Shown here: positions 1 to 64,000 of the stretch, piece after piece | Layout: every line of letters starts with the position of its first letter | Position numbering within the stretch: the first letter of the stretch is position 1 | Origin: Thermoanaerobaculia bacterium | GTDB taxonomy: Bacteria > Acidobacteriota > Thermoanaerobaculia > Multivoradales > Multivoraceae | Length of the DNA: 64,000 nucleotides | Reading direction: 5' to 3' | Assembly: GCA_022826745.1 (NCBI GenBank) | Contig: JAJDUI010000002.1 | Location: 1-64,000 of the forward strand | Position numbers and translations under genes: made by a program | Notes under the pieces: model-generated | What the model saw: the letters and a program-made list of their open reading frames with translations, nothing else | Told to the model about the DNA's origin: nothing | The model's database searches: none

Positions 1-119
1 CGGGAATCCGGTCGCCAGCGCCGCAGCGCCTGAACTACGCCCGTGAACACCTCACACATCGACAGCGCCGGGACGACTGTCGGCGTCCGCCGCCCGCCCC
101 GCCGCGGGCGGATCCTTGG

Positions 120-151
120 GCGGCAGACTCCGCTGACGCTCCGTCTGCCGC
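120..151. repeat. Inverted repeat in the gene-free left edge
   Basis: Nine-base perfect arms (120-128 and 143-151) flank a 14-base spacer. The region from 1 to about 240 has no coding frame I can support. The hairpin may end a transcript from a gene outside the window, but it has no clear U-tract, so its function is unknown. Confidence 0.35.
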
Positions 152-240
152 TCCAGAACTACCCCCTGACCGACTTCCTCGACTCCCGTCCACGACCGCC
201 CCGTTCACGCTCATTTCAGGATTGGACTACGCTGGGCGGC

Positions 241-269
241 TTGACGTGTCTGTCGAGCCAGGCTATTTT
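241..269 (+). promoter_or_regulatory. Sigma70-type promoter of the vapBC pair
   Basis: TTGACG at 241-246 (5 of 6 matches to the -35 consensus) is separated by exactly 17 bases from TATTTT at 264-269 (4 of 6). The antitoxin start codon is 24 bases beyond the -10. It is one of the clearest vegetative promoters in the window. Confidence 0.55.
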
Positions 270-285
270 CCGGAAACGTTACCGG
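270..285. promoter_or_regulatory. Near-palindromic operator over the vapBC start site
   Basis: CCGGAAACGTTACCGG is a 16-base palindrome broken at one symmetric pair. It lies directly after the -10 element, where the transcript should start. Antitoxins of this class usually repress their own operon, so an autoregulatory operator is the natural reading. This rests on position and symmetry only. Confidence 0.4.
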
Positions 286-293
286 AGAATCGC

Positions 294-614
294 ATGGCGG
301 AACCTGCGAAGAAAGACACGTCGAGCGAGCGGGTGAGGCGCCACCGGCGGAAAGCGATCGCGGAAGGATCGAGAAGGGTCGAAGTGACGGTGCCGGACGA
401 GGACGCGGCGCTCGTCCGCGAAGTGGCGCGCACGCTCAGGAGCGGCGGCCGGACCGCAGAGGCGTTGCGCAGCCGGATTGCCGCCGCGATCGTGCCACCC
501 CAGGCGCAAACCGGAAGAGAACTGGTGGCTTTCCTCCGTTCGTCGCCGCTGGGTTGCTTCGAGTTGGACATTGAACGGGATCGCTCCACCGGACGCGTGA
601 TCGACCTGGAGTGA
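294..614 (+). CDS. VapB-like antitoxin
   Basis: A 106-residue, strongly basic N-terminal protein (SERVRRHRRK) followed by a predicted strand-helix segment (RRVEVTVPDED) and a C-terminal tail of the kind that binds a PIN toxin. I chose the ATG at 294 because GGAG lies 6 bases upstream and the promoter at 241-269 points to it; the frame itself is open from 222. Its stop overlaps the toxin start as GTGA, so the two are translationally coupled. The role as antitoxin rests mainly on this coupling to a PIN-domain gene. The DNA-binding fold is not certain: it could be a ribbon-helix-helix or a MazE-like antitoxin. Confidence 0.7.
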   Translation: MAEPAKKDTSSERVRRHRRKAIAEGSRRVEVTVPDEDAALVREVARTLRSGGRTAEALRSRIAAAIVPPQAQTGRELVAFLRSSPLGCFELDIERDRSTGRVIDLE

Positions 615-1033
615 CCTACCTCCTCGACACCAACGTCGTCAGCGAGGGCATGAAGGCTCGCCCCGAACCGCGGGTGGTGGTCTGGTTCCTTGAGCATCGG
701 GCGGCGGATGTCTACTTTTCCACGCTCACGTTGGGTGAACTGGTGCGCGGTGCCCGCAAGCACCCGGATGAGGGCAGGAGGCGCGTTCTCGAGACCTGGA
801 TTCGCGACGACCTCGCCAGGCAGTTCAAGGGTCGCATCCTGCCCTTCGACAAAGAGGCGGCGGTGATCTGGGGCGACCTGCTGGCGGCCGGAGATCAGGC
901 GGGACTGCGGCTTCCGGCCGTCGACGCGCAGATTGCGGCGGTCGCTCGTCGGCACGGGATGACCGTCGTGACGCGGAACGTCCGCGACTTCTCGCTCATG
1001 GAGGTGCCGCTCCTCAATCCCTGGTCTGACTAG
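611..1033 (+). CDS. VapC/FitB-like PIN-domain toxin ribonuclease
   Basis: A 140-residue PIN domain covering the whole protein. The acidic metal-binding residues are visible: D6 in LLDTN, E43 in LGELVRG, D105 in PAVDAQ and D126 in TRNVRDF. Family members are Mg2+-dependent endoribonucleases that cut tRNA or rRNA and stop translation when the antitoxin is lost. The start is a GTG that overlaps the antitoxin stop by 4 bases (GTGA), typical of vapBC operons. All catalytic positions are intact, so the toxin should be active. The next gene begins 54 bases downstream and is functionally unrelated. Confidence 0.88.
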   Translation: MTYLLDTNVVSEGMKARPEPRVVVWFLEHRAADVYFSTLTLGELVRGARKHPDEGRRRVLETWIRDDLARQFKGRILPFDKEAAVIWGDLLAAGDQAGLRLPAVDAQIAAVARRHGMTVVTRNVRDFSLMEVPLLNPWSD

Positions 1034-1087
1034 GAGGCTCGGCGCAGCCTGTCCGCGGGCGCCAGCCACTTGCGGTAGGTTCCCTCC

Positions 1088-2671
1088 ATGCGATCCGGAG
1101 CGGCAGCGGCGGCGCTGGGCGCGGCCTGTCTGCTGCCACTGCCGCTCACAGCCGCGGATGAAGGCGCGGCGGGCGACGACGCGCACGTCGTGGTGGCCTT
1201 CGCCGCCGAGCCGACGCAGATCGACCCCACACGCACCTCGGCCGGCGTCGACCAGTACTTCATGGCGCTGTTCTACGAGCAGTTGCTCGCGGCGGGGCCG
1301 GACCTCAGGCAGCGGAACTGGCTGGCCGAGTCGTGGCGGCTGTTCGAGCGCGACGGGGTGTGGCTGATCGGCGTGGAGTTGCGCCGCGGCGTCCGGTTCC
1401 ACAACGGCGACGAACTGACGGCGCACGACCTTCGCTACTGCTATCTCCGCCAGCGGGATCCGGGCCTGTCGCGCCAGGCCGGGCGCTGGCGGCACGTCGC
1501 CGACGTCCGGGTGCTGGGCGACTACCAACTGGAGATCGTTTTCAAGGGGTTGCCGGACTCGGCGCTGCTGCCGCTCAACCTCGACCTCTGGGCCATCCCG
1601 CGCCGCTACTACGAGGAGGTCGGGAACGAAGGCGTCCAGGCGCATCCGATCGGCACGGGGCCCTGGAAGTTCGTGTCGCGCAGTGTGCGCGAGGAGATCG
1701 TGGTGGAGCGGTTCGACGACTACTGGGACCCCGATGCGTTGCCGGGCATCCGCCGGCTGACGATCAAGATCATCCCCGAGGACACGACCCGGGTCGCAGC
1801 GTTCAAGACCGGCGCGGTCGACTGGATCGACGCGGTGCCTCCCGCCCAGGTCGCCGACTTCGAGCGCACTCCGGGCGTCAGGGTCGCGTCGCTGCCGACG
1901 AGCAACAACCTGTTCCTCGCGTTGAACGCGCTCGATCCGCGAAGCCCGCTGGGAGACGTCCGGGTGCGACGGGCGGTGGCGCACGCGATCGACTTCGACG
2001 CGATCATCCGGTACATCCTCCACGGCCAGGGCATCCGGACGGTCCAGGTGACGCCGGGGGCGCCCGGGCACGACCCCGCGCTGAAGCCGTACGTCTTCGA
2101 TCCGCGCCGCTCACGCGAACTGCTGCGGCAGGCCGGCTTCGCCCGCGGCATCAACGTGAACTGCTACAACCTGACGACGCCGCGCGAGCCGTACCTCAAG
2201 GAAGTGGGCGAGGCGATGTTCGCCTACCTGACCGCGGCCGGAATCCGCTGCCGGATCGTCCAGCTCGAGTACGGCGCCTGGATCAACCTCGGCCGGCGGG
2301 ACGCCCGCCCCGAGATGGACGGGATCGCGAGCTGGATGTGGGGCCACGGCGCTCTCGGCGATCCGACCGACCCCTGGGGCGGCCACCTCCATTCCTATGG
2401 CGACGGTTGGGGCTGGTACTCGTACCACGACGACGCGGAACTGGACGGGATGGTCGAGACGCTCCGTGTGACGGTCGACCCGGAGGCGAAGGAGGCGCTG
2501 ATTCGGGAGCTCGCCCGGCTCAAGCACGAGCGGGTGGCCGGCGGCGTGCCGACCTACCGGCCACTCGTGACCCTGGCTTGGCGCGACACGCTGCGCTTCG
2601 TGCCCTGGCCTCAGGCCAACTGGCGCATGATGCGGGACATCGGCCTGGCGGCCGACTCGCCGTCTCGCTGA
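1088..2671 (+). CDS. ABC transporter substrate-binding protein, family 5 (peptide/dipeptide type)
   Basis: A 527-residue exported solute-binding protein. The first 22 residues form a Sec signal peptide (small-residue h-region ending LTAA); there is no lipobox cysteine, so it should be periplasmic. The family 5 signature (LRRGVRFHNGDELTAHDL, GTGPWKF) and length match OppA/DppA proteins, which bind peptides, nickel or other small ligands. Two permease genes follow directly at 2685 and 3595, making an import operon. The ligand cannot be read from sequence. No ATPase gene is found next to it. Confidence 0.9.
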   Translation: MRSGAAAAALGAACLLPLPLTAADEGAAGDDAHVVVAFAAEPTQIDPTRTSAGVDQYFMALFYEQLLAAGPDLRQRNWLAESWRLFERDGVWLIGVELRRGVRFHNGDELTAHDLRYCYLRQRDPGLSRQAGRWRHVADVRVLGDYQLEIVFKGLPDSALLPLNLDLWAIPRRYYEEVGNEGVQAHPIGTGPWKFVSRSVREEIVVERFDDYWDPDALPGIRRLTIKIIPEDTTRVAAFKTGAVDWIDAVPPAQVADFERTPGVRVASLPTSNNLFLALNALDPRSPLGDVRVRRAVAHAIDFDAIIRYILHGQGIRTVQVTPGAPGHDPALKPYVFDPRRSRELLRQAGFARGINVNCYNLTTPREPYLKEVGEAMFAYLTAAGIRCRIVQLEYGAWINLGRRDARPEMDGIASWMWGHGALGDPTDPWGGHLHSYGDGWGWYSYHDDAELDGMVETLRVTVDPEAKEALIRELARLKHERVAGGVPTYRPLVTLAWRDTLRFVPWPQANWRMMRDIGLAADSPSR

Positions 2672-2684
2672 GCGCGGCGGAGCG

Positions 2685-3602
2685 ATGCGCGCCTACCTGA
2701 TCCGCCGTCTCTGGCAGGGCGCGGTGGCGGTGCTCGGCGCGCTGCTGATCGTCTTCGTGGCGCAGCGCCTGGCCGGCGACCCGGTCGCCCTGCTGCTGCC
2801 GATGGACGCTTCGGAGGAGGACTTCGCGGCGATGCGCGAGGCCCTGGGGCTCGACCGGCCGCTGCCGGTCCAGTTCGTCGTCTTCCTGCGCGACGCGTTC
2901 ACCGGCGACTTCGGCGAGTCCTATCAGTGGCAGGCGCCGGCGATGCCGCTGCTGCTGGAGCGGTTGCCGGCAACGCTCGAGCTGGCGTTGGCCGGGCTCG
3001 TCTTCGCGCTTCTCCTGGCCGTGCCCTTGGGTGTGTTGTCGGCGGTCTACCGAGGCCGCTGGGTCGACCGTCTGGCAAAGGTGCTGGCTCTGCTCGGCCA
3101 GGCGATGCCGGGCTTCTGGGTCGGCCTGCTGCTCATCCTGTACCTGGCGGTCCGGCTTCAGTGGCTGCCGGCCTTCGGCCGCGAGGGTCCGCTTCACCTC
3201 GTCCTGCCGGCGATCGCCCTCGGCTGGTACCCGGTCGCGGCAATGACGCGCACCCTGCGCTCGTCGATGCTCGACATTCTGGACAGCGACTACATCCGCA
3301 CCGGCCGGGTGATGGGTCTGCCGGAACGCACGGTCGTGTGGCGCTACGCGCTCCGCAACGCCGCCGTGCCGCTGGCGACGATGATCGGCGTCTACTTCGC
3401 GAACATGCTCGGCGGCGCCTTCGTCATCGAGGTCGTGTTCGCCTGGCCGGGCGTGGGACGCGCGGTGGTCGACGCCGTCTTCGCCCGCGACTTCCCGGTC
3501 GTGCAGGCCGGAGTCGTGCTGTCGGCGGTCATCTTCGTCGTCGTGAACCTCCTGGTCGATCTGAGCTACGGGCTGATCGATCCGAGGATCCGTCATGGCT
3601 GA
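2685..3602 (+). CDS. ABC transporter permease, DppB/OppB type
   Basis: A 305-residue inner-membrane permease of the BPD_transp_1 family. It opens with a membrane segment (residues about 9-27) and has five further hydrophobic segments. The cytoplasmic EAA-type loop that contacts the ATPase is recognisable around SDYIRTGRVMGLPERTVVWRYALRNA. It starts 13 bases after the binding-protein stop and overlaps the next permease by 8 bases, so all three are co-transcribed. The length is normal for a DppB subunit. Confidence 0.92.
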   Translation: MRAYLIRRLWQGAVAVLGALLIVFVAQRLAGDPVALLLPMDASEEDFAAMREALGLDRPLPVQFVVFLRDAFTGDFGESYQWQAPAMPLLLERLPATLELALAGLVFALLLAVPLGVLSAVYRGRWVDRLAKVLALLGQAMPGFWVGLLLILYLAVRLQWLPAFGREGPLHLVLPAIALGWYPVAAMTRTLRSSMLDILDSDYIRTGRVMGLPERTVVWRYALRNAAVPLATMIGVYFANMLGGAFVIEVVFAWPGVGRAVVDAVFARDFPVVQAGVVLSAVIFVVVNLLVDLSYGLIDPRIRHG

Positions 3603-4446
3603 GCGACATACCTCCGTCAACGAGCGGCGGCCTCCCGTCGTCTCCTGCGTGGTCCTCGGCCTGGTCCTGCTGTGCGCCGTGGCGGGACCGTGGTTCGCGC
3701 CTCACGAGGCCTCCGAGATCGCGCTCGCCGAGTCGATGACGCCGCCGTTCTGGCGGACCGGCGGCAGCCTCGACCACCCGCTCGGAACGGACATGCTGGG
3801 GCGCGACATCCTGAGCCGGATCATCGCCGGCGCCCGCGTCTCGGTGACGGTGGCGATCTACGCCATCGCCCTCTCCGGCGGCATCGGCGCCGCGCTGGGG
3901 ATCTCGGCGGGCTACTTCGGCGGGATCGTCGACGCCGTCATCTCGCGGCTGATCGACATCCAGATGTCGATCCCGGCGATTCCGCTTGCCATGCTTTTCG
4001 CGGCGGTGTTGCCGCCCGGCGAGGGCATGGTGATCACGATCATCGTCCTGACCTACTGGACCTGGTATGCGCGGATCGTCCGCGGCGAGGTGCTCAGCCT
4101 GCGCGAGCGGGACTTCATCACCGTGGCCAGGGTGTCGGGTGTCTCGAGTCCGATGATCCTGATCCGCCACCTGACCCCGAACGTCCTGAACACGCTGCTC
4201 GTGCTGGCGACGCTCCAGTTCGGCAGCGTGATCGTCTTCGAGGCGGGCTTGAGCTTCCTGGGGCTCGGCATTCAGCCGCCCCAGGTGTCATGGGGCGGAA
4301 TGCTCGCCGACGGCCGGAACTTCATCGAGGTCGCCTGGTGGCTGATCACGATGCCGGGGATCGCGATCATGGCTTCGTGTCTGGCGTCCAACCTGCTCGG
4401 CGACTGGCTGCGCGACACGTTCGATCCGAAGAGGCGGATCACGTAG
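3595..4446 (+). CDS. ABC transporter permease, DppC/OppC type
   Basis: A 283-residue partner permease. The N-terminal region carries the OppC_N-like segment with one membrane helix. This is followed by the LGTDMLGRDILSRIIAGARVS motif typical of DppC and by the BPD_transp_1 domain with its EAA loop (RDFITVARVSGVSSPMILIRHLTPN). It overlaps dppB by 8 bases. In most bacteria the next genes would be the two ATPases dppD and dppF. Here the next gene is rsgA, so this importer must borrow ATPases encoded elsewhere. Confidence 0.92.
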   Translation: MAERHTSVNERRPPVVSCVVLGLVLLCAVAGPWFAPHEASEIALAESMTPPFWRTGGSLDHPLGTDMLGRDILSRIIAGARVSVTVAIYAIALSGGIGAALGISAGYFGGIVDAVISRLIDIQMSIPAIPLAMLFAAVLPPGEGMVITIIVLTYWTWYARIVRGEVLSLRERDFITVARVSGVSSPMILIRHLTPNVLNTLLVLATLQFGSVIVFEAGLSFLGLGIQPPQVSWGGMLADGRNFIEVAWWLITMPGIAIMASCLASNLLGDWLRDTFDPKRRIT

Positions 4447-4504
4447 TGGCGTGCCCTGGGACCGCGGGCATCGTGCTCGCATCTGGTGGCCAGGAAGGTC
4501 TTTC

Positions 4505-5596
4505 ATGACCGGGACCGCATTGGAGGCGTGGGGCTGGGCGGCCGATTTCGCCGCCTCCTACCGGCGCTTCCAGGAGTCGGCGCCCGGCCCGGACGCGTAC
4601 CTGCCGGCGCGCGTCGTATCGATCTCGCGCGGCGTCTACCACCTGGCTGTCGGGGAACACGAGATCGACGCGCGGCTTCTGAAGCGTGTCAGGCGTGCGC
4701 CGTCGGGTAGTCCGGCGGTTGGCGATTGGGTGGTTGTCGAAGCCGAGCAGGTCCCCGGGGTCGACCCTTGGATCGTTCATGTCCTCGATCGGCGTAGCCG
4801 GCTCTCCCGCAAGGCCGCCGGCGCGCGCACCGAGGAACAGGTCGTGGCCGCCAATCTGGACGCGGTGTTCCTCGTCATGGGCCTCGACGGGGACTTCAAC
4901 CTGCGACGGTTGGAGCGTTTTGTCGCCATGGCCGCGGAGAGCGGCGCCGAGCCGGTCGTCGTGTTGACCAAGGTGGACATCTGCGCCGATCCGCAGGAGA
5001 AGCTGAAGGGCGCTCGGGAATCGGCGCCGGGAACGACGGTCGTGGCGATCAACGCCCTGGCGAACGAGAACCTCGAACCGCTGGCGCCGCATCTGGCGCC
5101 GGGCAGCACGGTGGCGATGGTGGGATCCTCAGGCGCCGGCAAGTCGACGTTGCTCAACGCCCTCAGCGGCGAGGAAGTGATGCGCACCGCCGAAGTGCGC
5201 GAGGGCGACGATCGTGGCCGCCACACGACGACCCACCGGCGGCTGGTCCAGTTGCCGGGCGGCGGACTCCTGATCGACAACCCGGGTATCCGCGAGCTGC
5301 AGCTCTGGACCGACGACGACAGCTCTCTCGAAGAGGCCTTCGACGACATCGAAGACCTGGCGCGCGAGTGCCGCTTCCGCGACTGTGGCCACGGAAGCGA
5401 ACCGGGCTGCGCGGTCCGGGCCGCGATCCGGGATGGAACGCTCGACCCCGCCCGTCTGCGTAACTACAACGACCTTCGTGAAGAGCAGCACCGCCTGGCG
5501 CAGCGCCGCGACGAAGCGTCCCGCCGGGCCGCGGAACGCCGGCTGGGCGCGTACTACAAGTCGGTCCAGCGGGCGAAGAAGAACCGGCGGACGTAG
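4505..5596 (+). CDS. rsgA: Ribosome small subunit-dependent GTPase A
   Basis: A 363-residue circularly permuted GTPase that helps mature the 30S subunit. An OB-fold domain (about residues 35-95) precedes the G domain. The G4 motif TKVD (about 155) comes before the P-loop GSSGAGKST (about 206-214) and the DNPGIRE G3 motif, which is the permuted order that defines the family. A C-terminal zinc knuckle (CRFRDCGHGSEPGC) closes the protein. I chose the ATG at 4505 because GGAAGG lies just upstream; the frame is open from 4451. It follows the ABC operon by 58 bases but is not related to it in function. Confidence 0.93.
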   Translation: MTGTALEAWGWAADFAASYRRFQESAPGPDAYLPARVVSISRGVYHLAVGEHEIDARLLKRVRRAPSGSPAVGDWVVVEAEQVPGVDPWIVHVLDRRSRLSRKAAGARTEEQVVAANLDAVFLVMGLDGDFNLRRLERFVAMAAESGAEPVVVLTKVDICADPQEKLKGARESAPGTTVVAINALANENLEPLAPHLAPGSTVAMVGSSGAGKSTLLNALSGEEVMRTAEVREGDDRGRHTTTHRRLVQLPGGGLLIDNPGIRELQLWTDDDSSLEEAFDDIEDLARECRFRDCGHGSEPGCAVRAAIRDGTLDPARLRNYNDLREEQHRLAQRRDEASRRAAERRLGAYYKSVQRAKKNRRT

Positions 5597-5666
5597 GCCG
5601 CGCCAGTCGGTGTGCGGGAGGTTCGGGTCCCCGGCTGTTCAGGCTGACCTTCGCCGCCTGCCCCGG

Positions 5667-6404
5667 TCACCAGGACGCAAAGCGCCGGCGGACGAAGGGG
5701 GCGGTGAGGGCGGACAGCGATTCCCGCTGCACTCCGGCGGCGTCGAAGTTGCCCGGGGAGAGCCATCGTTCGTAGCGGGCGTTGAGCTGTTCCCAGTCCC
5801 GGTCGACGATCGCGAACCAGGCTGTGTCGCGGTTCCGCTCCCGGAAGATCGTGGCTTGCCGGAACACGCCTTCGAAGGTGAACCCGAGGCGTTCGGCTGC
5901 GGCAATGGAGGGCGCGTTCAGAGCGTCACACTTCCATTCGTAACGCCGGTAGCCGAGCTCGAAGGCGTTTCGCATCATCAGGACCATCGCCTCGGTGGCT
6001 GCCGTCGTTCGCTGCAGACAGGGCGGGTAGCAGATGTTCCCGACTTCGATCGAGCCCACGGCGGCCGCGATCCGCAGATACGACGCAACGCCGGCCGCTC
6101 GCCCGTCCGCTTCGTCCACGATGGCGAAGAAGAACGGGTCTTTGCTTGCCGCCGCGGCTTCGGCCCAAGACCGGAGTTCGGCGGGTGAGCCGAAGGGGCC
6201 GTAGTTGAGGTAGGTCCAGATGCGGCCTTGCGTGTCGGCCGCGGTGGCTTCGTACAGGTCTCCGGTGTGGCGACTGGGATCGAGGGGCTCAACGCGACAG
6301 TGGCGTCCAACCAGCGAACCGCGGGAGGGAGGCGGCGGGGCGGTCCAGCCGTCGAGCGCGCGCCCGACAGGCTGGCCGAGAGAGTTCAGGGTCGACTGGC
6401 TCAT
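5667..6404 (-). CDS. GNAT N-acetyltransferase, RimJ/RimL type
   Basis: A 245-residue acetyltransferase of the Acetyltransf_3 group. The acetyl-CoA fold is seen in the order FFFAIVDEADGRAAGVASYLRI, IEVGNICYPPCLQRTTAATEAMVLMM and NAPSIAAAERLGFTFEGVFRQ, the last matching the conserved C-terminal half of RimJ/RimL-like enzymes. Homologues acetylate protein N-termini, amino acids or small molecules; the substrate here is unknown. It lies 45 bases downstream of the symporter gene on the same strand and may be the third gene of a Rieske-symporter-acetyltransferase transcript. Confidence 0.85.
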   Translation of the reverse strand: MSQSTLNSLGQPVGRALDGWTAPPPPSRGSLVGRHCRVEPLDPSRHTGDLYEATAADTQGRIWTYLNYGPFGSPAELRSWAEAAAASKDPFFFAIVDEADGRAAGVASYLRIAAAVGSIEVGNICYPPCLQRTTAATEAMVLMMRNAFELGYRRYEWKCDALNAPSIAAAERLGFTFEGVFRQATIFRERNRDTAWFAIVDRDWEQLNARYERWLSPGNFDAAGVQRESLSALTAPFVRRRFASW

Positions 6405-6449
6405 CGGAGGATCGGGTCGGCGCGGGGTGACGGAAGGCGCTCGGCGCTC

Positions 6450-7883
6450 TTAACCGAACAGCCCCTTCGCCGCCTTCGCCTCCGGCGCCAGCAACGCCGC
6501 GACGCAGTAGGCGGCAAACGAAATCGCCATCGCCGGGAACACCGCGTGCATGCCCTGGATGTCGAGGAGCATCCACAGTCCCAGCGTCCCGCCGCCGGCG
6601 GCGAAGGACCAGAGAGCGGCGGCGCCGTTGCCGCGGCGCCAGGTCAGGCCCAGGGCGAGGGAGGGCAGGAAGCAGGCGGCGTAGAGGGCTCCGGAGAACG
6701 ACGTCAGTTCGACGATGCCGCCGGGCGGGTCGATGGCGAGAATCGCGGTGATCGCCGCGAACAGCACGACGCAGACGCGCGTGTTGCGGACGGCGTGACG
6801 GTCGTCGGCCGGAACCAGGAGGCCGAGCAGGTCGCGCTGGAAGGTCGACGCCATGACGAGGAGGACGCTGTCGAGCGAGGACATGGCGGCGGAAACCAGG
6901 GCGAGGAACAGCAGCGCCTGCACGACAGGCGGGAAGATGGCCGGGTCGCTGAGCATCATCGGGATGACCTGGTCGGTGTCGGCGATGCCCTGACCGACGA
7001 CGAAGTGGGCGTAGAGCCCGAGCGGCGCCAGCAGACTGAAGACGATGAGGAAACTCAGGGTCGACACGACCAGACCGCTCCTGGCGGCGCCCTCGGTTTC
7101 GAGGGCGTAGAAGCGCGAGAGTTGCCGCGGTTCGACGATCAGCTTGACGGTGGAAGCGAAGACGACGCCGATCAGCATGCCGAGCGGTTGCGCCGTATCC
7201 CAGCGGGCGAGCGAGCCGTCGCCGATCTGCGCCAGGTCGGCGAGACGGCCGATGCCGCCGGCGGCCCGCGTGATGAGGAAGAACATCAGCAACGCGGCCA
7301 TCGTCATCAGCATGCCCTGGACGAAGTCGGTCCGCGCCACCGAGTGGAAGCCGCCGATCATCGTGTACAGGCAGACGATCAGGACGACGACGAAGAGCGA
7401 CAGGCCGTAGCTCAGATCGAGGAGTTCGACCAGCAGCGAACCGATGCCCTTGAACACCGCGGTCATGTACAGGAAGCTGGAGAAGATGACGATCACTGCG
7501 GCGGCGAAGCGGGCCGGCCGGCTGTTGAAGCGGAAGCCGATGTAGTCGGGGATCGTCACCGAACCGAGGGTCTCGGTCACGCCGCGCAGGCGCGGCGCCA
7601 GCCACGCCCAGGCGACGAAGGAGAGGACGACCGCGGTCGGGATGATCAGCAGCCAGGCGATGCCGGAGGCGTAGGCCCTGCCGGCGAAGCCGATGAAGCT
7701 GTTCGTGCTGGCGTAGGTGGCGAAGAAGGAGACGCCGAGGATGATGCCGCCGAGCGAGCGGCCGCCGACCAGGAAGTCGGCCAGATCGCGTGTCCGCCGC
7801 TGGCCGATCAGGGCGTGGTGGACCAGAACGCCAGTGTAGAGGGCGAACAGGACGAGGATCAGCGCGTGTTCACGGAGCCACAT
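6450..7883 (-). CDS. Sodium:solute symporter (SSS family)
   Basis: A 477-residue membrane protein with about 13 transmembrane helices. The N-terminal part (DFLVGGRSLGGIILGVSFFATYASTNSFIGFAG) is the typical TM1-TM2 region of the SSS family, which includes PutP, PanF and related carriers. Such proteins use Na+ to import proline, pantothenate, sugars, choline-like compounds or organic acids. It is downstream of the Rieske oxygenase on the same strand (59-base gap), so it probably imports the oxygenase substrate. Substrate specificity cannot be read from the sequence. Confidence 0.9.
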   Translation of the reverse strand: MWLREHALILVLFALYTGVLVHHALIGQRRTRDLADFLVGGRSLGGIILGVSFFATYASTNSFIGFAGRAYASGIAWLLIIPTAVVLSFVAWAWLAPRLRGVTETLGSVTIPDYIGFRFNSRPARFAAAVIVIFSSFLYMTAVFKGIGSLLVELLDLSYGLSLFVVVLIVCLYTMIGGFHSVARTDFVQGMLMTMAALLMFFLITRAAGGIGRLADLAQIGDGSLARWDTAQPLGMLIGVVFASTVKLIVEPRQLSRFYALETEGAARSGLVVSTLSFLIVFSLLAPLGLYAHFVVGQGIADTDQVIPMMLSDPAIFPPVVQALLFLALVSAAMSSLDSVLLVMASTFQRDLLGLLVPADDRHAVRNTRVCVVLFAAITAILAIDPPGGIVELTSFSGALYAACFLPSLALGLTWRRGNGAAALWSFAAGGGTLGLWMLLDIQGMHAVFPAMAISFAAYCVAALLAPEAKAAKGLFG

Positions 7884-7942
7884 GAGCGGTCTTCAGGGTC
7901 GATGCTCGCGCGGCGCGGTGCGCGCCAGCCGGGAGCGCCGGC

Positions 7943-9088
7943 TCACAGGCCCATCTGATCCAGATACCAGCCACCGAACACCTGGAGGCAGGCTTCGCTC
8001 TCTTCGTAGGCGGTCGGGCGGTAGCCGCGAGAGGCGACGCCCAACTGGGTGCGCGCGCAGACGTCCCAGTCCTGGCTGTTCACGAGGTGCCAGAAGTCGA
8101 CGGCGTCGCTCGGGTCGAAGCCGGGCGCCACGGCGGTATCGGGGGCGAAGAGCCATTCGCAGACGATCCGGGTGCGGCCGGCCTCGATCGGCCACAGCGT
8201 GTGGGTCACCACGTAGTCCCGGTGCAGGCTGATCAGCACGTTGGGGTAGACATGGTAGTACTGGACCGAGGTCCGGTCGGCGACCTCGATGGCGGGCAGG
8301 TCAGGCCGGTTGCTGCGGCCGGTCGCTGTCATCGTGTTGCAGCCGTCGTTCAGTGTCATCGGCCCGCCGACGTAGTAGCGGCCGTACTCCAGATTGCCGC
8401 CGTTGCGGTAGTCCGAGACCCGGTTGAGTTCGGGGTGGACGACCGCGCAGTGGTAGCACTCGTTGTAGTTCTCGCAGAGGATCTTCCAGTTCGCCTGCGC
8501 CTCGTACTCGTGCCGGTCGCCCCGGACCAGCCGGTCCAGCGTGAAACGGGACAGGTCGGGCAAGTCGGCGGCGACCTCGGCGAGCGGCGGTCCGTCGGCC
8601 GCGAGCGACAGGTAGAAGAAGCCGTTCAGCGCGCCGATCCGCACTGGCACCAGGCCAGCGCTCTTCGCGTCGAAGTCTTCGCCCATGTGCGGCGCGCCGA
8701 CCAGCCGGCCGTCGAGACCGTAGGTCCAGGCGTGGTAGGGGCACTGGAAGACCTTCGCCCGGCCCGCGCATTCGTCGACGACACGTGAGCCCCGGTGGCG
8801 GCAGACGTTGTAGAACGCGGCCAGCCCGTGCCGTGTCTCGGCTGCCGCACCGTTGCCGTTCGATCCGGCGCCAGCGTCGTCGGCATGGTCGCCCGCCGCG
8901 GTCCGCACCGCGATCACGGACTCGCCGCCGATCTCGCGGGTCACGAACCGGCCCGGTTCGTTCAGCTCCTCGAGCCGTCCTCCGCACAGCCACATGCGCG
9001 AGAAGATGCGCTCCATCTCCTCGCTGAAGACGGAGGGGTCGGTGTAGAGGCGGCCGTCCAGCGGCCGGGGAGCCTTGCGCGGAGTCAC
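7943..9088 (-). CDS. Rieske non-haem iron oxygenase, alpha subunit (GbcA/stachydrine-demethylase-like)
   Basis: A 381-residue ring-hydroxylating-type oxygenase. The [2Fe-2S] ligands are C96, H98, C116 and H119 (CRHRG and CPYH). The mononuclear iron site is NYNECYHCAVVHPE, with H213 and H218, and D340 as the likely carboxylate ligand. The NECYHC form is common in oxygenases that demethylate quaternary amines such as glycine betaine, carnitine or stachydrine, so N-demethylation is a reasonable but unproven role. A low-complexity insert of about 20 residues (66-84, rich in G, A, D and N) interrupts the Rieske domain. A reductase is needed but none is adjacent. It is transcribed divergently from the TonB receptor across only 40 bases. 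Confidence 0.9.
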   Translation of the reverse strand: MTPRKAPRPLDGRLYTDPSVFSEEMERIFSRMWLCGGRLEELNEPGRFVTREIGGESVIAVRTAAGDHADDAGAGSNGNGAAAETRHGLAAFYNVCRHRGSRVVDECAGRAKVFQCPYHAWTYGLDGRLVGAPHMGEDFDAKSAGLVPVRIGALNGFFYLSLAADGPPLAEVAADLPDLSRFTLDRLVRGDRHEYEAQANWKILCENYNECYHCAVVHPELNRVSDYRNGGNLEYGRYYVGGPMTLNDGCNTMTATGRSNRPDLPAIEVADRTSVQYYHVYPNVLISLHRDYVVTHTLWPIEAGRTRIVCEWLFAPDTAVAPGFDPSDAVDFWHLVNSQDWDVCARTQLGVASRGYRPTAYEESEACLQVFGGWYLDQMGL

Positions 9089-9128
9089 GAACCGATCCTA
9101 GCGTCGTTGATGTGCCATCATCTCCGCC

Positions 9129-11732
9129 GTGCCGCGCCTGCTCATCGCGTTGCTCTTCGCGCTCTCGGCGCCCGGGGCCGGGTCGGCCCAGGAGGCCGGC
9201 ACTGAAGGCGTCGCTTCCGCCGACGGCGTCACTGAGGAAGCGGTGAGCACGGAAGGCGAGGTGGTCGCGGAGTTCGATGACGAGTTGGTCGTGGTCGGCA
9301 GCCGCGCGCGGCCGCGGTCGGTGACCGAGTCGTCCGTCCCGATCGACGCCATCCCGGTAGAGGATGTCGTCAGCCAGGGCGCCAGCACGCTGGACTACCA
9401 GTTGCGGAACCTGGTCCCCTCGTTCAACGTCGCGACGCATCCGATCAGCGGCGCCGCGACGCTGGTGCGGCCGGCCAGTCTGCGCAACCTGGCCCACGAC
9501 CACACGCTCGTTCTCGTGAACGGCAAGCGCCGGCACCGCTCGGCGATCCTGGTCTGGTTCGGGGGCGTGACCGACGGTACCCAGGGACCGGACATCTCGA
9601 CCATCCCGGCGACCGCGCTGCGTCAGGTCGAGGTGCTCCGTGACGGCGCCTCGGCGCAGTACGGCTCCGACGCGATCGCCGGCGTGATGAACTTCCTGCT
9701 CAAGGACGACCCCTCGGGCGGCAGCCTGGAAGTGAAGAGCGGCGCCTACGGAGCGGGTGACGGTCAGGCGTACACGATCGCCGGCGACGTCGGACTGCCG
9801 CTGGGAGAGAACGGCTTCGCCCACCTGAGCATGGAGTACGGCAATGCCGACCCGACCAGCCGCAGCGTTCAGCGCGCCGATGCGGTGGCGTTGACCGCCG
9901 CCGGCAACACGCACATCCGGGACCCGGCGCAGATCTGGGGCGACTCGGAGTACGAGGACGACCTGAAGCTCTTCGGCAACTTCGGCAAGCTGCTCGGAAA
10001 CGGCGCGCAGGTATACGGGCACGCGAACTACGCGGAGAAAACGGCGACGCAGGGTTTCTACTACCGCAACCCCAACACCCGCGCCAACATCTTCAGCCTG
10101 GACGGGGGACGCACGCTCCTCATCGGCGACGTGCTCGACGCCCAGGACGGCGTGCGCGACGGGTCGGCCGGTTGCCCGACCGTGACGATCACCGACGACC
10201 GGCCGGATCCGGACGCGCTGGCGCAGGTCTTCGCCGACCCGAACTGCTTCTCCTTCCAGGAGATCGCTCCGGGCGGCTTCACCCCCTACTTCAGCGGCGT
10301 GATGACCGACACGTCGGCGGTCGCCGGGGTGCGCCGGACCACGAAGGGCGGCTTCACCTGGGACGCCAGCGCCAGCTACGGCTCTCACGAAGCGGACTTC
10401 TTCCTGTTCAACACCGTGAACGCCTCGCTGGGCCCGGCGAGTCCGCGCGACTTCGATCCGGGCGTCTACCGGCAGGCGGAGCTCAACCTGAACTTCGATG
10501 TCTCCTACGATGTCTCCGAGCTCGTTCACCTGGCCGGCGGCGCCGAGTGGCGTGACGAGCGGTTCACGATCCGTTCCGGCGAGTTGCCGTCGTGGCAGGT
10601 TGGACCGTATGCCGCGCAGGGGTTCGTTTCGGGCTCGAACGGTTTTCCGGGCTTCCCCGACTACACGGCCGGGACCTGGAACCGGGCCAATGTGGCGGTG
10701 TACGGCGATCTGGAACTGCGGGATCCGGACGGCCGCTGGACGCTCGGCGGCGCGTTGCGGTTCGAGCACTTCGACATCTTCGGCGACACGACGAACGGAA
10801 AGCTCTCGGCCCGCTACGCCCTGACGGACACGGTCTCCGTGCGCGGCGGCGTGAGCACCGGCTTCCGGGCCCCGACGCCGGGCCAGCAGAACGTGTTCAA
10901 CGTGCAGTCGACGATCAACCCGGAGACGCTCGATCTGGTCGACAGCGCCACGGTGCCGTCGACTTTCCGCGCGGCGCAGTTTAGGGGCGGCCAGCCCCTT
11001 GAACCGGAGACCTCGACCAACGTGACGGCGGGGCTGGTGGTCGACACCGGGCCGTTCACCCTGACGGCGGACTACTACCACATCGACGTCGACCGGCGGC
11101 TCGCGCTGTCGCAGTTCTTTGTGCTTGCCGAAGAAGAGCGCGCCCTGCTGCTGTCGGAGGGAATCACCTCGGCGCGCACCCTGTCCTCGTTCCGCTTCTT
11201 CATCAACGACTTCTCGTCCCGGACCCAGGGGATCGACATCGTCTCGACCTGGACGCCGCCGGCGCTGGGCGGGAACACGGTGTTCAGCCTGGCGCTGAAC
11301 CACACGGAGACGGAGATCACGAAGGACTCCGAGCTGCTCGGTCCCGGCGACGTGCTCGCCCTGGAACGGGGCGTGCCGGAGACGCGTTGGAACCTGGCCG
11401 TCAATCAGGGCGTCGACGTGGGAAGTCGGCGGGTCGAGCTGCTGGGTCGGCTGCACTACTTCGGATCGTGGGTCGACCACCTCGACGCCCGCTCCGTGCG
11501 CCAGGCCGACGCGCCGGTCCTCGGCGGCCGGTACATCCTCGATCTGGAGGTGACCGTTCCGCTCGTGCGCGACACGACGCTCTCCGTCGGCGGCCAGAAC
11601 GTCTTCGACACGTACTCGGATCGGATGGACCTGTTCGCGGAGCGGTTCGGCCTGCCATACAGCCAGTTCACGCCCTGGGGCCTGAGCGGCGGCTACTACT
11701 ACGTCCGTCTGCACTATCGCTGGGGCCGGTAA
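9129..11732 (+). CDS. TonB-dependent outer-membrane receptor
   Basis: An 867-residue receptor with a Sec signal peptide (residues 1-20, ending GSAQ). A TonB-box-like stretch (DELVVVGSR) follows, then the plug domain (VPIDAIPVEDVVSQGASTLDYQL ... RDGASAQYGSDAIAGVMNFLL) and a long beta-barrel. The plug shows the hallmark IPATALRQVEVLRDGASAQYGSDAI region. Receptors of this kind import siderophores, cobalamin, glycans or other scarce nutrients. The start is a GTG. The stop TAA is directly followed by the ATG of the HTH-GcvT fusion with no spacer, so the receptor and that enzyme are made from one message. Confidence 0.93.
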   Translation: MPRLLIALLFALSAPGAGSAQEAGTEGVASADGVTEEAVSTEGEVVAEFDDELVVVGSRARPRSVTESSVPIDAIPVEDVVSQGASTLDYQLRNLVPSFNVATHPISGAATLVRPASLRNLAHDHTLVLVNGKRRHRSAILVWFGGVTDGTQGPDISTIPATALRQVEVLRDGASAQYGSDAIAGVMNFLLKDDPSGGSLEVKSGAYGAGDGQAYTIAGDVGLPLGENGFAHLSMEYGNADPTSRSVQRADAVALTAAGNTHIRDPAQIWGDSEYEDDLKLFGNFGKLLGNGAQVYGHANYAEKTATQGFYYRNPNTRANIFSLDGGRTLLIGDVLDAQDGVRDGSAGCPTVTITDDRPDPDALAQVFADPNCFSFQEIAPGGFTPYFSGVMTDTSAVAGVRRTTKGGFTWDASASYGSHEADFFLFNTVNASLGPASPRDFDPGVYRQAELNLNFDVSYDVSELVHLAGGAEWRDERFTIRSGELPSWQVGPYAAQGFVSGSNGFPGFPDYTAGTWNRANVAVYGDLELRDPDGRWTLGGALRFEHFDIFGDTTNGKLSARYALTDTVSVRGGVSTGFRAPTPGQQNVFNVQSTINPETLDLVDSATVPSTFRAAQFRGGQPLEPETSTNVTAGLVVDTGPFTLTADYYHIDVDRRLALSQFFVLAEEERALLLSEGITSARTLSSFRFFINDFSSRTQGIDIVSTWTPPALGGNTVFSLALNHTETEITKDSELLGPGDVLALERGVPETRWNLAVNQGVDVGSRRVELLGRLHYFGSWVDHLDARSVRQADAPVLGGRYILDLEVTVPLVRDTTLSVGGQNVFDTYSDRMDLFAERFGLPYSQFTPWGLSGGYYYVRLHYRWGR

Positions 11733-13244
11733 ATGCCGCGCCAGGCTCCGCAGGGAACGCAGGCCGTTCAGCGTGCGCTGGCGCTGCTCCGCTCGTTCAC
11801 GCCCGAGGCGCCGGAGCACCGGCTGTCGGAACTGGCGGCGGCTCACGGGCTTCATCCGTCGACGGCGCATCGCCTGCTCGGCGTCCTCGAGGCGGAGGGG
11901 CTGATCGGCCGCAGTCCGGAAAGCCAGGCCTACCGGTGGCTGCCAGGTGCGCCGGGCACGGGAGTTGCCGGGTCGTCACCGCGCCACAACGGCCTGCGGC
12001 CGCTGGAGCCGTTGCGAACGCCGTTTCACCGCCGCACGTCAGCGCTGTGCGAGAGCGACGCCTGGCGCGACTGGTCGGGCTACACCTGCGCCGAAACCTA
12101 CGAGCCGACGCCTGAACGCGAGTACTGGGCGGTCCGCAACGCGGCTGCTCTCATCGACGTGTCGCCGCTGTTCAAGTACGAGATCGCGGGCGCGGACGCG
12201 GAGCGGCTGCTGGACCGGGTGATGACGCGGGACTTCTCGAAGTGCCGCACGGGCCGGGTGATGTACACGTCGTGGTGCACCGAGGACGGCCACCTGCTGC
12301 AGGACGGCAACGTGCAGCGCCTCGAACGCGAGCGTTTCCTCGTCAGTGCCGCCGAGCCCTGCCTGCGCTGGTTCGAGGACTGCGGCTGGGGCATGGACGT
12401 CGACGTGCGGGACGTCTCGGAGGAGATCGGCGTGCTCGCGCTTCAGGGGCCGCGGGCGCGGGCGATCGCCGAGGCGGCCACGACGGGCATCGACTTCGGC
12501 GCGATGCGCTACTTCGACCTCGCGGCCGGCGAGATCGGCGCGGGCGGCGGAGGCGGCCCGGTGACGGTGACCCGCACTGGCTACACGGGCGACCTGGGCT
12601 ACGAGTTCTGGGTGGCCGCGGAGCACGCGGAGGCGCTGTGGGATGCCCTCGTCGAGGCGGGCCGGGACCACGGGCTGCTGCCCGCGGGCCTCCTGGCGCT
12701 CGACATGGCGAGGGCCGAGGCCGGCCTGGTGCTGATCGATGTGGACTACGTGTCCGCGGCGGACGCCGAGATCGAGGTGCTGAAGGTCACGCCGGCCGAG
12801 GCGGGCCTCGGGTTCACCGTGAAGCTCGACAAGCAGGCCGACTTCGTCGGCCGCCGGGCGCTCGAATTGGAACGCGACCGCGGGCCGGCGTGGGCGATGG
12901 TCGGCCTCGAGGTCGACTGGTTCGAGCTGGAGCGGCTGTGGTCCGAGATCGACCTTCGGCCGCAGGTCGTGGGCCAGCCGGCCTGCCGGGAACCGACGCC
13001 GGTGTTCGCGCCCGGAGGATGGCAGGTCGGTCAGTGTACGACCCGGTTCTTCTCGCCTCTTCTCAAGAAGTACATCGGCCTCGCCACGGTGCGCGGCGAG
13101 GCGGCCGATCTCGGCACCGAACTCGATGTCGAGGTCGCGGTCGGCTACGGCCGGCGCCGGGCGAGGGCCCGGGTCGTGGAGCGGCCGTTCTTCAATCCGC
13201 CGCGCAAGACGGCGGTCGATCCGATGGCCGGAGTCAACGGATGA
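11733..13244 (+). CDS. IclR-type HTH domain fused to a GcvT-family (aminomethyltransferase/demethylase) protein
   Basis: A 503-residue chimera. Residues about 5-70 are an IclR-type winged helix: GTQAVQRALALLRSF, LSELAAAHGLHPSTAHRLLGVLEAEGLI, then a wing ending QAYRW. In a normal IclR regulator an effector domain would follow. Here a short linker leads straight into a full GcvT-family protein (about 85-490), seen in TPFHRRTSA, AALIDVSPLFKYEI, VLALQGPRAR, TRTGYTGDLGYEFWV and the C-terminal barrel. GcvT relatives transfer one-carbon units to tetrahydrofolate (glycine cleavage T, DmdA, O-demethylases). The frame is continuous with no stop or shift; TTG and CTG codons near residue 90 could allow internal initiation. 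The ATG abuts the TonB stop, and the 3' end overlaps the next gene as ATGA. Confidence 0.85.
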   Translation: MPRQAPQGTQAVQRALALLRSFTPEAPEHRLSELAAAHGLHPSTAHRLLGVLEAEGLIGRSPESQAYRWLPGAPGTGVAGSSPRHNGLRPLEPLRTPFHRRTSALCESDAWRDWSGYTCAETYEPTPEREYWAVRNAAALIDVSPLFKYEIAGADAERLLDRVMTRDFSKCRTGRVMYTSWCTEDGHLLQDGNVQRLERERFLVSAAEPCLRWFEDCGWGMDVDVRDVSEEIGVLALQGPRARAIAEAATTGIDFGAMRYFDLAAGEIGAGGGGGPVTVTRTGYTGDLGYEFWVAAEHAEALWDALVEAGRDHGLLPAGLLALDMARAEAGLVLIDVDYVSAADAEIEVLKVTPAEAGLGFTVKLDKQADFVGRRALELERDRGPAWAMVGLEVDWFELERLWSEIDLRPQVVGQPACREPTPVFAPGGWQVGQCTTRFFSPLLKKYIGLATVRGEAADLGTELDVEVAVGYGRRRARARVVERPFFNPPRKTAVDPMAGVNG

Positions 13245-14965
13245 CGATGGAGCCCGCGGCGGCCGACGGCATCGGCAGCGGCACGCCGTCGCGTGGAGGC
13301 GGTCGCTTCGATGCGATCGTGGTTGGCGCCGGTCACAACGGCCTGGTTGCCGCGGCCTACCTCGCCCGCGCCGGCCTCGATGTCGTGGTGCTGGAATCCT
13401 CTCCGGAGATCGGCGGCGCCACCCGCAGCGAGGAGGCCTTCCCGGGCTTCCGGTTCAGCGTGTTCTCCTACCTCGTTTCGCTGCTGCGGCCGGAGGTCAT
13501 CCACGAACTCGACCTCGTCCGCCACGGCCTGTTCCTGGTCCCCACCGCGAGCACCCTGAACCCGCTGCCCGGCGGCGACTGCCTGTTCCGCGAGGCGGAT
13601 CCGCAGCGGACCTACCGCCACATCGTCCGCCACTCGCGACGCGATGCCGAGGCGCTGTTCGAGTACAAGCTCGAGATGCGCCGCATGGGGCACCTGATGT
13701 ATCGCCTGCAGCGGGCGGCGCCCGACGAACTGGCCGCGGCGATCGGCGACCGTGTTGCCGAGAGTCCGGAGCACCTGGATGTCGACGTGTCGGCGGAGGT
13801 CGCCGACATCGCGCGTTACTTCCTCGACCTGCCGGCGGCCCGGTTGCGCACCTTCGCGCAGATGCTGACGATGAGTTCCGCCGACTTCCTGGGCCAGTGG
13901 TTCGAGTCCGACGTGCTGAAGGCCGCGCTTTCGAGTTCCAGCATCATCGGTTCCATGCTGTCTCCCCGCACGCCGGGCTCGGCATACGTGCTGCTGCACC
14001 ACTACATGGGCGAGGTCGACGGGGTCTACCGGGAGTGGGGCTTCCAGAAGGGCGGCACCGGCGCGGTGGCGGCGACGATCGCCAGGGCGGCGCGGAGTCA
14101 CGGCGCCGAGATCCGGACGGACAGCCCCGTCGCGCGCGTGCTGGCCCGTGACGGCCGGACGGCGGGCGTGGTGCTGGCGAACGGCGACGAGCTCCGGGCC
14201 GGCGTCGTCCTGTCGTCGGCGGCGCCGCAGATCAGCCTCGGCCGTCTGCTCGATCCGGAGGACGTTCCGGGCGACGCGGGCGCCGGACTCGTCGAACGCG
14301 CGGCGCGCTGGCAGAGCGGCGGCTGCGCCGGCAAGGTGAACCTGGCCATCTCCGGCCTGCCGCGGTTCGAATGCATGCCCGAGCCCGGACCCCATCTCTC
14401 GGGTGGCATCACGATCGCCCCGGGGCTCGACTACGTTGACCGCGCCTACGACGAAGCGAAGTACGGCGGATTCTCGGAGCGGCCGTTCATCGACATGATC
14501 ATCCCGTCCGTCCTCGATCCGGACATGGCGCCGCCGGGCAAGCATGTCCTGTCGTGCTTCGTGCAGTACGCGCCGTACGAACTGGCGGCCGGCGACTGGG
14601 ATGACGGAAAGAGGGAGGCGTTCGGCGATTCCGTGGTGCGCACCCTCGCCGAGTACGCGCCCGGCATCGAGGACCAGATCCTGCACCGGCAAGTCCTCGT
14701 GCCGCCGGACATCGAGGCGATCGCCGGCATCCCGGGCGGCAACATCTTCCACGGCGAGTTGCGGCTGTCGCAGTTGTTCCTGCTGCGCCCCGACCCGGCC
14801 GCGGCGGCCTTCCGGACGCCGTTGCCCGGTTACTACCTCTGCGGTTCGTCGACGCAGTTCGGCGGCGGTATCTCCGGCGGTCCCGCCCGGCTGGCCGCGC
14901 TCCGGGTGCTGGACGATCTGCGTGGCGTCGAGTCGGCCGCCGGCGGTGGCGGGGAGACGCCTTGA
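13241..14965 (+). CDS. FAD-dependent oxidoreductase, phytoene-dehydrogenase/PYROXD2-like (copy 1)
   Basis: A 574-residue flavoprotein. After a short variable N-terminus comes the dinucleotide-binding motif FDAIVVGAGHNGLVAAAYLARAGLDVVVLE, then GGATRSEEAFPGF. The C-terminal FAD signature is YLCGSSTQFGGGISGGPARLAA. This is the COG1233 family, which includes carotenoid desaturases and many uncharacterised amine or alcohol oxidoreductases. The start ATG overlaps the GcvT fusion stop (ATGA); the frame is open further upstream but that part is out of frame with the real GcvT gene. It shares an operon with a close relative, suggesting successive or heteromeric oxidation steps. The substrate is unknown. 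Confidence 0.88.
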   Translation: MTMEPAAADGIGSGTPSRGGGRFDAIVVGAGHNGLVAAAYLARAGLDVVVLESSPEIGGATRSEEAFPGFRFSVFSYLVSLLRPEVIHELDLVRHGLFLVPTASTLNPLPGGDCLFREADPQRTYRHIVRHSRRDAEALFEYKLEMRRMGHLMYRLQRAAPDELAAAIGDRVAESPEHLDVDVSAEVADIARYFLDLPAARLRTFAQMLTMSSADFLGQWFESDVLKAALSSSSIIGSMLSPRTPGSAYVLLHHYMGEVDGVYREWGFQKGGTGAVAATIARAARSHGAEIRTDSPVARVLARDGRTAGVVLANGDELRAGVVLSSAAPQISLGRLLDPEDVPGDAGAGLVERAARWQSGGCAGKVNLAISGLPRFECMPEPGPHLSGGITIAPGLDYVDRAYDEAKYGGFSERPFIDMIIPSVLDPDMAPPGKHVLSCFVQYAPYELAAGDWDDGKREAFGDSVVRTLAEYAPGIEDQILHRQVLVPPDIEAIAGIPGGNIFHGELRLSQLFLLRPDPAAAAFRTPLPGYYLCGSSTQFGGGISGGPARLAALRVLDDLRGVESAAGGGGETP

Positions 14966-16476
14966 GCGATCGGGTAGCCATCGTCGGCGGCGGCCACAAC
15001 GGACTGGTCGCCGCGGCGATCCTGGCGCGCTCAGGGCGCGACGTCGTCCTGCTCGAGGCGCGGCCGGAACTCGGCGGGCTGGCGGCGACGCGAGAACTCA
15101 TCCCGGGCCACCGGGTCGACGCGGGCAGCAACGACCTGGGGATGTTCCGCCGTTCTGTGATCGAGGAGCTGGAGCTTGGCGGGCATGGGCTGGAGTTGAT
15201 CGAGGCGCCGGCGGTAGCCGCGGTTCCGGCGACCGCCGATTCGAGCGCCGTCGTGCTCTGGCCTGACGTGGCGCGTACCGTGGAGGGGTTGGGCGAGGTC
15301 AGCCGTCGGGACGCGGCAGCCTGGCCCGGCTTCGTGTTCGAGCTGGCCGAGCGCGCGGCGGCTCTTGAGCCGCTCCTTTCCAGGCCGTTGGAACTCGCCG
15401 ACATGGGGCGCCTTCTCATCGCGCCGGAACTCCTGCGGGCGCTGTCCTCACCGCTCGAGGAGTCGCTGCGCGAGCGGTTCGAGAACCCGTCCCTGCTGGC
15501 CGGGCTTTGCGGAGTGGCCTTCCCGGCGACCGGCCTCGGGCCTCGGGCGAACGGGACCGGCTGGCCGCTGCTCTTCCACTGCGCGCTGGGCGGTTCCGAC
15601 CGCTTGGCGCCGGTCGTGCGCGCTCGGGGCGGCGCCGGGGCCCTGGCCTCCGCACTGGCCGCTTCGGCCGGGGCGTCGGGCGCGGAGATCCGGACCGGCG
15701 CCGCCGTCTCCCGGATTCTCGTTGATTCGGGCCGCGTCGCCGGCGTCCGGTTGGCGGATGGCGCACGGATCGAGGCCGGGGCCGTCATCTCGACCGCGAC
15801 GCCCTCCGTCACGTTCCTCGATCTGATCGGCGCGCCGCTCCTCGAACCTCGCTTCGTGCGGCGCCTGCTGAACGTGAAGTACCGGGGCGCCGCCGCGAGA
15901 CTGGCCCTGTCGCTGGACGGGCTGCCAGCTTTCCGCGGCCTGGAGCGGCCGGCGCTGACCGGCCGGATCGTGCTGGCGGAGCAGCCGGACGACATCGAGC
16001 GGGCCGCCGACGCCGCGAAGTACCGCCGCCTGCCGGACCGCCCGTGGATCGAGGCGGCGCTGCCAACGGCGCTCGATCCGTCGCTGGCGCCCGCGGGGCG
16101 GCACCTGTTGCTGGCGACGGTCCACCATCTGCCGTTCAACCTCGAGGGCGGCTGGGCCGCGGGCCGCTCGGAGCTGCTGAGCCGGGTGGCGGCCGAACTC
16201 GAGCGGTGGGCGCCCGGCATCGGCGGCCTGGTCAGGGAGCACGCGGTTCTGCTTCCCACGGACTACGAGGCGGAGTACGGCGCGACGGCCGGCGCGCTCC
16301 ATCACGGCGAGATGAACCCGTCGCAGAGCCTGTGGCTTCGACCGACGGCGTCGGCCTGGGCTGGCGAGCCGCTGCCGGTCGACGGCCTGTGGCTGGGGGG
16401 CGCCGGCTGCCATCCCGGCGGAGGTCTGACCGGCTTGCCGGGAATGATCGCTGCCGTAGCCCTGCTCAGGGGATAA
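14962..16476 (+). CDS. FAD-dependent oxidoreductase, phytoene-dehydrogenase/PYROXD2-like (copy 2)
   Basis: A 504-residue relative of the preceding protein. The FAD motif is at the very N-terminus (VAIVGGGHNGLVAAAILARSGRDVVLLEARPELGG), and the C-terminus has the matching LWLGGAGCHPGGGLTGLPGM signature. I chose the TTG at 14962 because it overlaps the previous stop as TTGA and puts the Rossmann motif at residue 5. Both copies lack a signal peptide and should be cytoplasmic. Paired FAD genes next to a GcvT-family gene resemble sarcosine or dimethylglycine oxidation systems in general layout, although those flavoproteins belong to another family. Confidence 0.86.
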   Translation: MSDRVAIVGGGHNGLVAAAILARSGRDVVLLEARPELGGLAATRELIPGHRVDAGSNDLGMFRRSVIEELELGGHGLELIEAPAVAAVPATADSSAVVLWPDVARTVEGLGEVSRRDAAAWPGFVFELAERAAALEPLLSRPLELADMGRLLIAPELLRALSSPLEESLRERFENPSLLAGLCGVAFPATGLGPRANGTGWPLLFHCALGGSDRLAPVVRARGGAGALASALAASAGASGAEIRTGAAVSRILVDSGRVAGVRLADGARIEAGAVISTATPSVTFLDLIGAPLLEPRFVRRLLNVKYRGAAARLALSLDGLPAFRGLERPALTGRIVLAEQPDDIERAADAAKYRRLPDRPWIEAALPTALDPSLAPAGRHLLLATVHHLPFNLEGGWAAGRSELLSRVAAELERWAPGIGGLVREHAVLLPTDYEAEYGATAGALHHGEMNPSQSLWLRPTASAWAGEPLPVDGLWLGGAGCHPGGGLTGLPGMIAAVALLRG

Positions 16477-16505
16477 CCTCGCGCGACTCGACCTGGAGAT
16501 CATTG

Positions 16506-17060
16506 ATGAAGAACTTCCTTCCCTTCGTGTTCGCGCTCGGCACGGCCCTCTGCTGGGGCCTCTACGGCCCGGTGCTCGGCAGGGCTCGCCTGGTGGACGA
16601 GTCCATGTCCCCGTTCAAGCCCTACGTCGGCATCGGCATCGCCTATCTCGTCATCGCGATCGTCGGCGGCCTGATCGGCATGAGAGTGATGGGCGACAGC
16701 TTCGAACCGACCGGACCGTCGGGAATCTGGGGTCTCTACGCCGGCACCCTAGGCGCGCTGGGAGCGCTCTCGCTGACCCTCGCCATGTTCAGCGGCGGGG
16801 CGCGGATTCCTTACGCCGTCATGCCGGTCGTGTTCGGCGGCGCGGTCACGGTCACCGCGCTCTACACGCTGTACCGCGGCCGGGGGCAGCTCGAGGTGAG
16901 TCCGCTGCTCTGGGTCGGCATTGCCGGCATGCTGATCTCGGTCGTGCTGATCACGACGAACACGCCGCATCCCGGGCCGCCGGGCGGGGGGCACGGCGAG
17001 TCCAGCGAGCACGTGGCCGCGGCGGAAGACGCCGGCGGCGAAAACGGACCGGCGGGCTAG
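16506..17060 (+). CDS. Small DMT/EamA-like integral membrane protein
   Basis: A 184-residue protein with about five hydrophobic helices (FVFALGTALCWGLYGPVLG; GIGIAYLVIAIVGGLIGM; GLYAGTLGALGALSLTLAMF; VMPVVFGGAVTVTALYTLY; LLWVGIAGMLISVVLITTN). The TALCWGLYGPVLG opening resembles drug/metabolite transporter (EamA) halves. The C-terminal tail of about 35 residues is Gly, Glu and Ala rich and likely disordered. It is the last gene of the rightward run, 29 bases after the second FAD gene, and overlaps the convergent gene by 4 bases. Its transport role is a guess. Confidence 0.7.
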   Translation: MKNFLPFVFALGTALCWGLYGPVLGRARLVDESMSPFKPYVGIGIAYLVIAIVGGLIGMRVMGDSFEPTGPSGIWGLYAGTLGALGALSLTLAMFSGGARIPYAVMPVVFGGAVTVTALYTLYRGRGQLEVSPLLWVGIAGMLISVVLITTNTPHPGPPGGGHGESSEHVAAAEDAGGENGPAG

Positions 17061-17530
17061 GTCGCGGCTTCGGGACGCGTACGCTTCCGAGGGTCGGACG
17101 ACCCGAGGAGGTGGGCTCGGAGCGGCTTCACCATGTGGGCGCAGTAGCCGACGAGGAACAGCCCCGAGGCAATCAGGTGCAGAGCAATCCAGGTTTGCCG
17201 CCAGAGGTCGCCGACGGCGGTCTGGATCAGGTAGCCGGAGACGATCATCGGGGCGCAGCCCAGCAGCATGGACAGGCCGCTCCGTCGGCGGTCGCGTACG
17301 CGGCGCCGGTAGTGCCGCCAGACGTGGTCGCGCCAGATCAGGCCGATGCCGAAGACGAGCAGCGGCGCCGTCCACAGGTGGAGGTGCTGGACGTGCGGCT
17401 GCCACGGGTGGCCGACGACCGCGAACTCGTCGGCCGGCGCGGTGAAGTAGCGCATCCAGGCGTAGACGATGCCCGTCCCGCCGACCAGCAGGGTCGAGGT
17501 GTGGAGGCTCCAGGCGGTGACGCGGTTCAT
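17057..17530 (-). CDS. Four-helix His-rich membrane protein, cytochrome b561/DUF4405-like
   Basis: A 157-residue membrane protein with four hydrophobic segments. Histidines sit near helix ends (SLHTSTLL, HVQHLHLW, IALHLIASG, YCAHMVKPL), as in b-type haem proteins of the cytochrome b561 or DUF4405 kind. The C-terminus is basic and cytoplasmic. It overlaps the upstream FMN-binding gene by 4 bases, so the two are coupled. Together they would make a small membrane redox unit: haem b in the membrane and flavin on the outside. Haem ligation is inferred from histidine spacing only. Confidence 0.65.
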   Translation of the reverse strand: MNRVTAWSLHTSTLLVGGTGIVYAWMRYFTAPADEFAVVGHPWQPHVQHLHLWTAPLLVFGIGLIWRDHVWRHYRRRVRDRRRSGLSMLLGCAPMIVSGYLIQTAVGDLWRQTWIALHLIASGLFLVGYCAHMVKPLRAHLLGSSDPRKRTRPEAAT

Positions 17531-18192
17531 GGCACGAGTTCCCCGTCCCGGAACCCGTTCTTCCTGAGCACCTGATCGAGAGCCAGGATCCTCCGCACCG
17601 CGTCCGTTGTGGCGCGGGCGGTCAGGGTGGCGCCCGTCACCGCGTGGATCGACCGTTTCAGGCGCAGTCTCGAATCGAGCCGCAGCCTCAGGAACTGGTC
17701 ATACCAGCTCCGACGGGGAATGTACTCCTCCGGTTCGAGGAAGGTCATGACCTCCAGGCGGACGACCCGACCCTCCGCGTCGACCACGACCATCAGGGTT
17801 TCGGCCAGCGTGCGGACCCGGTGGACGTCGAAGTAGGCGATGCCGCCGCAATCGGAGCGGTAGCGAACGACGAGCCGCGAGTCGATCCTGGCGCCGGCCA
17901 GATCGGCGGCTCGCCCTCGTTCATCCTGCGTCAGGTAGAGGGTCTCGCGATCGACCCCGCAGTCCGGGAAGGCGAGTTCCAGCGCTTCGTCGCGGGTCAG
18001 GAACACGCCGCCGGCTGCCGGCTGGGGCGCCCACAGTGAGAGCACGAGGGTGCCGGCTGCCGCGGCCGCGCCAAGAGCGGAGCCGGCCCTGCGGCCGGCG
18101 CGTGTACCTGACCGCCTGCGGCGGCAGCGGGTCAGAAGACCCGCGCACCCAGCGGCTGACCAGTTCCACCCGCCACGGTGCAGCGAACTCAC
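17527..18192 (-). CDS. Exported FMN-binding domain protein
   Basis: A 221-residue protein with an N-terminal basic region and a signal or anchor segment (GSALGAAAAAGTLVLSLWAPQPAAGG). An FMN_bind domain (PF04205 type) fills the C-terminal half. The HAVTGATLT motif near the end fits the flavinylation site where ApbE attaches FMN to threonine in NqrC- and RnfG-like proteins. I chose the GTG at 18192 because AGGAG lies 8 bases upstream and it begins 11 bases after the porin stop; the frame itself is open much further. It is co-transcribed with the porin upstream and the haem-b-like protein downstream. Confidence 0.78.
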   Translation of the reverse strand: MSSLHRGGWNWSAAGCAGLLTRCRRRRSGTRAGRRAGSALGAAAAAGTLVLSLWAPQPAAGGVFLTRDEALELAFPDCGVDRETLYLTQDERGRAADLAGARIDSRLVVRYRSDCGGIAYFDVHRVRTLAETLMVVVDAEGRVVRLEVMTFLEPEEYIPRRSWYDQFLRLRLDSRLRLKRSIHAVTGATLTARATTDAVRRILALDQVLRKNGFRDGELVP

Positions 18193-18203
18193 CTCGGGGA
18201 CTC

Positions 18204-19595
18204 CTAGAAGAGGTAGCCCATGGCCAGGTTCCACTCGTCGAAGCCGGTGCCGCCGGGGTTTGTCCAGTCCTGGTAGCCGGCCTTGAAGACCAGCCGGTCG
18301 ATGGGTTGCCAGGCGGCGCCCCAGGTCAGGATCTCGCGATCGAAGATCGGGTCGATCTCGAATCCGGCCGGCACGCGGACCTGGGTGTCGATCGACTCGA
18401 TCCGGACGAAGGGCGACAGCGAAGCGCGCCCGCCACGGTGGGCAAGCACGTCGTAGGCCAGTTCGAGATAGTGCCCCTCCAGCCGCTCTCCGACCGAGTC
18501 GCTGCCGGTGATGTCCAGCGCCGCGTTCAGGCGCGCCGCGTCGCCGACGTCGCCCTGGGCCCACAGTCCGCGCAGCCGGAACCCCCGGTGACTCCAGTCG
18601 AAGTGGAAGTCGAGGATCTCGGTGCGGGCGTCGATCGTGGCGCCGGCGGGGTCGAGGAGTCCCTGGCCGGAGTTCCCGACGTAGGCGGAGACACCGACGA
18701 TCAGCCCGGGCGTAGCGGTGTAGTCCAGTCGCCCGGTCCAGGCGAAGTCCTCCGCCTGCGCCCTGGCTCCCTTCTGGCGGCCGCCGCGAAGGCCGTTGGA
18801 GCTGAAGCCGGCGCCCTTCAGGCCGTTGACGACGTAGCTCCGGTAGGAGAAGGGTCCAATGTCGCCGAAGATGCCGGCCCCGTTCTCCCGCCAGGTACTG
18901 GGGATCAGGACCTGCTCCACGTAGGGGCGCTCGGCGCTCGGGAAGAGCGTGGGCTCGTGCAGTTCGTTGAGCCAGCCCATGGGGAGCAGCAGGATTCCCG
19001 TGCGGAAGTTCAACTGCGGCTTCCACAGGTAGTCGACGTAGGCGAACTCGACCGAGGCGCTGCCGGACTTGGACGTCGAGGCGTGCTCGAACTCGATCTC
19101 CGAGTTGAACACCCACCGGTCGTCGAACTTGTAACCGACGTAGACGATGGCGCGCAGGAAGTCGATGGTGTCGCCGAAGCCGGTCGGTTCGCCGCCTTCG
19201 CGCTTGCTGGCGTAGCTCTCGAAGACCATCTCGCCGTAACCGCCGATCGACAGGCCTTCCTCCACGCGATAGACCTTCGAGGCGGCGATGCCCATGCCGT
19301 AGAGGCCTTCATCGGCTTCGGCGGCGTCGGACGCCGCGGCGCCGAGGTTGAGCTTCTCGATTTCCTCGGCGAGGACCTCGATCTGCGCTTCCAGCTCGGC
19401 CACTCGCTGGGCGGGCGCCTGGGCGGCGAGCTCGGCGATCGCCCGGCGCAGGGCGTCGATCTGCTCCTCGAGCGCCTCGATGCGCTCATCGGTCGAGTCC
19501 TGCGCGGCGGCTGGGGTGGCCGACGGGACGAGCGCCACCAGTGCCAGGAGCAGCACCAGTGATCCCGTTCCGGCCTTTCGAGAGTTGGTCTTCAT
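18204..19595 (-). CDS. Outer-membrane porin with N-terminal coiled coil
   Basis: A 463-residue protein with a Sec signal peptide (to about residue 32, ATPAAAQ). A heptad-type coiled coil follows (DERIEALEEQIDALRRAIAELAAQ and AELEAQIEVLAEEIEKLN, about 35-85), as in porins that tether to the cell wall. The rest is a beta-barrel of alternating strands (GGYGEMVFESYAS ... YVGYKFDDRWVFNSEIEFEHA) ending in MGYLF with the terminal aromatic residue expected for BAM-dependent assembly. It resembles phosphate-selective porin O/P-like proteins. I chose the ATG at 19595 rather than 19628 because it leads directly into the signal peptide. A putative promoter and operator lie at 19669-19692. Confidence 0.85.
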   Translation of the reverse strand: MKTNSRKAGTGSLVLLLALVALVPSATPAAAQDSTDERIEALEEQIDALRRAIAELAAQAPAQRVAELEAQIEVLAEEIEKLNLGAAASDAAEADEGLYGMGIAASKVYRVEEGLSIGGYGEMVFESYASKREGGEPTGFGDTIDFLRAIVYVGYKFDDRWVFNSEIEFEHASTSKSGSASVEFAYVDYLWKPQLNFRTGILLLPMGWLNELHEPTLFPSAERPYVEQVLIPSTWRENGAGIFGDIGPFSYRSYVVNGLKGAGFSSNGLRGGRQKGARAQAEDFAWTGRLDYTATPGLIVGVSAYVGNSGQGLLDPAGATIDARTEILDFHFDWSHRGFRLRGLWAQGDVGDAARLNAALDITGSDSVGERLEGHYLELAYDVLAHRGGRASLSPFVRIESIDTQVRVPAGFEIDPIFDREILTWGAAWQPIDRLVFKAGYQDWTNPGGTGFDEWNLAMGYLF

Positions 19596-19668
19596 CCGCT
19601 TCGCCTGCCCTCCAGTTTCGCCAGGCAACTAGGCTGCCTTTCGGCGAGTCCGGCGATAGTGGATCGTA

Positions 19669-19692
19669 TTGGTCCTATTTGTCAAGGACCAA
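19669..19692 (-). promoter_or_regulatory. Candidate porin promoter inside an 8-bp inverted repeat
   Basis: TTGGTCCT (19669-19676) and AGGACCAA (19685-19692) form a perfect inverted repeat with an 8-base spacer. The minus strand reads TTGACA, an exact -35 consensus, at 19685-19680, overlapping one arm. A -10 is weak: CACTAT 18 bases on is the best candidate. The site lies about 75 bases before the porin ATG and directly after the lipoprotein terminator. A dimeric repressor or activator site is inferred. Confidence 0.45.
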
Positions 19693-19724
19693 GCAGCCGA
19701 CCGGCAGGATCGCCGGCCGGCTGC
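19693..19724 (-). terminator. Hairpin terminator after the lipoprotein gene
   Basis: Thirteen-base arms (19693-19705 and 19712-19724) enclose a 6-base loop. Only the minus-strand RNA forms a full stem, because the single mismatch becomes a G-U pair there. The 3' flank on that strand is moderately U-rich (TTGGTCCTTG). It sits 23 bases past the stop of the leftward lipoprotein gene and separates it from the porin promoter. Confidence 0.6.
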
Positions 19725-19747
19725 GCGGTGCCGGCTTGGGTGGAGAG

Positions 19748-20137
19748 CTACTCGACGGCGCGCGTCGCGGTCGCTTCCATGTCGCCGAAGTCGGTGGCGA
19801 ACGTGCCGTTCAGCGCGTCGCCGTCGACCATGCCGCTGAAGACCAGCGTGAGCTGCTGGCCGCCGGCGTCGATCGCAACCGTGAAGCCCAGCGAACCGTC
19901 TTCGCCGAACGTGACGTCCGTGGCTTCCACTGAGCCGTCGGGGGAGGCCATCGCCACCATCAGGCCGCTGGCGTCGCCGGTCACGTCGATGGTCGGGGTC
20001 TGGGTGCCCAGCGGCGTCTCGATCGTCATGTTCCAGGAACCGACGGCGGCGGGCAGGGCCGGGGCGCCGTAGCCGCTGCAACCGAGGGCAACCAGGGCGG
20101 CGGCGAGCGCGAGCAGGAGGTAGTTGCGGAGTTTCAT
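19748..20137 (-). CDS. Small exported lipoprotein of unknown function
   Basis: A 129-residue protein with a type II signal peptide: basic start (MKLRN), hydrophobic core and the lipobox VALGC with C20 as the lipidated cysteine. The mature part is a compact all-beta sequence (SWNMTIETPLGTQTPTIDVTGDASG ... TLVFSGMVDGDALNGTFATDFGDMEATATR), reminiscent of small beta-barrel domains seen beside metallophosphoesterases and porins in environmental bacteria. It is monocistronic: the terminator at 19693-19724 follows and PPK2 is 111 bases upstream. No function is assigned. Confidence 0.8.
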   Translation of the reverse strand: MKLRNYLLLALAAALVALGCSGYGAPALPAAVGSWNMTIETPLGTQTPTIDVTGDASGLMVAMASPDGSVEATDVTFGEDGSLGFTVAIDAGGQQLTLVFSGMVDGDALNGTFATDFGDMEATATRAVE

Positions 20138-20248
20138 GGTGGCCTTTCCGGTCCCCGTCGGGACCCGTGAGGTGTGGAGCGTCAGGAGCCCCGAAAGTCA
20201 GGATCGTGTAGGCGGCGAATGATAGCCGAGGAACGAGTTGACGGCGCG

Positions 20249-21151
20249 CTACTCGTTCTCCAACCGGCGGCGCATGTCGTCGAACATGGCCAGATCCGCC
20301 AGCGATGGTTCCGGGTTGTGCAGGTCGAGGCTCGCGAGCGTGTCGCGCACGATGTCGGCGACCGCCCAGCGCATGTACGGCTTGCTGTCGGCGGGAATCG
20401 CGTACCACGGCGCGTGGCTCCTGGTGGTGGACCGGATCGCCTCGCCGTAGGCGCTCATGTACTCGTTCCAGAAGCCGCGCTCACGGACGTCGCTGATGGC
20501 GAACTTCCAGTGCTTGTCGGGGCGGTCGAGTCGGCGCAGGAAGCGCGCCTTCTGCTCGTCGCGGGAGATGTTCAGGAAGAACTTGAGAATCACGGTGCCG
20601 TTGCGCGCCAGGTGCCGCTCGTGCTCGACGATCGACTCCATGCGCTGCTGCCACAGGCCGTTCGGGTCCAGATGGGGGAGGTTCTGCTTCTCCAGAATCT
20701 CGGGATGGACCCGGACCACGAGGACCTCCTCGTAGTAGCTGCGGTTGAAGACGCCGATGCGGCCGCGCTCGGGCAGGCTGCGGGCGGTGCGCCACAGGAA
20801 GTCGTGGTCGAGCTCTTCGCTGGAGGGCTGCTTGAAGTTGAACACCTGGCAGCCCGCCGGATTGACGCCGGTCAGCAGGGCGTTGATCGTGCTGTCCTTG
20901 CCGGCCGCGTCCATGGCCTGGAAGATGAGCAGCAGCGCATGGCGGTTCTCCGCGTAGAGCAACCTCTGCTGACGGCTGATGTCGCGCACGGCCCGCCGCC
21001 GCAGTTTGCGGAGCTCGTTGTGGCGCGGGGCATCCGCCGGAGGCGCCGTGTTCCACTGCCGCGGGTCGAAACGCTTCGTACCCTCGGGCACCAGGTAGCG
21101 TTGCGCCGGCTTCGCAGCCTCGCGGGCGCCCTCGGGGCCGGTTTGAGACAT
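20249..21151 (-). CDS. ppk2: Polyphosphate kinase 2 family protein
   Basis: A 300-residue cytoplasmic kinase of the PPK2 family, which moves phosphate between polyphosphate and nucleotides (usually making ATP or ADP from ADP or AMP). The Walker A variant FQAMDAAGKDSTI has D81 and K85. The lid and Walker B regions are seen in GVFNRSYYEEVLVVRVHP and HLARNGTVILKFFLNISRDEQKARFLRRLDRPDKHWKF. The length is that of the single-domain class. The divergent sulfatase gene starts 50 bases away. The nucleotide preference cannot be set without alignment. Confidence 0.93.
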   Translation of the reverse strand: MSQTGPEGAREAAKPAQRYLVPEGTKRFDPRQWNTAPPADAPRHNELRKLRRRAVRDISRQQRLLYAENRHALLLIFQAMDAAGKDSTINALLTGVNPAGCQVFNFKQPSSEELDHDFLWRTARSLPERGRIGVFNRSYYEEVLVVRVHPEILEKQNLPHLDPNGLWQQRMESIVEHERHLARNGTVILKFFLNISRDEQKARFLRRLDRPDKHWKFAISDVRERGFWNEYMSAYGEAIRSTTRSHAPWYAIPADSKPYMRWAVADIVRDTLASLDLHNPEPSLADLAMFDDMRRRLENE

Positions 21152-21201
21152 GAACGCCTAGGATACTCGCTACGGATTCACCGGGTCAGGAGACCATCGC
21201 G

Positions 21202-22755
21202 ATGAAGCGAACCCATCGACGCGAATTCCTCAGGACCGTGGGGGCGGCGACGGCAGGCGTGGCCGTTGCGTGCAGCCTGCGGTCCGAGCGGGACCTGGAT
21301 CGGTTGCCCAATGTCGTCTTCATCCTGGCCGACGACATGGGTTACGGCGACATCACCGGGTTGAACCGCGACTCGCAGATCCCGACCGCGAACATCGATC
21401 GCCTGATCCGCGAAGGCCGGTACTTCACCGATGCCCATTCGCCTTCGGCCCTGTGCACGCCGACCCGCTACGGCGTGCTCACCGGCCGCTACTGCTTCCG
21501 CACGCGGGTCAAGCGCAGCGTGCTCTGGGGCTACAGCCGCCACCTGATCGAGCCCGAGCGCACGACGGTCGCGTCGCTCCTCAGGGACAGCGGCTATCGA
21601 ACCCACTGCATCGGCAAGTGGCACCTGGGCATGGACATGCCGGCGCGGGGCCGCGACGGTTTCCCCGAGGGCGACGAAGTCGTCGACCAGCGGGCTTACA
21701 CGGGCGATGTCGACTGGGCGGGCCGGATCGAGAACGGGCCGGTCGCCAACGGCTTCGACACCTTCTACGGCATCTCGGCTTCGCTCGACATGCACCCCTA
21801 CATCTACATCGAGGACGACCGCTTCCTCGGCGAGTGCACGGTAGAGAACGACCTGCTCTTCATCACCGAGGACACCAGGGAAGAGCGCTACGGCGACAAC
21901 CTCGGCCCGGCCCATGCCGACTTCCGCGCCGACGAGGTGATGCCGAAGCTGACCCGGCGGACCGTGGAGACGATCGAGGCCCAGAGCGCCGGCGAGCCGT
22001 TCTTCGTCTTTCTCGGCCTCACCGCTCCCCACATTCCGATCGTTCCCTCGGAGAGGTTCCGCGGACTGAGCGAGATCGGGCCCTACGGCGACTTCTGCCT
22101 CGAGGTCGACGACACGGTGGGGCAGGTGCTCGATGCCCTCGATCGCAAGGGAATGGCCGACGACACGCTGGTCATCTTCACCGCGGACAACGGCTGTGCG
22201 CCCTACATCGGAGTCGAGGAGATGAACGAGCAGGGGCACTACCCCAGCTACGTCTATCGGGGCTACAAGTCGGACATCTACGAGGGAGGCCACCGCATTC
22301 CGTTCGCCGCCCGCTGGCCGCGGCGGATCCCGGCGGGGACCCGTTCGGACGAGATCATCTGCCTGACGGACCTGCTGGCGACCTGCGCCGGGATCACCGG
22401 CACGAGGCTCCGGGAAGACGCCGGCGAGGACAGCTACGACATTCTCCCGGCGCTCCTCGGCGAGCCGCTGTCCGCGCCGATCCGGGAGGCGACGGTGTAT
22501 CAGGCCGGCGACGGCTCGTACGCGATCCGGCAGGGGCGCTGGAAGCTGGAGGACACGCCGAGTTCCGGCGGCTACTACCGCGTGTCCCGCGAAGAGGCGC
22601 GCGAGGCCGGCCTGCCCGAGATCCAGCTCTACGACCTGGCGGCGGACGTCGGAGAGCGGAGGAACGTGTACGCGGAGCACCCCGACGTGGTCGAACACCT
22701 GATGGCCCTGCTCGAGAAGTACAAGCGCGAACCACGCAGCGCACCAGCTACCTGA
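21202..22755 (+). CDS. Tat-exported sulfatase lipoprotein (formylglycine type)
   Basis: A 517-residue sulfatase. The N-terminus combines a twin-arginine motif (RREFLRTV) with a possible lipobox (AVAC, C24), so it may be folded before export and anchored to a membrane. The N-terminal catalytic core opens with NVVFILADDMGYGD. The CxPxR maturation motif is CTPTR with C85, the residue oxidised to formylglycine. Later metal and substrate residues include GKWH and the TADNG region. AGGAG lies 9 bases before the ATG. It is convergent with the next sulfatase, overlapping by 8 bases. The natural substrate (sulfated glycan or ester) is unknown. Confidence 0.92.
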   Translation: MKRTHRREFLRTVGAATAGVAVACSLRSERDLDRLPNVVFILADDMGYGDITGLNRDSQIPTANIDRLIREGRYFTDAHSPSALCTPTRYGVLTGRYCFRTRVKRSVLWGYSRHLIEPERTTVASLLRDSGYRTHCIGKWHLGMDMPARGRDGFPEGDEVVDQRAYTGDVDWAGRIENGPVANGFDTFYGISASLDMHPYIYIEDDRFLGECTVENDLLFITEDTREERYGDNLGPAHADFRADEVMPKLTRRTVETIEAQSAGEPFFVFLGLTAPHIPIVPSERFRGLSEIGPYGDFCLEVDDTVGQVLDALDRKGMADDTLVIFTADNGCAPYIGVEEMNEQGHYPSYVYRGYKSDIYEGGHRIPFAARWPRRIPAGTRSDEIICLTDLLATCAGITGTRLREDAGEDSYDILPALLGEPLSAPIREATVYQAGDGSYAIRQGRWKLEDTPSSGGYYRVSREEAREAGLPEIQLYDLAADVGERRNVYAEHPDVVEHLMALLEKYKREPRSAPAT

Positions 22756-24151
22756 CGTTCGTCTCCGGCAGGAACGCGGCGAGTTCCTCGACGACGGAGG
22801 CGTACTCCGGCAGGGAAGCCAGGTTGGTCCATTCGTTCGGGTCGGCGTGGTGGTCGTAGAGCTCCCTGCCGCCGTCGTGGTACTCGATGTAGCGCCAGCG
22901 CTCGGTGCGGATGGAGTGGTTTCGGTAGCCGTAGGTCGTCAGCACGGGCCGCGGCCACGCGGCCTCCGGGTTCTCCAGCAGGGGCACGAGGCTCTGGCCG
23001 TCCAGTCCGCTTCGGCCGGGGACTCCGGCCAGCTCGACCAGGGTCGGGTACAGATCGATCAGGCTGACCGGCCGTGGACTCGCGGCGCCGCGCCGCGTTT
23101 CCGCCGGCAGGGAGATGATCAATGTCGTGCGGGTGGCCACCTCCCAGAGCGCGTGCTTCCGCCAGTGCTGTTTCTGGCCGAGATGCCAGCCGTGGTCGCC
23201 CCAGAGGACGACGATCGTGTTGCCGGCGTGCTCGCTCGCGTCCAGGGCGTCCAGCAGCCGGCCGACGTGCGCGTCGACGAAGCTGATCGTCGCCAGGTAG
23301 CCCTGCACCGCCCGCTGCCACTGGTCGTGCCTCAGCACCATCGCGTGGTCCTCGCCGTGCCGGCTGAAGTTACGGGAGTCCGAGACCGCGTACACCTCCG
23401 CCGCGAGTTTCTTCCCGAACGCCGGAAGGTCGTCCCGGTCGCCGTCCAGGGTCGCCGGCAGCTCGATGCCTTCGAGCGGGTGGAGGTCGAAGTACTTCCT
23501 GGGCACGTACCAGGGCAGGTGCGGCTTGGTGAAACCGCAGGCCAGGAAGAAGGGCTTCTCGCGCGGCTTGTTCAGTTCGCCGATCGCCCAGTCCACGACC
23601 TTGACGTCGAACATCTCGGCGTCGTCCACGTCGAGCGGTCCCCAGGGCGCCCAGGCGGACTCCGGGACACCTTCCTGCCGTTCGCCGACGTGCCGGGGGC
23701 CTCTCGGCCGCGCCGGCGTGTAGTACTCGTCCCAGGAGTCCGGATCGCCGGCGCGCGTTCCATGGAAGATCTTGCCGCCGCCCTGCGTGGAGTAGCCGTG
23801 CGCCTTCAGGTGCTGCATCAGGGTCACGGCGTCGGGCAGCTTCTCGCGAAACCGCTCGCCGTTGCCGTAGACGCCGGACTTCGAAGGCAGGACGCCCGAC
23901 AACAGACTGACCCTGGAGGGGTTGCAGAGAGGCGCCGGTGCGTAGGCTTTGGTGAAGGACACGCCGCGGCTCGCCAACCGGTCGATGTTCGGCGTGCGCG
24001 CCTGCGGGTGGCCGGCCAGGTGGCCGACCCAGTCGTTCAGGTCGTCGATGGCGATGAAGAGGATGTTCGGAGGCCGGTCCTGCGCAGGCGCGGGCGTAGC
24101 GACGAGCGCGGACAAGGCGATGAGCGATGCAGCGAATTGGAACCTGAGCAT
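22748..24151 (-). CDS. Secreted sulfatase, iduronate-2-sulfatase-like
   Basis: A 467-residue sulfatase with a Sec signal peptide (residues 1-23, TPAPAQ). The core begins NILFIAIDDLNDWVGHLAGHPQARTPNIDRLA, the form typical of iduronate-2-sulfatase and choline-sulfatase relatives. The maturation motif is CNPSR with C76. VLWGDHGWHLGQKQHWRKHALWE carries the C-terminal metal and substrate residues. It is convergent with the first sulfatase and divergent from the third (65 bases between starts). Family knowledge suggests glycosaminoglycan-type or algal sulfated polysaccharide breakdown, but the substrate is not proven. Confidence 0.92.
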   Translation of the reverse strand: MLRFQFAASLIALSALVATPAPAQDRPPNILFIAIDDLNDWVGHLAGHPQARTPNIDRLASRGVSFTKAYAPAPLCNPSRVSLLSGVLPSKSGVYGNGERFREKLPDAVTLMQHLKAHGYSTQGGGKIFHGTRAGDPDSWDEYYTPARPRGPRHVGERQEGVPESAWAPWGPLDVDDAEMFDVKVVDWAIGELNKPREKPFFLACGFTKPHLPWYVPRKYFDLHPLEGIELPATLDGDRDDLPAFGKKLAAEVYAVSDSRNFSRHGEDHAMVLRHDQWQRAVQGYLATISFVDAHVGRLLDALDASEHAGNTIVVLWGDHGWHLGQKQHWRKHALWEVATRTTLIISLPAETRRGAASPRPVSLIDLYPTLVELAGVPGRSGLDGQSLVPLLENPEAAWPRPVLTTYGYRNHSIRTERWRYIEYHDGGRELYDHHADPNEWTNLASLPEYASVVEELAAFLPETNVR

Positions 24152-24216
24152 GCAGCCTCCCGACCTTCGTTGACCCGCTCTACTATAGGGCTGGATCGAG
24201 CCGCTAGAGTCGTCGT

Positions 24217-25695
24217 GTGAAGCAGACCCGCCGTACCTTCCTGGCTTCCTCCGCCGCGATGCTGAGCGCGGCGGCGCTGCCCGCCAGGAAGCCGCAGGCG
24301 GAGCGTGCCCCCAACGTCCTGCTCTGCATCTCCGACGACCAGTCCTGGTTGCACACCGGGGCCGGAGGCGATCCGATCGTCCGGACCCCGGGCTTCGACC
24401 GGGTGGCGGAGGAGGGAGTTCTCTTCCCGAACGCCTTCTGCGACGCGCCGACCTGCGGGCCTTCGCGGAGCGCGCTCGTGACCGGTCAGCCGATCTGGCG
24501 ACTCGAGGAAGCGGGCAACATCCACAGCACGCTGCCGGCGAAGTTCGCCACCTACACCGAACTGCTGGAGCAGGTGGGCTATGCCATCGGGCACACGCGG
24601 AAGGGCTGGGGTCCGGGTCGGTTGCCCCCGGGAGGCCGCACGCGCAACCCGGCGGGCGACAAGTTCGAGAGCTTCGAGGCCTTTCTTCAGACCCGCGGCG
24701 AGGACCAGCCGTTCTGCTTCTGGCTCGGCAGCTACGACCCGCACCGGCCCTACACGGCGGGCTCGGGGCAGGAATCGGGCAAGGATCCGGGGAAGGTCGA
24801 GGTCCCGCCGCACCTGCCCGATCACCCGATCGTTCGCGACGACATCCTCGACTACTACGTCGAGGTGGAGCGGTTCGATGGAAGGGTGAACGCCGCCCTC
24901 GAACTCCTCGAACAGGCGGGGGAGCTCGAGAACACGCTCGTGGTCGTCACCAGCGATCACGGCATGCCGTTCCCGCGGGCGAAGGCCAGCCTGTACGACT
25001 ACGGCAGCCGGGTGCCGCTGGCGGTTCGCTGGGGCGAGGAGGTTCCCGGCGGCCGGGTCGTCGACGACTTCGTCAGCCTGAGCGACCTGGCTCCGACGTT
25101 CCTCGAAGCGGCGGGACTGGAGCCCGCGGCGGAGATGACGGCGAGCAGTCTGTTGCCGCTGCTCACCTCTTCGGCGAGTGGCCGCGTGGAGCCGGAGCGC
25201 GACGCGGCTTTCATCGCGATGGAGAGGCACGACGGTTGCCGTCGCGGCGGCAAGGGCTATCCGTGCCGCGCGATCCGGACCGCCAGCCACCTGTACATCC
25301 GCAACTTCGAACCCACCCGGTGGCCGTCGGGCTCGCCGAACGCGAAGGACTGCGCCCGCGACATCCCCTACGGCGAGATCGACTCGTCGCCGACGAAGAC
25401 CCTGATGATGGAGTCGCGCGGCGAACCGGGGATCGACCGCCTGGCCGAGCTCTCCTTCGGGACCCGGCCGGAGAACGAGCTCTACGATCTACGGAGCGAC
25501 CCGGGCCAGTTGAACAACCTGGCGGGGCAGCCCTCCGCTCAGCAGCTTGTCGGGCAGCTTCGCGATCGGCTGATGGACCACCTCGCGGCCACCGGCGATC
25601 CACGGGCCCTGGGCCTGCCCGCGCCCTGGGACTACTACCCCTACTACGGCCGACGGGTCAACGAGGACTGGGAAGTCGATCCGCCGCCGGGCTAG
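24217..25695 (+). CDS. Tat-exported sulfatase, heparan N-sulfatase-like
   Basis: A 492-residue sulfatase with a twin-arginine signal (TRRTFLASSAAML) and no lipobox, so probably periplasmic. The core starts APNVLLCISDDQSW. The maturation motif is CGPSR with C80. Its size and the GNIHSTLP and TSDHGMPFPRAK regions recall sulfoglucosamine sulfohydrolase-like proteins. The start is a GTG. The selenoprotein gene begins 35 bases after its stop on the same strand, and the two could share a transcript. Three sulfatases in under 5 kb imply use of a sulfated substrate, although no glycoside hydrolase or lyase lies with them. Confidence 0.92.
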   Translation: MKQTRRTFLASSAAMLSAAALPARKPQAERAPNVLLCISDDQSWLHTGAGGDPIVRTPGFDRVAEEGVLFPNAFCDAPTCGPSRSALVTGQPIWRLEEAGNIHSTLPAKFATYTELLEQVGYAIGHTRKGWGPGRLPPGGRTRNPAGDKFESFEAFLQTRGEDQPFCFWLGSYDPHRPYTAGSGQESGKDPGKVEVPPHLPDHPIVRDDILDYYVEVERFDGRVNAALELLEQAGELENTLVVVTSDHGMPFPRAKASLYDYGSRVPLAVRWGEEVPGGRVVDDFVSLSDLAPTFLEAAGLEPAAEMTASSLLPLLTSSASGRVEPERDAAFIAMERHDGCRRGGKGYPCRAIRTASHLYIRNFEPTRWPSGSPNAKDCARDIPYGEIDSSPTKTLMMESRGEPGIDRLAELSFGTRPENELYDLRSDPGQLNNLAGQPSAQQLVGQLRDRLMDHLAATGDPRALGLPAPWDYYPYYGRRVNEDWEVDPPPG

Positions 25696-25730
25696 AGTTG
25701 CGCCAACCCCTCATCTGGAAGGAGAAACGC

Positions 25731-26060
25731 ATGAACAGAGTCGACTGGTACTACCACCGCAACGGCTGAACGAGTTGCAAGAGAGCGTCCAAGTTGCTGG
25801 ACGCACGCGGCGCGGAGATTGCGGACAGGACCCCGGCGAGCCGGAAGCTGGGCAGGGCGGACGCGGAGGCGTTGCTCGCCGACGCGGAGACCCTCTACGT
25901 GGCCAAGGGGCGAAAACAGACGGAACTGCAGGCATCCGAGCCAGGCGCGGCCGACCTGATGTTGGGCCCGACGGGCAACCTGCGGGCGCCGGTGGTCAGG
26001 GTGGGCCGCACGCTGATCGTGGGCTACCACGAAGAGGCGCTGAACCAGGCCCTCGGCTGA
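25731..26060 (+). CDS. Selenoprotein: ArsC/glutaredoxin-like thioredoxin-fold protein with a UxxC motif (UGA codon 13)
   Basis: A 109-residue protein if the in-frame TGA at 25767-25769 is read as selenocysteine. The start is firm: AAGGAG lies 6 bases before the ATG at 25731. The N-terminus reads MNRVDWYYHRNG-U-TSCKRASKLLDARG, so U13 and C16 form a UxxC redox pair after the first strand of a thioredoxin fold. The C-terminal part has LRAPVVRVGRTLIVGYHEEAL, with the cis-proline and strand-helix end seen in ArsC, Spx and glutaredoxin relatives. The reading frame continues after the TGA with no other stop to 26060. A SECIS-like hairpin follows the TGA. Related ArsC-like proteins with Cys at this place are known; a thiol/selenol reductase role is inferred. 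The alternative is a pseudogene with a nonsense mutation, but the intact downstream frame, strong start and hairpin argue against it. It converges with lon, 7 bases away. Confidence 0.85.
25785..25804 (+). promoter_or_regulatory. Bacterial SECIS-like hairpin
   Basis: GCGTCCA (25785-25791) pairs perfectly with TGGACGC (25798-25804), a 7-bp stem closing the 6-base loop AGTTGC. The stem begins 15 bases after the UGA and the loop 22 bases after it. Published bacterial SECIS models ask for an apical loop roughly 16-37 bases past the UGA with a G in the first two loop positions. Both hold here, with G as the second loop base. It would recruit SelB with Sec-tRNA. Confidence 0.7.
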
Positions 26061-26067
26061 TCGAGTC

Positions 26068-28644
26068 TCAGTTGTAGCTCAGGGGCCTGACGTCCTCCGG
26101 GTCGTCGCCCTCGAACAGCAGGCGGCCGTCGATGAAGCGGGCGCTGGGGAGCGCCACCGCGAGGACTTCGCCCAACTGCTCCACGGCGTGGACCGTCAGC
26201 GTCTCCAGCACGTCCGCGGGCAGATCCTCCAGGTCGGCCTCGTTCTGCTTCGGCAGCACGATCTCCCGGATACCGGCGCGCACCGCGCCCAGCACCTTCT
26301 CCTTGACTCCGCCGATCGGCAGCACGCGCCCGGAGAGCGTGATCTCTCCGGTCATCGCGATGCGCGCCTTCGCCGGCCGGCCGGCTAGCGCCGAGACCAG
26401 GGCGGCGGCCATCGTCACCCCGGCTGAGGGGCCGTCCTTGGGGATGGCCCCTGCCGGCACATGGACGTGCACGTCGGTCTCGAAACTCCCGGGCGGGATC
26501 CGCAGCGCCTCGGCGTTCGACCTGGCGTAGGTCCAGGCCGCCCGCGCCGACTCCTTCATCACGTCGCCGAGTTGTCCGGTGAGCTGGAGTTCGCCCTTGC
26601 CCTTCGTCGTTTCGACCTCGACGAACATGATGTCGCCGCCGACCGGCGTGTAGTACATGCCGGTGGCGACACCGACCGCGTCCCGTTCGAGCGCCCGCTC
26701 CGGCCGTACGCGAGGGCGGCCCAGGAACTCCCGCACCCCGGCGGCGCCGACGTTCGTCGTCGCGACTTCCCCGCCCTCGTCGGAGTCGTCGTCGGGTTCC
26801 TCGGGCGTCGACGCGAGCTTGCGCGCGACCTTGCGCACCATCCGGCCGAGTTCCCTCTCCAGTTGGCGGACGCCGGCTTCGTGGGTGTAACGGGAGATCA
26901 CCTCGCCCAGCGCCTCGTCGCCGACCTCGATCTGGTCGGGCGACAGGCCGCCGTTGCGCACGGCGCGGGGCAGCAGGAACTGGCGGGCGATGCCGAGCTT
27001 CTCCCGCTCGGTGTAGCCCGAGAACTCGACCGTCTCCATGCGGTCGCGCAGGGGCGCCGGGATGTTCTGGGTGAAGTTCGCGGTGGCGATGAACAGCACC
27101 TGGCTCAGGTCGTAGGGGACTCCGAGGTAGTGGTCGATGAAGGCGCTGTTCTGCGCCGGATCGAGCACTTCGAGGAGAGCGGCGGAGGGGTCGCCCTGGA
27201 GCGACGCGCCGAGCTTGTCGACCTCGTCGAGCAGGAAGACCGGGTTCTTGACCCCGGCCTGTTTCATGCCGTGGAGAATGCGGCCGGGCATGGAGCCGAC
27301 GTAGGTGCGCCGGTGGCCCCGGATGTCCGCCTCATCGCGAGCGCCGCCGAGCGAGACCCGGACGTACTCGCGGCCCATGGCACGCGCGATGGACTTCGCG
27401 ATCGACGTCTTGCCGACGCCGGGAGGACCGGCGAACAGCAGGATCGGGCTGCGGCCGGACTCCTCGTTGGCGGTCTCGGTCTCTTCTTCCGTTTCCGGCT
27501 CTTCCCGCCGGGCCCGGCGGTCGTGCATGACCCGCACCGCCAGGAACTCGAGGATGCGGTCCTTCACGTCGTCGAGGCCGTAGTGGTCCTCGTCCAGGAT
27601 GCGGGCCGCGTCGTCGAGGTCGAGGCGTTCCTCGCTCAGCTCGCTCCAGGGCAGTTCGCACACGGTTTCGATGTAGGTGCGGACGACCTGGGACTCCATC
27701 GACTCGCGGCCCATGCGCTCCAGGCGCCGGAACTCACGGTCGACCTCCTTGCGGGCCGCTTCCGGCAGCTCCAGGTCGGCGACGCGGTCCTTGAGTTCCT
27801 CGAGATCGTCGGCGCCGTCGTCGTCGCCCAGCTCCTTGCGGATCGCCTTCAACTGCTCGCGGAGGTACATCTCGCGCTGGCGGTCGCCGAGTTCCTCCTG
27901 GACCTGGGTGTTGATGTCCTCCTGGGCGTCGAGGACCTTGATCCGCCGCTGGACGAGCGTCAGTACCCGGCGCATCCGCTCCTCGACCGCCAGGGTCTCG
28001 AGCAGGGACTGGTGGTCGTTGGCCGGCAGCTCGAGATGTCCCGCCACCAGGTCGGCGAGCTGTCCGGAGTCGCTGACCGCGCGCAGCGTCTTCGTGATGA
28101 CGTCGTTCGGGATACCGGAGCGGGCGCCCAGCTCGGCGGCGCGATTTCGCAGTTCCTCGTCGAGGGCGACGAAGGCGAGGTCCTTCGGGTCCACCGGCAG
28201 CAGTTCCTCCGCCGGCGACACGGTGGCGGTGAGGTGCTCCTCGCCCTCGTCGATGCGCAGCACGATGCCGCGGTGGAGTCCGACGACGACCGCCTGGGTG
28301 CCGCGCAGGCCGTGCTGGAGCTGGACGACCCGGGCGACGACGCCGATCGTGTGCAGGCCGAGGGGGTCCACTTTCTCGCTCTTCTCGCGCTGGAGCAGGG
28401 CGAAGAACGTACGTTCGGGATGCTCGGCGGCGGCCTGGATCGCGCTCAGCGTGTCGGCCCGTCCGATCTCCATCGGCATCGTGACTCCCGGATAGACGAC
28501 CAGGTCGCGGAGGACGATGACGGGCAGCTCCGGCATGGGCGCCTTTGCCCGCGTGGCCAGTGGCCCTTCGGGCAGCGCCTGTTCCTCGGGCGGCGCCTCT
28601 CCCTCAGCCTCGTGGTTCTCGTGCCGATCGTCGGGTTCAGTCAT
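26068..28644 (-). CDS. lon: ATP-dependent Lon protease
   Basis: An 858-residue LonA-type protease that degrades misfolded and regulatory proteins in the cytoplasm. The order is an acidic leader (about 1-36), the LAN substrate-binding domain (about 40-240), a coiled-coil region, the AAA+ module with Walker A GPPGVGKTS and Walker B FLLDEVDKL, and the C-terminal peptidase domain. The catalytic dyad is S740 (DGPSAG) and K783 (GGVKEK). There is no membrane segment, which excludes LonB. An E-rich insert (EEPETEEETETANEE) lies just before Walker A. A plausible promoter is at 28710-28738. It converges with the selenoprotein gene. Confidence 0.96.
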   Translation of the reverse strand: MTEPDDRHENHEAEGEAPPEEQALPEGPLATRAKAPMPELPVIVLRDLVVYPGVTMPMEIGRADTLSAIQAAAEHPERTFFALLQREKSEKVDPLGLHTIGVVARVVQLQHGLRGTQAVVVGLHRGIVLRIDEGEEHLTATVSPAEELLPVDPKDLAFVALDEELRNRAAELGARSGIPNDVITKTLRAVSDSGQLADLVAGHLELPANDHQSLLETLAVEERMRRVLTLVQRRIKVLDAQEDINTQVQEELGDRQREMYLREQLKAIRKELGDDDGADDLEELKDRVADLELPEAARKEVDREFRRLERMGRESMESQVVRTYIETVCELPWSELSEERLDLDDAARILDEDHYGLDDVKDRILEFLAVRVMHDRRARREEPETEEETETANEESGRSPILLFAGPPGVGKTSIAKSIARAMGREYVRVSLGGARDEADIRGHRRTYVGSMPGRILHGMKQAGVKNPVFLLDEVDKLGASLQGDPSAALLEVLDPAQNSAFIDHYLGVPYDLSQVLFIATANFTQNIPAPLRDRMETVEFSGYTEREKLGIARQFLLPRAVRNGGLSPDQIEVGDEALGEVISRYTHEAGVRQLERELGRMVRKVARKLASTPEEPDDDSDEGGEVATTNVGAAGVREFLGRPRVRPERALERDAVGVATGMYYTPVGGDIMFVEVETTKGKGELQLTGQLGDVMKESARAAWTYARSNAEALRIPPGSFETDVHVHVPAGAIPKDGPSAGVTMAAALVSALAGRPAKARIAMTGEITLSGRVLPIGGVKEKVLGAVRAGIREIVLPKQNEADLEDLPADVLETLTVHAVEQLGEVLAVALPSARFIDGRLLFEGDDPEDVRPLSYN

Positions 28645-28709
28645 GTGTCGAGTGCCTCGCGGTTCGGGGCGGTTGTCGTCCTGATCCGTCGGAACGGAAC
28701 CGGCGCGGG

Positions 28710-28738
28710 ATCTTATTCCATTTCACTTAGGTTGTACA
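28710..28738 (-). promoter_or_regulatory. Candidate lon promoter
   Basis: On the minus strand TGTACA (28738-28733, 4 of 6 to the -35) is 17 bases from TAAGAT (28715-28710, 4 of 6 to the -10). It lies in an AT-rich patch that stands out from its surroundings and sits 66 bases before the lon ATG. No heat-shock (sigma32) consensus is evident. Confidence 0.35.
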
Positions 28739-28742
28739 TATC

Positions 28743-29585
28743 TTAGTCGTTTTTCATAAAGATCGACTCAAGCGACTCCTCCTTGCGTCGCCAGCGGTCG
28801 TTCAGCCAGCTCGCCGCTTCGTCCGGCTCCACTGTAGCTATCGGAATCGCCTCCCAGGTCACTTCCACCGACCCCGCGGCGCCGCCGAGAAACTCCCAGA
28901 AGGTGGTGGCCCGGGCGTAGATCAGGGTCACATCCACGATCGAACCACCGCCCGGTGCAAGCGCCTCGATCATCGAGGCGAAGCCACCGGCGCGGGGCGG
29001 CAGCAAGTGCTCGTAGGGCCCGTTCAGGACCTGGCGCTTGGCAAGGGTGAAGCGCGTGCCCTCGGCGAACGAGAGAATGGCGGCGGGGGAGTCGAGCAGG
29101 GCGGCCGCGGCGTGAGCCACGCGGCGGCGGTCGTCGTCGCGGCGGCCGGTCCGGTCGACTCCCTGCTGCGCGCGACGGCGCAGCACCGGGAAGTCGAAGG
29201 CGAGGATGATCAGGCCGAAGATCGGCACATAGAGGAGTTCGCGCTTGCACAGGAACGTGACGATGGGGCCGCGGGTGGCGATGAGACTCTGGACCAGGAA
29301 GATGTCGGCCCAGGAACGGTGGTTCGAGAGGACGATGTGAGGCCGCGCCGCGTCGAGGCTCAGCTCGCGGACCCGCCAGGCGGCACGGGAGACCCGTCGC
29401 AGGAGCACGTTGTCGACGCGCACGGCGGCGCGGTAGATGCGGGCGGCGACTCGCCGGAACCAGGGTCGCGTCGGCGGCGCCGCCTTGGCGGGCAGCAGGA
29501 CGAGCAACAGCAGCGCCCAGAAGGTCAGGTTCAGCGTGATGGCGGCGAGGCAGATCGCCGCCTTCAGGTGCTGCCGCGCCGTCAA
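28743..29585 (-). CDS. Lysophospholipid/1-acylglycerol-3-phosphate acyltransferase (PlsC-like)
   Basis: A 280-residue membrane-bound acyltransferase. One or two N-terminal membrane helices (AAICLAAITLNLTFWALLLLV) are followed by the catalytic NHRSWAD (NHx4D motif) and the acceptor-binding FAEGTRFT (EGTR). Relatives move an acyl chain onto lysophosphatidic acid or other lysophospholipids. I chose the TTG at 29585 because it overlaps the upstream stop as TTGA and places the first helix near the start. The frame is open to an ATG at 29660, which would add 25 residues overlapping the upstream gene. The two genes form a tight operon. Confidence 0.85.
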   Translation of the reverse strand: MTARQHLKAAICLAAITLNLTFWALLLLVLLPAKAAPPTRPWFRRVAARIYRAAVRVDNVLLRRVSRAAWRVRELSLDAARPHIVLSNHRSWADIFLVQSLIATRGPIVTFLCKRELLYVPIFGLIILAFDFPVLRRRAQQGVDRTGRRDDDRRRVAHAAAALLDSPAAILSFAEGTRFTLAKRQVLNGPYEHLLPPRAGGFASMIEALAPGGGSIVDVTLIYARATTFWEFLGGAAGSVEVTWEAIPIATVEPDEAASWLNDRWRRKEESLESIFMKND

Positions 29586-30454
29586 GTCCTGCGGGGTGGC
29601 CTGGGCAGCAGCGTGTTCGTGCGACGGACGTAGTCCCGGTAGCCGGGATCGTCGCGCCACCTGCGGTTCGCCCGCGCTTCGAGCATCCGCACGCCGCTGA
29701 TCCTGGTCAGGAGCAGCCAGACGAAGACAGGCGACACCAGCGTGGCCAGTTGCCAGGCCTCAAGCGTCGGCGCCGCGATCACGGCGACGCCGACCCACAG
29801 GACGATCTCGCCGAAGTAGTTCGGGTGGCGCGACCAGGCCCAGAGTCCCGACGTGATGTACCGGTCCCGGTTCTCGGGTGCGGCGCGGAAGCGGGTCTTC
29901 TGGGCGTCGGCGGTCACTTCGACCGCGAAGCCGAGCGTCCACAGGGCCAGGCCGGCCGCGAGGGTCCAGTCCGGCGGCGTGCTTTCGCTCGCCAGCAACG
30001 CCGCCAGTGCCGCGGCGGCGGTCAGGGACACCCACAGGCCCTGCAGCGTCCAGGTCATCAGGAAGACGGGGAAGTTCGGCTTGATCTGCCGGAAGCGGCG
30101 ATCCTCGCCGTCCCGGCGGACCCGCAGGAAGAGGAAGGGACCCAGCCGCAGCGCCCAGACCGCGATGGCCGCGGCGATGGCGAGCGATCGCGGGTCGAAG
30201 CCGCCGCGGATCAGCAGGGCGCTCGCGGTCAGGACGAGGAAGGTGACGCTGCCGGTCAGGTCGAAGAAGCGCTCCGTCTGGAGGAACCAGGCCGGGATGA
30301 ACGCGATCCACTGGATGGCGAAGGCGGCGGCAATCAGGACCGCGAAGGCCGGCAGGCCGCCGACTTCCACGCCGCGGCTGCCGCCGGCGGCCGCCATCAA
30401 CGCACCGGCAATCAGCGCCCCGGCGATGCCCAGGTAGGGAAGGGACTTCGGCAC
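29582..30454 (-). CDS. DUF1295 / steroid 5-alpha-reductase-like membrane protein
   Basis: A 290-residue protein with about six or seven membrane helices. The C-terminal region SGLWAWSRHPNYFGEIVLWVGVAVIA is the hallmark of DUF1295 and the wider isoprenylcysteine methyltransferase/5-alpha-reductase superfamily; the RHPNYFGE motif lies at the NADPH or SAM site. The GEDRRFRQIKPNF loop is also typical. It is coupled to the acyltransferase by a 4-base overlap, suggesting a lipid-related reduction. The exact substrate is not known. Confidence 0.88.
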   Translation of the reverse strand: MPKSLPYLGIAGALIAGALMAAAGGSRGVEVGGLPAFAVLIAAAFAIQWIAFIPAWFLQTERFFDLTGSVTFLVLTASALLIRGGFDPRSLAIAAAIAVWALRLGPFLFLRVRRDGEDRRFRQIKPNFPVFLMTWTLQGLWVSLTAAAALAALLASESTPPDWTLAAGLALWTLGFAVEVTADAQKTRFRAAPENRDRYITSGLWAWSRHPNYFGEIVLWVGVAVIAAPTLEAWQLATLVSPVFVWLLLTRISGVRMLEARANRRWRDDPGYRDYVRRTNTLLPRPPRRT

Positions 30455-30482
30455 GGACGGAACCTAGCAGCCGGCGGCAGGC

Positions 30483-30857
30483 TCAGTACGGCATGTCGTC
30501 GTCGCCCAGACCGAAGTGGTGTCCGAGCTCGTGCACGAGGGTGTCGCGCACTTCGCGCACGACATCCGCCTCCGTGTTGCAGATCCACAGGATCGGCAGA
30601 CGGTAGATCACGACCCGGTCGGGCAGGGAGCTGTAGCCGTGGCCGCGTTCGTCGAGCGGCACGCCGTGGTAGAGCCCGAGCAGGTCGTCCTCCTCCGGGT
30701 CGAGTCCTACCAGGCGCAGATCCTCCTCGCTCGGTTCCTCTTCGACGACGACGGCGACGTTGTCGATGAGATCGGCGAACGCCGGGGGCAGCGTGTCCAG
30801 GGCCCGGGACAGCAGGTACTCGAACCGCGGCAGGTCGACTTCGATCATCGGCGGCAA
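30483..30857 (-). CDS. Minimal zinc metallopeptidase (zincin, DUF1025-like)
   Basis: A 124-residue protein ending in the zinc-binding motif HELGHHFGLGDDD, with H109, E110 and H113 as the HExxH core and D119 as a likely third ligand. The preceding LPDRVVIYRLPIL and VVREVRDTLVHE match the PF06262 type of mini-zincin, found widely in actinobacteria, acidobacteria and proteobacteria. There is no signal peptide, so it is cytoplasmic. It lies 28 bases upstream of the DUF1295 gene on the same strand. The role of the family is poorly known. Confidence 0.88.
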   Translation of the reverse strand: MPPMIEVDLPRFEYLLSRALDTLPPAFADLIDNVAVVVEEEPSEEDLRLVGLDPEEDDLLGLYHGVPLDERGHGYSSLPDRVVIYRLPILWICNTEADVVREVRDTLVHELGHHFGLGDDDMPY

Positions 30858-30916
30858 GCCTGTCAGGCGCCGTCCCTGACTGCTAGGGTCCCGCCCGAAA
30901 GAGAGCGAGCGCCTCC

Positions 30917-32065
30917 GTGACCGATCCCAGACGACGTCCGAACATGAGCGCCGATCCGCTGGCGCCGGGAGAAGCGGCCAGGAACGCGCTGACGCTGCAC
31001 GAACTGGTCGTCGCCGCGCGCCGGAACCTGGACGGCAACGTCTGGGACTACCTGGTCGGAGGCGCCGAGACCGAGACGAGCGTCAAGCGCAACCGCCAGG
31101 CGCTGGACTCCGTCGCCTTCCGGCCCCGCGTGCTGACCGACGTCTCCGAAGTCCGTGCCGGCGGATCCCTGCTCGGTCACGACCTCCGTATCCCCGTGAT
31201 TCTGGCGCCGATCGGCTCGTTGCAACTGTTCGAGGAGGGCGGCGGCGCCACCGCCGGGAAGGCGGCCGAGGACTTCGGGATCATGAACATCGTCAGCTCG
31301 GTGTGCCTGCCCGGTCTCGAGGGCACGGCCGAAGCGTCCGACTCGGCCAAGGTCTACCAGCTCTACCTGGCCGACGACGAGGACTGGATGCGGGGGCTGA
31401 TCCGCCGGGCGGTGGCCGCGGGCTACGACGGCTTCTGCCTGACCGTCGACACCCAGGTCTACAGCCGGCGCGAGCGGGACCTGCTGAAACGCTGGCGGCC
31501 GCCCTCGGTCGGCGAGGCGACGACCCGCGTAGCGCCCCTGAACTACCAGGCGCGGATGACCTGGGATCTCGTCAAGCGGATCAAGGACGAGTTCGACATC
31601 CCGCTGATCCTCAAGGGCATCGCAACGGCCGAGGACGCGGGGCTGGCCTGCGAGCACGGCGTCGATGTGGTCTACGTGTCGAACCACGGCGGCCGGCAGC
31701 TCGATCACTGCCGCGGCACGCTCGACACCCTGCCGGAGGTCGTCGAGGAAGTCGACGGCCGCACGCAGATCGTCGTCGACGGCGGCTTCATGCGCGGCAC
31801 GGACGTGGTCAAGGCGATGGTCCTGGGCGCGGATGCGGTGGGCATCGGTCGCCTGGAGGCCATCGCCATGGCCGCCGGCGGCCGCGAGGGCGTCGTGCGG
31901 ATGCTCAGGATCCTCGAACACGAGATCGTCACCTGCCTCGGTCTGCTCGGCGTCACAGGCTGGGACGAACTCGATGCCTCCTACCTCCACCGAGCCCTGC
32001 CGGTCGATCCGCCGGACGTGCTGAGCGCGATCCCCTTCCTGGATCTGGACTATCCCTATCCCTGA
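30917..32065 (+). CDS. FMN-dependent alpha-hydroxy acid oxidase/dehydrogenase
   Basis: A 382-residue TIM-barrel flavoprotein of the glycolate oxidase/L-lactate dehydrogenase family, which oxidises 2-hydroxy acids to 2-oxo acids. The active-site stretch VYVSNHGGRQLD carries the catalytic histidine at about residue 257 and the substrate arginine. Other family features are VWDYLVGGAETE near the N-terminus, YQLYLADD, LILKGIATAEDA and the phosphate-binding IVVDGGFMRGTDVVKAMVLGADAVGIGR. The GTG at 30917 and an ATG at 30944 are both possible; the longer form is given. It converges with the MDR reductase, overlapping by 10 bases. Confidence 0.92.
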   Translation: MTDPRRRPNMSADPLAPGEAARNALTLHELVVAARRNLDGNVWDYLVGGAETETSVKRNRQALDSVAFRPRVLTDVSEVRAGGSLLGHDLRIPVILAPIGSLQLFEEGGGATAGKAAEDFGIMNIVSSVCLPGLEGTAEASDSAKVYQLYLADDEDWMRGLIRRAVAAGYDGFCLTVDTQVYSRRERDLLKRWRPPSVGEATTRVAPLNYQARMTWDLVKRIKDEFDIPLILKGIATAEDAGLACEHGVDVVYVSNHGGRQLDHCRGTLDTLPEVVEEVDGRTQIVVDGGFMRGTDVVKAMVLGADAVGIGRLEAIAMAAGGREGVVRMLRILEHEIVTCLGLLGVTGWDELDASYLHRALPVDPPDVLSAIPFLDLDYPYP

Positions 32066-33075
32066 GTCGGGTCGTCGCTGACCTGGACCACCATCTTGCC
32101 GGTGTTCTCGCCGCGGAAGAGGCCCATGAACGCCTCCGGGGCGTTCTCGAGGCCGGAGACGATCGTCTCGCGGTACGTGACCTTGCCCTCGGCGATCCAG
32201 CCGGCGACGTCGCGGACGAAGTCGGCCCGGCGGTCCATGTGGTCGGAGACGATGAAGCCCTGCATCCTGAGGCGCTTCGGGATGATCGAGATGAGCGTCC
32301 GCGGTCCGGGCCGGGGCTCCTCGTCGTTGTAGTGGGCGATCATCCCGCAGACCGGAATGCGGCCGAACATGTTCATGTGCAGCAGCACGGCCTCGAGCAT
32401 CGGCCCGCCGACGTTCTCGAAGTAGACGTCGATGCCGTCGGGGCAGGTCTCGCCGAGACAGTGATTCAGGTCGTCGTGGTAGTCGAAGGCGGCGTCGTAG
32501 CCGAGGTCGGAGACCAGGTGGTCGACCTTGTCCTGCGATCCGGCGCTGCCCACGGCGCGGCAGCCCTTGATCCTGGCGATCTGGCCGACCAGGCTGCCGA
32601 CCGCGCCGGCCGCGGCCGACACGAACACCGTCTCGCCTTCCTTCGGTTCGCCGAGGTCCAGCAGGCCGACGTAGGCGGTCATCCCGGGCATGCCGAGCAC
32701 GCCGAGGAAGGCGGACAGCGGTGCGCCATGGGTGTCGAGCTTCTGCAGCTCGGTCGCGTGGGCGGCGAAGTGGCTGCGCCAGCCGAAGCGGCTCGAGACG
32801 AGATCGCCGGGCGAGAGGTCGTCCGTGTTCGATTCCTCGACGATCCCCACGGCGCCGCCGTCGAGCGCCTTGCCGATCGCGAACGGCGGCGTGTAGGACT
32901 TGATGTCCCGCATGCGGCCACGCATGTAGGGGTCGACCGACATGTAGACGTTGCGCACGAGCGCCTGCCCTGGGCCCGCGGTCGGCATCCCGGTCTCGGC
33001 GAGTTCGAAGTTCGCCGCCTCGGGTTCGCCGGCGGGGCGGGAAGCGAGGCGGATTTCCAGGCTGCGGTCGGACAT
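32056..33075 (-). CDS. NADP-dependent MDR oxidoreductase (CurA/alkenal reductase-like)
   Basis: A 339-residue zinc-free medium-chain reductase. The N-terminal GroES-like part contains VRNVYMSVDPYMRGRM, a signature of the leukotriene B4 dehydrogenase/curcumin reductase group. The nucleotide-binding region is VFVSAAAGAVGSLVGQIARIKGCRAVGSAGS, and FENVGGPMLEAVL is also characteristic. Relatives reduce the double bond of alpha,beta-unsaturated aldehydes and ketones with NADPH, often for detoxification. The gene stands alone, 22 bases downstream of the beta-lactamase-fold gene on the same strand. Confidence 0.92.
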   Translation of the reverse strand: MSDRSLEIRLASRPAGEPEAANFELAETGMPTAGPGQALVRNVYMSVDPYMRGRMRDIKSYTPPFAIGKALDGGAVGIVEESNTDDLSPGDLVSSRFGWRSHFAAHATELQKLDTHGAPLSAFLGVLGMPGMTAYVGLLDLGEPKEGETVFVSAAAGAVGSLVGQIARIKGCRAVGSAGSQDKVDHLVSDLGYDAAFDYHDDLNHCLGETCPDGIDVYFENVGGPMLEAVLLHMNMFGRIPVCGMIAHYNDEEPRPGPRTLISIIPKRLRMQGFIVSDHMDRRADFVRDVAGWIAEGKVTYRETIVSGLENAPEAFMGLFRGENTGKMVVQVSDDPTQG

Positions 33076-33097
33076 CGTTCGTCGTGCTCCGGAAAGG

Positions 33098-34411
33098 TCA
33101 GTCGATGATCGCCTGGTAGGCGAGGTTGCGGAACTCCGTGCCGTAGGTCAGGCCGCCGTGGGGGAGGATCTGGATCATGAACACGGCCACCATCTCCTCG
33201 TCCGGGTCGATCCAGAAGCGGGTGCCGGCGGCGCCGCCCCAACTGTAGTCGCCCGGTGAACCGAGGGCGCCGTTGTGGCCGGGGTGCTCGTTGACGCGGA
33301 AGGTGAGGCCGAAGCCGTCGCCCGGTCCCAGGAGCCGGCCGGCGCGCGGTATGTCGCCGATGTGGTCGCTGCTTAGCAGCTTGACCGACTTCGGGCTCAG
33401 CATCTGGCCGCCGTCGTAGCGGCCGCCGTCGAGCAGCATCTGGATCATCCGGTAGTAGTCGGTCGTCGTCGACACCAGGCCGGCGCCGCCGTAGAAGATC
33501 TTGGGCTTCTCGAGGTAGGAGTCCTGGGGGGGCGCGGTGGACCGTTTTACCGTGCCGTCGCCGGCCTCGCGGTCCGGCGTGTAGAGCACCGCCAGCCGGT
33601 CCTCCGTGCCCGGGCGGACGTAGAACGCGGTGTCCTTCATCCCGAGCGGCTTGAAGATCTCCTCCTCAAGGAAGACGTCGAAGGTCTGGCCGGAGATCAC
33701 CTCGACCAGGCGTCCCAGGACATCCATCGAGAGGCCGTAGCGGAAAACCGTGCCCGGGTGATCGTGGAGGGGCGACTGACCCAGCTTCTCCACGAACTCC
33801 TCGAGGTTCTGGTCGCGGCTGTTGACCCCGAGTTCGGTGTAGAACGAGCGGCCTTGGGCGTTGCGTGGCCCGCCGTAGCTGATGCCGGCGGTGTGGGTGA
33901 GCAGATCCTGCACGGTCATGTCGCGGTTCGCTGGAACGAGTTCCATGCGTGGATCGCCGGTCCCCGGATCGACGCTCCATTCGGTGACTTCCAGGTCGCC
34001 GAGGGCCGGAATCCAGCGCGAGGCGGGCGTTCGCAGGGGGAATCCGTACTTCTCGTGGAGGATCATCACGGCGACGCCGGTCACCGCCTTGGACATCGAG
34101 TAGATGCGGAAGAGCGCGTCCTTCGGCATCGGCTCCTTCGTCTCGAGGTCCCGGTAGCCGTAGGTGTTGAAGTAGGCGATCTCGCCGCGGCGTGCGATCA
34201 GACCGGTGGCGCCGGCGATCTTGCCCGCTTCGACGTAGCCGTTCATCGCCGCGTCGATGCGGGCGAGGCGCTCGGCCGAGAGGCCGACCTGTTCCGGCTT
34301 CGAGACGGTGACCTCCGGGTCGGCTGCCGCCAGCGGTGTCGCGGCTGCCAGGGTCAGGGCGAGCAGCGCTGCGATCGCAGGCCGCCAGGGTGAGAGCATC
34401 CCTCGCTTCAT
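33098..34411 (-). CDS. Exported serine beta-lactamase-fold hydrolase (class C/EstB-like)
   Basis: A 437-residue protein with a Sec signal peptide (residues 1-30, LAAATPLAAAD). The catalytic motif SMSK has S105 and K108. A tyrosine motif follows at FRYGLSMDVLG, and the late HNG (HPGHNGALG) could stand in for the KTG box. This pattern fits the large PF00144 family, in which most members are esterases or D-aminopeptidases rather than resistance enzymes. I chose the ATG at 34411 because GAGGAG lies 6 bases upstream and the signal peptide starts there. The frame is open to 34468. Confidence 0.9.
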   Translation of the reverse strand: MKRGMLSPWRPAIAALLALTLAAATPLAAADPEVTVSKPEQVGLSAERLARIDAAMNGYVEAGKIAGATGLIARRGEIAYFNTYGYRDLETKEPMPKDALFRIYSMSKAVTGVAVMILHEKYGFPLRTPASRWIPALGDLEVTEWSVDPGTGDPRMELVPANRDMTVQDLLTHTAGISYGGPRNAQGRSFYTELGVNSRDQNLEEFVEKLGQSPLHDHPGTVFRYGLSMDVLGRLVEVISGQTFDVFLEEEIFKPLGMKDTAFYVRPGTEDRLAVLYTPDREAGDGTVKRSTAPPQDSYLEKPKIFYGGAGLVSTTTDYYRMIQMLLDGGRYDGGQMLSPKSVKLLSSDHIGDIPRAGRLLGPGDGFGLTFRVNEHPGHNGALGSPGDYSWGGAAGTRFWIDPDEEMVAVFMIQILPHGGLTYGTEFRNLAYQAIID

Positions 34412-34581
34412 CGTCGTCTCCTCGTACGTTGGTCGTGAGGTGGGGCCGATCGTAGCGTCCGGCGGCACGCCATGCGAGCCGAAGCCTGCGTTCGCGCTGC
34501 TACAGTGCCCTCGACTCCGTCATTCCGTAGAACCGCAAGAGCTGGTGGGCGGCTCGGCCCGTGCCGGCTGGAGGGCACCAC

Positions 34582-35997
34582 ATGCCGGTACCGATCCCAC
34601 CCCTGCGCGAGGAGAACCTGCCCGAGCGCAAGCTGTCTTTCTGGCAACTTGCCGGGCCGGGCGCGATCATGATCGGCCTCGCGATCGGCGCCGGGGAACT
34701 CGCCGTGTGGCCCTGGGTGACCGCCAAGTTCGGCGCGGTGATGATCTGGGCGGCGGCGCTCGGCGTCTTCCTGCAGCTCTGGATCAACATCGAGATCGGC
34801 CGCTGGGCGGTGGTGACCGGCGAACACCCTTACACCTCCTACGCGCGGATGTCGATGGGAGTCATTTACGCCTTCCTGTCTCTCGGCTTCGTGGGACTGT
34901 TCCTCCCGGGCTGGGCGCGGATGTCGGGCGCGGCGCTCAAGGCGCTCTTCTTCGGGCCGGACGGACCGGGGCCTGAGTGGTTCTGGACCGCCGTGACGTT
35001 CGGCCTGATCGCTCTGATCCTGTTCGGCCCCAAGCAGATGTACAAGGCGGTCGAGCGGGCGATCGGGATCATGGTGCTGGTCATCACGATCGGGCTGATC
35101 TACGTCGCGTTCTCCGTCGGCACCTGGGATGCGATCAAGGAGATGGGCAGAGGACTGGTCAACTTCGGCCACATCGAACTCGACGACCAGTTCACGTTCG
35201 CCCGCTTCTTCGGAGCGGTCGTGTTTGCCGGCATCGGCGGCGCCGGCAACCTCTGGTACGCCTTCTACCTGCGGGACAAGAACATCGGCATGGGCGGCCG
35301 CATCCCGGTCCTGGCGAACCCGCTGCGGGTGCACGAGACGGCCGAGGTCCAGACGGGTTTTCGCTACCACGAGACGCCGGAGAACGCGAGCCGGTTCAGG
35401 CGCTGGATGCGCTACGTGATCCAGGACCAGGTCATCTTCTTCTGGCTGGGCAACACCTTCACGATGTTCCTCTTCATGTTCGGTGCGCTGACCGTCCTGC
35501 GCCCCGCGGGCATCGTCCCCGAGGAGGGCCAGATCGTCTGGGACATGTCGGTCATCCTGGAGACGAGCCTCGGCACGCCCGGCCGGTACGTGTTCCTGCT
35601 GATCGGCATGGCCGCGCTGTTCAGCTCCCAGCTCGGCGCCGTCGACGGCGGCGCCCGCACCTGGTCCTACCTGCTCGGCTCGATGTTCAAGTTCGGCCAG
35701 AAGCGGACCCAGAGTCAGTGGTACCTGACCTTCGCCATCATGTTCATGGTCGCCGGCACGGTTTCGACCGCCTTCTTCGAACTCTCGGGCGTCTCGGCAC
35801 TCGGCTTCATCTTCAACTCCGCCCTGCTGGGTGGCTTCGCGATGGCGATCTACGTACCGCTGACCCTCTACGTGAACCTGACGAAGCTGCCGAAGTCCGC
35901 CCGGCCGAAGGCTCTCAACATCGTGATGATGCTGATCGCGTCGGCGGTCTACGTGTCCTTCACGCTGTTCACGATCTGGGGCCTCATCTTCGGCTGA
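34582..35997 (+). CDS. Divergent Nramp-like membrane transporter
   Basis: A 471-residue protein with about 11 helices and overall similarity to the Nramp fold (LAGPGAIMIGLAIGAGE at TM1; LQLWINIEIGRWAVVTGEHPYTSYAR after it). The two metal-binding motifs of true Nramp carriers are absent: TM1 has IGAGE where DPGN is expected, and the TM6 region reads FAGIGGAGNLWY instead of MPH. A different substrate is therefore likely, as in Nramp-related magnesium or aluminium carriers. A long cytoplasmic loop rich in charged residues lies around residues 235-285. I chose the ATG at 34582 with GGAGG 7 bases upstream; a GTG at 34561 is in frame. Confidence 0.82.
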   Translation: MPVPIPPLREENLPERKLSFWQLAGPGAIMIGLAIGAGELAVWPWVTAKFGAVMIWAAALGVFLQLWINIEIGRWAVVTGEHPYTSYARMSMGVIYAFLSLGFVGLFLPGWARMSGAALKALFFGPDGPGPEWFWTAVTFGLIALILFGPKQMYKAVERAIGIMVLVITIGLIYVAFSVGTWDAIKEMGRGLVNFGHIELDDQFTFARFFGAVVFAGIGGAGNLWYAFYLRDKNIGMGGRIPVLANPLRVHETAEVQTGFRYHETPENASRFRRWMRYVIQDQVIFFWLGNTFTMFLFMFGALTVLRPAGIVPEEGQIVWDMSVILETSLGTPGRYVFLLIGMAALFSSQLGAVDGGARTWSYLLGSMFKFGQKRTQSQWYLTFAIMFMVAGTVSTAFFELSGVSALGFIFNSALLGGFAMAIYVPLTLYVNLTKLPKSARPKALNIVMMLIASAVYVSFTLFTIWGLIFG

Positions 35998-36014
35998 TTG
36001 GGAAGGGGGAGGCC

Positions 36015-36325
36015 CTACTCGTCGGGCGGAAGTCGAAGCAGCCGTTCGCTTCGCCACACCGTCATGATCCGCACGGCCTCCGGTTCACGCCTGTAGACGA
36101 TTCTGAAGGGTGGGTGAACGAGCTCTCGCAGGAGCGGGTGACTGAACTCCGGAACCACGCGTCCGAGGTCCGGAAAGTCGGCTAGCCGCTCAAGCTGACT
36201 CAGGATGTCGGCGACGGTCCGCGCGCCGGTTCGGGCCGGCCTTGATCCGAGTACCAGGCGACCAACTCCTCGAGGTCCGAGAGCGGCCGCTCGGTCAGGA
36301 CGACCGCGACTCGACTCGCGTTCAC
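36015..36325 (-). pseudogene. RelE/ParE-family toxin, frameshifted
   Basis: Reading leftward from a GTG at 36325 gives a RelE/ParE-like N-terminus (NASRVAVVLTERPLSDLEELVAWYSDQGRPEP) that runs into a stop. The C-terminal half (ARTVADILSQLERLADFPDLGRVV ... LVHPPFRIVYRR ... MTVWRSERLLRLP) continues in another frame. Adding one C near 36225-36235 restores one chain of about 103 residues. The gene is 15 bases after the Phd-type antitoxin. Either the toxin has been inactivated, leaving the antitoxin as a relic, or this is an assembly or sequencing error. Confidence 0.78.
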
Positions 36326-36340
36326 GACGTAGCGCTGCGC

Positions 36341-36637
36341 TCACTTCTGCTGAAAGTGCGCCTTGACCTCGGACAGTGTGAGTTCTCGACCTTCCTCGGC
36401 GCTTGCCAAGCCTTCGACCACAGCGCGCAGGAAGGACCGCTCGTCCTGCTCTTCCTCGTACCGGGTCAGTGACTGAACGACCGCGACCCCCCGGCCGCGC
36501 GACGTCAGCAGGACTGGCCGACCTGACTCGCTCGTCTGTCGAACAACGGCGCCTGGGTTCACCTTGACGTCGCCGAGAGGCACGACATCCTCCGAGAATC
36601 GAACCGAGCGAGTGCGGAGCGAATGTCCCTCTTTCAT
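36341..36637 (-). CDS. Phd/YefM-type antitoxin
   Basis: A 98-residue protein with an N-terminal Phd fold: SVRFSEDVVPLGDVKVNPGAVVRQTSESGRPVLLTSRGRGVAVVQSLTRYEEEQDE. This matches antitoxins that bind DNA through the N-terminal half and a RelE- or Doc-type toxin through the C-terminus (FLRAVVEGLASAEEGRELTLSEVKAHF). It directly precedes the frameshifted RelE gene on the same strand. Its own frame is intact. Confidence 0.85.
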   Translation of the reverse strand: MKEGHSLRTRSVRFSEDVVPLGDVKVNPGAVVRQTSESGRPVLLTSRGRGVAVVQSLTRYEEEQDERSFLRAVVEGLASAEEGRELTLSEVKAHFQQK

Positions 36638-36774
36638 GGTCCAATAGATTAGTGCTCCTAACCGGTGCCGTCAACAGGTGCCGGAAGATGGGCGACCCCA
36701 AGACTGACGGCTTGGCCCTACCGACTCGACGGTGGCCGGTTCCGGGGGCTGTCGAAGACACGGGGAGCCGACGA

Positions 36775-37362
36775 CTACTCCCTGGGGACCCGCCTCATGA
36801 CTCGGTTGATGAACTCGACGAAGACCGCTATGTCACTCAAGTAGTGCCGCAACAGGCCCCGGTCGACCAACTCCCACGAATAGCGCTTCTTCCAGAGCGC
36901 AACGTCCTCGTCGAAGTACTCGAAGAACCCGCTGAGCGTGGAGATGTCGCGGGTTGCGGGTCGCTCGGGCTCGCGTGGGGACGCGGTGTTGAGAAACGCG
37001 ACAAGCTCGTAGCCATCAGGGCGTACAGACCTGCTCTCTTGGTAGGTGGACTCAAGCCGCCGCCTAGCCTGTGCCGGCAAGGCCGCGTAGAGCTCGGTCA
37101 GCGAGTGACGTTTTGGAACGGCGGTGTTGTTGCGAAACAGAATCAGCTTCAGCATCAGCTCTAAGGCGGTCGCAAGGTTGAAGTGGGAGACGGTCTTCAT
37201 TGACTCCCACGTTTCCAGGTGCCTGCGGCCCTTCATGTCTGGCACGACCGCGTTGCGGTCACCTCGAATGCCATGTCTGCTTATCTCGGCCTCTACGAGA
37301 GCGGCAGTGGTCTTGAAATCGTGGATGTTGTCGTAGAGGAGACGGTGTGCAGCGAGCTCCAT
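36775..37362 (-). CDS. HEPN-like protein of unknown function
   Basis: A 195-residue, mostly helical protein with no signal peptide. The stretch NLATALELMLKLILFRNNTAVPKRHSLTELYAALPAQ resembles the core of HEPN domains, where a helix pair is followed by a conserved H-L-E/L segment. The remaining parts (DFKTTAALVEAEISRHGI; FFEYFDEDVALWKKRYSWELVDRGLLRHYLSDIAVFVEFINRVM) are helical and charged. HEPN proteins are often RNases or partners in toxin-antitoxin and defence systems, and the neighbours (RelE/Phd, HNH, restriction enzyme) fit. The classic Rx4-6H RNase motif is not obvious, so the assignment is tentative. Confidence 0.5.
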   Translation of the reverse strand: MELAAHRLLYDNIHDFKTTAALVEAEISRHGIRGDRNAVVPDMKGRRHLETWESMKTVSHFNLATALELMLKLILFRNNTAVPKRHSLTELYAALPAQARRRLESTYQESRSVRPDGYELVAFLNTASPREPERPATRDISTLSGFFEYFDEDVALWKKRYSWELVDRGLLRHYLSDIAVFVEFINRVMRRVPRE

Positions 37363-37386
37363 ACTTCTGTTCTTCCCTGTGTCTGG

Positions 37387-38874
37387 CTAGGCGGCCCGCG
37401 ACTCGGGCTGCTCCCTACTCGTTCCGCCGTACCGCTTCCGGTCAACCACGTCTTGCAGATGGGGCGGCGGCTTCCACAGGCACTCCATCACGTACCGCAG
37501 ATCCATCGGCGTGCCGTCCCAGGCCGGCATCGACTCCTTGCCCGTGACGACGATCCCGGCGTCTTCGAGGTCCCGGAGGAGATCGTCGCAGGGGTAGGGG
37601 CCGACTGGCGGCGGCGCGGGACTCTCGTGGAGCGGCCGGCCACTGGGGTGGAAGAACTGAACTGTTCCGTCTGCGCCCATTCGCACGCCGAAGCCGCCTT
37701 CGTGCAGGAGCCGGTGATGCCGACGGCAGACAAGCACGAGGTTCGAGAGCTTCGTTTCGCCGCCATCGGCCCAATGGCGGATGTGATGGGCGTCGCAGCG
37801 CCGGGATGTGCAGCCGGGGAAGCGGCATCCACGGTCCCGGAACTCCAGAGCCCGGCGAACAGGCGGTGGAATGGTGCGCGTCTTGCGGCCGACACTCAGG
37901 ATCTCGCCGTTCCGGTGGGTCATCCGGACTCTTCCGGCGTCAGAGGCGATGCGCCTTGCTGTTTCCGCGGAAACAGGTATGTGCGAGTCCCCGAGCCAGG
38001 CGCCGTTCCTTGAAGGCGCTTCCGCGGAAACGCCATTGCGGGCTCCTTGCCCGGTAGCGGACCTCGCCGGAACGTCACCGCTGTACGTTTCCGCGGAAAC
38101 AAGAGGCTCCCCGCTGTTTGCAGACGGCGTCTCCCCGTCGCTTCGGAGGTCCGCCTCGTTGACATGGACGACGACCTGGTACCGGTCGCCGCTTGACCCG
38201 CTATCGAGGCCACTCGCGAGAGCGCTCTCGGCCACCAGTCCGAGAGCATCGGCGCGCAGCTTGCCAGCCGGAGGGCGGTCGGCATTGTCCTTCTCGGCCC
38301 GGCTCTCGTCGTACAGCTTCTCGCTCGCCGCGTCGAGCGCCTTCATCAGCACCTCGCCGACCTCCGGGGCCAGCCGTCCACGAATCACGAACATGCCGTT
38401 CTCGTCGATGTGCGTGACCACGTGACTGGCGGCCTCTCGCAGTTCATCGTCGTGAGGCTCAAGTGTGCGGTCGACCCTTCGCCATGCCCTCACGACCCGT
38501 TCGATGTGCGCTGCTGTGGCGGCCCTGCCCAGGTCCACAAGTGACTTCTCGGTATCCGGCCTGGCGACTCTGGTCAGCGCCCTGACCTTCGAGTAGGAAA
38601 GCTGGCCATGTTTCATCGCCTCGCTCATCAGGGGCAGTTCGCCCAGGGCACGAGCGACTCGCACTTTCTCCCGCGCCGCGCTCGGTGCCAGACCGATACG
38701 CCAGGTTAGCCATTGGGCGCAGTTCAGGAAGCTGTCGCTCCAGCCCTCCTGTTCGTCGAACTTGCGAATCAACACGAGCAGTTCGTAGGTGGCGGCGTCG
38801 ATGCGGGCGGCGAGCGTGGCGATCTCTTCGCCCAGGCGATCCTTAGCGTTCATGGGAGGATGTTTGTCAATCAT
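37387..38874 (-). CDS. DUF222 and HNH endonuclease with VSAET palindromic repeats
   Basis: A 495-residue protein. The N-terminal DUF222 (13E12-type) domain spans about 10-250 (LNCAQWLTWRIGLAPSAAREKVRVARALGELP; LSYSKVRALTRVA). The HNH nuclease is near residue 350: CRFPGCTSRRCDAHHIRHWADGGET followed by NLVLVCRRHHRLLHEGGF. Between them, residues 255-305 hold three copies of VSAE(T/A), at 259-263, 282-286 and 301-305. Each is encoded by a copy of the palindrome GTTTCCGCGGAAAC. Such proteins are common and multicopy in actinobacteria and acidobacteria, and their function is unclear (repeat or mobile-element nucleases). The repeats look inserted into a flexible linker. Confidence 0.9.
   Translation of the reverse strand: MIDKHPPMNAKDRLGEEIATLAARIDAATYELLVLIRKFDEQEGWSDSFLNCAQWLTWRIGLAPSAAREKVRVARALGELPLMSEAMKHGQLSYSKVRALTRVARPDTEKSLVDLGRAATAAHIERVVRAWRRVDRTLEPHDDELREAASHVVTHIDENGMFVIRGRLAPEVGEVLMKALDAASEKLYDESRAEKDNADRPPAGKLRADALGLVAESALASGLDSGSSGDRYQVVVHVNEADLRSDGETPSANSGEPLVSAETYSGDVPARSATGQGARNGVSAEAPSRNGAWLGDSHIPVSAETARRIASDAGRVRMTHRNGEILSVGRKTRTIPPPVRRALEFRDRGCRFPGCTSRRCDAHHIRHWADGGETKLSNLVLVCRRHHRLLHEGGFGVRMGADGTVQFFHPSGRPLHESPAPPPVGPYPCDDLLRDLEDAGIVVTGKESMPAWDGTPMDLRYVMECLWKPPPHLQDVVDRKRYGGTSREQPESRAA
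37961..37974. repeat. Palindrome GTTTCCGCGGAAAC, copy 1
   Basis: A perfect 14-base palindrome inside the DUF222/HNH gene. In the coding frame it reads VSAET at residues 301-305, just before the HNH part. Confidence 0.9.
38018..38031. repeat. Palindrome copy 2 (one mismatch)
   Basis: Plus strand GCTTCCGCGGAAAC, one base from the perfect palindrome. It encodes VSAEA at residues 282-286. Copy 1 begins 57 bases away (19 codons), so the frame is kept. Confidence 0.88.
38087..38100. repeat. Palindrome GTTTCCGCGGAAAC, copy 3
   Basis: A perfect 14-base palindrome encoding VSAET at residues 259-263 of the HNH protein, 69 bases (23 codons) from copy 2. The three copies share nothing outside the palindrome. 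Confidence 0.9.
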
Positions 38875-38967
38875 TCTTGACCAGCGTTGGAGTCTTTGGA
38901 GGAGGGTGTAGGCAGTGGGTGGACGTGTCCGGCCGCCGCGTGCGAAGAAGACAGTCTATACGGAATG

Positions 38968-38982
38968 CTTGCTAATAGCAAG
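38968..38982. repeat. Short inverted repeat between the divergent HNH and restriction genes
   Basis: CTTGCT and AGCAAG are separated by AAT, in a locally AT-rich patch of the 242-base intergenic region (38875-39116). Both flanking genes start at this region, so an operator or promoter element is possible. I see no convincing -35/-10 pair. Nothing else was recognised in the interval. Confidence 0.35.
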
Positions 38983-39116
38983 GTTCTTCTTGGCGATGGA
39001 GAGGTGTAGTCCCGCGCCGGCTGTGGGCCGGAAACGGCGTGCGCGCTTCGTCGCCTTGGTGGTCGGAGAACCACGAGCAGTTGATTCAGATTGGCGTAGG
39101 CAAGTAGGGTTGCGCC

Positions 39117-42100
39117 GTGATCCCGGCCAAGAAGCTGACCGCGGCGGTCGAGGCGTACTTCGAGGATCTCCGGCGTCTTCGCGCATCCGGGGCAGCGACG
39201 GACGAGCGATCGAGCTACGTTCCGCTCGCGAACCTGCTGAACGCCGTCGGCGGGTCGCTCAAGCCGAAGGTGTTCTGCATCATCGAGCTGGCAGACCAGG
39301 GCTCGGGTCATCCCGATATGGGTCTCTACGCCGCGAAGCAGGTGCAGAAGGGAAAGGCGCGTCAGGGTCAGGTACCCGAGCGTGGGGTCGTGGAGGTGAA
39401 GTCGGTCAAGGCTGCGCTCGGGACGTCCGAGGTGCGCGAGCAGGTGACCCGGTACTGGTCGCGCTATCGCCTCGTGCTGGTAACGAACCTGAGGGAGTTC
39501 GAGCTTGTCGGTCGTCGCTCGTCGGGCGACGAGATCAGGTTGGAAACCTACCGGCTCGCAGCGACGGAGGCGGACTTCGAGCGTCTCCTCGAGAAACCGC
39601 GCGTGTCGGCGGCGAACGTCGGAAGGGGTTTGGGGGAGTACCTTGCACGCGCCTTGTCCCATCAAGCGGCGCTGGCGGATCCGCAAGACCTGGCGTGGCT
39701 GTTGGCTTCCTACGCTCGCGACGGTCTTGCTCGGGTCGAGCGGGCAGGAGACTCGCCCTCGCTGGGAGCGGTGCGTTCAGCCCTGGAGGAGGCGCTCGGC
39801 GTGCGGTTCGAGGGCGGGAAGGGAGCGCGTTTCTTCCACTCAACCCTCGTGCAGACGCTCTTCTATGGCGTCTTCTCTGCCTGGGTGTTGTGGTCGCGGC
39901 AGGCGCCCGATCGTGGCAGCGTGTTCGACTGGCGGACAGCCGTCTGGCACCTTCGCGCGCCGGTGTTGCGAGCGCTGTTCCAGCAGCTAGCGGACCCAGG
40001 CCGTCTGAAGCCGCTGGGCTTGGTCGAAGTGCTGGACTGGACGGCCGCGGCTCTGAACCGGGTGGATCGCGGTGCCTTCTTCGCCAGCTTCAACGAGGGC
40101 GAGGCGGTGCCGTACTTCTACGAGCCGTTCCTGCAGGCCTTCGACCCGATACTCCGTAAGCAGTTGGGCGTCTGGTACACGCCGACCGAGGTGGTGCAGT
40201 ACATGGTTGCGCGGGTGGACAAGGCGCTCCGCGACGATCTGGACATTCCCGACGGCCTGGCGGCGGAGAACGTCTACGTCCTCGATCCGTGCTGCGGAAC
40301 CGGGGCCTATCTCGCGGAGGTGCTGAGGCGCATCGCGGCGAATCTCGAGGGACGAGGACTTGGAGCGCTCGCTGGCGCCCGGGTCAAGCAGGCCGCCACG
40401 GAGCGCGTTTTCGGCTTCGAGATCATGCCGGCACCGTTCGTCATTGCCCATCTGCAGGTGGGCTTGACGATGCAGGACCTGGACGCTCCGTTGGCAGAGG
40501 ACGGATCGGAACGCGCGGGCGTCTTCCTGACCAACGCCCTTACTGGCTGGGAACCGAGAACGAACAAGCCGCTACCGTTTCCTGAACTGGAGGAGGAGCG
40601 AGACCGGGCGGAGAAGGTGAAGCAGGAAGCGCCGATTCTGGTCATCCTGGGCAATCCGCCGTACAACGGGTTCCCCGGCCTCGCCGTGGAGGAAGAGCGG
40701 GAACTGACCGACGCGTACCGCGCAACCAAACGCGTACGCCGGCCTGAAGGCCGGGGGTTGAACGATCTCTACGTGCGCTTCTTCCGCATGGCGGAGAGGC
40801 GCATAGCCGAGCGGACAGGGCAGGGCATTGTCTCTTTCATTTCGAACTACTCGTGGCTGGATGGCCTGTCGTTCACCGGGATGCGTGAACGGTACGTCGA
40901 AGCCTTCGACGCGATACGGATCGACTGTCTGAACGGCGACAAGTACAAGACCGGCAAGATCGCGCCGGACGGTTCCCCGGACCCGAGCATCTTCTCAACC
41001 GAGGGCAATCGCGTGGGCATCCAGGTCGGCACCGCGATCGCTACGCTGGTCAGGAAGGCGGACCACGAATCGGCGTCCGAGGTTCACTTCCGGCATCTCT
41101 GGGGCCGGAGGAAGCGCGAGGACCTGCTGGAGACGGCCGATGCAGAGCCGGAGGCGCTCTACGAGGGGATCGAACCGTCCCTGCCGCTCGGAATGCCGTT
41201 CTTGCGAACGACGGTCGACGAGCGATGGTTCGAATGGCCGGCTCTGCCCGACCTGTTCCCGGTGCGCTTCCACGGAGTGCTGACGAACCGGGACGCGTTT
41301 CTCGTTGATGTCGACCTGGACAGGCTCCGAGATCGCGTCGGCGACTACTTCGACTCGAGCCTGACCCACGAGGAGATCGAGCGTCGCTATCCGAGCGCGA
41401 TGAAGTCCACGGCGCGGTTCGATGCGCGGGAGGGTCGCGAAGCGCTGCTCGCTCGCGGCGGGCCGGTGGAGAGCGGCTTCTGCCGGATCACGTACCGGCC
41501 ATTCGACACTCGGTGGCTCTATTGGGACGCGGATACGAAGCTCCTGGACGAAAAGCGTGCCGAGTATCGGCCGCATATCGGCCAGGAGAACCTCTGGCTC
41601 ACAGCGTCGCAGCACGTCCGGAAGGACGCCTCGGAGCCGCAGGCCGTGTTCACGAGCCATCTGGGTTCCCATCACCTGATCGAGCGTGGTTCGAACCTCT
41701 TCCCGGCCTATCTTCGTCAAGAAGCTGAGCTTGGCGCCGACGCCGGGTTGCGACCGAACCTCTCGGTAGCTGCACAGCGCTATTTGAAGCGCACCGGCGC
41801 CAATGTGGAAGACCTCTTCCACTTCGCTCTTGCGACACTGCACGATGCCAGATACAGCGTCGCCAACGCCGACGGCCTGCGCCTCGGATGGCCACGCATT
41901 CCGCTTCCGGGCTGGTCGGAGGGCGCTGGCGAGGCTAGCGCCGAGCGACTCAATGCCGCCGCAGCACGGGGAAGAGAGCTAGCTCAACTCCTCGATCCCG
42001 GTCGGCCGGTACGCAGCGTGACGGCGGGCCAGCTACGGCCCGAGATCGCATCCATCGCCGTCCCGACCACGATCGACGGCCACCAGATGGTTGGCGACGA

Positions 42101-42461
42101 CTTCGCTCTGACAGCAGGATGGGGGCACTTCGGGGCCGGAGACGCCGTGATGCCGGGCCATGGCCGGACAGTGGAGCGTTCCTACACGACTGCTGAGCGA
42201 GGAGCTCTCGGCGAAGCGGTATCCGTTCTTGGTGAAAGCACCTTGGACATCTACCTGAACTCCCGAACCTTCTGGAGGAACGTGCCCGCCGACGTTTGGG
42301 AGTATCGCCTCGGCGGGTACCAGGTCCTGAAGAAGTGGCTCTCCTACCGGGAAACTGCGGTCATAGGCAGGGTCCTCAGAGCTGAAGAAGTCCAGCGTTT
42401 CTCCGACACGGCGAGACGCCTCTTGGCGGTCCTGTTGATCGGGGTGAGGACGAGTGCCTGA
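39117..42461 (+). CDS. Single-chain restriction-modification enzyme: PD-(D/E)xK nuclease plus N6-adenine methyltransferase (type IIG-like)
   Basis: A 1114-residue enzyme. The N-terminal nuclease has the PD-(D/E)xK residues D67 (HPDMG), E93 and K95 (VVEVKS). After a helical region comes the gamma-class methyltransferase: LGVWYTPTEVVQYMV, SAM motif VLDPCCGTGAYL (about 387-398) and catalytic ILGNPPYNG (about 510-518). The C-terminal third should recognise the DNA target. Type ISP enzymes of similar sequence carry a helicase between nuclease and methylase; no P-loop or DEAH motif is seen here, and the length is too short for one. That makes it type IIG-like. The start is a GTG. The HNH_5-type gene follows on the same strand. 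Confidence 0.88.
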   Translation: MIPAKKLTAAVEAYFEDLRRLRASGAATDERSSYVPLANLLNAVGGSLKPKVFCIIELADQGSGHPDMGLYAAKQVQKGKARQGQVPERGVVEVKSVKAALGTSEVREQVTRYWSRYRLVLVTNLREFELVGRRSSGDEIRLETYRLAATEADFERLLEKPRVSAANVGRGLGEYLARALSHQAALADPQDLAWLLASYARDGLARVERAGDSPSLGAVRSALEEALGVRFEGGKGARFFHSTLVQTLFYGVFSAWVLWSRQAPDRGSVFDWRTAVWHLRAPVLRALFQQLADPGRLKPLGLVEVLDWTAAALNRVDRGAFFASFNEGEAVPYFYEPFLQAFDPILRKQLGVWYTPTEVVQYMVARVDKALRDDLDIPDGLAAENVYVLDPCCGTGAYLAEVLRRIAANLEGRGLGALAGARVKQAATERVFGFEIMPAPFVIAHLQVGLTMQDLDAPLAEDGSERAGVFLTNALTGWEPRTNKPLPFPELEEERDRAEKVKQEAPILVILGNPPYNGFPGLAVEEERELTDAYRATKRVRRPEGRGLNDLYVRFFRMAERRIAERTGQGIVSFISNYSWLDGLSFTGMRERYVEAFDAIRIDCLNGDKYKTGKIAPDGSPDPSIFSTEGNRVGIQVGTAIATLVRKADHESASEVHFRHLWGRRKREDLLETADAEPEALYEGIEPSLPLGMPFLRTTVDERWFEWPALPDLFPVRFHGVLTNRDAFLVDVDLDRLRDRVGDYFDSSLTHEEIERRYPSAMKSTARFDAREGREALLARGGPVESGFCRITYRPFDTRWLYWDADTKLLDEKRAEYRPHIGQENLWLTASQHVRKDASEPQAVFTSHLGSHHLIERGSNLFPAYLRQEAELGADAGLRPNLSVAAQRYLKRTGANVEDLFHFALATLHDARYSVANADGLRLGWPRIPLPGWSEGAGEASAERLNAAAARGRELAQLLDPGRPVRSVTAGQLRPEIASIAVPTTIDGHQMVGDDFALTAGWGHFGAGDAVMPGHGRTVERSYTTAERGALGEAVSVLGESTLDIYLNSRTFWRNVPADVWEYRLGGYQVLKKWLSYRETAVIGRVLRAEEVQRFSDTARRLLAVLLIGVRTSA

Positions 42462-42525
42462 GAGGGAGGCCGCGGCTCGACTCCACGGCCCGTGGAAACA
42501 AGAACAGCAAGATCGAAGACCAGTC

Positions 42526-43716
42526 ATGGCGGTTTCAAGTAACCCGAGGCGTTGTGCGCTGTGCGCGTCGTTGATCAGCGACGAGAATGACAGCCGTGAG
42601 CACATTCTCCCCAATGCGATCGGGGGCAGGCGCAGGCTCTCAGGCTTCATTTGCAGGCAATGCAATAGCGCATCCGGTCAAGTTTGGGATAGCGCACTCT
42701 GCAAGCAGTTGGCGCCGCTCTCGACCATGTTGAACATTCGTCGACAACGCGGCAAGAACCGGCCCGCCGTTGTGGAAACTCTGTCCGGCCAGGAACTGGA
42801 GCTCCTGTCGAATGGCTCGTTGAACCTGAGGAGGCCGGACCTCGTTCGGAAGGCCGAGGGTGGTTCGACCAGCGTCGAAGTACGGGCGAGGTCGATGGAG
42901 GAAGCGAACTCGATCGCAGAAGGCATCAAGGCTAGGTATCCTGGCGCCGAGATCCAGCGTCCGGCCACACCGAGCACGAAGTACGTTGAGGAGCCTGTGG
43001 GTTTCTTGCTCCAGTTCGGGGGAGAGCATGCCGGACGGTCGATCGTCAAGTCATGTCTTGCCCTTGCGTATGAAGCGGGCCTGTCGATCGACGATTGTGA
43101 GCACGCAAAGGAGTATCTTCTGTCGGATGGTGAGCCATGTTTCGGCTACTACAACGACGCAGACTTAGTGCTCAATCGGCCAGACGCGGCGTTCCTTCAC
43201 TGTGTCTTTGTTTGCGGCGATCCCACCAGCGGACAGGTGTTGGGATACGTAGAGTACTTTGGCCATCGGAGACTAGTCTTGTGCCTGTCAAGCAGCTTTT
43301 CGGGTACTGCGTTCTCTAGATGCTATGCCGTCGATCCCGTCTCGGGACGTGAGCTGACCGTCCAGATCGAACTTCCCTTTGGGCCTGAGGACGTCAAGTC
43401 GATCTACGCCTGCGAGAAGTTCGACTCCGAGAAGCTCGCCGAAGCAATCGGGCGGTTGGTAGAGGACTACCAGCAGAGGGCGCGTACGGCGATGTTGGAG
43501 CGTGCGACCGCGAGCGCCGTGGAGTTCGCTTTGGCTAACTGTGGTGCGGAGGACGGGGAGGTTCTCACTGAGGCGCACTTCGTTGTGATCAGTCGGCTGG
43601 TTGCCGAGAGACTGGGCCCTGTGCTCGCGTATCTGCTGGGGCGTGGACGCTTCAGTGAGGCGGAGTTGCGGGAGATCCGGGAGCGGCTTCATGAGGACGA
43701 GTCGACTGATCAGTAG
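42526..43716 (+). CDS. HNH_5-like zinc-knuckle nuclease domain protein
   Basis: A 396-residue protein. Its N-terminal 50 residues hold a treble-clef HNH pattern: CALC, then EHILPNAIGG, then CRQCNSASGQ, with D as the last polar position. The remaining 340 residues (for example YVEEPVGFLLQFGGEHAGRSIVKSCLALAYEAGL and VEYFGHRRLVLCLSSSFSG) match nothing I can name. Base composition is less GC-rich and codon use looser than in the metabolic genes, which suggests recent transfer. I prefer the ATG at 42526; a GTG at 42454 overlapping the restriction-gene stop by 8 bases is in frame. A role in defence beside the restriction enzyme is inferred. Confidence 0.78.
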   Translation: MAVSSNPRRCALCASLISDENDSREHILPNAIGGRRRLSGFICRQCNSASGQVWDSALCKQLAPLSTMLNIRRQRGKNRPAVVETLSGQELELLSNGSLNLRRPDLVRKAEGGSTSVEVRARSMEEANSIAEGIKARYPGAEIQRPATPSTKYVEEPVGFLLQFGGEHAGRSIVKSCLALAYEAGLSIDDCEHAKEYLLSDGEPCFGYYNDADLVLNRPDAAFLHCVFVCGDPTSGQVLGYVEYFGHRRLVLCLSSSFSGTAFSRCYAVDPVSGRELTVQIELPFGPEDVKSIYACEKFDSEKLAEAIGRLVEDYQQRARTAMLERATASAVEFALANCGAEDGEVLTEAHFVVISRLVAERLGPVLAYLLGRGRFSEAELREIRERLHEDESTDQ

Positions 43717-43889
43717 CTCGTGAGGTGGGCCGCGGAAGCGTAGGGATCCACAGCCTCCGTGCGGGCCCGGCAGATGGCATCAACTTCAGCGCGAGGCGTG
43801 GAAGACGTAACTTCCCGCAGCGAGGGAGGACTTAGGGTGCACCGGAAGGGACAGCACGACCGTTGCGGCTCCCTTCGCTGGGGTGGCTG

Positions 43890-43918
43890 GAGCTGACGGG
43901 CCGCGAGCTGACGGGCCG
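43890..43918. repeat. Tandem 15-base direct repeat
   Basis: GAGCTGACGGGCCG occurs at 43890-43903 and again at 43905-43918. It lies in the 251-base gap between the convergent HNH_5 and KAS III genes. No gene, promoter or clear terminator is seen in the rest of that gap. Confidence 0.6.
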
Positions 43919-43967
43919 GGCGCGCGGCCGGCGGCGTTGGAGATTTCCGCCTGTCTAGGCCGTTCCC

Positions 43968-44963
43968 TCAGCCGGTGAACCGGAGCAGGGCCGCGCCCCA
44001 GTGGAAGCCGGCGCCGAAGGAGGTCAGCAGCACCAGGTCGCCCGGCGAGATGCGGCCCTTGGTGTGCGCTTCCCAGAGTGCCAGGGGAACAGATGCCGAG
44101 CCGGTGTTGCCGTACTCCTGGAGGTTCGTGTAGACCTTCTCCATCGGGACGGACAGGTTCTTCGCGACCGCCTGGACGATGCGCAGGTTCGCCTGATGGG
44201 GCACGATCATTGCCACGTCTTCGAGCTTCGCGCCCACCGCTTCCAGCACGTCGAGGCCGACCTCCGACATGCGATGGACGGCGTGACGGAACACGGCCCG
44301 GCCCTCCATGATCAGCTTCAGATGCTCTTCCTTCTGGGCATACTCGAGGCTGAACGGTTTGCGGGTGCCGCCGATCTCCAGGGTCAGGATGCTCCACTGG
44401 CTGCCGTCGGTGCCCGTCCTGGCGCCGAGGATCTCGGCCATCTGCGGTCCGCGCTCGACGATCACACCGGCGGCCGCGTCGCCGAACAGCACGCACGTCT
44501 CCCGGATCTTCCAGCTCACGAGACGCGTGATGAGCTCGACGCCGATGACGAGCACCCGGCGCGTGCCGGTCAGCACTCGCGAGCGGGCGACGTCCATTGC
44601 CTGGACGAAGCCGGCGCAGCCGCTGCCGCCCAGGTCGTAGGAGGGCACCTGGCGGGCGCCGAGCTTGCGCTGGACGAAGGAGGCCGTGTCCGGCGTGTAG
44701 ACCTCGGGAGTATCCGTGGCGACGATGATCTCGTCGATGTCTTCGGGGCCGATACCGCGGCTCTTGAGGGCCGATCTGGCGGCGGCCGTTGCCATGTCGG
44801 CGGTGGACTCGTCGTCGGCGGCGACGCGCCGCCGGTGGATGCCGGTGCGTTCCACGATCCACTCGTCGGAAGTGTCTACGTACCGGGTCCAGTCCTCGTT
44901 CGTCATCACGCGCTCCGGCACGTAGCCGCCGAAGCCGCTGATTCCTACGGCCGTGTTTGTCAA
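43968..44963 (-). CDS. 3-oxoacyl-ACP synthase III family (FabH-like)
   Basis: A 331-residue thiolase-fold condensing enzyme. The catalytic triad is complete: C116 (GGSGCAGF), H256 (VPHQANLRI) and N286 (YGNTGSAS). FabH starts fatty acid synthesis by joining acetyl-CoA to malonyl-ACP; relatives prime polyketides or join other acyl groups. I chose the TTG at 44963 because AGGAG lies 5 bases before it and the protein then starts exactly like FabH (VGISGFGGYVPERVMTNED). The frame runs open to 45110, overlapping the CoA-transferase stop. It is the downstream member of a two-gene leftward unit with the CoA-transferase. Confidence 0.92.
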   Translation of the reverse strand: MTNTAVGISGFGGYVPERVMTNEDWTRYVDTSDEWIVERTGIHRRRVAADDESTADMATAAARSALKSRGIGPEDIDEIIVATDTPEVYTPDTASFVQRKLGARQVPSYDLGGSGCAGFVQAMDVARSRVLTGTRRVLVIGVELITRLVSWKIRETCVLFGDAAAGVIVERGPQMAEILGARTGTDGSQWSILTLEIGGTRKPFSLEYAQKEEHLKLIMEGRAVFRHAVHRMSEVGLDVLEAVGAKLEDVAMIVPHQANLRIVQAVAKNLSVPMEKVYTNLQEYGNTGSASVPLALWEAHTKGRISPGDLVLLTSFGAGFHWGAALLRFTG

Positions 44964-45055
44964 GTGGTCTCCTAGGGGCGTGGGATCGCCGGGGTGGTGT
45001 TTCCACCGTACCACCGCTTGGTCACCGGAGTCGTAAGCGTCCGGTGAAATCGGCG

Positions 45056-46234
45056 TCAGTCCTCGTCCCCCAGCAGTTCCGCGATCACCTCGTCCGTGTC
45101 GGTGCCGCACACAGGTGGGGACCGCCGGTAGCTCACCGGCGTCTCCGACATCCTGATCGGGTTGGCGACCAGCCGGACGCTGCCGCTGCCCGCCAGCGGA
45201 TGCGGCACGTCGATCGTCATGCCGCGGGCCTCCGCCTGGTCCGAGGCCAGCGCCTCCTCGAGGTCGTGGATCGGGCCGCCGGGCACGCCGCGGGCTTCCA
45301 TGCCAGCGAGGATCTCCGCGCTGGTCAACCGGTGGAGAAGTCGCGCCAGCCTCGCCACGAGTTCCTCGCGGTGGGCGAGCCGGCTGGCGTTCGTCTTGTA
45401 GCGGTCGTCCGACGCCAGCTCGGGGGCGCCGAGGAGTTCGCAGAACCGTTCGTACTGGGCGTCGTTGCCGACCGCGACGATCACGTGGCCGTCCGCGGTC
45501 TCGAACACGCCGTAGGGAACAATGTTCGGGTGCTCGTTGCCGCGCCGCTCCGGCACCTCGCCCGAGATCAGGTAGTTCGATCCCTCGTTGACCAGCCAGG
45601 CCATCTGGGCGTCGACCAGGGCGACATCGATGTGCTGGCCCTGGCCGGTCCGGTCACGGTGCCGCAGCGCCGCCAGGATCGCGGTTGCCGCGTACATGCC
45701 GCACATGATGTCGGCGATGCCGACGCCGACCTTCATCGGTTCGCCCTCGGCCGCGCCGGTGAGGCTCATGATGCCGCCGTAACCCTGCGCCAGCAGGTCG
45801 TAGCCGGCGCGGTGCGCGTTCGGTCCGGTCTGGCCGAAGCCGGTGATCGAGCAGTAGACGAGTCCGGGCAGCTCGTCCTTCAGATCCTCGTAGCCGAGGC
45901 CGTAGCGGCTGAGCGCGCCGACCTTGAAGTTCTCGATCAGGACATCGGAGCGGGCGGCTAGCCGACGGACCAGGCCGGCGCCGTCGGCGGTCGCGAGATC
46001 GATCGCCACCGAGCGCTTGTTCCGGTTGGCGCAGAGGTAGTAAGCGCTCTCGCTCGTGTCGTTGCCGTTCGCGTCCTTCACGAAGGGCGGACCCCAGCCG
46101 CGCGTGTCGTCGCCCCGGCCGGGACGTTCGACCTTGATCACGTCCGCGCCCAGGTCGCCGAACAGTTGAGTGCAGGTCGGCCCGGCCAGGATGCGGGTCA
46201 GGTCGAGGATCCGGAGTCCGTCGAGGGCGTGCAT
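45056..46234 (-). CDS. CaiB/BaiF (family III) CoA-transferase
   Basis: A 392-residue CoA-transferase that moves CoA between carboxylic acids through an acyl-aspartyl intermediate. The N-terminus (LDGLRILDLTRILAGPTCTQLFGDLGADVIKVERPGRGDDTR) and NRNKRSVAIDL are typical. The catalytic aspartate is D146 in the HRAGYDLLAQ region. I chose the ATG at 46234, which gives the standard start; an ATG at 46285 is in frame. KAS III lies 92 bases downstream on the same strand. The neighbouring FabH-like enzyme suggests an acyl-CoA metabolic role; the acid is unknown. Confidence 0.93.
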   Translation of the reverse strand: MHALDGLRILDLTRILAGPTCTQLFGDLGADVIKVERPGRGDDTRGWGPPFVKDANGNDTSESAYYLCANRNKRSVAIDLATADGAGLVRRLAARSDVLIENFKVGALSRYGLGYEDLKDELPGLVYCSITGFGQTGPNAHRAGYDLLAQGYGGIMSLTGAAEGEPMKVGVGIADIMCGMYAATAILAALRHRDRTGQGQHIDVALVDAQMAWLVNEGSNYLISGEVPERRGNEHPNIVPYGVFETADGHVIVAVGNDAQYERFCELLGAPELASDDRYKTNASRLAHREELVARLARLLHRLTSAEILAGMEARGVPGGPIHDLEEALASDQAEARGMTIDVPHPLAGSGSVRLVANPIRMSETPVSYRRSPPVCGTDTDEVIAELLGDED

Positions 46235-46299
46235 GGCTGCGGCGCGTCCGCCGGTTGGCGCCGGACGCGGACGGCTCCGTAGCATACGATCCTCTCTCT

Positions 46300-46372
46300 A
46301 TGCGGAAGTTCGATGTCGTCGTGGTCGGGGCCCCAAGGGTTGCTGCGCCGGCCCGGCCGACTAGGCGTGTTC

Positions 46373-46380
<8 letters not shown>
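46300..46380 (+). other. Remnant 5' end of a duplicated monooxygenase gene
   Basis: A 26-codon frame that begins MRKFDVVVVGA, nearly the same as the MRRFDVIVVGA start of the monooxygenase 73 bases later, and then diverges to a TAG overlapping that gene's start. The first 33 bases of each copy differ at only a handful of mostly third positions. It looks like the leftover of a tandem duplication whose first copy was almost all deleted, but a coupled leader peptide cannot be excluded. Confidence 0.6.
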
Positions 46381-48027
<1,647 letters not shown>

Positions 48028-48031
<4 letters not shown>

Positions 48032-49776
48032 AATGCAGAACCTGCCTCGTTTCTGTTTCCGTGCTGATGCTCCTGATCGCGGCGTCGGCCGTCACCGCCC
48101 AGCAACAGGCTGAGCCCGCAACCGGGGTCATCCAGGAGACCGTGGACGTCGAGATCGTGAACATCGATGTCCACGTCACTGATCGGCGGGGCGCGCCGGT
48201 CACCGGCCTCGAACTCTCCAACTTCCAGGTGTTCGAGAACGGCGAACGGGTCCAGCCGGTGAACTTCTACGAAGTCGTCCGCGAAGACCCGGACGCCGAC
48301 GCGCCGATCTGGCTCGTCCTCTACTTCGATCAGCACAACATGCTGTCCCCGAACCGCGACCGGGCGCTCGCGGAACTGGAGGTCGACCTGCCGGTGGTAC
48401 TGGAGGATCGTCGCGTACGGATCATGATCGCCGCGCACGACCAGGAGCCGCGGGTAATGCAGGGCTTCACCCGGAACTGGGGGGCGATCCGGAGCGCCCT
48501 GAACGGGCTGAAGGGTCAGCAGACGGTCGGCGACCAGAGGGACGGCCTCCGGCAGAGCGCCCAGCTCTCCGTCACGGACATCTTCCACCGGATGCGCAGC
48601 CGCGATCGGCTCGACCGCCAGAACGCGGGCCTCGCGATCGACGCCCTGCTGGGCGAGATGAGGACGTACGCCCGCGAGGTCTACAACGACTCGGAGGCCA
48701 GCTTCGAGGCGCTCGGGAACTTCGTGCGCACGCTGGCCTGGCTCGAGGGCCGCAAGGCGCTCGTCTTCGTCTCCGACGGCGTGGCCGAGCGGCCTCTGGG
48801 CACGCTGATGGAGCACATCCAGGACCTGCTCACCGGTGGCGCCAGTGATGCCGGCGCGCTGGTCGAGAGGGCGGGCGGCGGCCAGGCCGGCGGCGCACCG
48901 GGCACCGGCGGCGTCTTCGACCGTGATGCGAGCATGGAGGTGGGCCGCCTGCAGCAGGAGGTCGAGCAGTTCCGGGCGACCGCGACGATTCAGGCCATCG
49001 TCGCGGAGGCGAACACCTACGGCGTCACGCTGTTCGCGGCCAAGCCGCCGCCGGGCGACGCCGCGACGAGCGCCAGGCGCTCCAAGGGGCGCGGCGCGCT
49101 GATGGAGGTCTCGGACCGCCGCGAAGCGCTGCACAACCTGGCCGAAGGGACGGGCGGTTTCGGTCGAACCGGCGGCGGGAGCCTGACCGGGGTGCTGGCC
49201 CAGGCCGTCGGCGGCATGCAGTCGTACTACTCGCTCGGGCTCTCGTCGGCGAACAAGGTCGAGGGCGAGTTCACGTCGATCGAAGTGCGGGTGCGTGGAG
49301 TGAGGGGCGCGTCGGCCGACTACCGCCGGAGCTACGTCAAGAAGGGGGTTCGCTCGCGCATCTCGGAGCGGGCGCTGGCGGCCGCGTACGTCGGCGAGAG
49401 TGACAATCCGCACCGGATGGAAGTCAGCGTCGACGCGATCATGCCGGTCGAAGGCGAGGCCCTCTACGACGTGCAGATGTGGATCGAGTTTCCGATCAGC
49501 AGCGTGGAACTCGTCGAGATCGACGGCGTTCACCGGTCCGCTACGCGACTGGTCGTCGTGGCCATGGACGACGACGACGAGCTGACCGCGGCGCAGCACC
49601 TGGAAGTGCCGCTCGAGATACCCGCGGAAGCGCTCGCGGACGCACTGGAAAGCCACTACCGGGCCGGCCTGAGAATCCGGCTGCCCGAGGGCCGCCAGCG
49701 GATCGCGCTCGGACTCTGGGACCAGACGGCGCGGTCGGGTTCAGTGCTGACCGACGCCTTGACCGTGGGAGGTTAG
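48028..49776 (+). CDS. Exported VWFA-related protein (acidobacterial type)
   Basis: A 582-residue secreted protein with a Sec signal peptide (residues 1-24, SAVTAQ). The N-terminal beta part (EIVNIDVHVTDRRGAPVTGLELSNFQVFENGERVQPVNFYEVV) is characteristic of the VWFA-related family known chiefly from Acidobacteriota (TIGR03436). The VWA core follows: IWLVLYFDQHNML with D in the MIDAS-like position, then KALVFVSDGVAERP. A glycine-rich stretch (about 270-300) and a C-terminal domain complete it. The role in acidobacteria is not known; adhesion or protein assembly is possible. The start overlaps the monooxygenase stop (ATGA). Confidence 0.85.
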
Positions 49777-49778
49777 CC

Positions 49779-50549
49779 GTGAAGAATCTGTTCGACGTGT
49801 CCGGCAAGGTGGCGGTGGTCACCGGGGGTTCCCGCGGCATCGGGGCGATGATCGCCCGCGGTTACGTCGAGAACGGCGTACGCACCTACATCAGTTCCCG
49901 GAAGGCTGCCGTCTGCGACGCGATGGCCGAGGAACTCTCCGCCCATGGCGAGTGCATCTCGCTGCCGAACGACCTGTCGACGATCGAAGGGGTGGAGCGC
50001 TTCTGCGCCGAGCTACGGGAACGCGAAGACAGGCTGCACATCCTCGTGAACAACGCCGGCGCCGCCTGGGGAGCGCCGCTCGAGGAGTTCCCCGAGTCCG
50101 GCTGGGACAAGGTGATGGACATCAACCTGAAAGGGCCCTTCTACCTGACCGTCAAGCTGCTGCCCGAGCTGCGCGCCGCGGCCACCGAAGACGATCCGGC
50201 GCGGGTGATCAACATCGCCTCGATCGACGGCCTGCACGTGAACCCGCAGGAGCACTACCCCTACAGCGCCAGCAAGGCCGGCATGATCCACCTGACTCGT
50301 GCCCTGGCGCGCCGCCTCGCGCCCGAGGACGTCACCGTGAACGCCGTCTGTCCGGGCCCGTTCGAGAGCAAGATGATGGAGTACAACCTCAGGAAGTTCG
50401 GCGACGAGATCCGCGCCCGCAACCCGCGCAAGCGGATCGGCACGCCGGAGGACATGGCCGGCGTTTCGATCTACCTGGCGTCCCGCGCCGCCGCCTACGT
50501 CACCGGCGCCGCCATCCCGGTCGACGGCGGCATCTTCGCGGTGAGTTGA
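49779..50549 (+). CDS. Short-chain dehydrogenase/reductase (FabG/RhlG-like)
   Basis: A 256-residue classical SDR. The cofactor motif TGGSRGIG is at 15-22, NNAG at 91-94, and the catalytic residues are S148, Y162 and K166 (YSASK). The N-terminal MKNLFDVSGKVAVVTGGSRGIG and the IPVDGGIFAV end match RhlG- and FabG-like enzymes that reduce 3-ketoacyl groups. R41 near the end of the second strand (SSRKA) suggests NADPH. I chose the GTG at 49779 because GGGAGG lies 6 bases upstream. It is two bases after the VWFA gene stop, in the same operon as the monooxygenase. Confidence 0.93.
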   Translation: MKNLFDVSGKVAVVTGGSRGIGAMIARGYVENGVRTYISSRKAAVCDAMAEELSAHGECISLPNDLSTIEGVERFCAELREREDRLHILVNNAGAAWGAPLEEFPESGWDKVMDINLKGPFYLTVKLLPELRAAATEDDPARVINIASIDGLHVNPQEHYPYSASKAGMIHLTRALARRLAPEDVTVNAVCPGPFESKMMEYNLRKFGDEIRARNPRKRIGTPEDMAGVSIYLASRAAAYVTGAAIPVDGGIFAVS

Positions 50550-50564
50550 GGGCGTGGGTCTGCT

Positions 50565-50975
50565 TCAGTCCTCGTCGCCGCCGAGACTGCATATGCCGTT
50601 ACCCTTGGCGGCGACGTAGAGGAACAGGAAGCAGAAGAGAACGGCGGCTTCGCCGCGGTTCACCAGCGGCAAGAGGTAGTGCCAGACGCCGGGATCCTCG
50701 ACCGGCCGGAACACATGGCCGAGGAAGTAGGCGAAGGCCATCAGCCCGCTGGCGAGGAAGGCGACCGGGCGGGTGAACAGGCCGACCATGATCAGTGCGC
50801 CGCCGATCAGCTCGATCGGCCCGGCGATGTAGAGGATGAAGCTCGGGGCGCCTTCGGGAGTCGGAAGCGGGAAGCCCAGGAGTTTCTGCGCCCCGTGCCA
50901 GAGGAAGAGGAAGCCGGCGACGATTCGCATCGCGGCGTAGGTCTGGGGCTGGCAGTTCTTGAGCGCGTCGAGCAT
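50565..50975 (-). CDS. DoxX family membrane protein
   Basis: A 136-residue membrane protein with four helices. MRIVAGFLFLWHGAQKLLGFP and GPIELIGGALIMVGLFTRPVAFLASGLMAFAYFLGH are the typical DoxX patterns. DoxX proteins were named from a thiosulfate:quinone oxidoreductase subunit, but most members have unknown roles in membrane redox or stress. It is convergent with the SDR gene and 36 bases downstream of the methyltransferase gene on the same strand. Confidence 0.9.
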   Translation of the reverse strand: MLDALKNCQPQTYAAMRIVAGFLFLWHGAQKLLGFPLPTPEGAPSFILYIAGPIELIGGALIMVGLFTRPVAFLASGLMAFAYFLGHVFRPVEDPGVWHYLLPLVNRGEAAVLFCFLFLYVAAKGNGICSLGGDED

Positions 50976-51011
50976 CGCGTTCCTCCCTGGGCTGTTGGTT
51001 GTGGGCCTAGC

Positions 51012-51827
51012 CTAACGCCCGGCCCGCTGCTCCGACGGGTTCAGGAGTTCTTCTTCGCGGCAGACGATCAGCAGGCGGTGGGGCCGGTCCTTGATCAGGC
51101 TGCGCTCGAACGGGACGATGCAGAGAGCCCAGTTTCGGAGTTGCGGGAACCCCTCGAAGTTCCGGTGGATCGTGAAGATGCCGACGGTTCGGCGGTGGGA
51201 GATCGCCTCGAACTCGCTCCAGAAGTCGGCGAGCGACCAGTGGAAGCCGGCGGCGTAGAAGGAGTAAACGAGGTCGTAGGGGCCGGGCAGCGCGTCCAGG
51301 CGGTGGTTCAGTTCGTGGGCATCGAAGATGCGGAAGTTCGCGACGTCGTTGTACTCCAGCACCTGGCGCAGCGTTCCGAGGTCGCCGCAGAAGGAACGGT
51401 CGGTGCGTTCTCCGCTGCGGGGATAGTCGATCCGCGGGCCGTCGCCGTCGTATAGGTGGAACTCGGTTTCGTCCCAGCCGAGCGCGCGCCGGAAGAAGGC
51501 GGTCGAGCGGCCGAGGCCGCAGCCGATGTCGAGCGCCCTGGCTGGCGGCGCCATCGAGCGAAGAACGGGCTCGGCGGCGTCGAACTCGCCCCAGCAGGAT
51601 CCGTTCTGGGTGAGTTCCCAGAACGACCGCGAGGACTCTCCGGCTTCGAGGTGGAACTGGGGTGACAGGCGGGAGATCGCCGCCACCATCTCCGCCGTCA
51701 TCGGCGGAGACCGGAAGTGCCGTTCGCGGTCCCTGAAGCGCGGATGGATGTCGGCCGCGGAGAGTTCGCGTCCGGTGCGCTTGCGCCACTCGGCGCGCAG
51801 GCGGGGGAGGAGGTAGGAGAAGTCCAC
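51012..51827 (-). CDS. Class I SAM-dependent methyltransferase-like protein
   Basis: A 271-residue protein. The SAM-binding motif I is ARALDIGCGLGRST (about residues 95-108), with PYDLVYSFYAAGFHWS as the motif IV region. A long N-terminal segment (about 1-90: YLLPRLRAEWRKRTGRELSAADIHPRFRDRERHF) is not part of the fold and has an unusual arginine-rich character. The substrate is unknown: putative sugar, lipid or protein methylation. The gene lies 66 bases downstream of the S41 peptidase stop on the same strand. Confidence 0.78.
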   Translation of the reverse strand: MDFSYLLPRLRAEWRKRTGRELSAADIHPRFRDRERHFRSPPMTAEMVAAISRLSPQFHLEAGESSRSFWELTQNGSCWGEFDAAEPVLRSMAPPARALDIGCGLGRSTAFFRRALGWDETEFHLYDGDGPRIDYPRSGERTDRSFCGDLGTLRQVLEYNDVANFRIFDAHELNHRLDALPGPYDLVYSFYAAGFHWSLADFWSEFEAISHRRTVGIFTIHRNFEGFPQLRNWALCIVPFERSLIKDRPHRLLIVCREEELLNPSEQRAGR

Positions 51828-51893
51828 TGGATGCTTCGACGCCTCGGCTGTCGGTGCGCCGGCCTCTGGCCGGCATCCGGCTTGCGCTTCCGG

Positions 51894-54800
51894 CTAACGA
51901 CGCACCCGGATCGGGAAGGGCGGCTTCGCCGGTTCGGCGGGCGGGTTCGACTCCAGTTGCGCGAGGACGATCTCGATCGCCTTCTCGAGCTGCGGGTCGC
52001 GGCCGGCGATGACGTCCGCCGGCCACTGCTCGACGTCGACGTCGGGCGGCACGCCGACGTTCTCGACGACGAAGCCGTCCTCGGTCCAGATCGCCAGGTT
52101 CGGGGCGGTGACGAAGCCGCCGTCCATCAGGACGGGGAAGCCGAGGGTGCCGACCAGGCCGCCCCAGGTCCGCTTGCCGACCAGTGGGCCCAGACCGAGC
52201 TTGCGGAACATCCAGGGCAGCAGGTCGCCGCCGGAACCGGCCGTCTCGTCGATGATCATGACCTTCGGGCCGAGAATCGCAGCGCTGGGGGTGCGGAAAT
52301 CGGCGCCGTAGCGGGTCGCCCAGTGGCTGATGTACGGGCGCCGCAGGTGGTCGATGTAGTAGTCGGCGACCTGGCCGCCGCCGTTGAAGCGCTCGTCGAC
52401 GATCAGGGCCTGCTTGTGGACCTGGGGGAAGAAGTAGCGCTTGAAGTAGGTGTGGCCGAGGGTCGTCGTGTTCGGCACATAGACGTAGGCCACCCGGCCG
52501 TCCGTGGCCTCGTCGACCTTGGCCAGGTTGCCCTCGACCCACTCCCGGTTGCGGAGCGCCGATTCGTTCCCGATCGGGACGACGGACACGGTGCGCGATT
52601 CGGAACCGTCCGCGTTCGGGCCGACCGTGATGTCCGTGATCTTGCCGGCCGTGTTCTCGAAGCGTGAGAAGACGTTGTCCGAGGCTTCGAGGTCGACGCC
52701 GTTAACGGCAAGCAGGTACTCGCCGGCCGTCACGGAGACGCCCGGCTCGGTGAGTGGCGCCCGCAACTCGGGGTTCCAGTTCAGGCCACCCAGGACGTGG
52801 GCGAAGCGGTAGCGGCCGTCGGCGATCTCGAAGTCCGCGCCGAGCAGGCCGCCGCCGACGCGCTCCGGGTCGGCTCGCCGGTCGCCGCCGCCGACCCGGT
52901 GGTGGCCGACGGCGATTTCGCTGCACATCCAGCGCAGCACTTTGTTCAGGTCGGCGCGGGTGGCGATGTCGGCCAGGAAGCCGCTGTACTTCTCGGCCAT
53001 CGCCGGCCAGTCGGCGCCGTGCATGCCCGGGTCGTAGAAGTAGTCCCGGTTGATCCGCCAGACCTCGTCGTAGATCTGCTTCCACTCGGCACGCGGATCG
53101 ATGCGTACCGTCAGCTTGTCGACCGGAATGGCGCTCTCTCCACGGTCGATCTTGCCGCCGGCGTTGGCGATGCCGAAGTCGTTCTGGCCGGCGTAGAGCA
53201 GCTTCTTGCCGTCGGCGCTCAGGGAGAAGCCGCCGACGCCGGAGAGCAGCACGGTTTCCTCGCGATCCTCCAGGTTGAAGAGGATGAGATCGCCGCCGCC
53301 GCCGCCGAACCTGCCCGCCGGCGAGCTGCGGACGTAGTAGAGCTTGCCCGCCTCGCCGGCCTCCAGGTTGCTGTAGCCGCCGGCCTGTACCGGAAGCGCC
53401 AGGATGCGCTGGTTCAGCCCCTCGAAGTCGATCTCGACCTGCGGCTCGTCCCCGCCCTCACCGTCGCTGCCGGCTTCGGCCTCGACCCCGGTCTCGTCGC
53501 CTTCTTCGGCTTGCCCTTCGTCGCCGGACTCCACGGTCTCCTCGTCGCTCTCCGCCGCAAGCGGCGACTCCCCGTCCTGGCGCAGTACCGCGACATAGAT
53601 CGCGCTCGACAGCTCCATGTCCGCGTTCGACATGGCGAACCAGTGCTTCACCGGACCGGCGTCGGTCGAGGCGCGGAAGTACAGGTAGTCGCCGCTCCGG
53701 TCGAAGACGGGCTCTCCGACCTCGCTCAGCCCGTCCGTCACCGGGTGGGATGTCCGCGTTTCCACGTCGTAGACGAACACCTGCTGCATGTAGGAGCGGG
53801 TGTTCAGGGTGTAGGCGACGTAGCGCGAGTCCGGGGCCCAGGAATGGCCGGGGCGGGGCGGGAAGGAGGGACCGTAGTAGTACTCGCTCGCCACCTTCGC
53901 CACGTCGCCGTCGTCGAGATCGATGACGAAGAGCGCCATCGAGTTGTCCACGTAGCTGATTCGCTTGCCGTCGGGCGACCACTCCGGGCCGTGGTAGAAG
54001 CCGTTGCCGCCGCGTTCGCCGCCCAGCTCGTAGCGGCGAACGTCGCCGCTCTCCCGGTCGCGGACGTGGAGACCGTACTCGCCGCCCTGGTCCGAGAAGA
54101 AGGCGATGCTGGCGCCGTCGGGCGACCAGGCCGGGTCGCGTTCGTGGACGCCGGGCGTCCGGGTCAGGTTGCGGGCGTCCCCTTTCTTCGCGGGCAGCGT
54201 CAGCACCTCGCCCCGATACCCGAACACGGCGCGGGCGCCAGTGGGAGAGATGGACGCGCTGCGGATGTTCTCGGGCCCTTCGACCCAGCGGGGCCTGGTC
54301 TCGGTCAGGTCCGCCGCGACGCCGATCGTCAGGCGCTCATGGCGGTCCGACGCCGGCTCGTAGAGGTGCAGGTAACCCGCCTGCTCGTAGATCACCGTGT
54401 CCGTGGAACCCGAGAGGTCCTCGACGTGGAAATCCTCGAACTCGGAATGCCGGACGATCTCGCCGCTGCCCGTGTCGAAGGAATAGAGGTTGAACTCGCC
54501 GTCCCGGTCGGACCGGAAGAAGACCCGGTTGCCGATCCAGGTCGGGTTCGTGTCGTTCGAGCGGCCCTCGGGTTGGGGGATCGTTTGCACCGAGTGGTCC
54601 GCGGTGTCGTAGATCCAGATGCGCGACGTCGTGCCGCCGCGGTAGTTCTTCCACTGCTGGAAGCGCTCCGGCGTCGGGATGTAGGCGATGCGGCGGCCGT
54701 CGGACGAGTAGCTGGCGCGCAGCCCGTGCGGAATCGGCAGCTTCGCGGGCAACCCGCCGGTGAGCGGCACGGTGAAGAGCTGGAAGTGGCGGTTTGTGAA

Positions 54801-55220
54801 CATGCTGCGCTGGGAAGCGAACAGCACGGCCGAACCGTCGACGGTGAAGCCCTGGACGAGATCGGCGCCCGGGTGCCAGGTGAGCCGCTTCGGCTCGCCG
54901 CCCGCGGCGGGCATGACGAAGACGTCGATGTTGCCGTCGTACTCGGCGCTGAACGCGACGAGAGTGCCGTCGGGCGAGAAGCGGGGACCGGTCTCCGTTC
55001 CTTCGTGCGACGTCAGCCGTCGCGCTCCGGAGCCGTCGCGGCCGGCGATCCACAGGTCTCCGGCATAGGCGAACGCCACGTGATCCGCGCTCACGGCGGG
55101 CTGGGACAGCAGCCTCGTGTCCGTGACGTCGATCGCGTGAAGGTCGGTTGCCAGCGTGCCGGCTGCCATGGCGGCGATGGCAGCAGTCAGAAAGCGGATC
55201 CTGTTCGCGGTTGGATTCAT
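51894..55220 (-). CDS. Tricorn-like S41 family peptidase with N-terminal beta-propeller
   Basis: A 1108-residue exported peptidase with a Sec signal peptide (about 1-28). The first half is a beta-propeller of TolB/PD40-type repeats (GPRFSPDGTLVAFSA, DPAWSPDGASIAFF, PEWSPDGKRISYV). A Glu/Asp-rich, unstructured insert (about 550-590) separates it from the tricorn core: a C1-like region, a PDZ domain and the S41 catalytic domain. The active serine is S996 in ETAGSGGD. Tricorn proteases cut short peptides released by larger proteases. I chose the ATG at 55220, with a GAGGG-type ribosome site and the signal peptide behind it; the frame is open to 55433. It diverges from the isomerase gene over 59 bases. 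Confidence 0.92.
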   Translation of the reverse strand: MNPTANRIRFLTAAIAAMAAGTLATDLHAIDVTDTRLLSQPAVSADHVAFAYAGDLWIAGRDGSGARRLTSHEGTETGPRFSPDGTLVAFSAEYDGNIDVFVMPAAGGEPKRLTWHPGADLVQGFTVDGSAVLFASQRSMFTNRHFQLFTVPLTGGLPAKLPIPHGLRASYSSDGRRIAYIPTPERFQQWKNYRGGTTSRIWIYDTADHSVQTIPQPEGRSNDTNPTWIGNRVFFRSDRDGEFNLYSFDTGSGEIVRHSEFEDFHVEDLSGSTDTVIYEQAGYLHLYEPASDRHERLTIGVAADLTETRPRWVEGPENIRSASISPTGARAVFGYRGEVLTLPAKKGDARNLTRTPGVHERDPAWSPDGASIAFFSDQGGEYGLHVRDRESGDVRRYELGGERGGNGFYHGPEWSPDGKRISYVDNSMALFVIDLDDGDVAKVASEYYYGPSFPPRPGHSWAPDSRYVAYTLNTRSYMQQVFVYDVETRTSHPVTDGLSEVGEPVFDRSGDYLYFRASTDAGPVKHWFAMSNADMELSSAIYVAVLRQDGESPLAAESDEETVESGDEGQAEEGDETGVEAEAGSDGEGGDEPQVEIDFEGLNQRILALPVQAGGYSNLEAGEAGKLYYVRSSPAGRFGGGGGDLILFNLEDREETVLLSGVGGFSLSADGKKLLYAGQNDFGIANAGGKIDRGESAIPVDKLTVRIDPRAEWKQIYDEVWRINRDYFYDPGMHGADWPAMAEKYSGFLADIATRADLNKVLRWMCSEIAVGHHRVGGGDRRADPERVGGGLLGADFEIADGRYRFAHVLGGLNWNPELRAPLTEPGVSVTAGEYLLAVNGVDLEASDNVFSRFENTAGKITDITVGPNADGSESRTVSVVPIGNESALRNREWVEGNLAKVDEATDGRVAYVYVPNTTTLGHTYFKRYFFPQVHKQALIVDERFNGGGQVADYYIDHLRRPYISHWATRYGADFRTPSAAILGPKVMIIDETAGSGGDLLPWMFRKLGLGPLVGKRTWGGLVGTLGFPVLMDGGFVTAPNLAIWTEDGFVVENVGVPPDVDVEQWPADVIAGRDPQLEKAIEIVLAQLESNPPAEPAKPPFPIRVRR

Positions 55221-55279
55221 GTCGGTCCCTCGGGGAATCTGGTCGGTTTCGCCGTTTCGGCGGCTGGTACTCTGCCACG

Positions 55280-56239
55280 ATGCGCAACAAGACAGTCGGT
55301 TCTCAGGATACGGCGCGGATTCCGCGACGGCAGTTCCTCGCCGGGGGAGCGACGGCCGCGGCCGCACTGGCCGTTGGCACGGCTCCCGGGTGGTCCGCGG
55401 CGCGCGCCGCACAGCCTGCAAGCGGAGGCGCATTCCAGCTCAAGTACGCGCCCCACTTCGGGATGTTCCGGCACCACGCCGGCAACGATCACGTCGACCA
55501 GCTCCGCTTCATGCACGACGAGGGTTTCCGGGCGCTCGAGGACAACGGCATGGGCGGCCGCGAGCCGGCGCTCCAGGAGACGATCGCCGCGGAGATGGAC
55601 CGTCTCGGAATGGAGATGGGCGTCTTCGTCGCCCACACCTCCTGGGGCGGCGTGAGCTTCGCTTCCTCCGACTCTTCGGTGCGCGAGGCGATCGAGGCGG
55701 ACATGAAGAAGGCGGTGGAGGTTGGCAAGAGGGTGAACGCGACGTGGTGCACCGTCGTCCCGGGCCAGCTCGACCCGGGCCTCGAGTGGGAGTACCAGAC
55801 TGCGAACGTGATCGAGAACCTGAAGCGGGCCGCGGCGATCCTCGAGCCGGCCGGACTCGTCGCAGTGCTCGAGCCGCTCAATCACTGGACGAACCATCCC
55901 GGCGTGTTCCTGACCGGGATTCCTCAGGCGTACCAGATCTGCAAGGCGGTTGGCTCACCCTCGGTCAAGATACTCGACGACCTGTACCACCAGCAGATCA
56001 CCGAGGGAAACCTGATCCCGAACCTCGACCGGGCCTGGGACGAGATCGCCTACATCCAGATCGGCGACAACCCGGGGCGCAAGGAGCCGACCACCGGCGA
56101 GATCAACTACCTCAACGTCTTCCGGCACCTCAAGAGCAAGGGCTTCGAGGGCATCGTGGGCATGGAGCACGGGAACTCGAAGCCGGGCCGCGAGGGCGAG
56201 CGGGCGGTGATCGACGCCTACCGGGAGTGCGACGCCTGA
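55280..56239 (+). CDS. Tat-exported xylose-isomerase-like TIM-barrel (hydroxypyruvate isomerase-like)
   Basis: A 319-residue protein with a twin-arginine signal (RIPRRQFLAGGATAAAALAVGTAPG). The barrel shows the metal-binding acid residues of the AP-endonuclease-2/xylose isomerase superfamily: LEPLNH, LDDLYHQQ and GMEHGN at the C-terminal end. It resembles hydroxypyruvate isomerase and other sugar-phosphate isomerases, but a periplasmic form with a Tat signal probably works on free sugars or their derivatives. It overlaps the next gene by 13 bases, so the two are co-transcribed. The substrate is unknown. Confidence 0.88.
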   Translation: MRNKTVGSQDTARIPRRQFLAGGATAAAALAVGTAPGWSAARAAQPASGGAFQLKYAPHFGMFRHHAGNDHVDQLRFMHDEGFRALEDNGMGGREPALQETIAAEMDRLGMEMGVFVAHTSWGGVSFASSDSSVREAIEADMKKAVEVGKRVNATWCTVVPGQLDPGLEWEYQTANVIENLKRAAAILEPAGLVAVLEPLNHWTNHPGVFLTGIPQAYQICKAVGSPSVKILDDLYHQQITEGNLIPNLDRAWDEIAYIQIGDNPGRKEPTTGEINYLNVFRHLKSKGFEGIVGMEHGNSKPGREGERAVIDAYRECDA

Positions 56240-57225
56240 GCATCGGCTCCCCGCTCAGCGGTCTCCTCGCGCTGCTCGCGGTGCTCGCCCTCCTCTGGCC
56301 GGCGTCGGGCGCCGCACAGCCGCGGACTCCCTGGGGCGATCCCGATCTCCAGGGAACCTGGACGAGCGCCACCCTGACTCCGCTCGAACGTCCGGAGGCG
56401 ATGGCCGGTCGCGAGTCGCTGAGCGAGTCGGAGGCGTCGGAACTGGAGCGGACCACGGTCGAGAACCGCATCGCCGCGGACGGCAGGTCGCGGCCGGGCG
56501 AGGTGGGCGGCTACAACCTGGTCTGGATGGACGCATCGACCCGGGTGGACGCCGAACGCCGCACTTCGCTCATCGTCGACCCGCCGGACGGCCGGATCCC
56601 CTGGACGCCGGAAGCGCGGGAGGCGAACAGGGTGGAACTGGCGCGCTACGGCAACGGGCCGTATCTGGATCACACGGACCTGGACACGGGCGAGCGCTGC
56701 ATCACGGACGGCCTGCCGCTGATGGTGCCAATCCAGCCCTACAACATGAACTTCCTGATCCTGCAGACGCCGGACGCGGTCGTCATGCTGCACGAGATGT
56801 ACCACGAACTCCGCATCGTTCCGCTCGACGGCCGGCCACGCCTGCCGGAGACGATCGGGCTGTGGCTGGGCGACTCCCGCGGCCGCTGGGAGGGCGACAC
56901 CCTGATCGTCGAGACGACGAACATCGCCGACAAGACCCACTACCACTGGAGCCGCCTGTGGCGGGCGTCGCGACCGACGTTGCGGCTCGTCGAGCGCTTC
57001 ACGCGCGTCGACGAGCGGACGATCGACTACCGGTTCAGCGTGGAGGATCCGACCCTGTTCACCGCTCCGTGGACGGTCTCCGCTCCGCTGACGAACGATC
57101 AGGCGTCACGGGGCGTGACCGTCGGCGCGCTGTTCGAGTACGCCTGCCACGAGGGCAACTGGGCGGTGTCGAACGTGCTGAGCGGCGCCCGGGCCGAGGA
57201 GGCCCGAGCCGCCGCGCAGGACTGA
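56227..57225 (+). CDS. Exported protein of unknown function (DPDLQGTW family)
   Basis: A 332-residue protein with a Sec signal peptide (about 1-30, PASGAAQ). The mature sequence opens RTPWGDPDLQGTWTSATLTPLERP, the mark of a large family in acidobacteria and proteobacteria without a known function. Conserved parts include GERCITDGLPLMVPIQPYNMNF, MLHEMYHELRIVPLDGRP and GRWEGDTLIVETTNIADKTHY. Histidines and acidic residues in MLHEMYHELR recall a metal site, but there is no HExxH. I chose the GTG at 56227, which overlaps the isomerase stop and gives a clean signal peptide. Confidence 0.8.
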   Translation: MRRLSIGSPLSGLLALLAVLALLWPASGAAQPRTPWGDPDLQGTWTSATLTPLERPEAMAGRESLSESEASELERTTVENRIAADGRSRPGEVGGYNLVWMDASTRVDAERRTSLIVDPPDGRIPWTPEAREANRVELARYGNGPYLDHTDLDTGERCITDGLPLMVPIQPYNMNFLILQTPDAVVMLHEMYHELRIVPLDGRPRLPETIGLWLGDSRGRWEGDTLIVETTNIADKTHYHWSRLWRASRPTLRLVERFTRVDERTIDYRFSVEDPTLFTAPWTVSAPLTNDQASRGVTVGALFEYACHEGNWAVSNVLSGARAEEARAAAQD

Positions 57226-57237
57226 GATCGCAGAGCG

Positions 57238-57843
57238 CTACTGGCCGACGCCGAAGGGCAGAACGCCCATCTGGTTGTCCCAGATGACGGCGATCGCGCC
57301 GCCGGCCTCCGAGACGTCGGAGAAGAGGATCGTCATCTGGTCGACCGCGAACTCCTCCGTCGACGTCATCATCGCCGCGCGGACGACGTCGTGCTCCGGG
57401 TTGTAGCCGTAGGCGCCCCAGGTCAGGCCTTCCGCCATCTTTTCGCGGTCGAAGGTCTCCATGTAGCCCTGCTTCGAGATGATCGCGGTCCAGGCGCCGT
57501 CCTTCAGGTCGATGAAGAAGCTGTACTCGCCCGCGGGAACCGTGGCGCCGCCGATCATCAGGTCGGCCTCCGTCTTGATCCGGGTTGTCACGTTCGCGCC
57601 GGCACGCCAGACGGGGCCGCCCGCGAGAAGCGTCTGGCCGTATTCTTCGCCGGAGCCGAAGATGCCGCTTCGGCCGCGCAGGATCGGCCGGCTGTACGTG
57701 ATGTCGATCCAGGCGTCACCAATCTGGGTCGAGGCGGCGCCTTCGGGGCTGGCGGGCCGGTCGTCCTGCGCGGCGGCGGGCGCGAAGCCGATCACCGCGA
57801 GGCAGAGGCTGAGGATGAGAACGCGGCAAGTCTGTCGGTGCAT
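57238..57843 (-). CDS. DUF2911 exported protein
   Basis: A 201-residue protein with a Sec signal peptide (1-25, FAPAAAQ). The DUF2911 pattern is clear: ITYSRPILRGRSGIFG, VWRAGANVTTRIKTEADLMIGG and VPAGEYSFFIDLKDGAWTAIISKQ. The family is beta-rich, frequent in Acidobacteriota, Bacteroidota and Gemmatimonadota, and of unknown function. The gene stands alone: it converges with the DPDLQGTW gene (12 bases) and diverges from the cytochrome pair (135 bases). Confidence 0.9.
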   Translation of the reverse strand: MHRQTCRVLILSLCLAVIGFAPAAAQDDRPASPEGAASTQIGDAWIDITYSRPILRGRSGIFGSGEEYGQTLLAGGPVWRAGANVTTRIKTEADLMIGGATVPAGEYSFFIDLKDGAWTAIISKQGYMETFDREKMAEGLTWGAYGYNPEHDVVRAAMMTSTEEFAVDQMTILFSDVSEAGGAIAVIWDNQMGVLPFGVGQ

Positions 57844-57978
57844 GGTCTCTGGGTCTCCTGAGATTCTGGGAGTGCTCGTTCTTTCGCGAACGCGGACTCT
57901 AGCAGCCCGCCGCGAGTGCCGTGCCGCGCTTGGCCAGCGGGCGGTGAAGTAGTCTCCGATGGGTCAGATGGGACCGTC

Positions 57979-59268
57979 ATGATGCGCTCGTTTCCGACCG
58001 TTCCGTTTCTCAGTCGAGCCGCCAGGATCGCGGTCGCGACCGTGGTTGCGTCCTTCTCCGCGGCCGCGTTCACGATCCCGGCCGCTGCCGCCGCCGCCGA
58101 CGCGGTGGTCTTCAGCCGCGACGTGGCGCCGGTCCTGATGCGCCACTGCGTCGGCTGCCATCGCCCGGGCGAGATCGCGCCCATGTCGCTCCTGACCTAC
58201 CGCGAGGCACGGCCCTGGGCACGCTCGATCCGCCGCGTCGTCGTCAGCGGCGAGATGCCGCCGTGGTTCGCGAATCCCGAGCACGGCGTCTGGGCGAACG
58301 ACGCCCGGCTGAGCGAGCAGGAGATCGAGACGATCGTCGCCTGGGTCGATGGCGGCGCCTTGGCCGGCGATCCGGCGCTGATTCCCGAGCCGCCGCGGTT
58401 CAGGGATGGCTGGCAGTTGGGCGAGCCGGACTACGTGATCGAGCTGCCGCCCGTGACGGTGCCGGCGAACGGGCCGGACCTGGTGCCCAACCAGCTCGTG
58501 CGGCTGGACATCCCCGAGCGTCGCTGGCTGCGCGCGGTGGAGTTCCAGCCCGGCGACCGCACCGTGAATCACCACCAGATCGCCTTCCTGGGTGGCTTCA
58601 GCGGAACGGCTTCGGGCGGCCAGGAAGCCGACAGCGTCGACCTGAGAATCTTCGCGGTCTGGGCGGTTGGCGCGGCGCCGACCGTGTTCCCGGAGGGCGC
58701 GGGGCGCTGGGTGGACCCGGGCGCACTGCTGATGATCAACCAGCACTACCATCCGAACGGCGAGTCGGAGCGTACCGACAGGACCCGGATCGGCCTGTAC
58801 TTCGGCGAGGGCCCGCTGGAGGTCGAGGTGGAGGCGATCCTCGCGAGCAGGATGGACTTCGCGATCCCGGCCGGCGCTCCTGACCATCGAATCGTGGCCC
58901 GCCACGAACTCACGGCGGATTCGCGGATCGTGTACTACTTCCCGCACATGCACATGCGCGGCCGGGCGATGTCGTTCACCGCGGTCTACCCGGACGGCAG
59001 CCGCGAGATCCTCCTCGACGTACCGGAGTACGACTTCGACTGGCAACTCTTCTACTACCCCGAGGCGCCGAAAGTGCTGCCGGCCGGGAGCGTGGTCGAG
59101 GTCGTGGCGCACTACGACAACTCGGCGGCGAACCCCGACAACCCGGATCCGACCCGCGATGTCGGCTTCGGCTTCCAGTCGACGGACGAGATGATGGTCG
59201 GCATCTTCGAGCTGATCGAAGTCGCTCCGGGGAAGGGCGCGGAGTCGGCGGCGAGTGAGCGCCCGTGA
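57979..59268 (+). CDS. Cytochrome c / copper-monooxygenase-like protein (copy 1)
   Basis: A 429-residue exported protein with a Sec signal (about 1-40). The haem-binding CVGCH (C57, C60, H61) begins a short cytochrome c domain of about 90 residues (FSRDVAPVLMRHCVGCHRPGEIAPM; SGEMPPWFA). The rest matches the copper type II ascorbate-dependent monooxygenase fold (PHM/DBH). It has NHHQ for the first copper, NQHYHPNG for the second H-x-H, and HMHMRGRAM as further histidines and methionine. The combination of haem and two copper sites suggests an electron-fed oxygenase or oxidase in the periplasm. The start at 57982 is an equal alternative. Confidence 0.82.
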   Translation: MMRSFPTVPFLSRAARIAVATVVASFSAAAFTIPAAAAAADAVVFSRDVAPVLMRHCVGCHRPGEIAPMSLLTYREARPWARSIRRVVVSGEMPPWFANPEHGVWANDARLSEQEIETIVAWVDGGALAGDPALIPEPPRFRDGWQLGEPDYVIELPPVTVPANGPDLVPNQLVRLDIPERRWLRAVEFQPGDRTVNHHQIAFLGGFSGTASGGQEADSVDLRIFAVWAVGAAPTVFPEGAGRWVDPGALLMINQHYHPNGESERTDRTRIGLYFGEGPLEVEVEAILASRMDFAIPAGAPDHRIVARHELTADSRIVYYFPHMHMRGRAMSFTAVYPDGSREILLDVPEYDFDWQLFYYPEAPKVLPAGSVVEVVAHYDNSAANPDNPDPTRDVGFGFQSTDEMMVGIFELIEVAPGKGAESAASERP

Positions 59269-59294
59269 GTGACTGCAATGACAGGAGCCTGACC

Positions 59295-60560
59295 ATGGCG
59301 CGCTCCATGTTCCAGATGGCCACGGTTGCCTTCCTCGGCCTCGCCTCGGCGCTCGCCCTGCCGGCCGGCGCCGCCGACGCCGGCTCGAGGGTCTTCAGTA
59401 GCGACGTGGCGCCGATTCTGATGCGCCACTGCGTGGGCTGCCACCGGCCGGGCGAGATCGCGCCGATGTCGCTCCTGACCTACCGCGACGCGCGGCCGTG
59501 GGCCCGGTCGATTCAGCGCGTCGTCGCCAGCGGCGAGATGCCGCCATGGTTTGCGAGCCCCGAGCACGGCGAGTGGGCGAACGACGCACGGCTGAGCCGT
59601 TTGGAGATCGACACGATCGTCTCCTGGGTCGAAGGCGGGGCGAAGCCGGGTGATCCGGCGGCGATGCCCGAGCCGCCCGAGTTGACGGAGGGCTGGCGTC
59701 TGGGCGAACCGGACTACGTGATCGAGTTGCCGGAGGTCACGGTGCCGGCGGACGGGCCTGATCTGTTCCCTAATCAGTTCGTGCTGCTGAACATCCCGGA
59801 GCGCCGCTGGGTGAGAGCGGTGGAGTTCCGGCCCGGCGACCGCACGGTGAACCACCATCAGGTCGCCTTCATGGTCAACCTGAACCAGGAGCGCGAGGCG
59901 GAGAACATCCGGGGCGAGACCGACGGCGTCGAGGACGACGGACGCTTCAACGTTCTTGCGATCTGGGCCGCCGGCACGGCACCGACCGTGTTCCCGGACG
60001 GCGCCGGCCGTTGGGTGGAGCCCGGAGAGCTTCTGGTCATGAACCAGCACTACCACCCGAACGGCAGGTCCGAGACGACGGACCGGACCCGGATCGGCCT
60101 CCACTTCGGCGACGGAGAGATGGAGGCTGAGATCTCCGCCATCCTCGCGGGAACGACCGATTTCTCGATCCCGGCGGGCGTCTCCGAGCACCGGCTCGAG
60201 GCCCGGCACGAGGTGAAGACCGATTCGAAGATCGTCTCCTACTTCCCGCACATGCACATGCGCGGCAAGCGGATGTCGTTCACCGCGGTTTACCCGGACG
60301 GCCGCCGCGAGATCCTCCTGGACGTGCCGGAGTACGACTTCGACTGGCAACTCTTCTACTACCCGGAGGAGCCCAAGCTCCTACCCGCCGGAAGCGTGAT
60401 CGAGATCGTCGCGGTCTACGACAACTCTGCCGACAATCCGGACAACCCCGACCCGACCCGCGACGTCGGCTTCGGCCTCGAGTCGACGGACGAGATGATG
60501 TTCGGTGTGTTCGAGTTGATTGAACTCGGATCGGCGGAGTCGACCTCGACCGGCCTTTGA
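59295..60560 (+). CDS. Cytochrome c / copper-monooxygenase-like protein (copy 2)
   Basis: A 421-residue tandem paralogue of the previous protein. C46, C49 and H50 form the haem site, and the copper motifs (NHHQ, NQHYHPNG, HMHMRGKRM) are all kept. The most variable part is the segment after NHHQ: copy 2 has NLNQEREAENIRGETDGVEDDG where copy 1 has a shorter Gly/Ser-rich stretch. I chose the ATG at 59295 because AGGAG lies 7 bases upstream; a GTG at 59265 overlapping the copy 1 stop is in frame. The pair was made by gene duplication and is very likely one operon. Confidence 0.82.
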   Translation: MARSMFQMATVAFLGLASALALPAGAADAGSRVFSSDVAPILMRHCVGCHRPGEIAPMSLLTYRDARPWARSIQRVVASGEMPPWFASPEHGEWANDARLSRLEIDTIVSWVEGGAKPGDPAAMPEPPELTEGWRLGEPDYVIELPEVTVPADGPDLFPNQFVLLNIPERRWVRAVEFRPGDRTVNHHQVAFMVNLNQEREAENIRGETDGVEDDGRFNVLAIWAAGTAPTVFPDGAGRWVEPGELLVMNQHYHPNGRSETTDRTRIGLHFGDGEMEAEISAILAGTTDFSIPAGVSEHRLEARHEVKTDSKIVSYFPHMHMRGKRMSFTAVYPDGRREILLDVPEYDFDWQLFYYPEEPKLLPAGSVIEIVAVYDNSADNPDNPDPTRDVGFGLESTDEMMFGVFELIELGSAESTSTGL

Positions 60561-60573
60561 AGGGCCGCCCGGC

Positions 60574-61710
60574 GTGAGCCAGACGTTCGACTTCGAGCAC
60601 CTCGTCGAACTGTGTCGGCGTACCCACGAGGAAACGCGGCGCTCTGCCGCCCGCGCCGTAGACCGCTCGCTGGTCGTGCGGAACTGGCTGTTCGGGTGGT
60701 ACATCGTGGAGTTCGAGGGTGGCGGCGCGACCCGCCGGGAGCTCTACGGCAAGGAACTGATCGATCGGCTGTCAGCCAGGTTGCGGGCGAATCGCGTCAA
60801 GGGCTGTTCGGCCACCAATCTGCGGAAGTGCAGGGAGTTTTACGAGGTCTTCTCCGAGATTCGACAGACGATGTCTGTCGAATCCGGGGAGCCCTCGGAG
60901 ATTCGGCAGACGCTGTCTGTTGAATCTCTCGGGCCAGCCCCGTTCACTCCGGCGGCCGCCCTGACGAAGCTCTCGAAGCAGTTCTCGCTTGGCTGGTCCC
61001 AGTACGTCACCCTTCTGTCGGTGACCGACCCGGAGGCCCGCCACTTCTACGAGATCGAGGCCGCGGAGAATGGCTGGAGCGTCCGCGAACTCAAGAGGCA
61101 ACTGGACAGCTCGCTCTACGAGCGGCTCGCGCTCAGCCGCGACAAGGACGAGGTACGCCGTCTCGCCACCGAAGGCCAAGTGGTGGGAAAAGCGTCCGAC
61201 CTGATCAAGGACCCGGTGGTGCTGGAGTTCCTCGGGCTGGAGGAGAAGCCCGCCTACTCCGAGAGCGACCTGGAAACCGCGATCATCGACCGGCTCCAGC
61301 AGTTCCTGCTGGAACTCGGTAAGGGCTTCCTCTTCGAGGCGCGCCAGAAGCGCCTCAGCTTCGACGAGAGCCACTTCTTCGTCGACCTCGTCTTCTACAA
61401 CCGGCTGTTGCGCTGCTACGTGCTGATCGACCTGAAGACCGGGAAGCTGACCCACCAGGACCTCGGCCAGATGCAGATGTACGTGAACTACTTCGACCGC
61501 CATGTTAGGACCGACGACGAACTGCCCACCATCGGGATCCTCCTCTGCGACCGGAAGAACGACGCCGTTGTCGAGATGACGCTCCCCGGCGACGTCAACA
61601 TCTACGCGTCGAAGTACCAGTTGTACCTGCCGTCGCGGAAAGAGCTTGCGGATCAGGTGGCGAGGGTTCGGCGGGAGGTCGAGGGGCGGGAAGGCGGGCT
61701 TGATGAGTGA
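60574..61710 (+). CDS. DUF1016 / YhcG-like PD-(D/E)xK nuclease family protein
   Basis: A 378-residue protein. The N-terminal DUF1016 part (VVRNWLFGWYIVEFEGGGATRRELYGKELIDRLSARL) is predicted to bind DNA. The C-terminal PD-(D/E)xK nuclease-like domain has FLFEARQKRLSFDESHFFVDLVFYNRLLRCYVLIDLKTGKLTHQDLGQM, with D and the LKTGK lysine at the catalytic positions. YhcG-type proteins are often found with restriction or toxin genes. Residues about 95-110 hold two tandem copies of a 14-residue unit (EIRQTxSVES), each encoded by a palindrome. I chose the GTG at 60574; the frame is open to 60520. It converges with hsdR. Confidence 0.88.
   Translation: MSQTFDFEHLVELCRRTHEETRRSAARAVDRSLVVRNWLFGWYIVEFEGGGATRRELYGKELIDRLSARLRANRVKGCSATNLRKCREFYEVFSEIRQTMSVESGEPSEIRQTLSVESLGPAPFTPAAALTKLSKQFSLGWSQYVTLLSVTDPEARHFYEIEAAENGWSVRELKRQLDSSLYERLALSRDKDEVRRLATEGQVVGKASDLIKDPVVLEFLGLEEKPAYSESDLETAIIDRLQQFLLELGKGFLFEARQKRLSFDESHFFVDLVFYNRLLRCYVLIDLKTGKLTHQDLGQMQMYVNYFDRHVRTDDELPTIGILLCDRKNDAVVEMTLPGDVNIYASKYQLYLPSRKELADQVARVRREVEGREGGLDE
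60858..60884. repeat. In-frame palindrome in the DUF1016 gene, copy 1
   Basis: GATTCGACAGAC and GTCTGTCGAATC are perfect 12-base arms with the spacer GAT. The frame reads IRQTMSVES. The next copy begins 42 bases (14 codons) later. Confidence 0.9.
60900..60926. repeat. In-frame palindrome in the DUF1016 gene, copy 2
   Basis: GATTCGGCAGAC and GTCTGTTGAATC around GCT. Two positions have drifted, but both give G-U pairs, so the RNA hairpin would still form. It encodes IRQTLSVES. Confidence 0.88.
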
Positions 61711-61796
61711 AGGTCAGGCGCTTGACGCCACGCAGTGTGCCGCAGGGTGGGAGACAGTGAAGCCCGCATCGTCGCCGATGGCGGGATCGGGTGGCC

Positions 61797-64000
61797 CTAC
61801 CCGGCGGCCTTCAGCGGCCCAGGGCGCAGGCCGTCCAGCTTCCTGAAGATGCCCTCGATCACGTTGGCTTTGTCGCTGAACAACGCTTCGGGGCCGCCGG
61901 CGTGCAAGCTGTTGAAGGGTGCTTCGTAGAGCGCATCCGGCTCCATCACGCCGCGGGCGGTGAGCTGGTCGATCACCAGCTCGATGAACCGGATCTGGGG
62001 CGTGGTCAGGCTTCGGTTGGAGAGGAATTCAGAAAACGCCTCGTTGGCGGTGGCGCGGTCCATCCCGACCATGCTTCGGACGAAGTAGGCCAGAGAGGGG
62101 GCGTCGTGGCGGGTCAGCAGGGCGCTCAGCAGCTCGGGGTCGCCGTCTTCGCCGATCTCGATGAGTGTCCGTTCAAGGCTGCGGAGGTCGGCGGCCGTGA
62201 GCGGCTGATTCGTCCGCAAACGGTGGATCACGATGTGATCGAGATGGCCGGCCAGGTACTCCTGGACCTTCTTCTCATACTCGGCTCCCGTCATCTTCGG
62301 CCAGAAGTGGTCGGTGCCCCCGCGCACGGAGAGGATGTCGTCCTCGAAGTCGGTGTAGACGACCTTGCGCGTCTTCTTGTCCAGGAAGGACACCAGACCG
62401 CGCAGACGCAGGCGCAGCTCCTCGAGACCGTTCAGGGCGATGCCCTCCCAGAAGGCGCTCTCCTGCACTGAGGCCAGGTAGGCGAGCTGAGCCGCCACCG
62501 CGGGAATCGCGCGCTTCTCTTCGAGCAGCATGGCGATCTCCACCACCCGTCGGCGGTGCTGCTCGAATGTGTCCATGTCGCCCTCGGCGAAGGCCAGTTG
62601 CATCTTCAGCGCCGTGAGATCGAACAGGCGCGACTCGATGTCGTCGGTCTCGATCTCGCTGGGCAGTCCGGCAACCTCACTCTGCAGGGTCTCGACGTCG
62701 GATGCGGTGAGTCGCTCCCATGACTCCCGCTTCCGGAAACGCTCGACCGCTTCGAGCTGCATCCGCACGATGAAGTTCTCGCGGTTCATCGCCGTCACTT
62801 CCCGGTGGAGTTCCGCCGTCAGCGCATCGGCCAGCGCCGCCTCCGGGTCCAGGTCCGGCGTGGCCTGGACGCTGGTCAGCAGCCGCACCCGCGACCGGAA
62901 GAGCCGGGCGCCGAGCGGAACGCCGCCACCGGGCTCGATCCCCTCCGGTTGCTCGCGGAAGAAGTCGAAGTTGAAACAGAAGTCGAAGACACGGAAGTCC
63001 TGCTTGTCGTCCCCGGGTCCGAACAGATCGGGGCACAGGCGTGTGCCGCGCCCGATCATCTGCCAGAACTTGATCCGCGAGTAGACCGGCTTGAAGAAGA
63101 CCAGGTTGGCCACCTCGGGCACGTCGACGCCGGTGTCGAGCATGTCCACGGAGATCGCGATGTGCGGCGCCTTGTCCTTCTGTGAGAAGTCGTCGAGCAG
63201 GCTCTGCGGATACGTGGCGTAGTTGTCGATGACCCGGGCGAAATGCCCGGCGTACTGCGGGTAGTGGTGGTTGAACCGCTCCTCGATGAACGTCGCGTGC
63301 GCGTGATTGCGCGCGAAGATGATCGTCTTGGCCAGTCGGTCGCCACCGTCGACCGTGTGGCCGTGCTGCATGAGATGCTGCAGCACCTTGTCGACTGTGT
63401 CCTTGTTGAACAGCCAACTGTTGATGGCGGACGCGTTGACCCGGTCCGGCAGACCGCCATCGTCCGCGTCGTCGCCCCAGTCGAGGCTCTCCCACTGCTC
63501 CTGCTCTTCCTCGCTGAGCGAGTCGTAGGCGATGCCCTCGCGTGGAAACCTGAGATCCACCTGCTGGACCTTCGGTGGCACGAGATAGCCGTCCGCCACC
63601 GCGGTCGCGAGCTCGTACGCGTCGGTGGGCACCCCCGGCTCCAGGTCGAAGAGTTCGTAGGTGTTCCGGTCGACCTGATCACGAGGCGTCGCGGTCAGGC
63701 CCACCAGGAGCGAGTCGAAGTACCGAAAGATGGCTCCGTATTTCTGATACACGGAACGGTGCGCCTCGTCGATGATGACGAGATCGAAGTGCCCGACCCC
63801 GAAGCGGGCCTCGGTGCCCGTCGTCTCGTCGATCAGTCCCATCATCGTCGGATAGGTGCAGACGTAGACCCGGCCCTCTTGGTCCTTCTCGGTCACCAGG
63901 TTCACCGGGCTCGACTCCGGCAGGTGGGCCTTGAACGCCCCCACCGCCTGGTTCACCAGCGAAATCCGGTCCGCCAGAAACAGCGCGCGCTTCACCCAGC
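61797..64000 (-). CDS. hsdR: Type I restriction enzyme R subunit, 3' part (truncated by the window edge)
   Basis: The last 734 or so codons of an HsdR protein whose 5' end lies beyond 64000. What remains is the SF2 helicase after Walker A: KRALFLADRISLVNQ, DEAH box LVIIDEAHRS, SLLVGLTATP, KTIIFARNHAHA, ISVDMLDTGVDVPEV and IGRGTRLCPDLFG. The EcoEI-type C-terminal region that contacts the methylase follows (about 62-63 kb). HsdR couples DNA translocation to cleavage in a complex with HsdM and HsdS. The Walker A motif, the nuclease domain and the hsdM and hsdS genes should lie to the right. The ATG-like GTG at 63995 is internal, not a start. Confidence 0.93.
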   Translation of the reverse strand, partial: WVKRALFLADRISLVNQAVGAFKAHLPESSPVNLVTEKDQEGRVYVCTYPTMMGLIDETTGTEARFGVGHFDLVIIDEAHRSVYQKYGAIFRYFDSLLVGLTATPRDQVDRNTYELFDLEPGVPTDAYELATAVADGYLVPPKVQQVDLRFPREGIAYDSLSEEEQEQWESLDWGDDADDGGLPDRVNASAINSWLFNKDTVDKVLQHLMQHGHTVDGGDRLAKTIIFARNHAHATFIEERFNHHYPQYAGHFARVIDNYATYPQSLLDDFSQKDKAPHIAISVDMLDTGVDVPEVANLVFFKPVYSRIKFWQMIGRGTRLCPDLFGPGDDKQDFRVFDFCFNFDFFREQPEGIEPGGGVPLGARLFRSRVRLLTSVQATPDLDPEAALADALTAELHREVTAMNRENFIVRMQLEAVERFRKRESWERLTASDVETLQSEVAGLPSEIETDDIESRLFDLTALKMQLAFAEGDMDTFEQHRRRVVEIAMLLEEKRAIPAVAAQLAYLASVQESAFWEGIALNGLEELRLRLRGLVSFLDKKTRKVVYTDFEDDILSVRGGTDHFWPKMTGAEYEKKVQEYLAGHLDHIVIHRLRTNQPLTAADLRSLERTLIEIGEDGDPELLSALLTRHDAPSLAYFVRSMVGMDRATANEAFSEFLSNRSLTTPQIRFIELVIDQLTARGVMEPDALYEAPFNSLHAGGPEALFSDKANVIEGIFRKLDGLRPGPLKAAG

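Follow-up and report, generated by a model that had tools for sequence, protein, structure and literature searches.

The locus described here raises one question: does a TGA that interrupts a short reading frame at its thirteenth codon end translation, or is it read as selenocysteine (Sec)? The frame lies in the first 64,000 nucleotides of contig JAJDUI010000002.1 from a Thermoanaerobaculia bacterium (the window), and an initial annotation, made from the letters alone, had taken it for a hidden selenoprotein gene of ArsC/glutaredoxin-like type. Inspection of the sequence confirmed the layout on which that reading was built, namely AAGGAG 6 bases before an ATG, TGA at codon 13, and then 96 sense codons up to the stop TGA at 26058-26060 (Table 1). 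Read through, the product would be MNRVDWYYHRNG-U-TSC-KRASK...LGPTGNLRAPVVRVGRTLIVGYHEEALNQALG. The warning that a standard gene call would remove the active site was also correct: under the ordinary code, an 88-aa ORF from TTG 25794 is obtained. By itself the open run counts for little, because long runs after TGA are common at 68% GC; on the two strands of the window, at least 96 open codons follow 218 of 1322 TGA triplets. Of these 218, a single one is also preceded in frame, without an intervening stop, by an ATG that has a Shine-Dalgarno motif; these criteria were chosen after the case had been seen. Given a post hoc criterion and such common long runs, the decisive evidence is comparative, and it lifts the case well above chance.

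Table 1. Features of the locus, in window coordinates
Feature	Position	Strand	Remarks
Ribosome-binding site AAGGAG	25719..25724	+	6 nt before ATG 25731; read directly
Predicted selenoprotein gene, NF041106 ArsC family (seleno)protein, 109 aa, Sec13	25731..26060	+	ATG 25731, stop TGA 26058-26060
In-frame UGA, predicted Sec codon 13, motif U13-T-S-C16	25767..25769	+	TGA kept in relatives
Putative bacterial SECIS core hairpin	25785..25804	+	Stem GCGUCCA/UGGACGC, loop AGUUGC; from fold, constraint and covariation

Profile searches, in which Sec was read as Cys for scoring, assigned the product to a family. It passed the cut-off of 85 bits for NCBIfam NF041106, "ArsC family (seleno)protein", with 99.6 bits over positions 1-106 of 107, and it carries the UxxC motif with Sec near the N-terminus that characterizes this family, as U13-T-S-C16. 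The Pfam ArsC model PF03960 was also passed (28.9 bits, gathering cut-off 24). The scores stayed below the cut-offs for Spx/MgsR (TIGR01617, 21.1 bits against 75.05), glutaredoxin (TIGR02181, 14.6 against 90 bits; PF00462, 16.9 against 22.9 bits) and the NrdH family, and nothing in the genome matched NF041114, the "distant Grx-like UXX-star" family. A 2026 review (PMC13188914) lists NF041106 as the predicted selenoprotein "Arsenate reductase-like protein", with UxxC and one Sec, and PMC9312934 apparently has this entry too, under COG1393. The gene is therefore a further member of a known family of predicted selenoproteins and not new in kind; since the family has already been described, the label "hidden" holds for gene callers that ignore Sec and for nothing beyond them. 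Literature searches for the family in Acidobacteriota returned nothing specific, and the literature searched contained no experimental work on it.

Conservation of the TGA was followed through the genus and the phylum. A genome-contig scan revealed 17 relatives, 89-96% identical, in MAGs of Acidobacteriota, among them Thermoanaerobaculia, Holophagales and Candidatus Multivorans thiocomprendens. The TGA occupies codon 13 in 30/30 genus loci read, which represent 19 distinct coding sequences, certain genomes having been read twice. Most genus copies also have an AGGAG-like site ahead of this ATG, although their flanking sequence differs. Across 396 genomes of the phylum, every one of the 36 strong family matches (E below 1e-12) is interrupted by a single in-frame TGA and by no other stop. 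The genomes with a strong match all encode selA (36/36), against 252 of 396 overall (hypergeometric 3e-8, ignoring kinship). One genome of the same genus, G334, has selA without a match to the selenoprotein gene, reflecting either loss or an assembly gap. No Cys-containing version above the family cut-off was found in the 396 genomes searched, and most of the weak stop-free matches inspected are Spx/ArsC-type proteins carrying Cys in the Sec13 column. The search for homologues suggested by the initial annotation thus came out in its favor: the close relatives all keep the N-terminal strand and the UGA, none starts downstream of the TGA, and the column of residue 13 holds Cys or UGA in Spx/ArsC-type relatives that are further away.

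In an alignment of 14 sequences, Y8, R10, U13, G60, G79-P80, G82, R85-A86-P87, G92 and V97-G98 show no variation and C16 shows almost none; in L031 (and L077) the motif is U-T-S-S, with Sec retained and the resolving Cys lost. The survey also turned up a second group of UxxC frames with a UGA, more similar to Spx, in other Acidobacteriota (L096-L103 and L107; e.g. MKITMYLKPS-U-TSCRKA), which score only about 22-31 bits against NF041106 and probably correspond to the selenoproteins listed in the GOS survey as "Arsenate reductase 2" (cd03032).

Substitution patterns within the genus bear on whether the codons beyond the UGA are translated. After the UGA, pN/pS is 0.12 in this frame, compared with 1.5 and 3.4 in the other two; upstream of the UGA it is 0.53, on very few changes. 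By this measure the frame after the UGA is evolving as protein. Synonymous change is itself unevenly distributed, with a mean synonymous heterozygosity of 0.03 over codons 2-28 and 0.28 over codons 29-109, and in codons 16-29 (25776-25817), which include AGA18 and GCA25, there is nearly no synonymous change among the 19 distinct sequences. Frozen synonymous sites together with protein constraint are what an overlapping RNA element predicts, although translation initiation may instead account for some of it at the very beginning of the gene.

The constrained segment contains a hairpin that conforms to the published bSECIS rules. The loop on its 7-bp upper stem begins 22 nt beyond the UGA, with G as the second loop base, and the extended hairpin has a folding energy of -14.2 kcal/mol. 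The folding energy of the 64 nt after the UGA was ordinary relative to shuffled sequences (z -0.31) and did not single out a SECIS. Comparison among relatives was more telling: in 12 distant members that share one register of the hairpin, 94.8% of cells pair, and three pairs have changed on both sides, giving 7 both-side-changed cells. None of 500 shuffles reached this covariation score, and every slid version of the structure was worse; the slide control somewhat favors the hairpin, since the structure was derived by eye from the same sequences. RNAalifold did not recover the hairpin from the mixed alignment because its register differs by one base between subgroups, and the pairs were therefore counted on the one-register subgroup. 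Another subgroup (L048-L050 and L081-L088) has a different hairpin (GCACC-CGUGA-GGUGC), whose loop in most members lies 18 nt beyond the UGA, an arrangement which suggests that the putative SECIS has moved or re-evolved within the family.

The genome encodes the complete machinery expected of a bacterium with selenoprotein genes. The initial annotation had made its reading depend on the presence of sel genes, and all were recovered, on separate contigs: a tRNA-Sec (71 bits; tRNA-SeC with anticodon TCA according to ARAGORN), selA (448 bits), selB (358 bits over its pieces) and selD (251 bits). The same genome has a second selenoprotein gene, SelW-like (Pfam Rdx, 62 bits), with the motif C-V-M-U (CxxU) and one in-frame TGA, at L108:1495-1722 (G000:C18, around 51920-52129). 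Reassignment of UGA to an amino acid throughout the genome (code 4/25) was considered and rejected, since TGA is also the terminator of this gene and of most of its relatives.

If the UGA were an ordinary stop, the locus would be a 12-codon leader followed by a separate ORF from TTG 25794, a pseudogene, or a sequencing error. The standard code does offer that downstream ORF, but independent assemblies from many families retain the UGA, together with a conserved preceding strand and a conserved CxxC-equivalent motif around it. A start after the UGA forfeits strand 1 and the active site, and the Sec machinery is complete. On these grounds an ordinary stop is extremely improbable. We consider it very likely, from these comparative sequence data, that UGA 25767 is decoded as selenocysteine in this family. 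In the corresponding scheme, the ribosome would start at ATG 25731, the hairpin just 3' of UGA 25767 would recruit SelB with Sec-tRNA-Sec, and Sec would be inserted at the UGA, with translation continuing to 26060.

What the selenoprotein might do was approached through its predicted fold. An AlphaFold2 model, computed from a shallow alignment of close relatives, has a pLDDT of 91.6 and a thioredoxin/ArsC fold, in which residues 6-8 form a strand and residue 13 immediately precedes a helix (14-25). The closest solved structures by fold are Spx (Z 8.9), YffB (8.4) and NrdH-redoxin (8.0), all moderate Z values, and a profile match to Spx (E 7e-10) independently places U13 and C16 on the Spx CxxC. 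The proposal that the UxxC sits just before helix 1 is borne out by both the model and this alignment. A small Sec-based thiol oxidoreductase is the probable product, rather than a protein with a regulatory or arsenate role. Its redox cycle, as the fold and motif make likely, would begin with attack of the Sec13 selenolate on a disulfide or other oxidized substrate; Cys16 would resolve the intermediate as a selenenylsulfide, which the cellular thiol system would reduce. A Sec-Cys selenenylsulfide cannot be the mechanism of every member, since L031 has U-T-S-S and lacks the resolving Cys; such a member would act as a monoselenol enzyme.

The resemblance to Spx also raises the possibility of a regulator. 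Spx uses a CxxC switch. The protein here could likewise be a redox-switch regulator, in which a Sec13-Cys16 selenenylsulfide would alter binding to RNA polymerase or another partner instead of serving turnover. Spx is its nearest solved structure by profile and by fold, and the switch of Spx sits at the same column, but the protein fails the Spx/MgsR cut-off (21 vs 75 bits) and, at 109 aa, is shorter than Spx (131). We regard a regulatory role as unlikely for this protein, and it is equally doubtful that the family as a whole is an Spx-type selenium redox switch whose Sec-Cys selenenylsulfide, in place of a disulfide, acts as a signal to RNA polymerase or some other regulator. A genuine arsenate reductase, in which Sec attacks the arsenate, would agree with the Pfam ArsC match, with the conserved R85-A-P87 where ArsC-type proteins have an R-x-P segment, and with the listing of UxxS arsenate reductases among predicted selenoproteins. 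However, the motif is UxxC and not the catalytic CxxS of R773 ArsC, the NCBIfam search, taken to E 10, brought up no arsenate reductase equivalog model, both Spx and YffB match the structure better than E. coli ArsC does (Z 6.3), and the immediate neighbors in the window, read by eye, include no arsenic genes; this role is very unlikely.

The gene neighborhood adds little to the functional assignment. The genus and the distant members have essentially no common neighbor besides the gene itself, in line with the earlier remark that the adjoining sulfatase and lon genes are not obviously informative; these neighbors are not conserved outside the genus. Just upstream, at 21202-25695 of the window, three sulfatase-like genes, named by eye from their translations, stand in a row (+, -, +).

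Taken with its frozen codons and covarying SECIS-like hairpin, the locus is an unusually well-supported case for a family of predicted selenoproteins. That no Cys version above the cut-off occurs in the 396 genomes suggests that the chemistry depends on selenium, and this suggested dependence makes biochemical work on the family reasonably worthwhile.

Among known systems, the protein is closest to NF041106 (ArsC_rel_Se_1), with which it shares a score above cut-off, one Sec, UxxC and a length of about 107-110; the genus of the window lies near the low end of the family, at about 87-92 bits in a genome search where scores go up to 135, and its middle stretch is shorter, but nothing essential differs. 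With Spx/MgsR it has the ArsC-like thioredoxin fold in common, and their CxxC column corresponds to the UxxC here, whereas Sec replaces the first Cys, the protein is shorter and the score is below that family's cut-off. ArsC of the R773/E. coli type is alike in fold and in the position of the catalytic residue, but has Ser at +3 where Cys stands here, and its equivalog is not matched. The Sec-containing Spx/ArsC-type "Arsenate reductase 2" proteins (cd03032; GOS survey, PMC2398784) agree in the Sec column and UxxC and are related in fold, yet form a separate, more Spx-like subfamily. Selenoprotein glutaredoxin/NrdH-like redoxins share the thioredoxin fold, the U/CxxC before helix 1 and the cis-Pro segment, while the protein described here has an additional ArsC-typical middle stretch and scores below the glutaredoxin cut-offs.
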